Positions 1-45,820 of a DNA stretch of 45,820 bases are shown here, piece by piece. Location of the stretch: positions 1 to 45,820 of the forward strand of contig CAMGIN010000010.1 in assembly GCA_946056135.1 (NCBI GenBank). Reading direction: 5' to 3'. Within the stretch, counting starts at the first letter, position 1. Each line of letters opens with the position of its first letter. The position numbers and the translations under genes are program-made. The notes below the pieces were generated by a model. The model had not been told where the DNA came from and did no database searches. It saw nothing but the letters and a program-made list of their open reading frames with translations. Source of the stretch: an uncultured bacterium (lineage in GTDB: Bacteria > Bacillota > Clostridia > Oscillospirales > Oscillospiraceae).

Positions 1-95
1 GCTTCATGGGTATTGAGGCAATCGCAAGACCTGATATAAATGGTTTTTGCGGTGAATCACAGCGTACGTACGTACCAGACGGCTGGGACACATGA
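1..95 (+). CDS. 3' end of a P4-type helicase (partial, cut by window edge)
   Basis: Reading from base 3, an open frame runs to a TGA at 93-95. Its visible residues contain F-M-G-I-E-A-I-A-R-P, which aligns with the last residues of the complete helicase at 12330-13649 (F-V-G-I-E-L-L-Q-R-P). The gene lies in the same place relative to the downstream inverted repeat and the small HTH gene as the complete helicase does in element B. I infer that this is the C-terminal tail of element A's replication helicase, about 18 residues longer than its relative and running through the left arm of the inverted repeat. Only about 30 residues are visible, so the assignment rests on the short match and on position. 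Confidence 0.5.
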   Translation, partial: FMGIEAIARPDINGFCGESQRTYVPDGWDT

Positions 96-126
96 GTGTC
101 CAGCTGACTTCTGTACGTATGTACGC
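62..126. repeat. Inverted repeat, candidate replication origin or regulatory hairpin (element A)
   Basis: Arms at 62-75 and 113-126 are 14 bp each with one mismatch and are made of repeated GTAC/CGTA units. A second, inner imperfect repeat lies at 83-91/96-104. The outer right arm ends 369 bp before the HTH start at 495. Element B has a different GTAC-rich inverted repeat ending 368 bp before its own HTH start. The position right after a replication helicase gene suggests an origin or iteron site, but this is inference. Confidence 0.5.
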
Positions 127-494
127 AGCATTTTACCCTATGTTCGCCAACAGCAGAATTATGCAGACCGCAGATATCTCCCTGTTTCTGGGGTTTGAAA
201 ATCAAGGGTAGTGGAAATCGGAAAGTATTCCACCGCCAAATAAAACGATTTCATGAAATCGCGCTTCTTTGAATCGTGAACCATTTTCACAGAATCGCGG
301 GGCTTTTCACTGTTTCAAACCAAATCCCACGAAACAGGAAAGTGGGATAGGCTCACTTGTGAACAGGACATCATTATGGAAATTCTGAACGGATTTCCCC
401 AATTACACATTTTTCACTCACCAGCGAAGCGGATACGCCGTAGGGCGCACCGACTTCGCTATTTTCATCACTATTTTTATGGAGGTTTATCACA
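127..494 (+). other. Conserved non-coding leader of element A
   Basis: This stretch of about 370 bp has no convincing gene. From about 170 onward it is clearly similar in sequence to 13777-14088 in element B, for example around the shared block GAAATTCTGAACGGATTTC. The conservation in a non-coding region, with a conserved hairpin at 423-460, suggests a promoter and structured mRNA leader for the HTH-relaxase operon. Confidence 0.55.
423..460 (+). ncRNA. Conserved leader stem-loop (element A copy)
   Basis: The outer stem AGCGAAG (423-429) pairs perfectly with CTTCGCT (454-460). The inner stem GG.T..CGCC (431-439) pairs with GGCG..A.CC (444-451), around a G-T-A-G loop. The equivalent at 14015-14052 keeps the fold although several bases differ, including one full A-U to G-C swap. 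It sits 20 nt upstream of the ribosome binding site GGAGG at 481. Likely a cis-acting RNA element; function unknown. Confidence 0.55.
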
Positions 495-707
495 ATGAAT
501 GTACGCAATGAATTAAAGGCACAGATCGTGCGTGCCGGTTTGACCATGCAGCAGGTAGTCGATCTGCTGTCCGATGAGTACGGATGGAGCGACAGCGTTT
601 CCAACCTGTCCGCCAAGCTCCAGCGGGAGAGCATCCGCTACAAGGAGGTGCTGGAGCTTGCCGATGTGCTGGGCTATGAAATCGTCTGGCAGAAAAAGAG
701 GGAGTAA
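495..707 (+). CDS. Small helix-turn-helix protein of mobilizable element (element A)
   Basis: This 70-residue protein starts at ATG 495, 9 nt after GGAGG. It has the look of a small repressor-like helix-turn-helix fold (M-T-M-Q-Q-V-V-D-L-L, then S-V-S-N-L-S-A-K-L-Q-R, then a third helix E-L-A-D-V-L-G-Y-E-I), similar to the DUF6471-like small proteins of clostridial mobile elements. It is nearly identical in layout to the 71-residue protein at 14089-14304. Both directly precede a MobV relaxase, so a role in controlling or assisting mobilization is likely, perhaps as a relaxosome accessory or a regulator. Here it is separated from the relaxase by a 371-bp structured insert, whereas in element B the two genes overlap by one base. 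Its exact family is not certain. Confidence 0.7.
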   Translation: MNVRNELKAQIVRAGLTMQQVVDLLSDEYGWSDSVSNLSAKLQRESIRYKEVLELADVLGYEIVWQKKRE

Positions 708-1078
708 TCATGCTCTTGCCCGCAGCTCCACACGCAACCTGTCCCCGCGCATCCCCCGTCCCCACGGTGAAATCCGCAGAGTTCAGCGTGGACGGTCTGA
801 GAGAATATCACGGCTTTCTCTCAGACAGCGGACGGCGGTGATTGAAAAATTCCTATTGGAAATCACCGTTGTCCGGGGCGGATTTGCAGTTTGGATACCA
901 CCTGCAAGCCGCCCAGAGGCACTCGTAAGTGCCGCACTCTCCGTTCCCCCTCGGGAGAGCCCACGATACTTTGCAGCCGTAGGATGAAAGTATCATAGTG
1001 GGTTATTACACTTCCGCAGAAGTGCTCCCCCGTGGCTTCCTGAAACCAAAAATGAATAAAGAAAGGATTGAACCCCCA
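708..1078 (+). other. Structured non-coding insert between HTH and relaxase genes (element A)
   Basis: No supported gene. There are five consecutive inverted repeats: 795-805/816-826 (11 bp, perfect), 836-843/861-868 (8 bp, perfect), 918-923/928-933 (6 bp with a CGTA loop), 937-942/954-959, and 965-972/987-994 (8 bp, perfect). Element B has no such segment: its HTH stop and relaxase start overlap. This looks like an inserted structured RNA or foldback DNA. Confidence 0.55.
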
Positions 1079-2365
1079 ATGGCAAGAAATGACGGTATTG
1101 ACCGTACCGTAGCAAGAAATGTAAACCTGACCGCTTCCAAAATCGCCAATGCTCAGCGGCACAATGAGCGGGAAAAGGAATCCTACACGAACCCGGACAT
1201 CGTGCCGGAACGCCTGTCCTACAATGTCCACTTCAAATCACCAACTGGCAGTTACGCTGAAATGTTTGAACAGATGAAGGCTGATGGTGTGATCTCCACC
1301 CGGGGTCTGAAAGAAGATGCCAACCTTTACGGTGAGCTGATCTTCGATGTGAACTCCGCCTACTTCTACAATCACGGCGGCTACGAATTTGCAAAACAGT
1401 TCTACGCCGATGCTTACAAAGCCGCTGTGGAAATCGTGGGCGGTGAGCAGTACATTCTCTCCGCTGTAATGCACGCAGACGAACGGAATCGGGCCATGTC
1501 CGAAGCTCTGGGAGAAGATGTGTACCACTACCATCTTCATGTTGTGTACATCCCTGTAGTTGAAAAACAGATTCTTTGGAGCAAACGCTGCAAGGACAAA
1601 TCGCTGGTCGGCACCGTAAAGGAGACCATCATGCAGGTCAGCAGCAGTAAGAAGTGGCAGTCCAAGCCTTCACTTGACGAGAATGGAAATCCCATGCTGA
1701 CCGCAAAGGGAAAGCCGGTTCTGAAAAAATCCTACAGCGTCCTCCAAGATGATTTCTTCAACGCCATGCGTTCCGCCGGATACACGGATGTGGAGCGCGG
1801 CGAGCGGGGCAGCACCGAAGAGCATCTGACGGTGACACAGTTTAAGGTTCAGGCAGAGCAGGAGCGACTGGAAGCTGTGACCAGTCTGGTTGCACAGGCG
1901 GAGCAGACTTTGGAAGATACCCAGGCCGCGGCAGACCGGCAAAAGAAAAGGCTTGCGGTTCTGCAAAAGGAAACCAAAACCGCCAAGGCCGCCGCGCTGA
2001 CGATACAGGACATTGAGGCGATGGGCAAGAAAAATGCCCTCACAGGAAATGTTTCTCTCACTCCGCAGGAGTGTGACACACTCAAGCAGCACGCCATCAA
2101 TGGCATTGCTGCGAGGGCGGACAACAGGCGGCTGAAAGAGAAACTGGCATCCGCAGAGCAGTCCGCGACCATCTGGAAGCAGCGCTTTGAAGCGGTAAAC
2201 GAAAAATATCAGAAACTCAAAAAGAAAGCCCAGCCCTATCTGGATGCACTGGAAATCGCATCCGAACGGGTTCGGGCTTTTTTGAATGCCATCCTCGCCA
2301 GAGGACGGCAGCAACAGGAACACAGCCAGCCCACCCATGGCAGGCAGCAGAATATGGAAATATGA
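1079..2365 (+). CDS. MobV-family relaxase (plasmid recombination/mobilization protein), element A
   Basis: Relaxases of the Pre/Mob (MobV) family nick oriT and lead the single strand into a recipient cell through a helper conjugation system. This 428-residue protein shows the N-terminal pattern of the family (S-K-I-A-N-A-Q-R-H-N-E-R) and the metal-binding H-x-H block Y-H-Y-H-L-H-V-V-Y-I-P-V. The C-terminal third is charged and predicted coiled coil. I chose ATG 1079 because the first residues then match those of the relaxase at 14304; in-frame GTG 998 and ATG 1052 would add residues lying in the structured upstream region. It is about 100 residues longer than the element B relaxase and only modestly similar to it, so the two elements probably recognise different oriT sites. 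A small gene follows immediately. Confidence 0.85.
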   Translation: MARNDGIDRTVARNVNLTASKIANAQRHNEREKESYTNPDIVPERLSYNVHFKSPTGSYAEMFEQMKADGVISTRGLKEDANLYGELIFDVNSAYFYNHGGYEFAKQFYADAYKAAVEIVGGEQYILSAVMHADERNRAMSEALGEDVYHYHLHVVYIPVVEKQILWSKRCKDKSLVGTVKETIMQVSSSKKWQSKPSLDENGNPMLTAKGKPVLKKSYSVLQDDFFNAMRSAGYTDVERGERGSTEEHLTVTQFKVQAEQERLEAVTSLVAQAEQTLEDTQAAADRQKKRLAVLQKETKTAKAAALTIQDIEAMGKKNALTGNVSLTPQECDTLKQHAINGIAARADNRRLKEKLASAEQSATIWKQRFEAVNEKYQKLKKKAQPYLDALEIASERVRAFLNAILARGRQQQEHSQPTHGRQQNMEI

Positions 2366-2381
2366 CGGAGGACATTGCCTA

Positions 2382-2567
2382 TTGCAGAAATACTATGAAG
2401 ATGCAAAATACAACGCAGCATTTGAACGCTGCGTGGATGTTATGGCCCGACTGATCGAGAAATACGGTCATCAGGTTCTGGATAATTTGGAGCAGGACAC
2501 ACCCCAGACAGCGAAGTGCCCTGAGAATGATACACAAGCAAAGCCGCCAGGTATGGTAGCGGCGTAA
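2382..2567 (+). CDS. Small hypothetical protein following the relaxase (TTG start), element A
   Basis: There is no ATG at a useful place. A TTG at 2382 lies 9 nt after a GGAGGA motif (2367-2372) that overlaps the relaxase stop, giving 61 residues. The core (A-F-E-R-C-V-D-V-M-A-R-L-I-E-K-Y-G) resembles the protein at 15274-15468 (G-F-A-D-L-L-A-N-L-I-E-K-Y-A), which sits at the same place in element B. It is a helical, charged protein of unknown role that is probably translationally coupled to the relaxase. No domain recognised. Confidence 0.55.
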   Translation: MQKYYEDAKYNAAFERCVDVMARLIEKYGHQVLDNLEQDTPQTAKCPENDTQAKPPGMVAA

Positions 2568-2578
2568 AAATTCGATTT

Positions 2579-2627
2579 ACACGTTGCGTATTTGTTGTAG
2601 CTGTGCTATAATAAGTACGCAACGTGT
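2579..2627 (+). promoter_or_regulatory. Promoter with flanking 12-bp operator-like inverted repeat
   Basis: The perfect inverted repeat ACACGTTGCGTA (2579-2590) / TACGCAACGTGT (2616-2627) brackets a promoter: -35 TTGCGT at 2584-2589, a 17-bp spacer, and -10 TATAAT at 2607-2612. The left arm overlaps the -35 and the right arm lies at the transcription start. The downstream gene encodes an XRE-type regulator, so autorepression of the regulator-recombinase operon is the natural reading. Confidence 0.75.
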
Positions 2628-2651
2628 ATTTCCTATTTATGGAGAAAGACT

Positions 2652-2882
2652 ATGGATTGTAAAAACAGAATGATTAAACTGCGGGAAAGTACAGGACTGA
2701 ACCGAAAGGACTTCTGCAAGCTGGTTCACATCCCCTACCGGACAATGACGGAGTGGGAGTTGGGCAACCGCCATGCGCCGGACTATGTGCTGTTTCTTTT
2801 GGAATACTTCATCCGCAAGGAGGGATTTGCTACCCAGAATCCAAATGCAGGAGGTGGTATGATTGAAAAAGAAACAACGTAA
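2652..2882 (+). CDS. XRE-family helix-turn-helix regulator upstream of the recombinase
   Basis: This 76-residue protein has a helix-turn-helix (I-K-L-R-E-S-T-G-L-N-R-K-D-F-C-K-L, then P-Y-R-T-M-T-E-W-E-L-G-N-R) filling nearly the whole chain. It starts at ATG 2652 after GGAGAAAG. Its 3' end overlaps the recombinase gene by 20 bp, which suggests coupled translation. It is transcribed from the promoter at 2584-2612, which is bracketed by a 12-bp inverted repeat that would be its operator. Likely role: control of recombinase expression and so of excision of element A. Element B has no equivalent gene before its recombinase. Confidence 0.8.
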   Translation: MDCKNRMIKLRESTGLNRKDFCKLVHIPYRTMTEWELGNRHAPDYVLFLLEYFIRKEGFATQNPNAGGGMIEKETT

Positions 2883-4809
2883 ATGCTACCTCTACACAAG
2901 AGTGTCCACCACCATGCAGGTCGATGGCTACAGTTTAGATGCCCAGCGTGACAAGCTCCGCAAATACGCTGACTACGAGGATATGGTTGTTGCCGGTGAA
3001 TACTCTGACGAAGGCTTCTCTGGTAAGAACATCCAGGGAAGACCGGAGTTCCAGCGGATGCTGAACGACATTCAGGATGGTAAAGATGGCGTTTCCTATG
3101 TGCTGGTCTTTAAGCTCTCCCGTTTCGGCAGAAATGCGGCGGACGTTCTGAACTCTTTGCAGCTTATGCAGGATTTCGGTGTCAATCTGATTTGCGTGGA
3201 AGATGGCATTGACAGTTCCAAGGATGCCGGTAAGCTGATGATCTCAGTCCTATCTGCTGTAGCAGAAATTGAGCGAGAGAACATCCGCTCACAGACAATG
3301 GCAGGACGGGAGCAGAAAGCCCGTGAAGGAAAATGGAACGGTGGTTTTGCCCCTTACGGCTACAAGCTGGAAAATGGAAATCTCGTCATCGCAGAAGATG
3401 AGGTTGAGGTCATCCGCATCATCTATGATCGCTATATTCACACCAACGAGGGCGTTGCCGGAGTTGCCAAATATCTGAACCGAAATGGCTTTGTAAAGAA
3501 ACTGCGGCAGAACAATACCATCCCCGGCTTCTCAAGAAATTTCGTGCAGGATGTGCTGGACAATCCCATCTACATGGGGAAGATTGCCTACGGCAGACGC
3601 AGGACAGAAAAGAAGCAGGGCACACGCAATGAGATGCATGTGGTCGAACAGTCTGAGTTTCCGGTTTATGACGGACAGCACGAGGCCATCATTTCCGAAG
3701 AAGATTGGTATCTGGCACAGGAAAAGCGCAAGATCAATTCCTTTAAGCGGGAAAAGGTCAACAATCCAGACCATGCCCACATCCTGTCCGGCATTCTGAG
3801 ATGTCCATGCTGTGGAAAAGGTATGTACGGCAACATCGCCAAAGCCCATGGCAGGGACAAGAAAACACGGTATTACTACTATTGCAAGAATACCATTACC
3901 GCTTCCGGCCATGAGTGCAGTTTCCGACTGAACATAGATCAGGCAGAGCTGAACAATGCAGTTGCCAAGATCATTTCCGCCATGGTCAATAAGCCCCGGT
4001 TTGCGGAAGCCATTCAAGCAAAGATCGGAACGGCAGTAGATACTGCGGCGCTGGAACAGCAGGTGGAGGTTTTGCAGGGGCGGCTGAAGCAAACCTTCGG
4101 CACGAAAACCCGGTTGGAGCGACAAATGGACACGCTGGATATTGGCGACCCGCACTATGACAGAAAAATTTCTGATTTGCAGCGCCGTTATGACGAACAA
4201 TATGATATCATGGTAGAAATCGAATCTCAGATTGATGAGCTGCAAAGTCAGATTCGCAGTATCCGGCAGGAGAAAATCTCCGGTGACAATATCTATCGGC
4301 TGCTCCTGGCCTTCGATGCGGTTTACAACTCCGCTACAGAAGCCGAGCGGAAGGAACTCATGAAGGCCTTCATCGAAAGAATTGACCTGTACCCGGAAAA
4401 GAGGAAGGATGGCTGCTGGATCAGGAGTATTGTATTTAATTTCCCGATGCCTGTTGAGGGCGGGGAAGTAAAAGAATTGTCCTTGGAATCTGAGACAACC
4501 GTCGAGACGGTATGTTTATTGTCCAAACTAAAATCGACGCAGCATATCGAAGTTGAGCTGGATATGGACGAGTTGGACTTGACCGATGCGGAGAAGAAAG
4601 CTACCTATCAAGAGATCAAGGATTATGTGCTGGAGCATACCGGATTGAAGGTCAGCAGCCTGTATATCGCACAGGTGAAGCAGAAATGCGGCATTATTGA
4701 GCGTGAAAACTACAATAAGCCGAAGTCTGAGGACGCAAAACAGCCGCAATGCCCACCGGATAAAGAAAAAGCAATCAAGGAGGCATTGAAGCATTTCGGC
4801 ATGATTTAA
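2863..4809 (+). CDS. Large serine recombinase with an rlmD-like C-terminal extension (element A)
   Basis: The protein has 648 residues. It starts at TTG 2863, 8 nt after AGGAGGTGG; no ATG fits. Domains: N-terminal resolvase catalytic domain (about 8-155) with the nucleophile Ser15 in Y-T-R-V-S-T; recombinase DNA-binding domain (about 165-290); a zinc ribbon (C-P-C-C-G-K-G-M-Y-G ... Y-C-K ... H-E-C) near 315-350; coiled coil around 375-470. It would integrate and excise the element by site-specific recombination. It matches the element B recombinase through the block V-E-T-V-C-L-L-S (coded at 4501-4524). The element B protein then ends within a few residues, while this one continues for about 95 more, into a sequence resembling the C-terminal tail of clostridial 23S rRNA methyltransferase RlmD (Y-I-A-Q-V-K-Q-K-C-G ... 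P-P-D-K-E-K-A-I). I infer that the reading frame crosses the attachment site into flanking DNA. Confidence 0.88.
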   Translation: MKKKQRKCYLYTRVSTTMQVDGYSLDAQRDKLRKYADYEDMVVAGEYSDEGFSGKNIQGRPEFQRMLNDIQDGKDGVSYVLVFKLSRFGRNAADVLNSLQLMQDFGVNLICVEDGIDSSKDAGKLMISVLSAVAEIERENIRSQTMAGREQKAREGKWNGGFAPYGYKLENGNLVIAEDEVEVIRIIYDRYIHTNEGVAGVAKYLNRNGFVKKLRQNNTIPGFSRNFVQDVLDNPIYMGKIAYGRRRTEKKQGTRNEMHVVEQSEFPVYDGQHEAIISEEDWYLAQEKRKINSFKREKVNNPDHAHILSGILRCPCCGKGMYGNIAKAHGRDKKTRYYYYCKNTITASGHECSFRLNIDQAELNNAVAKIISAMVNKPRFAEAIQAKIGTAVDTAALEQQVEVLQGRLKQTFGTKTRLERQMDTLDIGDPHYDRKISDLQRRYDEQYDIMVEIESQIDELQSQIRSIRQEKISGDNIYRLLLAFDAVYNSATEAERKELMKAFIERIDLYPEKRKDGCWIRSIVFNFPMPVEGGEVKELSLESETTVETVCLLSKLKSTQHIEVELDMDELDLTDAEKKATYQEIKDYVLEHTGLKVSSLYIAQVKQKCGIIERENYNKPKSEDAKQPQCPPDKEKAIKEALKHFGMI

Positions 4810-4820
4810 GGAGGGCGGAT

Positions 4821-5066
4821 ATGAAGCATTTGATTTCTTGTGAGTTTAACATGGATACTGCCTGTGTTGAACTGAAATTTTCCGATGGCAGCATGATTTC
4901 CATTGACACGATCGCCATGGAGAACGAGATTGCCGAAAATATGTATCAACGGTCGGAGTTGGACTATCTGATTTACAATGCGCCACTCGAATATGCCGAC
5001 CTGATTTTGAACGGTGATCCGGAAACTTACTTAAAAAACGTGACTGAATACAATTACCTCGATTAA
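4821..5066 (+). CDS. DUF6061-like small protein
   Basis: This 81-residue acidic protein starts at ATG 4821, 5 nt downstream of AAGGAGGGCGG and 11 bp after the recombinase stop. The sequence (S-C-E-F-N-M-D-T-A-C-V-E-L-K-F-S-D-G-S) resembles the DUF6061 family that commonly accompanies mobile-element ends in Lachnospiraceae and Oscillospiraceae. Function unknown. It is followed by a strong bidirectional terminator at 5071-5116, so it closes the recombinase transcript. The family name is from memory and is moderately certain. Confidence 0.65.
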   Translation: MKHLISCEFNMDTACVELKFSDGSMISIDTIAMENEIAENMYQRSELDYLIYNAPLEYADLILNGDPETYLKNVTEYNYLD

Positions 5067-5070
5067 ATGA

Positions 5071-5116
5071 TTAGCCACGGCTGTTATTCTGAAAAAGGAA
5101 TAGCAGCCGTGGCTAA
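5071..5116. terminator. Bidirectional terminator between DUF6061-like gene and tetR
   Basis: A 19-bp stem (5071-5089 with 5098-5116, one G-T pair) with an 8-nt loop lies between two convergent genes. A and T runs flank it on both sides. Confidence 0.8.
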
Positions 5117-5118
5117 TT

Positions 5119-5649
5119 TCACTTTTCTGTCTGTGCCTGTTCTAAAAGCGCCGCCATCTGAGATGGTGTTTCCTGCATCCCACGCTTGAACCATTCTTCA
5201 ATCCAGCCATACAGACCATAGGCAAAAAAAGCAGACTTGTACGCATCTATGTTGCTTTGCTCCAACTTAGGTCCGCAGGCTTCCTTAATGCTTTGTAAGC
5301 TCAGGTGAGCCAGCCCCTGACGATACAGCAGAATGCAAATCTCCCGCTCCTCGTAGTAATGCTCGAACAGCGCTCGGGCAAAATTGAAATCCGGCTGCAC
5401 GATTGCGGATAGCCACCACGCATCCAGCCTCTTTTTCAATTCTCGTGAAATCACATCCTCTTTGCTTTCAAAATTGCGATAAAAGGATGCCCGCCCCACA
5501 CCGGCCTTATCGCATAGTTCCCCTATGGAAATGTCATTGATATGTTTATGCTTTATCAAATCAAACAACGCATCCGTAATGTGTTCTACCACATATTGAT
5601 TGCGCCCTTCGTTGCTCATCGGTGATACATTTTTCGTGTTCTGTCTCAT
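5119..5649 (-). CDS. TetR/AcrR-family transcriptional repressor
   Basis: This 176-residue protein has an N-terminal TetR DNA-binding domain at about 20-65 (D-I-S-I-G-E-L-C-D-K-A-G-V-G-R-A-S-F-Y-R-N-F), followed by a helical ligand-binding domain of the TetR_C type. It is transcribed away from the membrane peptide and hydrolase operon. The 131-bp gap between them holds both promoters and a palindrome at 5708-5728, so this is very likely the local repressor of the three hydrolases and of itself, released by an unknown small molecule. The gene ends at a bidirectional terminator. Confidence 0.88.
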   Translation of the reverse strand: MRQNTKNVSPMSNEGRNQYVVEHITDALFDLIKHKHINDISIGELCDKAGVGRASFYRNFESKEDVISRELKKRLDAWWLSAIVQPDFNFARALFEHYYEEREICILLYRQGLAHLSLQSIKEACGPKLEQSNIDAYKSAFFAYGLYGWIEEWFKRGMQETPSQMAALLEQAQTEK

Positions 5650-5663
5650 TTCATCTCAACCTC

Positions 5664-5728
5664 TTGAAAATTATGCACCTTCATAATACAATTATATCGG
5701 CGTAACAAATGTATCATCAAAATACATT
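5664..5728. promoter_or_regulatory. Divergent promoters and TetR operator
   Basis: Plus-strand promoter: TTGAAA (5664-5669), 17 bp, TACAAT (5687-5692). Minus-strand promoter for tetR: TTGATG (complement of 5715-5720), 18 bp, TATAAT (complement of 5691-5696). The perfect palindrome AATGTAT-7 nt-ATACATT (5708-5714/5722-5728) lies just after the plus-strand start site and overlaps the tetR -35. One repressor dimer could therefore block both promoters. Confidence 0.7.
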
Positions 5729-5778
5729 ATACGACAACGCAAATAAAATGTCAAGAGATATGAGGAAAGGAACGCAAA

Positions 5779-5913
5779 ATGTCATTGATTACAAAAAGGT
5801 TGATTATATTGGCGATCATTATCATCGTTGCAGCAATATTGGGGCGCATGGCGGTCAGAGCGGTTCTGAATCTGCTGCTCGGAGGGACAATGTTTGGGGG
5901 AAACCTCCTATGA
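5779..5913 (+). CDS. 44-residue single-pass membrane peptide
   Basis: A short frame starts at ATG 5779, behind AGGAAAGGA, and ends at TGA 5911-5913. The sequence is mostly one hydrophobic helix (L-I-I-L-A-I-I-I-I-V-A-A-I-L-G) after a short basic N-terminus, followed by an amphipathic segment. The stop overlaps the ATG of the first hydrolase (ATGA), which argues for real translation and coupling. It is too small to assign. It could be a membrane partner of the hydrolases or simply a leader peptide that sets their translation. Confidence 0.6.
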   Translation: MSLITKRLIILAIIIIVAAILGRMAVRAVLNLLLGGTMFGGNLL

Positions 5914-6878
5914 GTAAAGCAAAGAGAAAGGGCAGAGTTATGTGGGGACTTATCTATGTACTTACTTTTATCGTTGTCTTTGCAGCATCGGCTATATTCA
6001 AAATGACGTATGACCCATCCCACGGGGCATACAAAGCCGATTGGAGCGAGTCTGTCGGGACAATCCATGCGGATATTCCTTACAGTGAAGGTGAGGCCAA
6101 TAAATTCGACCTCTATGTTCCGGCAGATAACACGAAGGAAAGCTATGGCCTGGTGGTCTATCTCCATGCGGGCGGATTTACCAGCGGTGACAAGAGCGAT
6201 GACGCCGATATGCTGAAATGGCTTTGCTCAAAGGGATATGTGGCTGCCGGAATCAACTACACCCTCCGTACCGAAACCAATACGGCCAGTGTCTTCACCC
6301 AGTCCAACGAAATCAAAGCGGCTGTCCCCAAGGTGATCGAAGCGGCGAAGCAGTTGGGCTATTCCATCGACAAGATGACCGTGGCAGGCGGTTCCGCCGG
6401 TCATGCCCTGGCTATGATCTACGCCTACCGGGACGCTGCCGAAGCACCAGTTCCGGTGGTTCTCACCTTCGGAGCGGTTGGACCTGCCAGCTTCTATCAG
6501 GAGGATTGGGGCGTCTACGGCCTTGACCAGAACGATGAAGCTTGTGCCGGGATGTTCAGCGTAATGGCCGGAGTGGAGATCACCCCGGAGGAGATCCAGG
6601 ATGGCTCCTATCTGGAAAAGGTCAAGCCGATCTCGGCCTCCATGTGGGTAGACGAGAACTCCGCACCTTCCGTTGTGGCCTACGGAACTCACGACAGGGT
6701 GCAGCCCTATCTGGCTTCCCTCCGGCTGAAAACCGCACTGGAGGAAAACGGCGTGGATTTCCGGTATTTCGAGCTGCCCCACTCCGGTCACGGCTTGCAG
6801 AATGATACTGCAATCTCGAAGCAATGGATGAATGCAGTTGTTGAATACCTGGACAGATATATGTCTGTTGCTGAATGA
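5910..6878 (+). CDS. Membrane-anchored alpha/beta hydrolase (esterase/lipase-like) 1
   Basis: With the ATG at 5910 the protein has 322 residues: a basic N-terminus, one membrane helix (about 10-30), then an alpha/beta hydrolase domain facing outside. The oxyanion-hole region is H-A-G-G-F-T-S-G (family HGGG type), the nucleophile elbow is G-G-S-A-G-H, and the C-terminal catalytic His is in L-P-H-S-G-H-G. This pattern is typical of the acetyl esterase/lipase (Aes, BD-FAE) group. An in-frame ATG at 5709 is rejected because it lies in the operator and upstream of the 44-residue gene. The start is coupled (ATGA) to the membrane peptide. First of three hydrolase genes under TetR control; the natural substrate is not evident. 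Confidence 0.85.
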   Translation: MSKAKRKGRVMWGLIYVLTFIVVFAASAIFKMTYDPSHGAYKADWSESVGTIHADIPYSEGEANKFDLYVPADNTKESYGLVVYLHAGGFTSGDKSDDADMLKWLCSKGYVAAGINYTLRTETNTASVFTQSNEIKAAVPKVIEAAKQLGYSIDKMTVAGGSAGHALAMIYAYRDAAEAPVPVVLTFGAVGPASFYQEDWGVYGLDQNDEACAGMFSVMAGVEITPEEIQDGSYLEKVKPISASMWVDENSAPSVVAYGTHDRVQPYLASLRLKTALEENGVDFRYFELPHSGHGLQNDTAISKQWMNAVVEYLDRYMSVAE

Positions 6879-6889
6879 TAGGAGGAAAA

Positions 6890-7822
6890 ATGAAAAAAGT
6901 GCTGAAAATAATAGGTATTATCCTTGCCTCGATCATCATTTTGATTGCCGTATTCTTCTTCTGGCTTACGCACCGGGATGCTTCCGTAAAGGATACTTAC
7001 CGCGAAAGCATTGCGACCGGCGGAAGTGTTGAAACAGCTTACCTGACCGATGGCCCTTATGCCACATCGTATTATGAAGAACCCACGATGCAGGGCTTTG
7101 AAAAATACGAGATCAGTTATCCAACAGAATTGGAGACGGAAAACAAAATATACCCTGTGATTGTTGTTTGCAATGGTACAGGCTGGAAAGGCTCCTTATC
7201 AAAAGCGCAGCATCAGTTTTATGCCTCCTACGGTTTTATCGTTATCGCAACAGAGGAAACCTATTCATGGAATGGATTTGGCGCTGAAATGTGCGTCCGG
7301 CATCTGGAGAGGCTGAACGATTACACGGGAGAAAATGGGGAAACAAGCATTTTCTATCAAAAGGTGGACCTTGACCATGTGGGAATTATCGGTCACTCGC
7401 AAGGCGGCGTTGGTGTTTTCAATGCCATCACGAATACGGATCACAGGGACATCTACAAAGCTGCTGTCGCGCTGTCGCCCACGAACCAGCCGTTAGCACT
7501 TGCATTGGAATGGCCATTTGATCCATCCTTGATCAACACGCCGATTATGCTGATTTCCGGTGCCGGTGGAGGGGATGATGCAGTCATCACCTTAGAGGGT
7601 CTGAACTCCATTTATGACCAAATTTCAGGAAACAAGGTTATGGCCAGAAGGGTGAATACAGATCACGGCAGCAACGGCACAGTAAATGACGGTTATGTAA
7701 TGGCTTGGTTCCTGTGGCAGCTGCAAGGTGACGAGGAAGCCGCAAAGGCGTTTATCGGAGACACCCCGGAAATCATGGTAAACCCATTGTACCAGGATCA
7801 GCAAGTATCGCTGCAATCGTGA
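6890..7822 (+). CDS. Membrane-anchored alpha/beta hydrolase 2 (dienelactone hydrolase/cutinase-like)
   Basis: The protein has 310 residues. The start is ATG 6890, 4 nt after AGGAGG at 6880-6885; an ATG at 6875 overlaps the previous stop but has no proper site. It has an N-terminal membrane anchor (I-I-G-I-I-L-A-S-I-I-I-L-I-A-V-F-F-F), the nucleophile elbow G-H-S-Q-G-G near residue 165, an acidic residue region after P-I-M-L-I-S-G, and a terminal His in N-T-D-H-G. The fold resembles dienelactone hydrolase/PET-hydrolase-like esterases. It is in the same operon as hydrolases 1 and 3 but not closely similar to them, so this is not a simple duplication. Confidence 0.82.
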   Translation: MKKVLKIIGIILASIIILIAVFFFWLTHRDASVKDTYRESIATGGSVETAYLTDGPYATSYYEEPTMQGFEKYEISYPTELETENKIYPVIVVCNGTGWKGSLSKAQHQFYASYGFIVIATEETYSWNGFGAEMCVRHLERLNDYTGENGETSIFYQKVDLDHVGIIGHSQGGVGVFNAITNTDHRDIYKAAVALSPTNQPLALALEWPFDPSLINTPIMLISGAGGGDDAVITLEGLNSIYDQISGNKVMARRVNTDHGSNGTVNDGYVMAWFLWQLQGDEEAAKAFIGDTPEIMVNPLYQDQQVSLQS

Positions 7823-7842
7823 CATCATAAAAAAGAGGAACT

Positions 7843-9264
7843 ATGAAAAAAGCATTTAAGGTTATTATGGTCGTTATCCTTGTTGTTGTTTTACTGATCG
7901 CCGGAGTAATATTCTGGGTATTCCATTCTCTGAAAACAGAACTGGGAGATCACTGGAAGGATTATGCGAATGCATTCACCCTGCAAACAGAGGTGAGCAA
8001 GGACTTGCCGCCGCTGGATAATATTGAACAGTATACGGTAGATGTGCAGTATATCAACAAAGTCGGAAATGTGGATAGCCGCCCGATTCGATTATATGTC
8101 CCGGAGAATATTTCCCAGCCAATGCCACTCATTTATGTTCCGCATTATGAAATGGCGGAGAATGCTGCGGAACTGAGAAGGTATCTGGAGCAAGGCTGGG
8201 CAGTTGCTTCTCCGACAGAGGTGCTGCCCTCCCATAACGGTCTGCTGACAGATGATGACCTCGTGTTCAACAATGCGGCACTTTACACATTACGACACAT
8301 GGATGAATTTGACAATCAGAGAATTGCTATCGTTGGTGGCAGTGCTGGCGGTTATACAACACTGATGCTCAGTGCTTTGCAAATGGGTAATTGTGCGTCC
8401 ATTGCAACTGCTCCTATTGCAAATGTATATTTCAATTTCTACCAGTATTTTCAGATGGCACAAAGAGATGATGCTCCGTTTTTCTTGAAATTGGTCAGAG
8501 ACTCTTTTACTCCAATACTGGATAATTTCCCGGATGCAAATGATACGGAGCGTTGGGAGGCATTCTCTGCTGTCGGTTTGGCGAACTGCTACAGCAGTCC
8601 GTTTGTGATTACACATGTGACCTCTGATATTCTCGTTCCTATTGACCAGATTACAAGAGCGTTTACCTATGCCCATGAAGGCGATTCCATGCCGGAGGGG
8701 TTCTCGACCCGCTTGCCAGAAGAGAATCCCGGTGTCCTCGGTCATTCTCTGGTGGATGAACTTCCTGTGGAACTGACGAATGTGGAGCATATCATCATTG
8801 ATGATCCGAATGAAAATTCCGGTATGCCTTATGATGAGGAAAAGCTGTTTAACATTCTGATCTACGATGACGGCCCGACGCAATCCTATGGCAGTCACCG
8901 GGCTACCAGCGGTACAGGCATAATTGACGATGTACCTTATCTGAAAGCCATGTTTGAGAAAGGCCTGGCACAGAATGAGGTTCTAACCAGCGGCAAACTG
9001 CTTCTCCTGTTGGAGCGTTATATGGGTGAGAGTATTCAGCTCCCTGCCCATGAAGGTGTTGATGATACCGTTTACGGGTCTCTCGCCGTATACCGTCGGG
9101 AAATTGTTGAAGAGCTTACCTGTTGGGTTAAAAGTCGCTCCGCCGAAGAACTTGATGCAGCGATGAACATTGCTGTTGATGAATGTGGTGATCACAAGAA
9201 TGTCACCAAATACCAGGAGGCTTGGAATGAAATATATGCTGAAATTGTTTCAGCTTTGAATTGA
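7843..9264 (+). CDS. Membrane-anchored alpha/beta hydrolase 3 (prolyl-oligopeptidase-like fold)
   Basis: This 473-residue protein starts at ATG 7843 after AAAGAGGAAC. An N-terminal membrane helix (V-I-M-V-V-I-L-V-V-V-L-L-I-A-G-V) is followed by a hydrolase domain with the nucleophile elbow G-G-S-A-G-G-Y near residue 167 and a long insertion or C-terminal extension of about 200 residues. The expected later His is probably in G-S-H-R or L-G-H-S; I cannot choose. It ends the cargo operon, and a terminator follows at 9342-9389. All three hydrolases share the anchor-plus-extracytoplasmic-hydrolase plan, which points to work on a substrate at the cell surface. Confidence 0.75.
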   Translation: MKKAFKVIMVVILVVVLLIAGVIFWVFHSLKTELGDHWKDYANAFTLQTEVSKDLPPLDNIEQYTVDVQYINKVGNVDSRPIRLYVPENISQPMPLIYVPHYEMAENAAELRRYLEQGWAVASPTEVLPSHNGLLTDDDLVFNNAALYTLRHMDEFDNQRIAIVGGSAGGYTTLMLSALQMGNCASIATAPIANVYFNFYQYFQMAQRDDAPFFLKLVRDSFTPILDNFPDANDTERWEAFSAVGLANCYSSPFVITHVTSDILVPIDQITRAFTYAHEGDSMPEGFSTRLPEENPGVLGHSLVDELPVELTNVEHIIIDDPNENSGMPYDEEKLFNILIYDDGPTQSYGSHRATSGTGIIDDVPYLKAMFEKGLAQNEVLTSGKLLLLLERYMGESIQLPAHEGVDDTVYGSLAVYRREIVEELTCWVKSRSAEELDAAMNIAVDECGDHKNVTKYQEAWNEIYAEIVSALN

Positions 9265-9341
9265 ACAATCAATCGTATTTGCCGATTCGGTCAATACGAA
9301 CAAGCATTTCCGTTAGCGATTTTGTGAGTTGATTGTAAGAG

Positions 9342-9389
9342 AAACCGCTGTATTTTTCATCCTCGCAAGGATGGAGAGTACAGCGGTTT
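9342..9389 (+). terminator. Terminator hairpin after the hydrolase operon
   Basis: The 11-bp perfect stem AAACCGCTGTA (9342-9352) / TACAGCGGTTT (9379-9389) encloses a smaller CATCC/GGATG stem and is followed by a T-rich run. Confidence 0.65.
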
Positions 9390-9540
9390 TGTATTTTCCG
9401 AAGAAAGGTGTCAAACTGCATTTTTACAGTTTGGGTACCATTTTCAAGGAAAATATGCGGGTGTCCAGAGGGGTGCAACTCCTTGGCTCTGGGTTTCCAA
9501 TAGGGGCGAGAAGCATCCCTGTTGGCACACGATTTTGCTT

Positions 9541-9568
9541 GCAAAGTCTAGTGTGTTATACCTTTTGC
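9541..9568 (+). other. Putative MobV-type origin of transfer (oriT)
   Basis: The core TAGTGTGTTATAC (9549-9561) matches the nick region of the pMV158-type (MobV) oriT, where the relaxase cuts between GTGTG and TTATAC; here that would be between 9555 and 9556. The core sits in the loop of an imperfect hairpin GCAAAG...CTTTTGC. A second overlapping hairpin (GATTTTGC / GCAAAGTC, from 9531) mimics the alternative structures known for MobV oriTs. Two MobV relaxases are encoded in this window. Confidence 0.7.
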
Positions 9569-9803
9569 GACCGCTGACGCTGGAAAGGGGCTGTCCCACG
9601 CTCGACAGTCAATTTCAAGCGGCAGCAGAACAGGCGGATTTTGTGGGCTGTAAGCAACAAAAGACAAGGAATTTGCCATGAGCAAAACCCGGCTGTTCGT
9701 GTGTAGTTGGCATAGGAAATCTTGAAGCTGCGCGGAAAGATTTTCTGTGCCAACGGGGGCGCAAGAGGTATATAAAAACCCGCCGCAGCGTCCGTATCTC
9801 CCG

Positions 9804-10451
9804 TCAGTGAAACCACCACGGCAGTTCCAACCATACATTATCCAACGCCAGCTTTTCCGTGGATTTCGCTCTGCTCTCCGACAAGAAGAAATGCTCCGCT
9901 GTCTCTGTCAAGGGATGCTCTATATCGTCCACAAATCCAAAACGGTACAGCAGGTATTCTCGCTCTCGATTGCTGATTGCATCAAGGGCGGCGTGAATTT
10001 CTTCGTGCGTTTCCTTGGCAATATAAATCTGTGCGGGATTGGTCATATTGGAATCGGGAACAAAGGCATGACGATCACGATTTTCAAATTTTGTCACCTC
10101 ATCCAGACTGACAATCTCGCCCATGTGCTTTGCTTCAAAGGATGTACTCTGACTTCGGATGTAGTCAATCATGGAATTGCGGATTGCCGGAGCTGCGTAT
10201 GTCAGAAATTTGTTGCCGCCATCGGGATTAAATTTCTCCACACATCCCATCAGTCCCAAACAGCCTTCCTGCACAAGATCGTCAAAGGTAACGCCGAGCG
10301 TCCGATTGACTTCTATCTGTGCGCTCCACATCTCATGCGCCGTCATTTTGATAAATCGCAGATTGTTTTCTACCAAACTGTTCAGCGCATCCATATCCCC
10401 AGTCTGCGCCAGCGCACACAGTTTCTCGTTATCAACTGCCGTCATGTTCAT
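9804..10451 (-). CDS. Sigma-70-family-like factor of element B
   Basis: The protein has 215 residues. The N-terminal half shows sigma region 2 (L-V-E-N-N-L-R-F-I, D-D-L-V-Q-E-G-C-L-G-L, and the -10 recognition helix Y-A-A-P-A-I-R-N-S-M-I-D-Y-I-R-S). The C-terminal part has a region 4-like helix-turn-helix (I-S-N-R-E-R-E-Y-L-L-Y-R-F-G). Such phage-like sigma factors are common in clostridial mobilizable elements and may direct transcription of element genes. It overlaps the upstream XRE gene by 20 bp, so both are probably translated from one transcript that starts at 11535-11563. A start three codons in (ATG at 10445) is an alternative. Confidence 0.8.
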   Translation of the reverse strand: MNMTAVDNEKLCALAQTGDMDALNSLVENNLRFIKMTAHEMWSAQIEVNRTLGVTFDDLVQEGCLGLMGCVEKFNPDGGNKFLTYAAPAIRNSMIDYIRSQSTSFEAKHMGEIVSLDEVTKFENRDRHAFVPDSNMTNPAQIYIAKETHEEIHAALDAISNREREYLLYRFGFVDDIEHPLTETAEHFFLSESRAKSTEKLALDNVWLELPWWFH

Positions 10452-11271
10452 CTTCTGTTGGCTTGACCGTGAGTAATCCGATCAACGCCTGATTGAATTG
10501 TTTCAACGCTTCGGGGTCAACACCATCCATGCCGCTGACGCTGCCTGTAATTGCTCCAGCAATCATTTCGGGCGTGACATTCGGTTTTGTCACATCCTGT
10601 CCCTTTGTCAGTTCTGCGTACATCTGCTGTACCGCTTCTTTGCTCATAGTCTGTGCGTCCGAAACATTGGAGCCGATCTCTTTCTTAATTTCTTTCAGCA
10701 CGTTCGTAAAGGCGTTTTGAATAGCGGTCAGATCAGCTTGGTACATCGGCATCTTTGAAACGCTGACCGTCTTTGCGGCTTCTGCGATTGCTTCTCTATC
10801 TTCGGGATGCTGCTTCGCTTCTCCCATCAGCAGCGCACTCAATGTGGCGAACATCTGATTTTGTGCGGCATATCCGGCGGCAAGGGTATCATCAAAATAG
10901 TGTGCGATCATATTGGTCATTGCGGCGAAGTTTTTGTTTTCAAGCAAGCGATTGACAACCTCAGCATTGACCTTGCCTGTGTAAAGATTTTTCGCCGCCT
11001 GTACCGACAAGCCGAGTTCGGCTATATCATAATTCATGCGGTCGGGAATATCGGTAACGCCGAGCAGGAAGTCGGTAGATACCTCAAATTCCTTTGCGAT
11101 CTTTTTGATATTCTCGTCACCGAGCTTACCTGTTGCATTGCTGATAAATCTGCTGAGTGTGCTGACATCCATTCCAATTTTTGCGGCAAGTTCGCTCTGT
11201 GTGATCTTGCGTTCTTTCATCAAATCCTGCAAACGCTCTCTGATGTTGCCGGATAAGTATTTGCGCTCCAT
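10432..11271 (-). CDS. XRE-family transcriptional regulator of element B
   Basis: Starting at the ATG at 11271, behind AGGAAAGGGGG, the protein has 279 residues. The N-terminal XRE domain (about 10-65) reads I-R-E-R-L-Q-D-L-M-K-E-R-K-I-T-Q-S-E-L-A-A-K-I-G and includes L-S-R-F-I-S-N. The rest is a helical, alanine-rich region of unknown fold. It is the middle gene of the minus-strand trio (excisionase-like, XRE, sigma-like), a control module divergent from the replication genes. The longer frame to 11382 has no ribosome site and overlaps the next gene. Confidence 0.82.
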   Translation of the reverse strand: MERKYLSGNIRERLQDLMKERKITQSELAAKIGMDVSTLSRFISNATGKLGDENIKKIAKEFEVSTDFLLGVTDIPDRMNYDIAELGLSVQAAKNLYTGKVNAEVVNRLLENKNFAAMTNMIAHYFDDTLAAGYAAQNQMFATLSALLMGEAKQHPEDREAIAEAAKTVSVSKMPMYQADLTAIQNAFTNVLKEIKKEIGSNVSDAQTMSKEAVQQMYAELTKGQDVTKPNVTPEMIAGAITGSVSGMDGVDPEALKQFNQALIGLLTVKPTEDEHDGS

Positions 11272-11297
11272 GCTCTGCGCCCCCTTTCCTGTTTGTG

Positions 11298-11495
11298 TTA
11301 TTCTTTCGTTTTCGTCTTGACGTATTTTCCGCTTTTGATCCTTGCATCGGCTGGCTTCTCTGCATCTTCGGGGATAATCCATCGTCCACCCGCCCTCTGT
11401 GCGCCGGGAATGCGGTTTTCATTGCAGAGGATACCGACACGGCGGTGGGAAATCCCCCATTTTTCGGCAACCTCAAAGGTAGAAAGATATTTCAT
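11298..11495 (-). CDS. Excisionase-like HTH_17/MerR-type DNA-binding protein
   Basis: This 65-residue protein starts at the ATG at 11495, 9 nt after GGAGG; a TTG three codons earlier is too close to that site. The winged helix pattern Y-L-S-T-F-E-V-A-E-K-W-G-I-S-H-R-R-V-G is typical of the HTH_17/excisionase family, with the wing G-R-W-I-I-P. The C-terminus is basic. Likely a recombination directionality factor or a repressor for element B. It is the first gene of the minus-strand trio. Confidence 0.75.
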   Translation of the reverse strand: MKYLSTFEVAEKWGISHRRVGILCNENRIPGAQRAGGRWIIPEDAEKPADARIKSGKYVKTKTKE

Positions 11496-11534
11496 CGGTA
11501 TCAACCTCCATTCCTGTACTTCTCTATATTATAT

Positions 11535-11563
11535 ATTATATACCACAAGTGGAATAAAATCAA
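11535..11563 (-). promoter_or_regulatory. Promoter of the minus-strand control operon
   Basis: On the minus strand: TTGATT (complement of 11558-11563), a 17-bp spacer, and TATAAT (complement of 11535-11540), about 40 bp upstream of the excisionase-like start. Confidence 0.65.
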
Positions 11564-11583
11564 TATCATAACTGTGAACAATC

Positions 11584-11630
11584 GCCGTCCTGTGTTTTGC
11601 ATTTTTGCAAAATTGCAGGGCGGCTTTTTT
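11584..11630 (+). terminator. Terminator-like hairpin in the leader of the primase gene
   Basis: GCCGTCCTG (11584-11592) pairs with CAGGGCGGC (11616-11624), with a nested TTTGCA/TGCAAA stem and a run of T directly after. It reads in the plus direction about 100 bp before the primase, so it could attenuate the replication operon or block read-through from the left. Confidence 0.65.
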
Positions 11631-11731
11631 GTTTTCTTGCATTTGTGCGTGATTTTTCGGTCTATAGACATTTTCTCCGTATATTCAAGCAGACGAACAA
11701 AATCGTCGAGAAAAATTTATGGAGGAATGCG

Positions 11732-12364
11732 ATGAACATTTATGAAAGCATCAAGGCGGCAGTCAGCGTAAAGCAAGCCGCCGAACACTACGGGCTGAAA
11801 GTGAGCCGCAACGGTATGGCTTGCTGCCCGTTCCACAATGACAGGCATCCGAGCTTGAAGCTGAACGAGGAATATTTCTTCTGCTTCGGCTGCGGAGCCA
11901 AGGGAGATGTGATCGACTTCGTGGCAAGGTTGTTTGATCTGAGCAGCTATGAAGCGGTGCAAAGACTGGCTGCGGACTTCGGTATCAGCACCGAACAAGG
12001 ACAGCCTGCGACAGCTCCCCTCAAGCCAAAGAATCCTTATATCCGTCAGTTCCGGGAGGACGAAATGCTCTGCTTCCGAGTGCTGACGGATTATTTGCAT
12101 CTGCTGGAAGATTGGAAAGTGCGGTATGCACCCAAAACACCGGACGATGCTCTGGATGACCGCTTTGTGGAAGCCTGCCACATGATTGATTATATCGAAT
12201 ATCTGGCAGATATTTTGACCGTGGGCGATCTGGAAGAACGTGTTACCGTGGTGGACGAGCTGATGAAAAACGGCAAGATCACGTTCCTGCACGACTACAC
12301 CGCAAGAAAGAAAAAGGAGGATGTGCGCCATGAGCGAAGAAAAGATGCAGACCTCGCCCTTTGA
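11732..12364 (+). CDS. CHC2 zinc-finger DNA primase (element B)
   Basis: This 210-residue protein starts at ATG 11732 after GGAGGAATGC. The N-terminal zinc finger is clear: C-C-P-F-H-N-D-R-H-P-S-L, then F-C-F-G-C-G-A-K-G-D-V-I-D-F (CHC2 type, as in DnaG and plasmid primases). The catalytic TOPRIM part of DnaG is absent, so this is the short form found beside P4-like helicases in mobile elements, and it probably acts with the next protein. It overlaps the helicase gene by 35 bp. Likely role: extrachromosomal replication of the excised circle. Confidence 0.82.
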   Translation: MNIYESIKAAVSVKQAAEHYGLKVSRNGMACCPFHNDRHPSLKLNEEYFFCFGCGAKGDVIDFVARLFDLSSYEAVQRLAADFGISTEQGQPATAPLKPKNPYIRQFREDEMLCFRVLTDYLHLLEDWKVRYAPKTPDDALDDRFVEACHMIDYIEYLADILTVGDLEERVTVVDELMKNGKITFLHDYTARKKKEDVRHERRKDADLAL

Positions 12365-13649
12365 GTGTCCGGCGTGGTTTGACGGAAAGAAAATCAATGA
12401 AACCGTGTTCTGCGAAGAATTCCTCCGGGACTATCCAATGGTCACGGTAAACGATGCGTTTTTCACAGTCAACGGCAGAGTACACGATGAAAACCGCTTG
12501 AAAAAGGTGATCTATGACCGTATCAAGTATTATGTGACAAGCGGCGTTGCAAAGAAAGTCACCAATCTTCTGGATGTGATGCGTATGGAGTGCTGCACCG
12601 CAAAGTTATCTCTATATCAAGACCGCATCCATGTGGCGAATGGCACTTATTATCTGAACGGCACATTCAGCCCCGAAAAGGATTTCTGCCGAAACCGTCT
12701 GCCCGTTGCCTATAATCCCGATGCTCCGCAGCCTGTGACATGGCTGCATTTTTTGTCCCAGCTTTTAGAGCCGGAGGACATTCTGACATTGCAGGAGTTT
12801 ATGGGATATTGCTTTATCCCCTCTACCAAGGGACAGAAGATGCTCCTGCTCATCGGCAAGGGCGGCGAGGGCAAAAGCCGTATCGGTATCGTTCTTCGTG
12901 CGCTGCTTGGCAGCAATATGAACACGGGCAGTATCGCAAAAGTGGAGACAAGCCCTTTTGCTCGTGCCGATCTGGAACATGAGCTTGTAATGCTGGACGA
13001 TGATATGAAGCTGGAAGCTCTGCCCCAGACCAACAACATCAAGGCAATCATCACAGCAGAGCTGCCGATGGATTTGGAGAAAAAGGGACAGCAGAGCTAT
13101 CAAGGTGATTTGTATGTGCGCTTCATCGGTTTGGGCAACGGTGTCCTGCAATCTCTCTATGACCGCAGCGTGGGCTTTTTTCGCAGACAGATCATCCTCT
13201 CCACCAAGGAAAAAGATCCGAACAGAAAGGACGATCCCTATATTGCTGAGAAGATGTGCGCCGAAGCGGAGGGCATTTTCCTGTGGGCATTGGAGGGATT
13301 GCACCGTCTGATCGGCAATGATTACAAGTTCACGGTGAGCCAGTCGGCACAGGACAACATGGACGCTGCCGTATCGGACGGAAACAACATCATCGAGTTT
13401 TTAAGCTCCGAGGGGTATATCCGCTTCAAGGCAGATTACGAGGTCAGCTCCAAAGACCTGTACGCCGTTTATAAGCTGTGGTGTGACGATAACGCTTTGA
13501 GCAGCCTTTCCCAAAAGAGCTTCTGCTCCTTCCTCAAACAGAACGAGAGCCGGTATAACATCGAGTACACCAATAAGGTCAATATCGGCGGCGGGAGGTA
13601 TGCCAGAGGATTTGTCGGCATCGAGCTTCTGCAAAGACCGTTTCTGTAA
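12330..13649 (+). CDS. P4/D5-type replication helicase (element B)
   Basis: This 439-residue protein starts at ATG 12330 (GGAGG with a 9-nt spacer); an upstream ATG at 12321 sits too close to that site. The Walker A motif is L-I-G-K-G-G-E-G-K-S-R-I-G; the Walker B-like motif is E-L-V-M-L-D-D-D-M-K. A D5_N-like region lies before it, and a small winged-helix-like C-terminus comes after residue 350. This is the superfamily 3 helicase pattern of phage/plasmid P4-type primase-helicases. An inverted repeat (13684-13721) lies 35 bp beyond the stop and is a candidate origin for it. The window begins with the tail of a homolog. Confidence 0.82.
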   Translation: MSEEKMQTSPFECPAWFDGKKINETVFCEEFLRDYPMVTVNDAFFTVNGRVHDENRLKKVIYDRIKYYVTSGVAKKVTNLLDVMRMECCTAKLSLYQDRIHVANGTYYLNGTFSPEKDFCRNRLPVAYNPDAPQPVTWLHFLSQLLEPEDILTLQEFMGYCFIPSTKGQKMLLLIGKGGEGKSRIGIVLRALLGSNMNTGSIAKVETSPFARADLEHELVMLDDDMKLEALPQTNNIKAIITAELPMDLEKKGQQSYQGDLYVRFIGLGNGVLQSLYDRSVGFFRRQIILSTKEKDPNRKDDPYIAEKMCAEAEGIFLWALEGLHRLIGNDYKFTVSQSAQDNMDAAVSDGNNIIEFLSSEGYIRFKADYEVSSKDLYAVYKLWCDDNALSSLSQKSFCSFLKQNESRYNIEYTNKVNIGGGRYARGFVGIELLQRPFL

Positions 13650-13683
13650 AAATGGTATTGACCCCAAAATACGTGTACCATCC

Positions 13684-13721
13684 GTACCAAGTGTACCGCA
13701 GTACAGAAGTACACTTGGTAC
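13684..13721. repeat. Perfect 13-bp inverted repeat, candidate origin (element B)
   Basis: GTACCAAGTGTAC (13684-13696) and GTACACTTGGTAC (13709-13721) are perfect complements with a 12-bp spacer. Flanking ACGTGTACC/ACACGTAC add to the GTAC-rich pattern. It lies just after the helicase gene and 368 bp before the HTH start, the same layout as in element A. Confidence 0.6.
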
Positions 13722-14014
13722 ACGTACTTTTTAGTCCGTTTCACTTTCTTTTTCTATGCTGTTGGCAGAAACCCTGTTTTCGGGCATTGAAAATCAATGG
13801 TAGTGGAAACAGGAAAGATTTTGACCGCAGAACAAAACCATTTAACGAAATCGTGCTTCTCTGAACAATGCGCCCCGTTCACGGAACAATGGGTGTTTTC
13901 TCTGTTCCAGACCAAACCACACGAAACAGTAAAGTGGGATATGGTCATATATGGACAGGACATCACAAGCGAAATTCTGAACGGATTTCAGAGATTACAG
14001 ATTTTTCACTATTC

Positions 14015-14052
14015 GGTGAAGTGGGTATGCCGTAGGGCGTACCGTTTTCGCC
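14015..14052 (+). ncRNA. Conserved leader stem-loop (element B copy)
   Basis: The outer stem GGTGAA (14015-14020) pairs with TTCGCC (14047-14052). The inner stem GGTATGCC (14024-14031) pairs with GGCGTACC (14036-14043), with a G-T-A-G loop. Compared with 423-460, the base pairs are kept while bases change (A-U to G-C, C-G to U-G, G-C to G-U, C-G to U-G). It lies 20 nt upstream of GGAGG. Confidence 0.55.
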
Positions 14053-14088
14053 ATATCACAAACAAAATTTATGGAGGATTTTATCAAT

Positions 14089-14304
14089 ATGAATGTACGC
14101 AACGAAATAAAGGCACAGATCATCCGTACCGGAATGACCATGCAGCAGGTGGTTGACCAGCTCTCGGTCGAATACGGATGGAGTGACAGTGTATCCAACC
14201 TGTCCGCAAAATTGCAGAGAGAGAGTATCCGATACAAGGAAGTCGTCGAGCTTGCTGATGTGCTGGGCTACGACATCGTATGGCAGAAAAGGAGGGACAA
14301 ATAA
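14089..14304 (+). CDS. Small helix-turn-helix protein of mobilizable element (element B)
   Basis: This 71-residue protein starts at ATG 14089, behind GGAGG at 14073, and is a close homolog of the protein at 495-707 (shared S-N-L-S-A-K-L-Q-R-E-S-I-R-Y-K-E-V). The stop codon overlaps the relaxase ATG by one base, so translation is coupled and a joint function in mobilization is likely. It is repressor-like with a helix-turn-helix, DUF6471-like by eye. Its conserved leader hairpin may be a target of autoregulation. Confidence 0.72.
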   Translation: MNVRNEIKAQIIRTGMTMQQVVDQLSVEYGWSDSVSNLSAKLQRESIRYKEVVELADVLGYDIVWQKRRDK

Positions 14305-15284
14305 TGGCAAATGCACAGTACGCTATTTTACGATTTGCGAAATACAAGGGACCGGAGATCAGCGGCATTGAAGCGCATAACGAGCGCACCAAGGAGAAAT
14401 ACGCAAGCAATCCCGACATTGACCCGTCCCGTACACACCTTAACTTCCACCTTATCAAGCCGGAACGCAAATACAGGGCAGAATCCGAAAGGCAGATTGC
14501 AGAGGCAGGATGCCGCACACGTTCCGACAGCGTTCGTGTGGTGGAAGCTCTGATCACGGCAACACCGGAGTTCTTCAAGGGGAAGAAAAAAGCTGAAATC
14601 CGTGAGTTCTTCAATGAAGCGTTGGAGTTCATCAAGCAAAATCAAGCCCCCGAAACTATTATATCCGCTGTGGTGCATCTGGACGAGAAATCGCCCCATA
14701 TGCACCTTTGTTTTGTCCCGCTGACCGAGGATAAGCGTTTATGCGCCAAGGAGATTTTGGGCAACAAGAAAAAGCTGACCCAGTGGCAGGACAAGTATTG
14801 GGAACACATGGTAAAGAAATATCCCGATCTGGAACGTGGCGAAAGTGCCAGCGAAACCGGGCGTGACCACATCCCTACAAGGGTATTCAAGCAGATGGCA
14901 CGTCTGAACAAACAGCATGACAAGCTGGCGGAACTGCTCTCCGATGTGAAATTCACGAACTACAAGGAGCGTTCCGCACAGATTGCGGCATTTCTTGAAA
15001 AGTATATCCCCGATGTCGCCGCTATGGAAACGCAGATGAAGAAATACGAAAAGTTCTTCAGAACAGCGGACGGAAAGCAGAAGGCATTGGAAAAGAAAAA
15101 TGACGAGCTGACCGCTGCTCTGGAAAAGAGCGAGAAAGAAAGCACCGTCAAGAAGTTGCAGGAAATGCGTCTGCACAGCGATTACGAGCGTGTCAAGGGG
15201 ATTCTTGACCGTATCCCGCCGGAGATTATCCGAGCATATACACATCGTGACAGCAAAACGCAGGAGGTACACCATTATAGATAA
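14304..15284 (+). CDS. MobV-family relaxase (element B)
   Basis: This 326-residue protein starts at ATG 14304 (GGAGGG at 14291). The N-terminal A-N-A-Q-Y-A-I-L-R-F-A-K-Y-K and I-E-A-H-N-E-R match the Pre/Mob family. The H-x-H motif is S-P-H-M-H-L-C-F-V-P-L. The C-terminus is a charged coiled coil (about 220-300). It is expected to nick the MobV-type oriT. The nearest recognised oriT is at 9541-9568, some 4.7 kb upstream at the other end of element B. Confidence 0.85.
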   Translation: MANAQYAILRFAKYKGPEISGIEAHNERTKEKYASNPDIDPSRTHLNFHLIKPERKYRAESERQIAEAGCRTRSDSVRVVEALITATPEFFKGKKKAEIREFFNEALEFIKQNQAPETIISAVVHLDEKSPHMHLCFVPLTEDKRLCAKEILGNKKKLTQWQDKYWEHMVKKYPDLERGESASETGRDHIPTRVFKQMARLNKQHDKLAELLSDVKFTNYKERSAQIAAFLEKYIPDVAAMETQMKKYEKFFRTADGKQKALEKKNDELTAALEKSEKESTVKKLQEMRLHSDYERVKGILDRIPPEIIRAYTHRDSKTQEVHHYR

Positions 15285-15468
15285 CAGAAAAAAGGATGAA
15301 TGGAGCGGCTTTGCCGATTTACTTGCCAACTTAATAGAGAAATATGCGGCGGTTCTGGATATTGAAAATCTTCCGGAGCCGCCGATTTGTTTGGACAGCG
15401 AGAAAAAAGAAATTGTAAACAATTCCAAACTTTTTGCGGAATCTATTGAAAAAACGGACATTGCGTGA
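15274..15468 (+). CDS. Small hypothetical protein following the relaxase (possible ATT start), element B
   Basis: An open frame overlaps the end of the relaxase gene. Ignoring the long N-terminal part that is only the relaxase in another frame, the best initiation site is ATT at 15274, 6 nt after GGAGG (15263-15267), giving 64 residues. The product resembles the protein at 2382-2567 in the L-I-E-K-Y segment. Non-standard start codons in both copies suggest deliberately low expression. The recombinase promoter lies over the 3' end of this gene. Function unknown. Confidence 0.5.
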   Translation: MIDNRKKDEWSGFADLLANLIEKYAAVLDIENLPEPPICLDSEKKEIVNNSKLFAESIEKTDIA

Positions 15469-15524
15469 TATAATATACGTGTGATGAGTGTCCAAACCTA
15501 CTCTGAGAGTGATTTCGGAGTAGG
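15446..15524 (+). promoter_or_regulatory. Extended -10 promoter and hairpin leader of the element B recombinase
   Basis: TTGAAA (15446-15451), 17 bp, then TGATATAAT with -10 at 15469-15474. The leader has CCTACTC (15497-15503) / GAGTAGG (15518-15524) and, overlapping it, ACTCT-G-AGAGT. These two stems exclude each other. Confidence 0.65.
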
Positions 15525-15571
15525 GGTTACATAACGGTGCTGCATACGGCGGCACGAATGAGGATGACGAT

Positions 15572-17251
15572 ATGAAAAAAGACAAGATAAAAGTATATAT
15601 TTATACGAGAGTATCCACCACGATACAGGTGGATGGATACTCTCTGGATGCTCAGAAAGCCAGAATGAAAGCATTTGCCGAGTACAATGACTATGAAATT
15701 GTCGGTGAGTATGAGGATGCCGGTAAATCCGGTAAGTCCATCGAGGGCAGATTAGAGTTTAACCGTATGATGGAGGACATCAAATCCGGCAAGGATGGTG
15801 TTTCCTATGTGTTGGTGTTCAAGCTCTCCCGTTTCGGCAGAAATGCAGCAGATGTGCTGTCCACACTGCAAGTCATGCAGGATTTCGGTGTCAATTTGAT
15901 TTGTGTTGAGGATGGTATTGATTCTTCCAAAGACGCAGGAAAGCTGATGATCTCCGTTCTGTCTGCGGTTGCCGAGATTGAGCGTGAAAACATTCGTGTT
16001 CAGACGATGGAGGGAAGAATCCAGAAAGCCCGTGAGGGTAAATGGAACGGCGGTTTTGCTCCCTACGGATATACGCTTGAAAAAGGCAAGCTGTTTGTCA
16101 ATGAAGAAGAAGCAGAAGCAATCCGTATCATCTTTGATAAGTATGTGCATACCGACATGGGCGCAAACGGTCTTGCCAGATACCTTGCCAATCATGGCAT
16201 CGGTAAAATCCAAAGGCAGAACGGCAAGAATCCCCTGTTTGATGCGGCTCTTATCCGCAGGATACTGAAAAATCCTGTTTACTGCGGCAAGATCGCCTAT
16301 GGCAGACGCAGAACGGAAAAGGTGCATGGAACGAGAAACGATTATCGCCTTGTGGAACAGGACAATTATCTGTTGGTCGATGGTCTGCATGAAGCGCTTG
16401 TTTCTGAAGAACTCTGGCATGATGCGCAGGTGAAATTGGTTGCCCAGGCAAAGAAGTACGAAAAGGTCAATCACGGCAAGGATAACAAGGTGCATCTGCT
16501 GACAGGCTTGCTCAAATGTCCGATCTGCGGAGCCGGGATGTACGGCAACAAGAGTGTCAAGCACAAGGCAGACGGTACGAAGTACAAGGATTTCTACTAC
16601 TATGGCTGCAAGCACCGCACCATGACCCGTGGACATAAATGCGATTATAAAAAGCAAATCCATGAGGAACTTTTAGATACTGCCGTAGCAGAAGTTATCA
16701 CCAAGTTGGTGAGCAATCCGAAGTTTGCCGCTTTGATGCAGCAGAAAATCAGCATGAAGGTGGATACCTCGGCTATCGAGCAGGAGATCGCCAACTACGA
16801 AAAGCAGCTTCGCCAGAGCTATTCCATCAAGTCCAGACTGATTGAGGAAATTGATACTCTTGACCCCGATGATAAACACTACATCAAGCGCAAGGCAGAC
16901 CTTGATGATCGCCTTTACAAGATGTATGATAAGATCGAGGATACGGAGTCTCTGCTGATTGAAGCCAGAGCAAAGAAAACGGCAATCGAAGCGGAAAAGC
17001 TGACTGCCGATAATATCTACAAAGTATTGATTTACTTTGATAAGCTGTACGCCGTAATGGATGAACAGGAACGCCGACAGCTTATGGAGTCGCTGATCTC
17101 CGAAATCCATATCTTTGAAGAACGTAAGCCGAACGGACAATGGCTGAAATCCATCAAATTCAAGCTGCCGATCATAGAGGAAGATATGGAAATTAGTTTG
17201 GACAACGATACACAAGTCGAGACAGTTGTTTTGATGTCGCAGAGCAGATAA
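15572..17251 (+). CDS. Large serine recombinase (element B)
   Basis: This 559-residue protein has the resolvase domain (Ser15 in Y-T-R-V-S-T), a recombinase domain, a zinc ribbon (C-P-I-C-G-A-G-M-Y-G ... Y-G-C-K ... H-K-C) near 310-350, and a coiled coil near 375-470. It is a close relative of the recombinase at 2863-4809, nearly identical at residues 85-160. It ends with V-E-T-V-V-L-M-S and three more residues, whereas the other protein continues about 95 residues past the same block. It would catalyse integration and excision of element B. The start is ATG 15572 after GAGGATGACG. It lies downstream of its own promoter without the XRE gene seen in element A. Confidence 0.92.
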   Translation: MKKDKIKVYIYTRVSTTIQVDGYSLDAQKARMKAFAEYNDYEIVGEYEDAGKSGKSIEGRLEFNRMMEDIKSGKDGVSYVLVFKLSRFGRNAADVLSTLQVMQDFGVNLICVEDGIDSSKDAGKLMISVLSAVAEIERENIRVQTMEGRIQKAREGKWNGGFAPYGYTLEKGKLFVNEEEAEAIRIIFDKYVHTDMGANGLARYLANHGIGKIQRQNGKNPLFDAALIRRILKNPVYCGKIAYGRRRTEKVHGTRNDYRLVEQDNYLLVDGLHEALVSEELWHDAQVKLVAQAKKYEKVNHGKDNKVHLLTGLLKCPICGAGMYGNKSVKHKADGTKYKDFYYYGCKHRTMTRGHKCDYKKQIHEELLDTAVAEVITKLVSNPKFAALMQQKISMKVDTSAIEQEIANYEKQLRQSYSIKSRLIEEIDTLDPDDKHYIKRKADLDDRLYKMYDKIEDTESLLIEARAKKTAIEAEKLTADNIYKVLIYFDKLYAVMDEQERRQLMESLISEIHIFEERKPNGQWLKSIKFKLPIIEEDMEISLDNDTQVETVVLMSQSR

Positions 17252-17276
17252 AGTGGTATGGATGGAGGGCGGATTT

Positions 17277-17627
17277 ATGCTATTTCAAACGAAGAAAAAG
17301 GAAATTAAATGCTATCTGGAAAATGCTAGCGTACCGCTGTCTGCATTTGATGGCTTGCTCTCGGACTATATGAGTGGGGAATTGAAAGCCGGATTGTTGA
17401 AGCTGGGTGTTGAGAAACCAGAGATTCACATTGATTGGCTGGACGATTACCGGTGTATCGGAGTGCAGGGAAAGTATCGGAAATACTATGTAGAGCTTCA
17501 GGTAGAGAAAAATGAATTCAGCATTGGTTATGACGCTGACGAGCCTGATGATCCGCAAATATACCTGCTGGAAACAAAAGAACAGGTTTATTCTGTGCTG
17601 GAAGATATCTTGAAAAAATTGTCATGA
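17277..17627 (+). CDS. Hypothetical acidic protein at the end of element B
   Basis: The protein has 116 residues from ATG 17277, 8 nt after GGAGGG; the longer GTG frame to 17253 lacks a site. It is acidic with alternating strands, ending in a helix (E-Q-V-Y-S-V-L-E-D-I-L-K-K-L). I do not recognise a family; the shape is reminiscent of small immunity proteins, but that is a guess. It lies 26 bp after the recombinase and is followed by hairpins, so it is the last gene of the element. Confidence 0.6.
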   Translation: MLFQTKKKEIKCYLENASVPLSAFDGLLSDYMSGELKAGLLKLGVEKPEIHIDWLDDYRCIGVQGKYRKYYVELQVEKNEFSIGYDADEPDDPQIYLLETKEQVYSVLEDILKKLS

Positions 17628-18031
17628 TATGTTCTTGAAAACACGTCCGCTTGAGGCAGCAAAAAAGAGATCAGCGTAGATATGTTTCATTGGAATGAAA
17701 CTCTGATATTATGAACCATCCGAACAATAAAGCACACCGACCCGAGAGTTGGTGTGCTTTGCTGTTTGGATGGTCTGCGGATAACCGCCCCTTGTCAAAT
17801 AGACCAGGGAAAGCCCCTCGGCGCTGAGTTTCTAATAGGAACAAGGGCGGTGTCATACTGATATTCAATTAAAAACTTTAATTCGTAAGAATTGAAGTTT
17901 TTAATATGAAGATCATTATGAGACGGGTTTCTGTGATTTTCTTTCCCGAAAATCACAGAAACGGCAGCGTCGCCAGACGATGCCTATTTGATTAAAATTA
18001 TAGATTTTAATCAAATAATAGTATCAGATGT
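17628..18031. other. Hairpin-rich right boundary of the mobile island
   Basis: No gene. Inverted repeats in order: 17716-17738/17751-17773 (23-nt arms, a few mismatches); 17785-17795/17841-17850; 17868-17884/17889-17905 (one mismatch, 4-nt loop); 17928-17941/17948-17961 (14 bp, perfect); 17985-17998/18004-18017 (14 bp, perfect). GC content rises sharply after about 18030. Confidence 0.7.
17716..17773 (+). terminator. Long terminator-like hairpin after element B
   Basis: AAAGCACACC (17729-17738) pairs with GGTGTGCTTT (17751-17760), and the pairing continues outward to CCATCC/GGATGG. It ends the recombinase transcript. Confidence 0.65.
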
Positions 18032-19231
18032 TCACCTTGCCTTTATGCCCCATTCTTCTGCCGCGATTTGCGACGCCTGATACAGCGCCCGGGCTGTCTG
18101 GCCCCGGGTCATGACGGTCTCTGCCTCCAATGCGATACCGCTGCTGTTCAGTGCAGCCAGTGGCGTTTGGGCCCAGGCGGGAACGGAGCTGTCCGCATCT
18201 GCTATTGTCTGGGTGTCTGCCTCCAGATTCAGGGCGTTTTGCAGCAGGACGGCGGCTTCCGCTCCGGTGATGGGCTCCGACGCTCCGAAGGTATTCTGCT
18301 CCGGCAGCCCCGCGGTCAGACCGGAGCGCATGGCTGCGGCGAGATAGGGCTGGAGCCACTGGGGAATCTCATCGTCATAGCCGGTGTAGGTCAGTCCGTC
18401 GTCGGTGGGAATATCCAGCGCTTTTACCAGCATGGCGACGAATTCGCCCCGGGTGACTGCCTTCTCCGGGTTGAAGCAGGTGCTGTCTGCCAGGGTTTCT
18501 CCCACGAAAATGCCGGTGTTCTTCATCCATTCCGCGGCAAAGCGGCAATTCTTCCCAACCGTGTCCGTATACTGGGACGCCTCCGTGGGTTTGAGGATGG
18601 TAATGGTGACGGTGGCCTCCCGGGAGACCTTGCCGGCGGCGTCTGTGGCGGTGTAAGTGAAGGAGTCAATGCCCACCTTATTCTTCTTGGGCGTATAGGT
18701 GAAGCTGCCGTCGTCGCCGATGGTCACGGTTCCCCGCTTGGGGCCCCGGATGACGGCAAAGGTCATGCTCTGGCCTTCCGGATCGGTGACTTTCAACTTC
18801 CCGGTATTGGCGAGATTTTTATAGGTCTCCATGGCGGAATCCTCCGCAATGGGGGCCTGATTTTCTTTGCCCCGGATGCCAATGGCCAGGACAGCGCTGT
18901 CGGCTATCTTGTCCGTATAGATGGGCAGATATCCCACTTCGGCGGTCTGGTCCGTTTCCGTCAGCGTGGTTGCGAAGGTCATCTGGGCTGCCTGCTCTGC
19001 AGTCAGAACATCCCCGGGTCGCAGAACCCGGCTGCCCAGCATCACGGTGCCCAGGTCTTCGTCGGGCAGGTCCGTGATACAGATACCTGCGATGGCTTCC
19101 TCCCCGGAAAAGTCCTCCGAAGAAAAGCAGTAAATGCCGCCGCAGTCCACCTCCGCGGCGGAGGCGGCAGTGGAAAGTCCCAGAAAGCAGCCGACGGCTG
19201 TGAGCAAACAGATGATTCGGGTTCGGAACAT
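18032..19231 (-). CDS. Secreted S-layer-homology protein with an Ig/cadherin-like domain
   Basis: This 399-residue protein has a signal peptide (I-I-C-L-L-T-A-V-G-C-F-L-G-L-S then A-S-A-A), an N-terminal region of unknown fold, a cadherin/Ig-like repeat (about 130-210; D-G-S-F-T-Y-T-P and F-T-Y-T-A-T-D-A-A-G) of the kind found in tandem-95 proteins, then three S-layer homology modules (about 225-390; first one with V-T-R-G-E-F-V-A-M-L, last with T-R-G-Q-T-A-R-A-L). SLH modules bind pyruvylated wall polysaccharide, so it is a cell-surface protein. The GGAGG ribosome site lies in an 8-bp hairpin (19239-19267), which may limit translation. It borders the mobile island; its 3' end is close to the hairpin cluster. 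Confidence 0.85.
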   Translation of the reverse strand: MFRTRIICLLTAVGCFLGLSTAASAAEVDCGGIYCFSSEDFSGEEAIAGICITDLPDEDLGTVMLGSRVLRPGDVLTAEQAAQMTFATTLTETDQTAEVGYLPIYTDKIADSAVLAIGIRGKENQAPIAEDSAMETYKNLANTGKLKVTDPEGQSMTFAVIRGPKRGTVTIGDDGSFTYTPKKNKVGIDSFTYTATDAAGKVSREATVTITILKPTEASQYTDTVGKNCRFAAEWMKNTGIFVGETLADSTCFNPEKAVTRGEFVAMLVKALDIPTDDGLTYTGYDDEIPQWLQPYLAAAMRSGLTAGLPEQNTFGASEPITGAEAAVLLQNALNLEADTQTIADADSSVPAWAQTPLAALNSSGIALEAETVMTRGQTARALYQASQIAAEEWGIKAR

Positions 19232-19238
19232 AAGTTAC

Positions 19239-19267
19239 ATACCTCCATAATTCGTTTTCGGAGGTAT
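19239..19267 (-). promoter_or_regulatory. Ribosome-site-sequestering hairpin before the SLH gene
   Basis: In the mRNA, ATACCTCC (complement of 19260-19267) precedes and pairs perfectly with GGAGGTAT (complement of 19239-19246), which contains the ribosome binding site. The loop is 13 nt. Confidence 0.55.
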
Positions 19268-19317
19268 TGTTTGCCAATGGCGGAAAAATTATTCAGCAAA
19301 ATATCGTTTCTTCCTTC

Positions 19318-20079
19318 TTATATCCGGTAGAGCCGTTTGCCGTTCTCCATTGTAGCGGCCTGCACTTCCTCCACGCTGAGGCCACGGATTTGGGCTAATT
19401 TTTCCGCCATGCGGTACAGCCTGCCGGGATCGTTGCGTTTGCCCCGGAAGGGCTCCGGGGACATGTAGGGGCAGTCGGTTTCCAGCACGATCCGGTCCAA
19501 TGGAATGGCCTGGGCCGTTTCCACCGCTTTGCGGGCGTTCTTGAAGGTCAGCACCCCGGTAAAGCCGATGTACCAGCCCCGGCTGACCAGCCACTTGGCC
19601 ATCTCCGCCGAGCCGGAATAGCAGTGGAATACCCCGGTGACCTCCGGAAATTCCTCCACGATTTTGCAGCCGTCCTCATGGGCCTCCCGTTCGTGGACGA
19701 TCACAGGGAGCTTCCGTTCCTTTGCCAGCGCCATCTGGGCACGGAAAGCTTTTTGCTGAATATCTCTGGGAATGTCCTCGTAGTGATAGTCCAGTCCAAT
19801 TTCACCGATGGCTTTGACCTTGGGATTCCCTTTGCATAATTTCCTGTATTCCTCCAGGACAACCGCATCCACCTCGTCCGCGGCATCGGGATGGGAGCCT
19901 ACTGCAGCGTAGATGAAGTCGTAGCGCCGGGCCAGAGCGCAGGCGTTTTGAGAAGAAGTCAGGCTGCACCCGGGATTCATCAGCAGGCCGATGCCTTTCC
20001 CCGGCAGGGATGACAGTAATTCTTCCCGGTCTGCGTCAAAGGCCCGGTCGTCCATATGGGCATGTGTGTCAAATAACAT
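19318..20079 (-). CDS. tatD: TatD-family metal-dependent hydrolase (DNase)
   Basis: This 253-residue protein has the full TatD signature: D-T-H-A-H-M-D-D at the N-terminus, G-E-I-G-L-D-Y-H-Y, H-E-R-E, F-H-C-Y-S-G, and E-T-D-C-P-Y near residue 200. TatD proteins are TIM-barrel enzymes with two metals and 3'-5' exonuclease activity, cytoplasmic. The start is the ATG at 20079 behind GGGGAG. It is followed by the SLH gene and preceded by a HAD hydrolase on the same strand; gaps of about 50-90 bp allow one transcript. Confidence 0.93.
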   Translation of the reverse strand: MLFDTHAHMDDRAFDADREELLSSLPGKGIGLLMNPGCSLTSSQNACALARRYDFIYAAVGSHPDAADEVDAVVLEEYRKLCKGNPKVKAIGEIGLDYHYEDIPRDIQQKAFRAQMALAKERKLPVIVHEREAHEDGCKIVEEFPEVTGVFHCYSGSAEMAKWLVSRGWYIGFTGVLTFKNARKAVETAQAIPLDRIVLETDCPYMSPEPFRGKRNDPGRLYRMAEKLAQIRGLSVEEVQAATMENGKRLYRI

Positions 20080-20130
20080 GGGAAATCTCCCCTCCGTTGT
20101 CGGAAATAGAAAATGCGGCAGGGAAAAGCG

Positions 20131-20763
20131 CTACAGCGATGCCACATCCATCAAATCCGTAATGATGTACTCCTCCATACCGCTTGGTTCGCCGTAACCG
20201 TTTGGCGGGAGGAACAGAACCCTATGAATGCCCGCGTTTTTCGCGCATTCCATATCCAGGGGCCTGTCCCCAACGTAAAACGTATTTTCGGGGTCCAAAC
20301 CGTATTTCTCGAGCAGATATCGGATGGCGTCCGGCTCCGGTTTTCTGGGGAATCCGTCCTGGCTTGTAATAATCTCCAGGAAGAAATCATACAACCCCAG
20401 GTTTTTCAGCACTTGTGCAGTGGATTTTCCACGATGGGTAAAGACATAGTTTTCCGCGCCGCGCGCTGATAAATATTCCAGGATCTCTTTGGCATGGGGA
20501 ACAGCTGGAATATGCGCAATCTCTTTCCTGCTGATTTCGGAATAACGGTCCTTCATAACCGCAAACGGGATGCCGGTTTCCGCCTCCATACGCTGGATAA
20601 AAGAACTTACGGAATATCGGATTACATGTCTGTGTACATCCTCTTTGCCTGTTTGAATGCCGTATTCCTGATAGGTTTTCTGGAGACTGGATACAATGAT
20701 CTCATAGGAATCCAGAAGGGTACCGTCCAGATCCCAAATGAACGCTTTTCTCTGCTTCAACAT
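20131..20763 (-). CDS. HAD-family phosphatase (subfamily IA)
   Basis: The protein has 210 residues. Motif I is W-D-L-D-G-T-L-L-D-S, motif II is V-F-T-H-R-G, the lysine is in F-P-R-K-P-E-P-D, and motif III is V-G-D-R-P-L-D-M-E. The cap domain lies between about residues 17 and 85. This is a phosphoglycolate-phosphatase/beta-phosphoglucomutase-like HAD hydrolase; the substrate cannot be told from the sequence. Start at the ATG at 20763 after GAGGG. Confidence 0.88.
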   Translation of the reverse strand: MLKQRKAFIWDLDGTLLDSYEIIVSSLQKTYQEYGIQTGKEDVHRHVIRYSVSSFIQRMEAETGIPFAVMKDRYSEISRKEIAHIPAVPHAKEILEYLSARGAENYVFTHRGKSTAQVLKNLGLYDFFLEIITSQDGFPRKPEPDAIRYLLEKYGLDPENTFYVGDRPLDMECAKNAGIHRVLFLPPNGYGEPSGMEEYIITDLMDVASL

Positions 20764-20789
20764 AGTTTCCCTCTGAATACAATTCCGTG

Positions 20790-21269
20790 TTATCCCCGGT
20801 TGTCCAACAGCACTGCTGTCAAACAGCCGTCCATTTCCCTGACCCGGCTGTCGCCCAGGGAGAAATCCGTCTGGTTGGGATAGCCCCGCAGGCCTTCCCC
20901 GCTGAGCTTTGCCGCAGCCTCCTTCAGCACCCAGAAGGTCAGCAGGGCCCGGCGTTTGTCCTCCGCCGCGTCGAACTGAGCCCTTTCGCTGGGGGACAAA
21001 ATCTTTTCCGCCAAACGCAGATCAACAGGCCGGTCCAGCTCCTCCGCGTCGATGGCGATATTCGCCTTTGCCAGGACGCAGAAAGCGTGGCGGCGGGTGT
21101 GGGAAATGGAAAAATGCCAGGGACTGTTTTCAAAATAGGGCTTGCCCCTGGGGGTGGTACGGATCGGCGGCAGTTCCCCCCCGGTTTCCTGCCGGTACAG
21201 CTGCCGGAGCAATTGCCGTCCGGCTTCGTGTCCGGTTTGTCCGGCGAGGACGCAGGAGGCCAGAATCAT
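20790..21269 (-). CDS. 4'-phosphopantetheinyl transferase (Sfp-type)
   Basis: This 159-residue protein transfers phosphopantetheine from CoA to carrier proteins. The magnesium-binding motif I-A-I-D-A-E-E-L-D and the second motif F-W-V-L-K-E-A-A-A-K are both present, along with W-H-F-S-I-S-H-T. It is shorter than Bacillus Sfp (about 220 residues), a compact form. The start codon overlaps the stop of the upstream membrane-protein gene (ATGA). No peptide or polyketide synthase is in the window, so its carrier protein lies elsewhere. Confidence 0.85.
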   Translation of the reverse strand: MILASCVLAGQTGHEAGRQLLRQLYRQETGGELPPIRTTPRGKPYFENSPWHFSISHTRRHAFCVLAKANIAIDAEELDRPVDLRLAEKILSPSERAQFDAAEDKRRALLTFWVLKEAAAKLSGEGLRGYPNQTDFSLGDSRVREMDGCLTAVLLDNRG

Positions 21270-21808
21270 AGGGCGTCGATGATGTTGGGGTCGTCTTTCG
21301 GCTCCAAGAGACGGCGCTTGCGGATTCGTTCAACCAGCATGACGATGCCGATCAGCAGCACCACCAGACCGCAGATGGAGAACACCACCCGGGAGGTGGT
21401 CATGGGCAGCAGGATCAGAATCGCGCCCATGGCAGCTGTAACCACCGCCAGAAGTTTGCCCTGTCCACTAACGGACTGGAAAATGTCCTGGACTCCCCGG
21501 ATTGCCAGCAGAATGCCCACGAATCGGCCAACGCCTTTGGCCAGAACCAGCGGATTTCTAACCAGCCAGCCGCCTACCGCCAGGCAGACCACAGCGCCCA
21601 GCACTTTGCCTGCGGTTCCACCGGGACTGGCAATGGCGGATACGGCAAATACAATGCCCGCGATCATCAAACCCCAGCCAAGGACCTTCGCCACCAGTAC
21701 GGAAGCGGAATCCGGGAACAGCAGCAGCACCGCGCCCAGGACGATCAGCGCCACGGGAGACGCAAACTGGTAGATGAGCGACAGAATGTTATTCTTTTTC
21801 ATATCCAT
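21266..21808 (-). CDS. DUF308/HdeD-like membrane protein
   Basis: About 180 residues with six membrane helices arranged as pairs, the usual DUF308 pattern (L-I-V-L-G-A-V-L-L-L-F-P, then V-L-G-W-G-L-M-I-A-G-I). The C-terminal tail is charged and cytoplasmic. Start chosen at the ATG at 21808; an ATG two codons later and a TTG at 21820 are also possible. It overlaps the phosphopantetheinyl transferase by 4 bp. Function unknown; HdeD relatives are linked to stress. Confidence 0.8.
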   Translation of the reverse strand: MDMKKNNILSLIYQFASPVALIVLGAVLLLFPDSASVLVAKVLGWGLMIAGIVFAVSAIASPGGTAGKVLGAVVCLAVGGWLVRNPLVLAKGVGRFVGILLAIRGVQDIFQSVSGQGKLLAVVTAAMGAILILLPMTTSRVVFSICGLVVLLIGIVMLVERIRKRRLLEPKDDPNIIDAL

Positions 21809-21945
21809 CACAGCTTTCAAAAGAATTTCACCCTAAGTATAGCCGGATTTGGAGGTTCTGTCAATGATGGTATCTGCATTCCCATTCTTCCCGGCATATC
21901 CCTATCCTTTGCCGCATAAGCTGTCCCAGATAAGGAGGGATCGGC

Positions 21946-22212
21946 ATGGCGGAGGAACAATTGCCCCATAAATTACAACTGAATGAACGGCGGCAGCTGA
22001 CCATGACCGGAGTGACGGAGGTGGTCAGCTTCGAGGACAGCGCGGTGGTGCTGCAGACCTCCCTGGGAACCCTGATCGTCCAGGGCCGGGAGCTGCAGCT
22101 GAAAACTCTCTCCCTGGAAGGGGGACAGGTGGCGGTGGATGGGACCATCTCCTCTCTGGTCTACGAGGATCCACGGCCTGGCGGCGGCTGGCGGCACCGG
22201 CTCTTCGGATGA
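21946..22212 (+). CDS. yabP: Sporulation protein YabP
   Basis: This 88-residue protein starts at ATG 21946 after AAGGAGGGATCGGC. It has the YabP/YqfC fold pattern: H-K-L-Q-L-N-E-R-R-Q-L-T-M-T-G-V, V-V-S-F-E-D, and G-T-L-I-V-Q-G-R-E-L. The following genes are yabQ, divIC and yabR, the same order as in Bacillus subtilis. YabP is needed for spore formation. The stop overlaps the yabQ start (ATGA), so the two are coupled. Confidence 0.9.
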   Translation: MAEEQLPHKLQLNERRQLTMTGVTEVVSFEDSAVVLQTSLGTLIVQGRELQLKTLSLEGGQVAVDGTISSLVYEDPRPGGGWRHRLFG

Positions 22213-22838
22213 CCCCGGAGACTGCCGGCTACCGCCTGCTGTGCAGCTGTCTGCTGGGCGGAGCCCTGGGGCTGTACTACGGTCTTTTGCGGCCTCTGCG
22301 CCGGCGTCGGCAGGGACTGGCGGACGGGTTGTTCCTGCTTGGGGCGGCATGGGTTTGGATTTATCTGAGCTTCGGAATCTGCGGAGGAGATCTGCGGCTG
22401 GGATATTTTCTTGGCCTTTTGCTTGGGGGGCTTCTCTGGGAACACACCGCCGGAAAGGCACTGCGGCCGGTTTTTGCCGGAATATGGAAGGGAGTGGAAA
22501 AGGCCGGGCGGCTTGCGGTCCTTCCTTTAAAAAAATTTTCGCATTTTGCAAAAATTTTGTTTGCATCTGTGGAAAAATGGGTTACAATAAAGTGGAATCA
22601 TCATTGGCACCAACGGCAAAGGAGTTTAAAAGCAACCCATGAAAAAAAGAACCTATTCCCTGAAAAACCGAAAGGTGGAGCTGCGTCCCTGCCCGGCTTC
22701 TCTGAAGATCGTCCTGATCCTGCTTATCGTGTCCTGTACGGCGGCGCTGGCGGCGCTGCGGTGGGTGCACAACGGCATTCAGGCAGAGATCGAGGGTCTG
22801 CGAAACACCGCCGCCGTTGTGGAATACGCCAACAGTGA
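22209..22838 (+). CDS. yabQ: Sporulation membrane protein YabQ (C-terminus uncertain)
   Basis: This ATG overlaps the yabP stop. The first about 110 residues have the four hydrophobic helices of YabQ (L-L-C-S-C-L-L-G-G-A-L-G-L-Y-Y-G, then L-F-L-L-G-A-A-W-V-W-I-Y). After about residue 115 the frame becomes basic and compositionally unlike YabQ. It runs 200 bp into divIC before reaching a stop, an unusually long overlap. Either YabQ really has this tail, or a frameshift or lost stop near 22560-22640 has extended it. YabQ acts in spore cortex formation. Confidence 0.75.
   Translation: MTPETAGYRLLCSCLLGGALGLYYGLLRPLRRRRQGLADGLFLLGAAWVWIYLSFGICGGDLRLGYFLGLLLGGLLWEHTAGKALRPVFAGIWKGVEKAGRLAVLPLKKFSHFAKILFASVEKWVTIKWNHHWHQRQRSLKATHEKKNLFPEKPKGGAASLPGFSEDRPDPAYRVLYGGAGGAAVGAQRHSGRDRGSAKHRRRCGIRQQ
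22561..22588 (+). promoter_or_regulatory. Promoter of divIC
   Basis: TTGCAT (22561-22566), 16 bp, TACAAT (22583-22588), 51 bp before the divIC start. It allows vegetative expression of divIC apart from the sporulation genes. Confidence 0.5.
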
Positions 22839-22950
22839 GCTGGAACGGAAAAAGGATAGCCTTGGTTCCGTACAGAGCATTGAAGAGATTGCCAAGGAAG
22901 AACTGGGCATGGTGGACCCTGACACGGTGATGATTACGCCCAACAATTAA
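22639..22950 (+). CDS. divIC: Septum formation initiator DivIC/FtsB-like
   Basis: The protein has 103 residues: a basic N-terminus, one membrane helix (I-V-L-I-L-L-I-V-S-C-T-A-A-L-A), a coiled coil outside (about 45-75) and a conserved C-terminal E-E-L-G-M-V-D-P. This is the DivIC/FtsB bitopic plan; the protein joins DivIB/FtsL at the division septum. Ribosome site AAGGAG upstream. Its stop codon is the first base triplet of a foldback element (22949-23117). Confidence 0.88.
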   Translation: MKKRTYSLKNRKVELRPCPASLKIVLILLIVSCTAALAALRWVHNGIQAEIEGLRNTAAVVEYANSELERKKDSLGSVQSIEEIAKEELGMVDPDTVMITPNN

Positions 22951-23117
22951 GGAGCCTCTGAACAAATCGTCTGCGGCTGAAGCAGCGGATCTTTTGTTCC
23001 CCCGGTACGGTTTGAAAAACAGGAAATACATCCAGTATTCCTCTGTTTTCCAAACCTTCCGGAGAACCAAAATCTCTCGCAGTCATCGCTTGCCGATTTT
23101 TTATTCAGAGCTTCCTT
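22949..23117. mobile_element. 169-bp foldback (MITE-like) element
   Basis: Terminal inverted repeats AAGGAGCCTCTGAACAAA (22949-22966) and its counterpart (complement of 23100-23117, AAGGAAGCTCTGAATAAA) match at 15 of 18 positions. The inner sequence is also palindromic to the centre at 23033 (GGTTTGAAAAACAG opposite CTGTTTTCCAAACC). There is no gene inside. It lies between divIC and yabR and uses the divIC stop codon as its left edge. Confidence 0.7.
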
Positions 23118-23179
23118 AACAAAACGCTGTGATACCGGCAACCTAAATTGCCAAAATATATGGAGGATGCAAAACATAT

Positions 23180-23680
23180 ATGGAGTTAACCGTAGGAACT
23201 GTCTTAGAGGGCAAGGTAAAATCGATCACCAACTTCGGCGCGTTCATCTCCCTTCCGGAGAACAAGACCGGGATGGTACATATTTCCGAAGTCGCCAACG
23301 CATACGTCAGCGACATTCGTCAGCACCTGACGGAGGGGCAGGACGTGAAGGTCATGGTCATCGGAACGGATAACGGCAAGATTAATCTGTCCATCAAGCG
23401 CCTGGAGCCCAGACAGCCGCGGGAAAACTCCGGCGGCAGACCCAATTTCCGCGGGAACGGCGGCCCCCAGCGCCGGGAAGGCGGCAACTACCAGAATCGG
23501 GAGAGCCAGCCCCAGAACCAGAACCGCGCCCAGCGCACGCCGGTTCAGCCTGCCGCGCCAAAGACGGCGGATCAGCTGTTCGAGGAAAAGCTGAAAGCTT
23601 TCATGGCCGAGTCCGACAGCAAACTCTCCTCCGTCAAGGCCTACTCCGACCACCGCAGCAAGAGCAGAAGAAGAGGATAA
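23180..23680 (+). CDS. yabR: S1 RNA-binding protein YabR-like
   Basis: The protein has 166 residues. The first about 70 form one S1/OB-fold domain (G-T-V-L-E-G-K-V-K-S-I-T-N-F-G-A-F-I, G-M-V-H-I-S-E-V). The middle is a disordered tail rich in R, N, Q and G, and the end is basic. Same gene order as in B. subtilis (divIC-yabR). It probably binds RNA or ribosomes in the cytoplasm. Start at ATG 23180 after GGAGG. Confidence 0.9.
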   Translation: MELTVGTVLEGKVKSITNFGAFISLPENKTGMVHISEVANAYVSDIRQHLTEGQDVKVMVIGTDNGKINLSIKRLEPRQPRENSGGRPNFRGNGGPQRREGGNYQNRESQPQNQNRAQRTPVQPAAPKTADQLFEEKLKAFMAESDSKLSSVKAYSDHRSKSRRRG

Positions 23681-23685
23681 TCTTT

Positions 23686-23810
23686 TGAATGCTGAATGCT
23701 GAATGTTGAATGATGAATGCACTTGAGGCAGCAATGCGCGAAAAGCTGTGCATAGAGGAAACCATAGGTCCCATTCATCATTCAGCATTTAGCATTCAGC
23801 ATTCAGCATT
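23686..23810. repeat. Inverted pair of heptanucleotide repeat arrays (TGAATGC type)
   Basis: Five successive TGAATGN units at 23686-23720 face five to six complementary CATTCAN units at 23772-23810. The arms can form a long hairpin around about 50 bp of unique sequence, between yabR and the SDR gene. Confidence 0.8.
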
Positions 23811-23832
23811 ATACTAGAAGGGGGGCGGCTTT

Positions 23833-24531
23833 TTGAAGACGGTGGTCATCACCGGTGGGTCCCGGGGGATCGGGGCCGCTGCGGTGGAATTATTTGCTGC
23901 GCGCGGTGACCAGGTGTATTTCCTGTATGAGAAGAATCAGGAGGCTGCGGACACCGTGGCGGAGAAAACCGGCGCGATTCCTATCCGCTGTGATGTGGCG
24001 GACGGACAGGCGGTGCAGGCCGCTTTTGCACAAATCGGGGATGTGGATGTTCTCATCTGCAATGCGGGCATCTGCTGGTATGGCCTTCTGTCCATGATGA
24101 CGGAAAGCGACTGGGACCGGCTGTTCGCGGTGAATGTCAAGGGAATCTACCACTGTGTCAATGCAGCCATGCCGGCGTTTTTGAAAAAACAGCAGGGCTG
24201 TGTCATCACTGTGTCCAGTATGTGGGGACAGGCGGGAGCCTCCTGCGAGGCGGCCTATTCCGCCACCAAAGGTGCGGTGATTGGACTGACCAAGGCCCTG
24301 GCAAAAGAGCTTGGCCCCAGCGGCATTCGGGTGAACTGCGTGGCCCCGGGGGTCATTCTGACGGATATGTGCGCCAATGTGGACCCGGAGATCCTGGCCC
24401 AGATGGCGGAGGAGGCCCCGGTGGGCCGCAACGGCACTGCCATGGACGTGGCAAAGGCTATGGCATATCTGGCGGATGCCGAATTCGTCACCGGCCATGT
24501 GCTCAGCGTCAATGGCGGGTATGTGATATAA
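23833..24531 (+). CDS. Short-chain dehydrogenase/reductase (FabG-like)
   Basis: The protein has 232 residues, starting at TTG 23833 behind AAGGGGGGCGG. Cofactor motif T-G-G-S-R-G-I-G, structural N-A-G-I, catalytic S in V-S-S-M-W and Y-S-A-T-K. It ends with the typical N-G-G. Reduces a carbonyl with NAD(P)H; the closest family resemblance is 3-oxoacyl-ACP reductase, but the substrate is not set by sequence. Followed at 22 bp by rpiB. Confidence 0.88.
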   Translation: MKTVVITGGSRGIGAAAVELFAARGDQVYFLYEKNQEAADTVAEKTGAIPIRCDVADGQAVQAAFAQIGDVDVLICNAGICWYGLLSMMTESDWDRLFAVNVKGIYHCVNAAMPAFLKKQQGCVITVSSMWGQAGASCEAAYSATKGAVIGLTKALAKELGPSGIRVNCVAPGVILTDMCANVDPEILAQMAEEAPVGRNGTAMDVAKAMAYLADAEFVTGHVLSVNGGYVI

Positions 24532-24553
24532 ATACCAGATAAAGGAGAAAAAT

Positions 24554-25000
24554 ATGAAAATTTCTATCGGCTGTGATCACGGCGCGCTGGCGCTGAAAAA
24601 CAAGGTGGCTGCCCATCTGCAGAAGCAGGGACATGAAGTGATCGATTTTGGAACCTACACTGCTGACAGCTGCGACTACCCCGAGTTTGCCGCCGCTGCT
24701 GCCAGGGCTGTCGCCTGCGGTGAATGCGAAAAGGGCATCGTGCTGTGCACCACCGGCATCGGTGTGTCCATCTCTGCCAACAAGGTGGACGGTATCCGCT
24801 GCGCCCTTCTGTCAGATCCCTGGTCCGCCAAAATGACACGGCTCCACAACGATACCAATATGATGGCCCTGGGCGCGGGGGTTGTGGGAGAGAATCTGGC
24901 ACTGGAGATCGTGGATACCTGGCTGGGAACGGAGTTCTCCGGCGAGGAGCGGCACAGCAGACGGATCCATAAGCTCATGGCCCTGGAGCAGGAAAACTGA
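24554..25000 (+). CDS. rpiB: Ribose-5-phosphate isomerase B
   Basis: This 148-residue protein interconverts ribose-5-phosphate and ribulose-5-phosphate in the pentose phosphate pathway. Signature G-C-D-H-G-A at the N-terminus, catalytic Cys in C-T-T-G-I-G-V-S-I-S-A-N-K, and H-N-D-T-N-M-M-A-L-G. Good RBS AAGGAG. The length is standard. The next gene starts two bases after its stop, so they are likely cotranscribed. Confidence 0.93.
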   Translation: MKISIGCDHGALALKNKVAAHLQKQGHEVIDFGTYTADSCDYPEFAAAAARAVACGECEKGIVLCTTGIGVSISANKVDGIRCALLSDPWSAKMTRLHNDTNMMALGAGVVGENLALEIVDTWLGTEFSGEERHSRRIHKLMALEQEN

Positions 25001-25001
25001 T

Positions 25002-25334
25002 ATGAGCATCGTCGTGAACCTGTACTACACCGGCACCAACGGCAGCGCCCGGAAATTCGCCGAGGAGATGGAAACCAGCGGCACGGCAGACCGGATCCGG
25101 GCGGAGGAGGGCAACGAACGCTATGCCTATTTTCTCCCCATGGAGGATCCGGAGACGGTGCTGCTGATCGATGCGTGGAAGGATCAGCAGGCCCTGGACG
25201 TTCATCACGCCTCGCCCATGATGGAGACCATCGCGAAGCTGCGGGAGAAGTATGACCTGCACATGCGGGCGGAGCGGTATGTCACCGATGCGGACGGCAT
25301 TCCGGCATCCGATGCGAAATTCCTGAAAAAATAA
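25002..25334 (+). CDS. Antibiotic biosynthesis monooxygenase (ABM)-domain protein
   Basis: This 110-residue protein starts at ATG 25002, immediately after the rpiB stop. It contains the single dimeric ferredoxin-like ABM domain (Y-A-Y-F-L-P-M-E-D-P-E-T-V-L-L-I-D-A-W, D-V-H-H-A-S-P-M-M). Family members include quinol monooxygenase YgiN-like proteins, many with unknown function. A terminator follows at 25337-25375. Confidence 0.8.
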   Translation: MSIVVNLYYTGTNGSARKFAEEMETSGTADRIRAEEGNERYAYFLPMEDPETVLLIDAWKDQQALDVHHASPMMETIAKLREKYDLHMRAERYVTDADGIPASDAKFLKK

Positions 25335-25336
25335 GA

Positions 25337-25375
25337 AACAGACGGCAGCTCCGGGCAGAACTGCCGCCTGTTTTT
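25337..25375. terminator. Terminator after the ABM gene
   Basis: AACAGACGGCAG (25337-25348) pairs with CTGCCGCCTGTT (25361-25372), one mismatch, then a T run. Confidence 0.8.
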
Positions 25376-25376
25376 G

Positions 25377-25661
25377 TCAACGGAATCGGTAGCCTGCCTC
25401 CAGAAGACGGGTCAGAGCTTCGTTGGCTTCCTCGTCTGTGAACAAACTTGTGAAGCGCTTGTCGATGACCAGGGCCTCCAGGCTCAACTCCAGGTGTCCG
25501 CAGCGCTGCAGGGCGTTGAATCCGTCGCTGAGACGGCTGCCGGACAGAGAACGCCGGGCGGTCTTCAGAGCATCCTCCGGCGGAACCGGCCGCATACGGA
25601 CACCGAGGTCTTCTGCCTTTGCCCGGGCGGCTTCCCAGGCGGTGATAAATGCTTTTTCCAT
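25377..25661 (-). CDS. Conserved hypothetical helical protein
   Basis: This 94-residue, helix-rich protein starts at the ATG at 25661 behind GGAGGG. It has regular leucine spacing (L-S-L-E-A-L-V-I-D-K-R-F-T-S-L-F-T-D) but no motif I recognise. It stands alone between two terminators (25337-25375 and 25769-25794). GC and codon use fit the backbone, so it is probably a native gene. Function unknown. Confidence 0.7.
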   Translation of the reverse strand: MEKAFITAWEAARAKAEDLGVRMRPVPPEDALKTARRSLSGSRLSDGFNALQRCGHLELSLEALVIDKRFTSLFTDEEANEALTRLLEAGYRFR

Positions 25662-25768
25662 GGGTCCCTCCTAGAATATAGCGTGTTTTGCTGCGTGGGA
25701 TCGATGATTGCTTGTGATGTGCTGCCAGCGCCTTCCGCGACTTCCGACAGATATTTTCCACGATGCCG

Positions 25769-25794
25769 AAAAGGCCGCCTCCAGGCGGCCTTTT
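25769..25794 (-). terminator. Terminator of the dap operon
   Basis: Perfect 12-bp stem AAAAGGCCGCCT / AGGCGGCCTTTT with a 2-nt loop, directly after the dapF stop on the minus strand. Confidence 0.85.
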
Positions 25795-25797
25795 TGG

Positions 25798-26577
25798 TTA
25801 GGATATTTCGTAGATTTTCACGATCTGCGTCGGGCCTTCCAGCAGAATGGAATTAACCTGTCCGTTTTCGCCGTCCACAGTGACCTTCAGGGTGCCGCCC
25901 CGGTTGTAGGCAGTCAGGATACCGCCGGGGAGCCGGCCCAGCTTCCACAGCGCGGAGGCAGTGGACCCGCAGCCAGTGCCGCAGGCCAGGGTATAGTCCT
26001 CCACACCCCGCTCAAAGGTCAGAATCCGGACCTCTGCCTCCCCGATGCTCTGATAGAAATTCACATTGGCCCCTTTGGGAAAGGCTTTGTCAAACCGCAA
26101 TGCCCGCAGCTCCTCTTTTAGGCCATCCGCGTCGGCCCAGAGGTCACCAAAGTATTCCTTCACCGCGTGGGGAACGCCGGGATTGCCCAGCTCCACATAG
26201 GCCACATCCCCCTTGCGGTGCAGGTCCAGCACGCTGGGGTTATTCAGCTTCACCCGGTATTGGTTCTGATCCAGTCGCCAGCCGGGCACCAGTCCCGCGT
26301 CGGTCTCCACGGTCATTTCCGCCCCGGCAATCCCCAGGTCATAGGCAAACCGGCAGATGCACCGGGCGCCGTTGCCGCACATCTCGCCCCGGGAGCCGTC
26401 GGCATTATAGAAGTGAAGCCGGAAATCCGCTTGGTCCGAATTGTCCACAGCCATAAACCCGTCAGCACCGGTAAGTTTACATAACTCTATTGCCGACTGC
26501 TCAAAATCCATCTGTATTCCCCGGGCGTCTACGACCATAAAGTCGTTTCCCGCTCCGTTCATATAATATACCTGCAT
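25798..26577 (-). CDS. dapF: Diaminopimelate epimerase
   Basis: This 259-residue enzyme converts LL- to meso-diaminopimelate for lysine and peptidoglycan. The two catalytic cysteines are in G-E-M-C-G-N-G-A-R-C and A-C-G-T-G-C-G-S-T. N-terminus Y-Y-M-N-G-A-G-N-D-F. Start chosen at the ATG at 26577 (behind AAGGAG); the longer frame to 26619 runs into the heptad repeat. It is last in the operon dapA-dapB-dapF, separated from dapB by 69 bp that carry heptad repeats. Confidence 0.95.
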   Translation of the reverse strand: MQVYYMNGAGNDFMVVDARGIQMDFEQSAIELCKLTGADGFMAVDNSDQADFRLHFYNADGSRGEMCGNGARCICRFAYDLGIAGAEMTVETDAGLVPGWRLDQNQYRVKLNNPSVLDLHRKGDVAYVELGNPGVPHAVKEYFGDLWADADGLKEELRALRFDKAFPKGANVNFYQSIGEAEVRILTFERGVEDYTLACGTGCGSTASALWKLGRLPGGILTAYNRGGTLKVTVDGENGQVNSILLEGPTQIVKIYEIS

Positions 26578-26615
26578 AAAAACTCCTTCGCCAAAGGTTC
26601 GTTTCCGTTCATTTT

Positions 26616-26643
26616 GCATTCAGCATTCTGCATTCTGCATTTT
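26616..26643. repeat. Heptanucleotide array inside the dap operon (GCATTCW)
   Basis: Four tandem heptads (GCATTCA, GCATTCT, GCATTCT, GCATTTT) lie between dapB and dapF. Same family as the arrays at 23686-23810; a degenerate copy is at about 28984-28996. Confidence 0.75.
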
Positions 26644-26646
26644 TCT

Positions 26647-27366
26647 TCAGCCCAGCAGGTTCTCCATATTGTACATCCCGGGGCCCTTTCCCTCCATGAA
26701 CCTTGCCGCGTCCACCGCCCCGTCTGCCAGCATGGCCCGGGTGACGGCTTCGTGCTTCAGGGTCAGGCACTGGGTTCCGGTGTGGATGTGAACCTCATGG
26801 ACACCGACCACGCTGCCCATTCGCAGGGAGGAAATGCCGATCTCGCTTTTTTTCCGCTTGCCTTCCCCGGCTCGGCCGCAGTGAGCGGCAGCCTCGGGAC
26901 GGACCTCCCGGATGGCGTTGAACAGCATCAGCGCGGTGCCGCTGGGGGCGTCCACTTTCCGATTGTGGTGAACCTCCACAATCTCAATGTCCGCGTCCGG
27001 GAAATACCGGGCGGCCTCCTTCGCCAGGCGGCACAGCACTGCAATGCCCAGGCTCATGTTGCCGGAGAAGAACACGGGGATCTCTCTGGCAGCGTCGGAG
27101 ATCAGGGCCTTTTCCTCTGCCGTGTGGCCCGTGGTTCCGATGACCGCAGCCGCTCCGATCTGCTTCGCGTATGCCAGCACATCCGCCGCGGCGGTGTGGT
27201 GGGAGAAGTCAATGACCACGTCCGCTTCCACATTGCCCAGCTCCGAGAAGGTTTTGGCGACGCCGTTTTCGCCGTCGATGCTGACCTTGCCCACCACTTC
27301 TTCCCCGAGAATGCCGCAGATCAGCTTGCCCATTGCGCCGTTGGCGCCGCAGATTACAGCCTTCAT
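26647..27366 (-). CDS. dapB: 4-hydroxy-tetrahydrodipicolinate reductase
   Basis: This 239-residue enzyme performs the second step of DAP synthesis, using NAD(P)H. Cofactor motif G-A-N-G-A-M-G-K at the N-terminus; active-site block E-V-H-H-N-R-K-V-D-A-P-S-G-T-A with the catalytic His and Lys. Its start overlaps the dapA stop by 4 bp (ATGA), so the pair is translationally coupled. Confidence 0.95.
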   Translation of the reverse strand: MKAVICGANGAMGKLICGILGEEVVGKVSIDGENGVAKTFSELGNVEADVVIDFSHHTAAADVLAYAKQIGAAAVIGTTGHTAEEKALISDAAREIPVFFSGNMSLGIAVLCRLAKEAARYFPDADIEIVEVHHNRKVDAPSGTALMLFNAIREVRPEAAAHCGRAGEGKRKKSEIGISSLRMGSVVGVHEVHIHTGTQCLTLKHEAVTRAMLADGAVDAARFMEGKGPGMYNMENLLG

Positions 27367-28250
27367 ACGTTGATCCCCAGCTTTCTCATCTCATCAAACA
27401 GCTTGGCCCGGGTGCCGTCCTCCATGGGGGTCAGGGGCAGGCGCAGAATTTCCTTGCCGTAGCCCATGGCGGAAACCGCCGCCTTGGCGGGAATGGGGTT
27501 GACCTCGCTGAACAGGGCGTTGGTCAGGGGCAGCAGCTTGCACTGCCACTGGGCGGCGGTCTTGTAGTCCCCGGCCTTGCAGGCGTCGGTCATGGCTACG
27601 GCTTCCTTGGGAACCACGTTGCTCAAGACGCTGATGGTGCCCGCAGCGCCCATGGCCATCATGGGAACCGTCAGGGCATCCTCGCCGGAATAGACGTCAA
27701 TCTTGTCGCCGCACAGCTGCATGATCTCCACCATCTGGGCCATATTGCCGGTGGCTTCCTTCACAGCGGCGATCCGGGGATGCTCCGCCAGCTTGGCAAC
27801 GGTCTTGGGCAGCAGGTTGCAGCCGGTGCGACCGGGGACGTTGTAGAGGATCACAGGCACTGTGGAAGCGTCGGCCACGGTGGTGAAGTGCTGGATCAGG
27901 CCGTTCTGGGTGGCCTTGTTGTAGTAGGGGGTTACCACCAGGACGGCGTCCGCTCCTACCTCGCATGCAGCCCGGGTGTTGCGCAGGACATGCTCGGTGT
28001 TGTTGGTGCCGGTACCGGCGATGACGGGAATCCGGCCCGCCACCTTCTGCACGGTGTAGCGGATCACCTCTGTCTGGTCCTCCGGCTCGATGGTGGCGTT
28101 TTCGCCGGTGGTGCCCATGACCACGATGGCGTTGATGCCGCTTTCAATCTGGAACTCGATAAAGTGGCCCAGGGCTTCGTAGTCGATGCCGGTTTCGGTC
28201 ATAGGGGTGACAATTGCGGTGGCCATACCGGTAAAGATGGTGATCTTCAT
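27363..28250 (-). CDS. dapA: 4-hydroxy-tetrahydrodipicolinate synthase
   Basis: This 295-residue TIM-barrel aldolase condenses pyruvate with aspartate semialdehyde. Visible motifs: G-T-T-G-E-N-A-T, Y-N-V-P-G-R-T-G (with the catalytic Tyr), and the Schiff-base Lys in A-A-V-K-E-A-T-G-N. First gene of the dap operon; ATG at 28250 with GGAG upstream. No lysine riboswitch is visible in the short 53-bp gap upstream, so expression probably starts further up, through DUF2461 or beyond. Confidence 0.95.
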   Translation of the reverse strand: MKITIFTGMATAIVTPMTETGIDYEALGHFIEFQIESGINAIVVMGTTGENATIEPEDQTEVIRYTVQKVAGRIPVIAGTGTNNTEHVLRNTRAACEVGADAVLVVTPYYNKATQNGLIQHFTTVADASTVPVILYNVPGRTGCNLLPKTVAKLAEHPRIAAVKEATGNMAQMVEIMQLCGDKIDVYSGEDALTVPMMAMGAAGTISVLSNVVPKEAVAMTDACKAGDYKTAAQWQCKLLPLTNALFSEVNPIPAKAAVSAMGYGKEILRLPLTPMEDGTRAKLFDEMRKLGINV

Positions 28251-28303
28251 GTTCTTATCTCTCCATTATTTTTTGATTTGCTGCCGCATGGTCGGTGCGG
28301 CAC

Positions 28304-28954
28304 TTAAACTTTAAACTGATTGAAATATTCATACAGGGGCGTTAGCTTCTCGAAGAAGTCCGCCACCTCCTGCTTTAGCTCCGGGCCAAAAAGCGCCGGA
28401 CCGGGTGCCGCGTCCCGAACGCAGCCGATCTGGGCCTTCCAGGCGAAGTAAGGCACCAGGGCCGGGTTGTCTGTGGGCTTGGGACGTTTATAGCATTCCG
28501 CCGTAACCCCCATACCCACTGCTTCTTCTGTCGTCCGGATGAGATTTAGAAATTCATCGGGATAAGCGGTGATACGGCGGCGGAAATTCTCCATAGAAGC
28601 CGTCCGGGGATGCCACAGGAAGAAGCCATAGGATGCCCCCTCCGGGGTAATCTCGAAGTACAGGCAGGGATTCTCTGCCCACCACTCCACATCCTGGCGG
28701 ATGCAGATCCACAGGCTTTCCTTGTATGGGTCCGGATGGTGCAGCCGGGCATCCCGGTAGATGCGGCTGACCTTCAGGATATTGCCGGGCTTGTCCAGGA
28801 ACGGCGAAAACAGCTCCTGCCCCAGGGCCTTCATTGGCTCGTACAGGGCGGTGACATACTGCTGCTTGTGTTCCAGGAACCAGTCCCGGTTGTTGTTCAT
28901 GCGGATTCCCCAGAGAAAATCAAAGGTCTCCGGAGTGAAGCCGGTAAACATCAA
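28304..28954 (-). CDS. DUF2461 (TIGR02453) family protein
   Basis: This 216-residue cytoplasmic protein has the family pattern F-T-G-F-T-P-E-T-F-D-F-L near the N-terminus, N-N-N-R-D-W-F-L-E-H-K, and a later R-I-Y-R-D-A-R segment. Function of the family is unknown. It is upstream of dapA on the same strand, 53 bp apart, and could be cotranscribed with it. Confidence 0.85.
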   Translation of the reverse strand: MMFTGFTPETFDFLWGIRMNNNRDWFLEHKQQYVTALYEPMKALGQELFSPFLDKPGNILKVSRIYRDARLHHPDPYKESLWICIRQDVEWWAENPCLYFEITPEGASYGFFLWHPRTASMENFRRRITAYPDEFLNLIRTTEEAVGMGVTAECYKRPKPTDNPALVPYFAWKAQIGCVRDAAPGPALFGPELKQEVADFFEKLTPLYEYFNQFKV

Positions 28955-29012
28955 ACCACCTCGCTATATGAAAATGCGAAACGCAGAATGCTGAATAAGA
29001 TTGAGATGCCTG

Positions 29013-29696
29013 TTACCGCAAGATTAGGGAGGGCTCTTCCTCGGTCCGTTTCGGTCTTGTCTTGTAGATCACCTGGCCCAAATGTTTGGTCTTGACCTCC
29101 CGATCAGGAAGCTCGAAGGCATAGCGTTCGCAGGCGTTGAGGATTCGTGTGCCGTTGTAGGTAATCTCCCGGGAGATGTCGTGGCCGTAGGACATGTGGA
29201 CATGGCCGTGAACCAGGATTTCCGGATGGTACTTGTCCAGCAGCTCCCGCAAGGCTTCGAAGCCCCAGTGGGCGGGATCCTCCGCATCTCCCAGCCCCCG
29301 GGGCGGTGCATGGGTCACCACAATGTCCACCCCGCCCAACCGCTTCAGCTGCCAGCGAAGCTTCGCGATCCGTGTGCGCATCTCATGTTCCGTATACTGG
29401 TGAGCCCCCCGGTGGTATTTCCGGCAGCCCCCCAGACCCAGAATCCGCAGGCCGTTGTACAGGACGATCTGGCCGTCGATACAGTCGCAGCCCTCCGGCG
29501 GCACCTGGTCATAGTTGACATCGTGATTTCCGTGGACGTACAGCAGGGGACACCGGGCCATGGTCACCAGGAAGCTGAGGTATTTGGCATTCAGGTCGCC
29601 GCAGGACAGGATCAGATCATATTCCGCCAGCTTGCCGGGGACATAGTAATCCCACAGGGCAGGGCACTCTTCATCGGATATGGTCAAAATCTTCAC
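29013..29696 (-). CDS. Metallophosphoesterase (calcineurin-like)
   Basis: This 227-residue protein starts at the GTG at 29696, preceded by AAGGAGG; the frame to 29804 is only the end of the upstream gene in another phase. Motifs: G-D-L-N, G-N-H-D, T-H-A-P, and G-H-V-H. The usual first metal motif D-x-H is replaced by S-D-E-E near the N-terminus. It overlaps the ParB-BMP gene by 26 bp and is surely cotranscribed with it. Possible work: cleaving a phosphodiester, perhaps a nucleotide signal. Confidence 0.82.
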   Translation of the reverse strand: MKILTISDEECPALWDYYVPGKLAEYDLILSCGDLNAKYLSFLVTMARCPLLYVHGNHDVNYDQVPPEGCDCIDGQIVLYNGLRILGLGGCRKYHRGAHQYTEHEMRTRIAKLRWQLKRLGGVDIVVTHAPPRGLGDAEDPAHWGFEALRELLDKYHPEILVHGHVHMSYGHDISREITYNGTRILNACERYAFELPDREVKTKHLGQVIYKTRPKRTEEEPSLILR

Positions 29697-31650
29697 GGGG
29701 CTTGGCCTCCTTCTCCAGCGGGATTTTATCTCTGTAAACGCCAAGCTCCCGGACCATGGACTGGGAAATGGGCAGGATATCGTCATATTCCGGAATTTCG
29801 CCAATGATGTTGTCGCACAGCCAGTCCATGTGCAGCAATTCTTCCGGCAGGAAATGATGGGTGCCGTCGTTTTTCACGGTGCCGTCCTGGGCCACAATGC
29901 GCCGCAGGAAGGGGTCCAGTGTTCCGTCCACCAGCCCCCGCTGCAGGATACTCGCCATCTGGCGCAGGCCCTCGGGAAGCTTGTCGGACAGGTTGATGCC
30001 GATGACGCCGCTGTCCATGCCCAGCCAGTAATTGACTGCGGTGGACACGCCCTTGTCCCGCTTCCAGCCGCCGGACAGGATGCTGCGGATCACGAACTCA
30101 TAGAAGCTGCCCCAGGACCACAGGGGGGTCGCCAGGGGCACCAGATCCCGCCGGTCATCCATCAGATAGGTACCGTAGTTGCAGAAATCCAGATACATTT
30201 TCGACTGAGTGGGGGCATCCCGGTTGGAGATCACTCGGATGCCGTCGGCGAAGAAGTCCGCCTGGGGCGTTCCCGGCAGGCAGGACCACCGCAGTTCAAT
30301 CTGTGCCCGGGGATTGGTCAGCCGCGCGCCCAGAGCAAAGGCGTTGATGGAGGCAGGAACGCCGAAGATCGGATAGGCGGCAATGTAACCGATGCGATCC
30401 TCCCCGGCCATGGCTCCCGCAATGGCGCCGGTGATAAATTTCGCTTCATAGATTCGCCCGTAATAGGTGCGGATGCTGGAATAGGGCTGGTCCACAGAGC
30501 AGTTCAGGAACCGGACCTTGGGGTACTTTACCGCGGCCTTCAATGTGGCACGGCTCAGGGGAGGGGCGGTGGTGAAGACCACCTGGGCGCCCTCGGTGAC
30601 GGCCTGCTCAATATAGGCTTCCGCCAGTTCGGAATTGGTGGCCCCACAGTAGCTGCGGACCTGGATCTTGTCCCCAAAAACCTGCTCCAGGTGCTGGCGG
30701 CCTGCTTCGTGGCCCATGACCCAGGCGCTGGTGGCCGGGTCCAGCTGGTGGACAAAAGCCACCTGGAGCTGATCCAGGCCGGAGACCATCCGGCCCCAAA
30801 AGCTGCCCTTGCCCTCGTCCTCTGCCTTGGTCTGAACCTTGACAGAATCGCCCTTGTTGGAGGAAACCATATCCTCCCACAGGGAAGCCACGCTTTTCTT
30901 CAGCTCCGCCGCGGACAGCCGCCCCAGATCCTGGAACGGGTACAGGTCCAGCCACAGAAGCAAGGCTTCCTCCGGCAGCACGTCCGCGTCCTTGGTATTC
31001 AGGGATTGGAACGCGTCCAGGAAGTAGTGGAAATAGGCGTTGAAGGTCCGGCTCTCCGCTTCGGTCCAGGCTTCGCCGCTTTTCTTCCCCAGCTGGGCCA
31101 GCAGCCGGGCATAGTCCCCGGGGCGGCGGAACTGGACGGTGTAGAGCTTGGAGACCTTATAAAAATCGAGGAACTCATAGTAGGCCCGGATCCGGGGCTC
31201 CTCGGACTGGGGCGGCAGGATCCGCTTCACGGTGCCGGAGATCCGGGGAGAACCAAAATAACGCAGAACGCTGACCCGCTTGTTGCCCTCCTGGACATAG
31301 AAATTGCCCAGGTATTCGTAACAGGAAATGGGGTCAGTAATCCCAACATCCCCCAGGTGGGCCGCGCAAAGGTTGATCCACTTGATGGAGAACTCGCTCT
31401 TGGTATCCAGCAGCGGCAGAAAGCTGGCAGTAAAAGCGGTGATCCGTCCGGCAGATTTGACACCCACGATCCGCTCTGTCGGGATCTCCACCAGACCCAC
31501 ATCCACCACGGAATCGGTGGCGTTTTCCGGCAGAATCTCATCCAGCACAGCAGGATGGGGTGGCTTGCCCGCCATCACCAGTTCCCGGTATTCCTTCTGC
31601 CCCTGGCGAAGCGCCTGGGAATATTCTTCCGTTGCCGTTTGATTTGACAT
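29671..31650 (-). CDS. Cytosolic BMP/PnrA-like binding protein with ParB-like N-terminal domain
   Basis: The protein has 659 residues, starting at the ATG at 31650, behind CAGGAGG. There is no signal peptide or lipobox, unlike usual BMP-family lipoproteins. The N-terminal part has a ParB/Srx-like block (about 100-130: F-Y-V-Q-E-G-N-K-R-V-S-V-L-R-Y-F-G). A helical linker follows (about 160-290). The C-terminal half (about 300-640) is a periplasmic-binding-protein fold of the BMP/PnrA type that in other bacteria binds purine nucleosides (G-Y-I-A-A-Y-P-I-F-G-V-P-A-S-I-N-A-F). I infer an intracellular sensor. It is translationally joined to a metallophosphoesterase. Confidence 0.75.
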   Translation of the reverse strand: MSNQTATEEYSQALRQGQKEYRELVMAGKPPHPAVLDEILPENATDSVVDVGLVEIPTERIVGVKSAGRITAFTASFLPLLDTKSEFSIKWINLCAAHLGDVGITDPISCYEYLGNFYVQEGNKRVSVLRYFGSPRISGTVKRILPPQSEEPRIRAYYEFLDFYKVSKLYTVQFRRPGDYARLLAQLGKKSGEAWTEAESRTFNAYFHYFLDAFQSLNTKDADVLPEEALLLWLDLYPFQDLGRLSAAELKKSVASLWEDMVSSNKGDSVKVQTKAEDEGKGSFWGRMVSGLDQLQVAFVHQLDPATSAWVMGHEAGRQHLEQVFGDKIQVRSYCGATNSELAEAYIEQAVTEGAQVVFTTAPPLSRATLKAAVKYPKVRFLNCSVDQPYSSIRTYYGRIYEAKFITGAIAGAMAGEDRIGYIAAYPIFGVPASINAFALGARLTNPRAQIELRWSCLPGTPQADFFADGIRVISNRDAPTQSKMYLDFCNYGTYLMDDRRDLVPLATPLWSWGSFYEFVIRSILSGGWKRDKGVSTAVNYWLGMDSGVIGINLSDKLPEGLRQMASILQRGLVDGTLDPFLRRIVAQDGTVKNDGTHHFLPEELLHMDWLCDNIIGEIPEYDDILPISQSMVRELGVYRDKIPLEKEAKPREDFDHIR

Positions 31651-31883
31651 GGCAGCCTCCTGAAAAAAGATAATTTCATGCATATATGATAACACATTTT
31701 TGTTGGTTTGCAACAATAATCTGTATTTTCTTAAAGTATGCGCAAGGAAACCGGGGACAATTGTGCGTATTTGGCGAACATGCCGAGTTTTTCAGCATTG
31801 CTAAATTACCGCAAGGAAATCTTAAGGTTCCCGAGAAGCCTTCGACTTGTTTTTCTGCGAAAAAAATAGTACAATGAAGCAAT

Positions 31884-31918
31884 ATTGAGTGTGGAGTGTG
31901 GAGTTAGGAGTGTGGAGT
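31884..31918 (+). repeat. Heptanucleotide array (GTGGAGT type)
   Basis: Five tandem 7-bp units, three of them exact GTGGAGT. The complementary array is at 32291-32322, and a single array with the same unit is at 41701-41728. Confidence 0.75.
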
Positions 31919-32058
31919 TAAGGTATCCACTTCGTGGATTCATTAAAAGAGGCTGCAATCCCATCCAGATCAGGAAATGTCGGATAAATGATCGTTTATC
32001 GCACCAAAGGCTTCCTGTATGCAATGTTGTCAACAAAACGCTCCAGGGTCAACTCTTG

Positions 32059-32199
32059 CTGTCATTGCGAACCAGTCCGCAGACTGGTGTGGCAATCCGT
32101 TTCCCCTTTGTACAGACCGGTTTGACGGAAATGCTCAAAAAACGTAACATTTGGGGAACGGATTGCCGCACCAGCGTGCGCGCTGGTTCGCAATGACAG
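32059..32199. repeat. REP-like inverted repeat pair
   Basis: Two arms of about 48 nt (32059-32107 and 32153-32199) are complementary at most positions, starting CTGTCATTGCGAACCAG. Each arm holds its own small hairpin (ACCAGTC...GACTGGT; CCAGCG...CGCTGG). Confidence 0.75.
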
Positions 32200-32290
32200 T
32201 GGTAGTCGGTAACCTGGCAGAACCATCGTACATGCTGCGATAAACGATCATTTACGTAAAAATAGGATACGACTGAATTGTTACCATGAA

Positions 32291-32322
32291 ACACCACAAC
32301 TCCACACTCCACTCTCCACACT
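32291..32322 (-). repeat. Heptanucleotide array, inverted copy
   Basis: About four units of ACTCCAC (complement of GTGGAGT), directly before the ribosome site of the MoxR gene. Confidence 0.7.
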
Positions 32323-32339
32323 AAAAAAAGGGGGGCGGT

Positions 32340-33296
32340 ATGATGCCGACGAAAGATAACGCCGTAACCGGCTATGCCCAGCAGATTCTGACGCAGGTGC
32401 GCAAAGCGGTGGTGGGAAAGGATCAGGTGCTCCTGTGGGTGCTCGCTGCCATTCTCGCCCGGGGCCATATTCTGCTGGAGGATATCCCCGGCGTGGGCAA
32501 GACCACCATGGCCCTGGCCTTCTCCCGGGTGCTGGACCTGGAATACAGCCGTGTCCAGTTCACACCGGACGTGCTGCCCTCCGACGTGACGGGCTATTCC
32601 ATTCCCGAGCCGGACGGCAGCGGCCTGCGCTACCAGCCCGGCGCGGTGCTGTGCAACCTGTTCCTGGCGGACGAACTGAACCGGGCCACCTCCCGGACCC
32701 AGTCCGCCCTACTGGAGGCCATGGAGGAGGGACAGGTGACGGTGGACGGCGTCAGCCATACATTGCCCCAGCCCTTTGTGGTCATTGCTACCCAGAACCC
32801 CACCGGAGCGGCAGGCACCTCGCTGCTGCCGGACAGCCAGATGGACCGGTTCATGATCCGGCTGTCCCTGGGCTATCCCAGCCCCAAGGACGAGGCGGCT
32901 ATGGTCCTGAACCGCCAGGGCGGCAACCCCCTGCTGACCTTAAGCCCCCTGCTGACCCGGGAGGATCTGGTGAAGATTCAGGACGCGGTGGAGGACACCT
33001 TCTTAAGCGACAGCGTGGTCAACTATATTGTCGCCCTGGTGGGCGCCACCCGCAGCAGTCCGGATCTGCTTCGCGGGGCCAGTCCCCGGGCCACCCTCTC
33101 CGTCACTGCCATGGCCAAGTCTGTGGCCCGGCTCCGGGGCAGGGACTATGTGACGCCCGCGGATGTGAAGGAGGTCTTCACCCACACGGTCGCCCACCGG
33201 CTTATTCTGTCTCCCAAGGCGGAGGCCCAGGGCAAGCTGCCGGAGCAGGTGCTGCAGGAGATCCTGGCCGGCACCCCGGCACCCCGGCTGCGCTGA
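32340..33296 (+). CDS. MoxR-family AAA+ ATPase
   Basis: This 318-residue protein has Walker A in D-I-P-G-V-G-K-T-T-M, Walker B in L-F-L-A-D-E-L-N-R-A, sensor 1 in I-A-T-Q-N-P and an arginine-finger region (S-Q-M-D-R-F). MoxR ATPases act as chaperones for maturation of partner proteins and are usually encoded with DUF58 and transglutaminase genes, as here. Start ATG 32340 after AAAGGGGGGCGG; ATG 32343 also possible. First gene of a three-gene operon. Confidence 0.92.
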   Translation: MMPTKDNAVTGYAQQILTQVRKAVVGKDQVLLWVLAAILARGHILLEDIPGVGKTTMALAFSRVLDLEYSRVQFTPDVLPSDVTGYSIPEPDGSGLRYQPGAVLCNLFLADELNRATSRTQSALLEAMEEGQVTVDGVSHTLPQPFVVIATQNPTGAAGTSLLPDSQMDRFMIRLSLGYPSPKDEAAMVLNRQGGNPLLTLSPLLTREDLVKIQDAVEDTFLSDSVVNYIVALVGATRSSPDLLRGASPRATLSVTAMAKSVARLRGRDYVTPADVKEVFTHTVAHRLILSPKAEAQGKLPEQVLQEILAGTPAPRLR

Positions 33297-33297
33297 T

Positions 33298-34224
33298 ATG
33301 CTGGGGCGCAGACTGTGTTACCTGGCAGCCGCCCTGGGCTGCTGGGTGTTCTATATCGCCTATGGGGAGTGGTTCTCCTGGCTGGTGCTGCTGATCGTGC
33401 TGGGACTGCCCTGGCTGTCGCTGCTGCTGAGCCTGCCGGCAATTCTCGGCTTCCATGTGGAAGCGGAAGGACCGGCAGCGGTGCGGATGGGCACAGAAGG
33501 GGAGGTTTGGCTCTTGGGCAGCAGCCGCCTGCCATTGCCGCCGTTCAAGGGAAAGCTGCGGCTTCAGCAGTGCATCACCGGGGAAGTCCGCCGCTATCAT
33601 GCCAGCCGGGGCCTGCCCACAGAGCATTGCGGCGGCATCCGGGTCACTGCCGAGAAGATTCGGGTTTGCGACTATCTGGGCCTGTTTGCCTTTCCGGTGA
33701 AGCAGAAAGGGGCCAAAACCGTCCTGATCCGGCCTGTCCCCGTGCCGGTGCCGGAACCGCCGGATCTGAAACGCTACATCGCCCGCTCCTGGCGGCCGAA
33801 ATTTGGCGGCGGTTTCGCGGAGAACCATGAGCTGCGGCTCTACCGTCCCGGGGACAGCCTGAACCAGATCCATTGGAAACTCAGCGCCAAGACCGGCAAA
33901 CTGACCCTGCGGGAGCCTATGGAGCCCCAGCGGGGTCTGGTGCTGCTGACCATGACCCTCCGGGGCACCCCGGAGGCGCTGGACAGGAAATTCGGGCGGC
34001 TGCTGTGGATGGGGTCCTATTTGCTGGAACAGAAGGTTTCCTTTGAGATCCGGGCCCTGACCGGGGATGGGGTCCGCTCTCTACCGGTGACGGAGCCCAA
34101 GGAATTGGACAAGGCCATTGACGCCCTGCTGTGTGCCCAGGCCGCCAAGGAGGGCTCCATCCGGGACCGGGCCTACGCCGCTTCCTGGCAGTACCATATT
34201 GGAGGGAATGCGGATGAAGTCTGA
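33298..34224 (+). CDS. DUF58 membrane protein
   Basis: This 308-residue protein starts at ATG 33298, one base after the MoxR stop. Two membrane helices at the N-terminus (about 5-45), then a cytoplasmic region with the DUF58 hallmark Y-R-P-G-D-S-L-N-Q-I-H-W-K-L-S-A-K. DUF58 proteins are partners of MoxR ATPases and have a vWA-like fold. Overlaps the transglutaminase gene by 11 bp. Confidence 0.9.
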   Translation: MLGRRLCYLAAALGCWVFYIAYGEWFSWLVLLIVLGLPWLSLLLSLPAILGFHVEAEGPAAVRMGTEGEVWLLGSSRLPLPPFKGKLRLQQCITGEVRRYHASRGLPTEHCGGIRVTAEKIRVCDYLGLFAFPVKQKGAKTVLIRPVPVPVPEPPDLKRYIARSWRPKFGGGFAENHELRLYRPGDSLNQIHWKLSAKTGKLTLREPMEPQRGLVLLTMTLRGTPEALDRKFGRLLWMGSYLLEQKVSFEIRALTGDGVRSLPVTEPKELDKAIDALLCAQAAKEGSIRDRAYAASWQYHIGGNADEV

Positions 34225-36316
34225 AAGAAGGGTCACCGCGCTTCTGGCCGCCGTATTGGCCAGCCTGCTTTCCCTGGGTGCCGTGGGATGCGTGGTCACC
34301 GCATTCGACCTTTCCCTGAAAAGCGCCCTGGCGGTGGCATTGGTCTGTGTGGGCGCCGCTGTGTTTTGCGCCGGGGCCTTTTCCTGGAAGCATGGCGGCA
34401 TGGCGGTGCTGCTGCTCAGCGCTCTGCTGGCAGGGCATCTGTGGCGGCAGGGAGAGGCTGCGGAGCAGGTTCGGCAGCTGATCTCCCGCATCAGCCATGT
34501 CTATGACCAGGCCTATGACTGGGGTGTGCTTTCCTTGACGGACGCTCCCTGGGACGCGGGATTCGCGGATCTGCCTATGGGGATTCTGGGGGCGGTGATC
34601 GCCCTGAGCGGGGCTTGGACGGTGTGTCGGGGAGAAAACACGCTTTTTGCCATCGTACCGGCGCTGCTGCCGCTGTACGCCTGCCTGGTGGTGACGGACA
34701 CGGTGCCCGACGCGCAATGTCTGTTTCTGCTGATCTACGCCTTTCTCCTGCTGATTCTGACCGGCCGGGTCCGCAGCGGCAACCCCAGCCAGGGCAACCG
34801 GCTGACGCTGCTTGCTGCCGTTCCCACAGCGCTTGCCCTGGGCCTCTTGTTTTTGACAGTCCCCCAGGAAGGTTATGTAAACCAATCAGAGGAGCTTCGG
34901 GACAGCATTCTCTCCTGGATCGAGGAATTGCCCGAGACAGTGGAGAACACGGTTCAGGGAGCTGCGTCCAATGCGCAAAGCAGCCAACCGGAACGCGTGA
35001 ACCTGGCATCCCTGGGCCGCCGGATGGAATCCACAGCTCCGGTGATGGAGGTTACGGCGGAGGCAGGCGGCACATTGTACCTGCGGGGCCAGGATTACGA
35101 CAGCTACGACGGCACCGGCTGGACGGCAACCAGGAACCGGGTGGAGGAATTCTCCTGCCGGGGAATTGATCTGGGCACCGTGACCATCCGGACCCGGAAC
35201 AAGATGGACCAGCTGTATCTGCCCTACTACCCTGAAAACGGGCAAAGCCTTGTGGGCGGAAAGCTGGACAATACCCGGCTTTCCACGGAATATTCCTTCC
35301 TTCGCACCGGCTTGCCGGACGATTGGCAGACACAGCTGGCTGCGGATGCCGGAAGCCCGGAGTTCCCTGTTGCCGGCGTGGGCGGTATGGAATCGACTCA
35401 GGAGAGTTTGCGCTACCGAACCCTGCCGTTAGAGACCCAGACCAGAGCGGAAGCTCTGTTGGCGGAACTTTCCCTGAGCGGAACGATCACGGAGAAAGCA
35501 CAAGCCATTGCCTCCTTCGTGCGGAGCTCAGCCAGGTACGACAAAAATACTTCCCGAATGCCAAGTGGGGAACCGGATTTTGCCCTGTGGTTTCTGGAAA
35601 AGGGCGATACAGGCTACTGCGTCCACTTTGCCACGGCGGCTGTGGTGCTGCTGCGGGCGGCAGGAATCGAAGCCCGGTATGTCAGCGGCTATATGGTAAG
35701 GGCCCAGGCCGGGGAAACCGTCACGATCACCGGGGAGAACGCCCACGCCTGGGCGGAGTATTACGTGCCTGGTTTAGACACCTGGATGATCCTGGAAGCC
35801 ACCCCGGCGGACACCAACGCACTGAACACCCCGCCCGCGGAGGCGCAGGCGCCTACCGCTGCGCCAACAGAAGCAGTCCCGGAACCCACCGAAGCGCAGC
35901 CCAGGCCCTCCGTCGGAATGGCGCCTGCGCTGGAGCCTGCTGCGGCAAAGAAACAGGGGCCTGCTTGGCTGGGAACACTGGGGAAAACCCTTCTTCTTCT
36001 GGCAGCTGCGGCGGCGCTCCTGGAGGGCCAGCGATCTTTCCGGATTCGTCTTCGCCGCCAGCGTCAGCGGAAAGGCACCACAAACGCCCAGGCCCTGGCC
36101 CGCTGGCAGGAGGCTGAGCAGCTGGCAAAGCTGCTGAAAACGCAACCACCAAAAGAGTTGGAAGCCCTGGCACAAAAGGCCAAGTTCAGCCAGCATACCC
36201 TGACAGCGGAGGAACTGGCCAGCTTTGAAAGCTACCTGCGCACCGCCCGAAAGCGGCTGCGGCAGATGCCCTGGTATATGCGGCTGCTGCAGGAATATGT
36301 GTTTGCAATCTATTGA
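34214..36316 (+). CDS. Transglutaminase-like membrane protein (TgpA-like)
   Basis: The protein has 700 residues. ATG 34214 is set by GGAGGG 7 nt upstream; frames to 34118 and 34208 are less likely. Several membrane helices in the first about 220 residues, then an extracytoplasmic domain with the transglutaminase core: catalytic Cys in T-G-Y-C-V-H-F-A-T, His in N-A-H-A-W-A-E-Y-Y, and an acidic residue in M-I-L-E-A-T-P (Glu at the usual Asp place). A Pro/Ala/Thr-rich linker (about 540-585) leads to a last membrane helix and a charged cytoplasmic tail. This matches TgpA proteins that work with MoxR and DUF58 at the envelope. Confidence 0.88.
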   Translation: MKSERRVTALLAAVLASLLSLGAVGCVVTAFDLSLKSALAVALVCVGAAVFCAGAFSWKHGGMAVLLLSALLAGHLWRQGEAAEQVRQLISRISHVYDQAYDWGVLSLTDAPWDAGFADLPMGILGAVIALSGAWTVCRGENTLFAIVPALLPLYACLVVTDTVPDAQCLFLLIYAFLLLILTGRVRSGNPSQGNRLTLLAAVPTALALGLLFLTVPQEGYVNQSEELRDSILSWIEELPETVENTVQGAASNAQSSQPERVNLASLGRRMESTAPVMEVTAEAGGTLYLRGQDYDSYDGTGWTATRNRVEEFSCRGIDLGTVTIRTRNKMDQLYLPYYPENGQSLVGGKLDNTRLSTEYSFLRTGLPDDWQTQLAADAGSPEFPVAGVGGMESTQESLRYRTLPLETQTRAEALLAELSLSGTITEKAQAIASFVRSSARYDKNTSRMPSGEPDFALWFLEKGDTGYCVHFATAAVVLLRAAGIEARYVSGYMVRAQAGETVTITGENAHAWAEYYVPGLDTWMILEATPADTNALNTPPAEAQAPTAAPTEAVPEPTEAQPRPSVGMAPALEPAAAKKQGPAWLGTLGKTLLLLAAAAALLEGQRSFRIRLRRQRQRKGTTNAQALARWQEAEQLAKLLKTQPPKELEALAQKAKFSQHTLTAEELASFESYLRTARKRLRQMPWYMRLLQEYVFAIY

Positions 36317-36619
36317 TGGGTAGGTGCAGGCAGAAAAGGCACGATTCAGTCTCAGCTCAATAAAGACGGAAAAATGATCGTTTACATGCGTACCCACTGT
36401 AGGGGAGGGTCATTGACCATCTCCTACAGTGAGTACTGCGATAACCACAACGCTCCTTTATCATTTTGTTGAGTCAGCATTAAAAAAAGAGGAAGCGGAA
36501 AATCCGCTTCCTCTTAAATTTTGGCTTATTCTTCTGCCGCAGGAACGAATCGAGCGGTACCCAGGAGGCGTTCGTTTCTTGCCCAGGTACGTCACGAATT
36601 GCCCGCGGGCGCTGCTTGC
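36317..36619. other. Intergenic region with repeat motif and terminator
   Basis: No gene. It has one copy of the 13-mer AAATGATCGTTTA (36372-36384), a hairpin from CACTGTAGG (near 36395) to CCTACAGTG (near 36423), and a strong terminator. Confidence 0.65.
36487..36515. terminator. Bidirectional terminator between transglutaminase and acsB
   Basis: Perfect 13-bp stem AAGAGGAAGCGGA / TCCGCTTCCTCTT with a 3-nt loop, A run before and T-rich after. It serves the convergent operons on both sides. Confidence 0.85.
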
Positions 36620-38752
36620 TTACATATCGAAGGGCTCCATGCTCAGCACGGGATGGCCAACCTCGGACAGGTAGTTCAGCAGCTCCTCGGGATCCTCGGT
36701 GCAGATGGTCTCATCGGCAATCATGTCGGTGAAGTTCTCCACGCCGTACAGCTCCAGAGCGGTGGCGTCCAGACGCTCCCGCATCTGATCCTTCAGGACC
36801 TTGGGCAGCCAGACAATACGGCCGGGGCCGCCTTCGGCTGCGATGAACTTCTTGGAGGCGATGAAGTGCTTGCCGTGGCCCATGAAGCCGGGGGTCTGCA
36901 CGCCGCCGCCGGTCATGGAGGCCATCTCGGAGAAGGTCATGCCCAGGGGGGTCATGCCGGCATGCTCACGGCAGGTGATGACAACGCCCATGGAGACGGG
37001 CTCCACGCCGCAGATACATTCGAAGCAGCCGCAGCTGGTCATGGGATCCTGGAACAGGGAGTACAGAGTAACGTGCTCCAGAGCACCGTGGGAGTACTTG
37101 TTGACAGCCTCGTCCACGTCCTCGTAGCGGCCCAGTTTCTCGTCGATGCAGCGCTCCTTGGGAACGATCTGGCAGGGACCGGTGGGATCCAGCTCGTTGG
37201 TGGCCTTGGCGTCCAGCCAGGACACGGCGCCGCACAGGCCCAGACGCTCGGGAGTGACGATACACACATGGCTGGGGGAGAAGGCCTGGCACATGATGCA
37301 GGTGTAGAACTGATCCACGGACTCGTCGGTCATGCTCTTCAGACGGTCGTCACGCTTGTTGAAGACCTCGTTGGCATGGGCCCGGAGCTCGGCGTTCTTC
37401 GCGGGGTCAACCACGATCCGAACCTGGCACTTGTCCACAACGGCGTCGAACTCGCTCTTGATCTTGGCGTACAGGACTTCACCGATGTGCTTGAACTTGA
37501 AGCCGGCCTCGAAGTCTGCCTTGGAGATACGGATGCGGATCATGTCGCGCTGACCGGTGTGCATAACGCCCTCGATGCAGTTTAAGTAGGAGTGGATCTT
37601 ACGCTCCATAACGGACTCGAAGTCGGGCTGCATGGCCTTGCCGGCTACCTCTACGGTGTAGCTCAGGGAGATCTTGGAGCCCACGGGGATCTCGTCGATT
37701 TCGGGGCCGTCCACGATGATCTTGTGATCCTCGATTTCGGCGGCTTCCTTGGTCTGGACCAGCTCGAAGCAGTCCACACGGGAGCCGTCCACTTCCACCT
37801 GCATGTCGCCGCGGCGGATGATCTCGCCCTCGAAGGCGGTGGCGAAGGCCACGGGGATGTCGATGTTGGTGATCTTCAGCTTGATGTCCCGGGCCTCCAG
37901 AGAGGTGGCGTTCCACTTGGAGGTATCCAGCTGCTGGATCAGGGACTTGGGAACACGGAACATGTTCTCGGTCTCGTTGGAGATGACGGGGAAGCCCAGG
38001 CAGATGGCGCCGGCGCCGTAGGAGACGATCTCGTCAGACAGGGGCTTGTAGGCGTTGACAAAGGCCCGGACGCGGTCCATGGTGTACTTGGCCAGAGCGG
38101 GGAAGTCGCCGGGGGTGATGTTGCCGAAGATCAGGGCAGCGCGCAGAGCCACAGAAACCACGTGGATGACAGACTGCATCTCGTAGCCCAGGGGAACCAC
38201 GCGGACGTTCTCGCCCATCTTGTAGCCGGCATCGGCGCACTGACGGATGCACTCGCCGGTCAGGGTCACCAGGATGCCCTGGCCCTGATAGGACTTGACC
38301 AGAGCTACGGTCTCAGCGGGGTCCTCCGCGCCGCCGATGATAACGGCCACGCCGGGGATGTCGCCGGTGACCAGAGGCACGCCCAGGTTCCGGACGAAGG
38401 CGTCGGTCAGGTGGCCCAGCTCGGGTTCGGCGTAGGGCTCGGCGCCGTGGAGGTACTTCAGGGCCTCCAGGAACTCGGCGCACAGGGCGGAAGCGATGCC
38501 GGACTCAAACGCGTCATGCAGACGGTTGTTGCGGGTCATCTTGGCCTTGATGGTATCCATGGCGGCCTTCATTTCGCCCAGGGTGGTGATCTTCACACCG
38601 GTCACCGCGTAGTAACAGGGCAGGCTGTAAGCAGTGCCGGGGAAGGACACAGGCTCACTCTCGCCGTAGGTGGCGATGGCCTCATCAATGGCGGCTACGG
38701 TACGGGCGTAGTTGTAGTCGTTACCGCCAAAAACTCTTTCAAAAAGTGTCAC
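36620..38752 (-). CDS. acsB: Acetyl-CoA synthase catalytic subunit (CODH/ACS beta)
   Basis: This 710-residue enzyme of the Wood-Ljungdahl pathway joins a methyl group, CO and CoA into acetyl-CoA at the A-cluster. The four cluster cysteines are spaced C-x2-C-x8-C-x9-C in the segment C-I-M-C-Q-A-F ... G-L-C-G, and the distal nickel motif C-G-C is in S-C-G-C-F-E-C. Length and motifs match bacterial AcsB. Last gene of cooS-cooC-acsB on the minus strand, ending at a terminator. Codon use is strongly biased, as in highly expressed genes. The corrinoid protein and methyltransferase genes (acsCDE) are not in this window. Confidence 0.96.
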   Translation of the reverse strand: MTLFERVFGGNDYNYARTVAAIDEAIATYGESEPVSFPGTAYSLPCYYAVTGVKITTLGEMKAAMDTIKAKMTRNNRLHDAFESGIASALCAEFLEALKYLHGAEPYAEPELGHLTDAFVRNLGVPLVTGDIPGVAVIIGGAEDPAETVALVKSYQGQGILVTLTGECIRQCADAGYKMGENVRVVPLGYEMQSVIHVVSVALRAALIFGNITPGDFPALAKYTMDRVRAFVNAYKPLSDEIVSYGAGAICLGFPVISNETENMFRVPKSLIQQLDTSKWNATSLEARDIKLKITNIDIPVAFATAFEGEIIRRGDMQVEVDGSRVDCFELVQTKEAAEIEDHKIIVDGPEIDEIPVGSKISLSYTVEVAGKAMQPDFESVMERKIHSYLNCIEGVMHTGQRDMIRIRISKADFEAGFKFKHIGEVLYAKIKSEFDAVVDKCQVRIVVDPAKNAELRAHANEVFNKRDDRLKSMTDESVDQFYTCIMCQAFSPSHVCIVTPERLGLCGAVSWLDAKATNELDPTGPCQIVPKERCIDEKLGRYEDVDEAVNKYSHGALEHVTLYSLFQDPMTSCGCFECICGVEPVSMGVVITCREHAGMTPLGMTFSEMASMTGGGVQTPGFMGHGKHFIASKKFIAAEGGPGRIVWLPKVLKDQMRERLDATALELYGVENFTDMIADETICTEDPEELLNYLSEVGHPVLSMEPFDM

Positions 38753-38788
38753 GGTTTTTCCTCCTATATTCGTTTCGATGAATCCGTA

Positions 38789-39556
38789 TCATTCATCACG
38801 GTCTAAAATCGCTTTGATTTTCCGAATTTCTTCGATTGCCGTGAGGCTGAAGTCGTAGGGAGATTTTCCCTGCCGGTCGGCGTCCATGACCTCCAGGTTG
38901 TAGTGGATGAAGCCCAGCAGATCCTCGGGAGGGATAGAATTGCGGATAAACTGCTCATCCTGCGCATCCCGGACCTTGTTGGCTACCACTCGGACCTGCT
39001 TCACGCCCAGGTCGGAGGCCAGGCGCTTGACATTGCGGTAGGTCTGCACGGACCGTGCGCCGGGCTCGATGACCACGATGAACTGGTCCATGTTGGCCGC
39101 GGTGCCCCGGCCCAGGTGCTCCAGGCCTGCCTCCATGTCCATGATGACCACATCGTTTTTGCGGTAGGTCAGAGTGGACAGAATGGCTTTCAGCATCACA
39201 TGCTCGGGACAGACACAGCCGCTGCCGCCCACATCCACGGTGCCCATAACCAGCAGCTTCACGCCGTTTATATCCTTGGAGAAGGTGTCGGGGATATCCG
39301 CCACGTAAGGATTCAGCTTGAAGAACTTGTTGGCGGCATTGGCGCCGGTGCGCTCCTCCACCAGAGTGCGCATTTTGGAGATGGGGACGATGGCGTCCAC
39401 TTCCTCCTGGCTCAGGCCCAGGGCCAGGCCAAGGTTGGCGTCGGGATCCACGTCGGCGGCCAGAACGGTCCGGCCTTCGTCGGCGTAGAGCCGGGCCAAG
39501 GTAGAGGCCAGGGTGGTTTTTCCCACGCCGCCCTTACCGGTAATCGCTACTTTCAT
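38789..39556 (-). CDS. cooC: CO dehydrogenase nickel-insertion ATPase CooC
   Basis: The protein has 255 residues, starting at the ATG at 39556. The frame to 39631 reaches into cooS without a site. MinD/SIMIBI-type P-loop G-K-G-G-V-G-K-T-T, switch D-V-D-P-D-A-N, and the metal-binding C-V-C in G-S-G-C-V-C-P-E-H that forms the nickel site in the dimer. It matures the nickel-iron cluster of the CO dehydrogenase and possibly the A-cluster of AcsB (AcsF role). Placed between the two enzymes it serves. Confidence 0.94.
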   Translation of the reverse strand: MKVAITGKGGVGKTTLASTLARLYADEGRTVLAADVDPDANLGLALGLSQEEVDAIVPISKMRTLVEERTGANAANKFFKLNPYVADIPDTFSKDINGVKLLVMGTVDVGGSGCVCPEHVMLKAILSTLTYRKNDVVIMDMEAGLEHLGRGTAANMDQFIVVIEPGARSVQTYRNVKRLASDLGVKQVRVVANKVRDAQDEQFIRNSIPPEDLLGFIHYNLEVMDADRQGKSPYDFSLTAIEEIRKIKAILDRDE

Positions 39557-39590
39557 TGGAAAAAGACCTCGTAGTAATGTATTTCGGGAA

Positions 39591-41495
39591 TCAGATGCCC
39601 AGGGCGGCGCGCTTGGCTTCGATGCAGGCAATCATCTTATCGCCCAGGGAGTCGATGTCGGTGTCGACCACGAACTTAGCCTCGACCCACTCCTTGACGC
39701 CGTCTTCGCCCTGCAGCAGACGGGTGACTTCCTCGGAACCCTTGGAGTAGGGATCCACGCCCAGGAAGGTCTCAATACCGGTAGCAACAACGTAGTTGCC
39801 GATGGAGACGGCCTTTTCGGACATCCATTCGGGAGCGCAGCCTACCACAGGAACCTGGGAGATGTTGATGCCCCAGTCCTTGGCAATGTCGGAGGCCAGG
39901 ATCATCATACGGGAGATATCCACGCAGGAGCCCATGTGCAGGACAGGAGGAATGCCCGCCAGCTCACACACACGCTTCAGGCCCGCGCCGCAGTATTCCT
40001 TGGCCTTCTCGGGATCCATCAGACCAGCCTTGGCAGCAGCCTGAGCAGAGCAGCCAGTGGTGATAACGATGATATCGTTCTCCAGCATCTTCTTCATCAG
40101 GCCGATGTGCGCGGTGTCGGGACGAACCTTGGGGTTGTTACAGCCGACCATTGCCACAGCGCCCCGGAGAACACCGGAGTGGACGCACTCGACCAGGGGC
40201 TTGGTGGTGCCGAACTCATCCAGCTGAGAGTTGGCAACGCCGTCCAGAACCTTCTTGATGGCCTCGACGGAGTAGCCGACGCGGGCCTTCTGCTTCAGGT
40301 TGGGGATGTTGACCAGCTCGGGCTTCCGGTTCTTGAAGTTCTCGATGGCCATCTTCACGATTGCCTTGGCGTTTTCACCAGCGGACTCAGCGGAGAACTG
40401 GATGAACTCGGAATCGGGAATCCGTGCGATGGGAGAGGTGGTGATAAACTTGGTGTGGAAGCACTTGGACAGGGGGCCCAGTGCGGGGAAGATGCACTGC
40501 ACGTCCACAACGATGGCTTCGCAGGCGCCGGTGAGAACCACGTTCTCCTGGTTCAGGTAGTTACCGGCCATGGGGATGCCGTGACGCATGGCGACTTCAT
40601 TGGAGGTGCAGCAGACGCCGGAAATGGTGATGCCCTTGGCGCCCATGCTCTTGGCGTAGGCGATCATCTCGGGGTCACTCGCGTAATAGACGATCATTTC
40701 GGACAGGGAGGGGTCATGGCCGTGGACGACGATGTTGACGTTGTCCTTTTCCATAACGCCGATGTTGGCTTCGGTGTCTATGGGGCGGGGGGTGCCGAAC
40801 ATAACGTCGGAGAACTCGGTGCCCATCATGGAGCCGCCCCAGCCGTCGGACAGGCCTGCACGCAGAGACTGACGGATCAGAGCCTCGGCCAGAGAGGAGC
40901 AGCCCATGTGTGTCATGTGCATGGACTGAGAAACTTCCCGGTCGATGGCCCGGGGCTCAATCCCAGCGTCATGCCACAGCTGCTGGGTGTGCTCGGGAGC
41001 ACGCTTCAGGAAGCGCTGGGTGCCGAAGGGCTTGCCGTACTCCAGCAGGCCGGTTTCGGCCATCTCGTGGGCCAGGTCGTAGATGTCTTTGCCCTCTGTC
41101 TCCACGCCCCATTCCTTGGCGATGCGGATCAGCTTCTCGGGGTCCTTGACCTGGTAGTTGCCGCCTTCTCTGGTCTGGTACAGGGTGTGCATGATTTCAC
41201 GGCCGTGGTCGGAGTGGGTTGCAGCACCGCCGGCAGTGAACATCAGATAGTTACGGGCGACGATACCGTGAACGTCGCAGCCGCAGATGCCACGGGGAGC
41301 CTTCTTGGTGATGCGGCAGGGGCCCATGGAGCAGATACGGCAGCAGGTGCCGCTCTCGCCGAAGCCGCAGTGAGGAGTCTGGTTCTTGACCCGCTGCTGC
41401 CAGGTGTCCGCGCCAACCTTCTTCGCGGTTTCCAACAGGGAGTTGGTGGCAGCTTCCATCTCCTCGATGGTGGTTAAAGATGCCCAATCCTTCAA
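39591..41495 (-). CDS. acsA/cooS: Anaerobic carbon monoxide dehydrogenase catalytic subunit
   Basis: This 634-residue enzyme interconverts CO and CO2 at a nickel-iron-sulfur C-cluster. B and D cluster cysteines are in C-G-F-G-E-S-G-T-C-C-R-I-C and P-C-R-I. C-cluster ligands are all visible: His in V-H-G-H-D-P-S, Cys in G-V-C-C-T-S-N-E, T-G-A-C-E-A, M-V-G-C-N-N, T-T-G-C-S-A and M-G-S-C-V-D. First gene of the cooS-cooC-acsB operon, expressed from the promoter at 41569-41597. Confidence 0.96.
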   Translation of the reverse strand: MKDWASLTTIEEMEAATNSLLETAKKVGADTWQQRVKNQTPHCGFGESGTCCRICSMGPCRITKKAPRGICGCDVHGIVARNYLMFTAGGAATHSDHGREIMHTLYQTREGGNYQVKDPEKLIRIAKEWGVETEGKDIYDLAHEMAETGLLEYGKPFGTQRFLKRAPEHTQQLWHDAGIEPRAIDREVSQSMHMTHMGCSSLAEALIRQSLRAGLSDGWGGSMMGTEFSDVMFGTPRPIDTEANIGVMEKDNVNIVVHGHDPSLSEMIVYYASDPEMIAYAKSMGAKGITISGVCCTSNEVAMRHGIPMAGNYLNQENVVLTGACEAIVVDVQCIFPALGPLSKCFHTKFITTSPIARIPDSEFIQFSAESAGENAKAIVKMAIENFKNRKPELVNIPNLKQKARVGYSVEAIKKVLDGVANSQLDEFGTTKPLVECVHSGVLRGAVAMVGCNNPKVRPDTAHIGLMKKMLENDIIVITTGCSAQAAAKAGLMDPEKAKEYCGAGLKRVCELAGIPPVLHMGSCVDISRMMILASDIAKDWGINISQVPVVGCAPEWMSEKAVSIGNYVVATGIETFLGVDPYSKGSEEVTRLLQGEDGVKEWVEAKFVVDTDIDSLGDKMIACIEAKRAALGI

Positions 41496-41539
41496 AGTGA
41501 TTTCCTCCTAAACTATGAATCTTCAGAAAAACGTTCCGT

Positions 41540-41597
41540 ACGCTATGTAAACATAGTGTATCGATAATATTGTACTAATTATGGGCAAAGATGTCAA
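41540..41597 (-). promoter_or_regulatory. CODH operon promoter with palindrome at the start site
   Basis: Minus strand: TTGACA (complement of 41592-41597), 17 bp, TACAAT (complement of 41569-41574). The near-perfect palindrome ACGCTATGT-AA-ACATAGTGT (41540-41559) covers the region just after the expected start site and is a good repressor site. Confidence 0.75.
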
Positions 41598-41631
41598 CCT
41601 CAGATTTATACACATTTTACACGAATTTTCC

Positions 41632-41675
41632 TATCCCCCATTGGGGGATATGAACTTATTCAGGAATGGGGGATA
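41632..41675. repeat. Three copies of TGGGGGATA upstream of the CODH promoter
   Basis: TATCCCCCA (41632-41640) and TGGGGGATA (41642-41650) form a 9-bp palindrome with one central base. A third, direct copy is at 41667-41675, 25 bp further. They lie 35 to 80 bp upstream of the -35, a place typical of activator sites. Confidence 0.6.
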
Positions 41676-41700
41676 TTTTCCGGTCGCACAGGGGGGAAGT

Positions 41701-41728
41701 TGGGAGTGTGGAGTTAGGAGTTGGAAGT
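41701..41728 (+). repeat. Heptanucleotide array (GTGGAGT type), single orientation
   Basis: Four units (TGGGAGT, GTGGAGT, TAGGAGT, TGGAAGT). Unlike the two other loci, no inverted partner is close by. Confidence 0.6.
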
Positions 41729-42034
41729 GTGACGGCAGAAGTGGGGGGATTTTAAGGTTAGCGGTGAGCCACCTGGAGCTTTGCGGAAATTTGCTTCGAT
41801 TTTCCGGAGGGGTTGGGAGAGAATGCCCTCTTAGAGTCCCTTGTGAAATCGGGCTTTTTTGGAACCAAAATGGAACCCAATTGGGAGACAGTTTGGAACC
41901 CCAGATAAGGTTAGGATAGATAAGAAAAGAATAAATAAGATAAGAATAGAATAGAATAGATTCAGAACAGGGGGAACGGGAGCGGAAGGACGATCACAAA
42001 CGGGGTTGTCTCCTGCAAAAACAAGACATAAAAA

Positions 42035-42064
42035 ACCAACCGCCGAATTCCTTCAGCGGTTGGT
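42035..42064 (-). terminator. Terminator of the GntR-ABC operon
   Basis: ACCAACCGC (42035-42043) pairs with GCGGTTGGT (42056-42064). On the minus strand it is followed by a T run. Confidence 0.8.
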
Positions 42065-42075
42065 AAAATTGGATA

Positions 42076-43950
42076 TTAACCGGGCCAGACGGTTTCCGGC
42101 CGGACTTTGTATTGGAGCAGGTCGTGCTGCCGGAGCCAGTTCAGGGTGTTCTCGGAGTCCGCGTAGACGTAGAGACCGAAGCCGTCGTTCTCCGTGTCAA
42201 AGTGGACCCACAGGGAATCCGTTATGCCGGTATCGCCGTTTTCACGCACCAGGAAATGGCCGTTGTGGAAGTAGCCGTACTGGGTCATGGTCCCGGCGGC
42301 GCAGTCGGCTTTAATCGCTTCCACCAGGGAATCCACCATCTCCCGGGAGGGACCCTCGATCCGCGGATTTGGTTCGATATATAGATCGGTGACTGCGCTC
42401 CAATCGAAGGACCCGGACCCGTTCTCACTTCGGGCGACGGCTTCCCAGCGGCTCAGGTACTGGTTGGCGATGGTCCCTTCTTCCTGATCGGTCCAGATGA
42501 AATAGAGCCTCTGCATGGTCCTGCCGTTTTTCAGCTGGAAGGTCAGGAAGACCGGAGAAACGCTTCGGCAGGGATAGCCGTCCAGAGATTTCCCGGCGGT
42601 CTGGGCTTCCGAGAGCTCCTGACGGGTCAGCGTTTTTCCGTCTACCACAGGGAAAGAGCCGCTATCCTCTGCCCGGTTCTCCAGGGCCAGCTGCTGCAAA
42701 CGCAGAAGGTTTTCAATGTCCTCCGCTTCCGACAGCTTTTCGACTTTTTCCCTCCGATAGATGGCGATGGAGACGGATTCTACATTCTCCGCTTCCGGGA
42801 CGCGATCCTCGATGCCAAGCACGTCAAAATGGGTCAGCACCAGGCTTGCCGCCAGCACGGCGGCGAGAGAGAGCAGTCCCACCCAGTTCCTGGGGCGGAA
42901 TACCCGGGTGGAACGGGCAATGAGCATCCGGGCGGCGAACCAGCCCACCGCCAGACCGCAGGCCAGGGTCAGGTACGCCAACAGACCGCTGGAGGAATTG
43001 CCGAAGAATATTGCCAGGGCCATATAAGCCGCAGCCGCCGCGGCGATAGAAGCGCTCACCATCAGCACAGGCTCCAGCGCCCGGATGGCCATGGCGTCCC
43101 CGGCGCATTCCAGTCTCCGCTTCCGGTACAGCAGCAGCGCGATTACCAGCAGCCCAATGCCAACAGCGGCCCAGACTGCCTGCCCCCACCAGACTTGGGG
43201 AACGACGCGGAAATTTGCCGACATGGGGATCTTCTGGCTCTGAAACAGATTCCACAGGGATGCGTAGTCGTCCAGTTCGATAAAAGGCTCCTCGACGACG
43301 CGCATAACGGGGGTCAGCAGCGTTGCCCAATCCGAGGGCGTCACCATACCGTAGAGCATGGGGGTATAGAGGGTATCGATGAGCCAGTAGACCACATAGG
43401 CTCCGCAGTTCAGCGCGGCGTAGACGATGGCCATGGCGAAGCGGTTGCCCACGCAGAAGGCGCTGAACACCGCGATGCCGAAGAAGCACAGGTATTCCAG
43501 ATTGACCCCCGCGAACCACAGCAGCCCGATCTGCCAGGCGTTCACCACGCAGGTACCCATCAGCAGCGGCACCGACAGCAGCGCCGTCACAGCCGTGGGC
43601 AGCAGGGAGAAGATCAGACCGGAGATTACGTTGGTCAGGAACCAGCCTTCCCTTTTCAGGGGCATGGCGTGGAGGGCGTTGCACATCCGGCTGTTATACA
43701 GGTCGCCGAACAGCAGCGCCGCCACCACTGGGGCGTAGATCAGGTTGACAAAGGCCATCATCTGGATCTGCTCCGCCATATGCTCGGCGAACCAATACCC
43801 TTGGGCGCCACCGTCGCCCGCGAACTCGTCCGCGTACAGCATCATCATCCACAGCAGCAGGCCCAGCAGATACAGCCCCCACACCGGCGCGAACCGGGTC
43901 AGGTTCTTTTTGAACACGGTCTTATTAAAGAAGGATGTCTTTGACTGCAT
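42076..43950 (-). CDS. ABC-2-type transporter permease (large)
   Basis: This 624-residue protein has about nine to ten membrane helices: one near the N-terminus (L-Y-L-L-G-L-L-L-W-M-M-M-L), a set in 60-200, and more near 260-370. A soluble C-terminal domain of about 230 residues lies outside or inside the membrane. It overlaps the ATPase gene by 26 bp. With the GntR regulator this matches the YtrA-type ABC operons of Firmicutes, which respond to cell-wall-active compounds. Substrate unknown. Confidence 0.82.
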   Translation of the reverse strand: MQSKTSFFNKTVFKKNLTRFAPVWGLYLLGLLLWMMMLYADEFAGDGGAQGYWFAEHMAEQIQMMAFVNLIYAPVVAALLFGDLYNSRMCNALHAMPLKREGWFLTNVISGLIFSLLPTAVTALLSVPLLMGTCVVNAWQIGLLWFAGVNLEYLCFFGIAVFSAFCVGNRFAMAIVYAALNCGAYVVYWLIDTLYTPMLYGMVTPSDWATLLTPVMRVVEEPFIELDDYASLWNLFQSQKIPMSANFRVVPQVWWGQAVWAAVGIGLLVIALLLYRKRRLECAGDAMAIRALEPVLMVSASIAAAAAAYMALAIFFGNSSSGLLAYLTLACGLAVGWFAARMLIARSTRVFRPRNWVGLLSLAAVLAASLVLTHFDVLGIEDRVPEAENVESVSIAIYRREKVEKLSEAEDIENLLRLQQLALENRAEDSGSFPVVDGKTLTRQELSEAQTAGKSLDGYPCRSVSPVFLTFQLKNGRTMQRLYFIWTDQEEGTIANQYLSRWEAVARSENGSGSFDWSAVTDLYIEPNPRIEGPSREMVDSLVEAIKADCAAGTMTQYGYFHNGHFLVRENGDTGITDSLWVHFDTENDGFGLYVYADSENTLNWLRQHDLLQYKVRPETVWPG

Positions 43951-44806
43951 AGTTCACACCTCCCAGTTCGTAGATAAAGATCTCTTCCAGAGACAATGGC
44001 AGCACGTCGAAGTAAGCGGGGTTCGCTGCCGCCGCTTTGGCGCTGATGTCCTGGGGATTTCCCCGGACGATGAGGGTCTTCAGCCTACCGGAGGAAGCTT
44101 CGTGAAGAATGTCCAGACCTTCCGGGGTGTCGCCCACCAGCTGCAGCTTGTGGGTGGCGCCCTGCATGTCCGCCAGGCTCTTTTCCAGCAGCATTTTTCC
44201 GTGGTCCATGATGCCCACATGGTCGCACACGTCCTCCAGCTCCCGCAGATTGTGGGAGGAGATCAGCACCGTGGTGCCGTGCTCCGCCACGTCCGCCAGG
44301 ATCAGGCTCATGACCTGCCGCCGCATCACCGGGTCCAGGCCGTCCACGGGCTCATCCAGAATCAGCACCTCCGGCCGGGCGCTGAGGGTCAGCTGGAAGG
44401 CCGCCTGCTTCTGCATGCCCTTGGAGAACCGGCGGATGGGGCTCTTGGGGGGCAGCTGGAAGATGTCATACAGCCGCTGGAATAGACATGTGTCAAATCT
44501 GGGGTAGATCCCCTGATAGAATTTTCCCATTTCCTCCAATGTGGCGGAGGGAAAGTAGAACACGTCGTCGGGGATATAGCCGATGGCGGCCTTCACGGCA
44601 GGGTTCTCGTACACCGGCTGGCCCATAACGGTAATGCCGCCGCTGTCCGGGCGGTAGACCCCGGTGAGGTGGCGGATGGCGGTGGATTTGCCCGCGCCGT
44701 TGGGGCCCACCAGACCGTAAACCGCTCCCTGGGGCACCGTCAGGGTCAGATCGTCCAGGGCCTTGAAGGTGCCGAAGGTCTTGGTCACGTTTTTCATTTC
44801 AAGCAT
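43925..44806 (-). CDS. ABC transporter ATP-binding protein
   Basis: This 293-residue protein has Walker A G-P-N-G-A-G-K-S-T, a signature helix R-F-S-K-G-M-Q-K-Q (variant of LSGGQ, usual for ABC-2 drug or bacitracin-type exporters), Walker B V-L-I-L-D-E-P-V-D-G-L-D, and the H-loop I-S-S-H-N. The C-terminal about 70 residues follow the domain of this subfamily. It overlaps the GntR gene by 8 bp. Confidence 0.92.
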   Translation of the reverse strand: MLEMKNVTKTFGTFKALDDLTLTVPQGAVYGLVGPNGAGKSTAIRHLTGVYRPDSGGITVMGQPVYENPAVKAAIGYIPDDVFYFPSATLEEMGKFYQGIYPRFDTCLFQRLYDIFQLPPKSPIRRFSKGMQKQAAFQLTLSARPEVLILDEPVDGLDPVMRRQVMSLILADVAEHGTTVLISSHNLRELEDVCDHVGIMDHGKMLLEKSLADMQGATHKLQLVGDTPEGLDILHEASSGRLKTLIVRGNPQDISAKAAAANPAYFDVLPLSLEEIFIYELGGVNYAVKDILL

Positions 44807-45167
44807 TTGTCTTTCCTCCTTCCGAAAGCCGCTGCCGCAGCTGCTCCGGGGTAACTCCCAGGGTCATCAGCGCCGCCGCGGCCTCGTCGAACGCGTTGTA
44901 CCAGCGTTCCCATTCCTGCTCCTGGCCCTTGGCGTTGCCGCAGACGAAGCAGCCCTTCCCCGGTACCGTGGCGATCCAGGCCTCCGCCTCCAGCCTTCGA
45001 TAGGCCCGCTGGATGGTATTGGGGTTGATAGCCAGCGTGGATGCCAGTTCCCGAACACTGGGAAGCTTGTCTCCCGGCTGCAAAACCCCGGTGATAATCT
45101 GCTCCCGGATGCCGTCGATGATCTGGGTGTAGATGGGCCGGGAATCCCGGTAGTCTAAATGCACCAT
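44799..45167 (-). CDS. GntR-family regulator (YtrA subfamily)
   Basis: This 122-residue protein starts at the ATG at 45167, behind AAGGAGGGAGCG. N-terminal winged helix (P-I-Y-T-Q-I-I-D-G-I-R-E-Q-I, L-P-S-V-R-E-L-A, N-P-N-T-I-Q-R-A-Y-R-R-L-E) and a short helical C-terminus, the YtrA type. The operator (45180-45208) lies over its own start site, so it probably represses the whole three-gene operon. Confidence 0.9.
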   Translation of the reverse strand: MVHLDYRDSRPIYTQIIDGIREQIITGVLQPGDKLPSVRELASTLAINPNTIQRAYRRLEAEAWIATVPGKGCFVCGNAKGQEQEWERWYNAFDEAAAALMTLGVTPEQLRQRLSEGGKTNA

Positions 45168-45179
45168 ACGCTCCCTCCT

Positions 45180-45236
45180 TAACTGTATTAGTTGTGCTAG
45201 TACAGTTAGTATAACGCTTCCTACAGTTCCCGTCAA
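45180..45236 (-). promoter_or_regulatory. Promoter and operator of the GntR-ABC operon
   Basis: Minus strand TTGACG (complement of 45231-45236), 17 bp, TATACT (complement of 45208-45213). A 12-bp inverted repeat with one mismatch and a 5-nt loop, TAACTGTATTAG (45180-45191) / CTAGTACAGTTA (45197-45208), follows it directly. Confidence 0.75.
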
Positions 45237-45341
45237 GAGGGAGATTCTTAAGATTTTCGTAAGGCTTCGACTATCACGACACACATCGTAAGATGCCGCC
45301 CCCTACGGACAAATCATTTTCAACTGTTTGGCAAATCAGGA

Positions 45342-45391
45342 TTGACAAATACCCTATGGGGGTATATAATACAGATACCCCGTAGGGGTAT
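45342..45391 (+). promoter_or_regulatory. csoR promoter with two CsoR-type operators
   Basis: TTGACA (45342-45347), 17 bp, TATAAT (45365-45370). Palindrome ATACCC-5 nt-GGGTAT (45349-45365) lies between -35 and -10, and ATACCCC-3 nt-GGGGTAT (45375-45391) covers the start site. The G-tract/C-tract pattern is that of CsoR/RcnR operators. Confidence 0.85.
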
Positions 45392-45414
45392 TTTGAATAA
45401 AAAAGGAGCCAGCT

Positions 45415-45714
45415 ATGGAAGAGAAAACATGCTGCCATAAGACAAAGCAGCGCACGGAGGAGGAGCGGAAAAGCCTGGTGAACCGCCTGAGCCGGATCGA
45501 GGGACAGATCCGGGGCATCCGGGGCATGGTGGAGAAGGACGCCTACTGTACGGATATTCTGGTTCAGGCGGCGGCGGTGAACGCGGCCCTGAACGCCTTT
45601 AATAAAGAGCTGCTGGCGCAGCACATCCGCACCTGCGTAGCCCAGGATATCCGGGACGGCAAGGACGAGACCATCGACGAGCTGGTGGCTACGCTGCAGA
45701 AGCTCATGAAATAA
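45415..45714 (+). CDS. csoR: CsoR-family copper-type metal-sensing repressor
   Basis: This 99-residue protein has the all-helical DUF156 fold: L-S-R-I-E-G-Q-I-R-G-I-R-G-M-V, Cys in D-A-Y-C-T-D-I-L, and His and Cys in Q-H-I-R-T-C. The C-H-C set is that of copper(I)-sensing CsoR. The N-terminal C-C-H may add a metal site. It binds its own promoter (two operators) and lets go on metal binding. No copper exporter gene (copA) is seen inside the window; it may follow downstream. Confidence 0.9.
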   Translation: MEEKTCCHKTKQRTEEERKSLVNRLSRIEGQIRGIRGMVEKDAYCTDILVQAAAVNAALNAFNKELLAQHIRTCVAQDIRDGKDETIDELVATLQKLMK

Positions 45715-45820
45715 CAATGGGACAAAAAATCTGCTTGTGTAAATGATCGTTTATCGTAGTATACTCGACAGAAGGTTATACACAAAAAATTTATGCTGTG
45801 AGCGTAGGGGGCGGCATCCT

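Follow-up and report, generated by a model that had tools for sequence, protein, structure and literature searches.

The analysed DNA (the window, a 45,820-nt stretch from an uncultured member of the Oscillospiraceae) carries two mobile elements, A and B, and the genes, stem-loops, conserved blocks, ribosome-binding sites and probable origins located below lie on its + strand. Element A contains a gene for a small HTH-like protein of 70 amino acids (495-707) followed by a MobV-like relaxase gene (1079-2365). Element B contains a P4-family primase/helicase gene (12321-13649), a gene for an HTH-like protein of 71 amino acids (14089-14304) and, overlapping the latter, a MobV relaxase gene (14280-15284). 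Both relaxases match Pfam Mob_Pre, with relaxase A below and relaxase B above the NCBIfam MobV cutoff, and the two are only about 24% identical. The match of the HTH protein to DUF6471 (PF20075) was weak, just under the Pfam cut-off; a PDB search with the HTH profile returned nothing significant, and no mention of DUF6471 was found in the literature searched. Upstream of each HTH gene is a conserved non-coding block of about 290 nt (205-478 and 13797-14070), which ends in a stem-loop (423-460 in copy A and 14015-14052 in copy B). A GGAGG ribosome-binding site (481-485 and 14073-14077) follows 20 nt 3' of each hairpin. Further downstream in element B, a strong promoter-like sequence (TTGAAA-17-TATAAT, within 15446-15530) precedes a serine recombinase gene, the leader of which has a hairpin of its own (CCTACTC...GAGTAGG) after that sequence.

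A search for relatives, with the 70-aa HTH protein as query, yielded 80 genome loci and five viral-contig loci; one viral locus was added later. Their hosts are mostly gut Clostridia, uncultured and cultured, plus one Collinsella. Nearly all of the loci share a gene order of P4-type primase, about 440 nt of non-coding DNA, HTH gene, relaxase and large serine recombinases. The leader DNA had no match on known plasmids, where remote HTH matches on two C. difficile plasmids were all that was found. Four HTH genes of this class are present in the source genome (two on contig C10 and one each on C144 and C33), so this single metagenome-assembled genome may hold up to four such elements; a further contig, C149, may be the upstream part of element A.

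The relaxase behind the leader varies among the loci, being of the type encoded at 1079 (type A), of the type encoded at 14280 (type B), or a MobA/MobL protein, as in locus L077 (PF03389, E 7e-92); none of the three was found in the stretch covering locus L042. Leaders that are more than 93% identical in the block precede different relaxases, which suggests, from sequence comparison, that relaxase modules have been swapped behind a fixed control region. Loci L077 (3860-5566) and L050, for example, have near-identical leaders and HTH genes, followed by a MobA/MobL relaxase in the former and a MobV relaxase in the latter.

Covariation and distribution of the stem-loop

Both copies of the stem-loop have a 7-bp outer stem (423-429/454-460 and 14015-14021/14046-14052) and a GTAG loop, with a GC-rich inner stem in copy A and an 8-bp inner stem in copy B. 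The RNA folding energies on the + strand were -22.2 kcal/mol (z about -4.4) for copy A and -23.6 kcal/mol (z about -5.0) for copy B, and none of 200 shuffled sequences folded as well as the real hairpins. An earlier sequence-only reading had proposed, from differences between the two copies, that this is a selected RNA structure, and each of the base changes on which it relied was correct. The A-T pair 423-460 is G-C at 14015-14052; the C-G pair 425-458 becomes T-G at 14017-14050; the G-C pair 429-454 becomes G-T at 14021-14046; and the C-G pair 436-447 becomes T-G at 14028-14039. The 20-nt spacing to the ribosome-binding site given in that reading was also exact in both copies. One of these pairs has changed two-sidedly and three one-sidedly and, with only one true two-sided change between two copies, the pair of sequences alone is therefore little proof. 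The accompanying statement that the copies fold alike needs qualifying for the middle of the stem, which is not identical: read in the register of copy B, copy A has two A.C mismatches (433-450 and 435-448), and the inner pairs are displaced in its minimum-energy fold.

Covariation was examined across 61 distinct leaders with custom scripts, including an R-scape-like single-pair test, rather than with R-scape itself. Standard pairs occupied 82.8% of the pair cells, against no more than 46.3% in any control with a slid register, and the covariation score was 0.345, against 0.224 ± 0.011 in shuffles. For a phylogenetic null, the hairpin columns were left out in building a tree with FastTree, and the substitutions were then re-thrown onto its branches in 500 simulations. 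Compensated double changes amounted to 16.2, where 2.9 ± 1.7 were expected on the tree, and pairing to 0.835, where 0.647 ± 0.063 was expected; neither value was reached in any of the 500 simulations. The inner stem also covaried, with its compensated changes matched by two of the 500 nulls. Individual pairs were not significant against the phylogenetic null in the R-scape-like test (best E about 2.5), because only a few changes have ever occurred per column.

When the block was scanned for co-evolving inverted segments, the hairpin ranked first (z 8.6). The runner-up, a loop-to-flank alternative pairing at 14029/14051 (z 5.2), probably reflects the split of one clade. A chance fold or an alignment artefact could be invoked on the grounds that no single pair is significant and that the sampled set amounts to only about 26 effective sequences; set against the folding z-scores, the slid and shuffled controls and the 500 tree simulations, however, this explanation is scarcely credible. 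The hairpin is real and is kept by matching mutations on both arms, and it is common to the leaders of the HTH genes in both elements and in dozens of relatives. The description of the stem as covarying thus stands for the helix as a whole and not for its individual pairs, and the two-copy argument was weak, though its outcome proved right.

The hairpin was retained by nearly all close relatives. Among 69 aligned leaders it was clearly missing in three: L053 has lost the hairpin, and in L069 and L090 the entire segment is gone and another, different hairpin lies further upstream. Elsewhere, L101 and L119 have no hairpin, that of L112/L113 and L099 is shorter, and in L100 and L103 the position is taken by big hairpins with a quite different sequence. 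Absence from most homologous leaders, the outcome that would have spoken against a selected structure, was thus not seen among close relatives, but remoter leaders have lost, shortened or replaced the hairpin, which thus characterises a single broad branch of the HTH family rather than all of it. A model search of 391 genomes of the class found full-scoring hairpins only in genomes with the HTH gene; there were two weak extra matches, one of them resembling an ordinary terminator in another genome. In locus L096, upstream of the HTH gene at 3001, the terminator-like hairpin lies about 100 nt further up and a second hairpin (CAAGTG...CACTTG) lies just before the ribosome-binding site.

The sequences of the stem arms and loop are highly variable among the leaders, with the fold retained, whereas the HTH segment is nearly invariant. 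This bears on two readings in which the hairpin is a protein target. In the first, the RNA would be bound by a protein, most simply the HTH protein itself, which would repress translation or stabilise the mRNA in an autoregulatory manner, as the earlier reading had suggested. The fixed place before the HTH ribosome-binding site fits such a role, as do two primase loci that lack both the HTH gene and the block. In pairwise comparisons of 52 loci, in which kinship was ignored and to which linkage contributes, the block also tracked the HTH protein (rho 0.63) more closely than it did the primase (rho 0.40). However, linkage alone could produce that correlation, the hairpin itself tracked the HTH protein weakly (rho 0.36 over the same loci, pairwise, kinship ignored), and the ribosome-binding site is outside the stem. 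As both arms change while the HTH segment hardly does, sequence-specific recognition of the stem is unlikely, and we consider autoregulation through this hairpin rather improbable.

In the second, the hairpin would be the by-product of a double-stranded palindromic operator, the half-sites of which change together, since inverted repeats read by a dimer also covary. A test of the working strand is compatible with this: the excess of G-T over A-C steps was 13.5, against 5.4 ± 5.8 in the tree simulation, and so within the null. The near-invariance of the nearest candidate binder nevertheless argues against an operator, as does the covariation of the inner stem, which is expected of a full-length stem, leaving this reading only a slim chance.

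Probable replication and transfer origins of the elements

In satellite elements the origin of replication often lies in the intergenic DNA that follows the gene for a P4-type primase, and this is where the hairpin is located. The block, with its repeated motifs and near absence of indels, would also suit a role of the hairpin as a DNA-level part of that origin. Better candidates are nevertheless present: palindromic GTGTACC repeats at 13666-13730, just 3' of the primase gene. The repeat motif at this position differs by element, being GTGTACC in the window, ATCCC in L115, GTGCCTA in L121 and GTGTC in L123, and its sequence evolves with the primase (rho 0.78 for the palindrome region, against 0.43 for the hairpin, over 52 loci compared pairwise with kinship ignored; linkage contributes to the former value). 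L121 and L123, the primase loci without an HTH gene, have such repeats and no recognisable block or hairpin. The palindromic repeats are, on these sequence comparisons, the probable replication origin, and the hairpin was not found to co-evolve with the primase in the manner of an origin repeat; its participation in the origin is distinctly improbable.

Candidate transfer origins were found apart from the hairpin in both elements. A probable oriT of relaxase A is located at 987-1013 (AAAGTATCATAGTGGGTTATTACACTT), with a nick-like core, TAGTGGGTTA, at 996-1005; it is the counterpart in the window of an inverted repeat like AAAGTGTAATAGTGGGTTATTACACTTT that is present in the MobV-A loci spanning the gap between the HTH and relaxase genes. 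We take inverted repeats of this kind to be closely similar to the oriT of pMV158. The one in L014 folds as single-stranded DNA with a z-score of -5.4. In element B a probable oriT lies at 9540-9568, about 4.5 kb upstream of the hairpin, with TAGTGTGTTATAC at 9549-9561. Twelve genomes with B-type loci were searched with up to one mismatch allowed, and every one of them contains TAGTGTGTTATAC exactly. Most have a copy on the strand of the HTH gene, some 3.7-5.3 kb upstream of it (by contig positions, contig identity being checkable in part of the cases); L068 and L046 do not fit this placement. The nick core TAGTGTG/TTA is present at 996-1005 and 9549-9558, and was not found within or beside the hairpin.

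The proposal of the earlier reading that the hairpin might be a target of the relaxase is not supported, given these sites and the occurrence of the same leader before two MobV types that are 24% identical and before MobA/MobL relaxases. The hairpin was rejected as oriT, pMV158-like nick sites being located elsewhere for both MobV types. The leader does not change together with the relaxase type, as the identity of the block was 0.643 between loci with the same type and 0.628 between loci with different types.

The hairpin might still work as single-stranded DNA in the conjugatively transferred strand, as an accessory part of oriT or a start for second-strand synthesis. The + strand carries both of the probable nick sites, which would place the hairpin in the transferred strand, and both copies fold as single-stranded DNA on that strand (copy B barely does so on the - strand). 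DNA hairpins are, moreover, how the oriT of pMV158 works (PMC5863519). The positions of the probable oriT sites and the indifference of the leader to relaxase type both count against this, and informal inspection of the loops revealed no known single-strand-origin motif; a single-stranded DNA role is possible though unlikely. The hairpin is inferred from its position to act as RNA instead: the 20 nt between stem and ribosome-binding site leave no room for a promoter and the block showed no conserved sigma-A promoter, so the hairpin should be in the mRNA.

The leader as a proposed control region

The block that ends in the hairpin (13797 to about 14070 in copy B) aligns across 67 leaders with hardly any indel, and CACGAAA- and GAAACAG-like motifs recur within it; it may hold more interest than the hairpin. 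An upstream open reading frame through the block was considered, as the frame is fairly open from a start-like codon at 13803. It was rejected, since most relatives have in-frame stops and there is no codon periodicity. Synonymous changes also spoke against a coding function (0.17, against 0.73 in the HTH control). In every one of the 64 leaders counted, positions 13803-13805 or the sites aligned with them read GTG, ATG or TTG, and never CTG, yet the frame that follows this start-codon-like position is without coding conservation. Folding of the whole block into one RNA was likewise rejected, as no helix besides the hairpin stood out in the inverted-segment scan.

The hairpin has the stable, GC-rich stem of intrinsic transcription terminators. 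At least four T occur in the 7 nt after the stem in 57% of the leaders, compared with 9% of background windows, which suggests an attenuator that resembles an intrinsic terminator and meets transcription arriving from the primase side. All the leaders cannot have intrinsic termination as their common function, however, as a T-rich tail is missing from copy B and its clade, and also from the L013-L038 group and a few more, about 31% of the tails have two T or fewer, and only 18 of the 67 leaders passed a terminator-type score. A scan of the window listed no terminator at 423-460 or 14015-14052, and no alternative antiterminator fold was identified. The more T an element had after the palindrome of the probable replication origin, the less it tended to have after the hairpin (rho -0.42, kinship ignored), a trade-off that would fit termination having been moved between the two sites.

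The likeliest account, which we hold tentatively, is that the hairpin is a cis-acting, terminator- or attenuator-like leader element of the HTH-relaxase mRNA in these integrative mobilizable elements (IMEs). Transcripts from the primase side would run through the intergenic region of about 440 nt, and the stem-loop would fold 20 nt before the HTH ribosome-binding site and serve as an operon-internal attenuator or insulator. In the leaders with a T-rich tail, which are more than half, the stem may be a partial intrinsic terminator; in those without one, such as copy B, the bare hairpin could pause RNA polymerase or set a boundary for mRNA processing or stability. The net effect would be to hold expression of the HTH and transfer genes below that of the replication genes. 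Most likely, to judge from the sequences, the hairpin tunes the amount of transfer-gene message.

Several features are shared with the intrinsic terminators and leader attenuators of Bacillota, namely the GC-rich stem, the T-rich tail in most leaders and the location within an intergenic leader, a short way ahead of a ribosome-binding site. Unlike those, the stem studied here is kept by covariation even in lineages without a T tail, has no identified antiterminator fold or ligand, and ends a long, nearly gap-free conserved non-coding block. A second comparison is with plasmid pMV158 (MOBV1), in which a hairpin-forming region likewise lies upstream of a MobV relaxase gene and the autoregulated mobM gene has promoters that overlap oriT (PMC5863519). 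In contrast to that region, the present stem is without a nick core, is apart from the pMV158-like nick sites in both elements, and also precedes MobA/MobL relaxases. Finally, serine-recombinase IMEs such as Tn4451 have a MobV relaxase and a large serine recombinase (reviewed in PMC5704250). The present elements have the same pairing and differ in adding a P4-type primase, a DUF6471-like HTH gene and the conserved leader. No description of this leader was found in the passages of the IME literature consulted.

The earlier remark that no described RNA family was known with this position was borne out, as Rfam 15 gave no match above the gathering threshold in the entire window; near leader B there were sub-threshold matches only, outside the hairpin, and for the leader of L050 there were none. 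The hairpin is an uncatalogued leader hairpin of an already known kind. A bolder view, which we regard as doubtful, sees in the block and hairpin together a leader control region of a new kind. It would move along with the DUF6471-like HTH gene and govern the transfer operon irrespective of the relaxase that follows, and the hairpin would be the RNA switch of its output.

The analysis sets the hairpin apart from oriT, with which it is easily confused in MobV elements. If the interpretation is correct, a single uncatalogued control region is common to a large family of mobilizable elements of the gut and has outlasted relaxase swaps. The leader could then be used as a marker in the search for these elements, and could open a way into how their replication and transfer genes are balanced.
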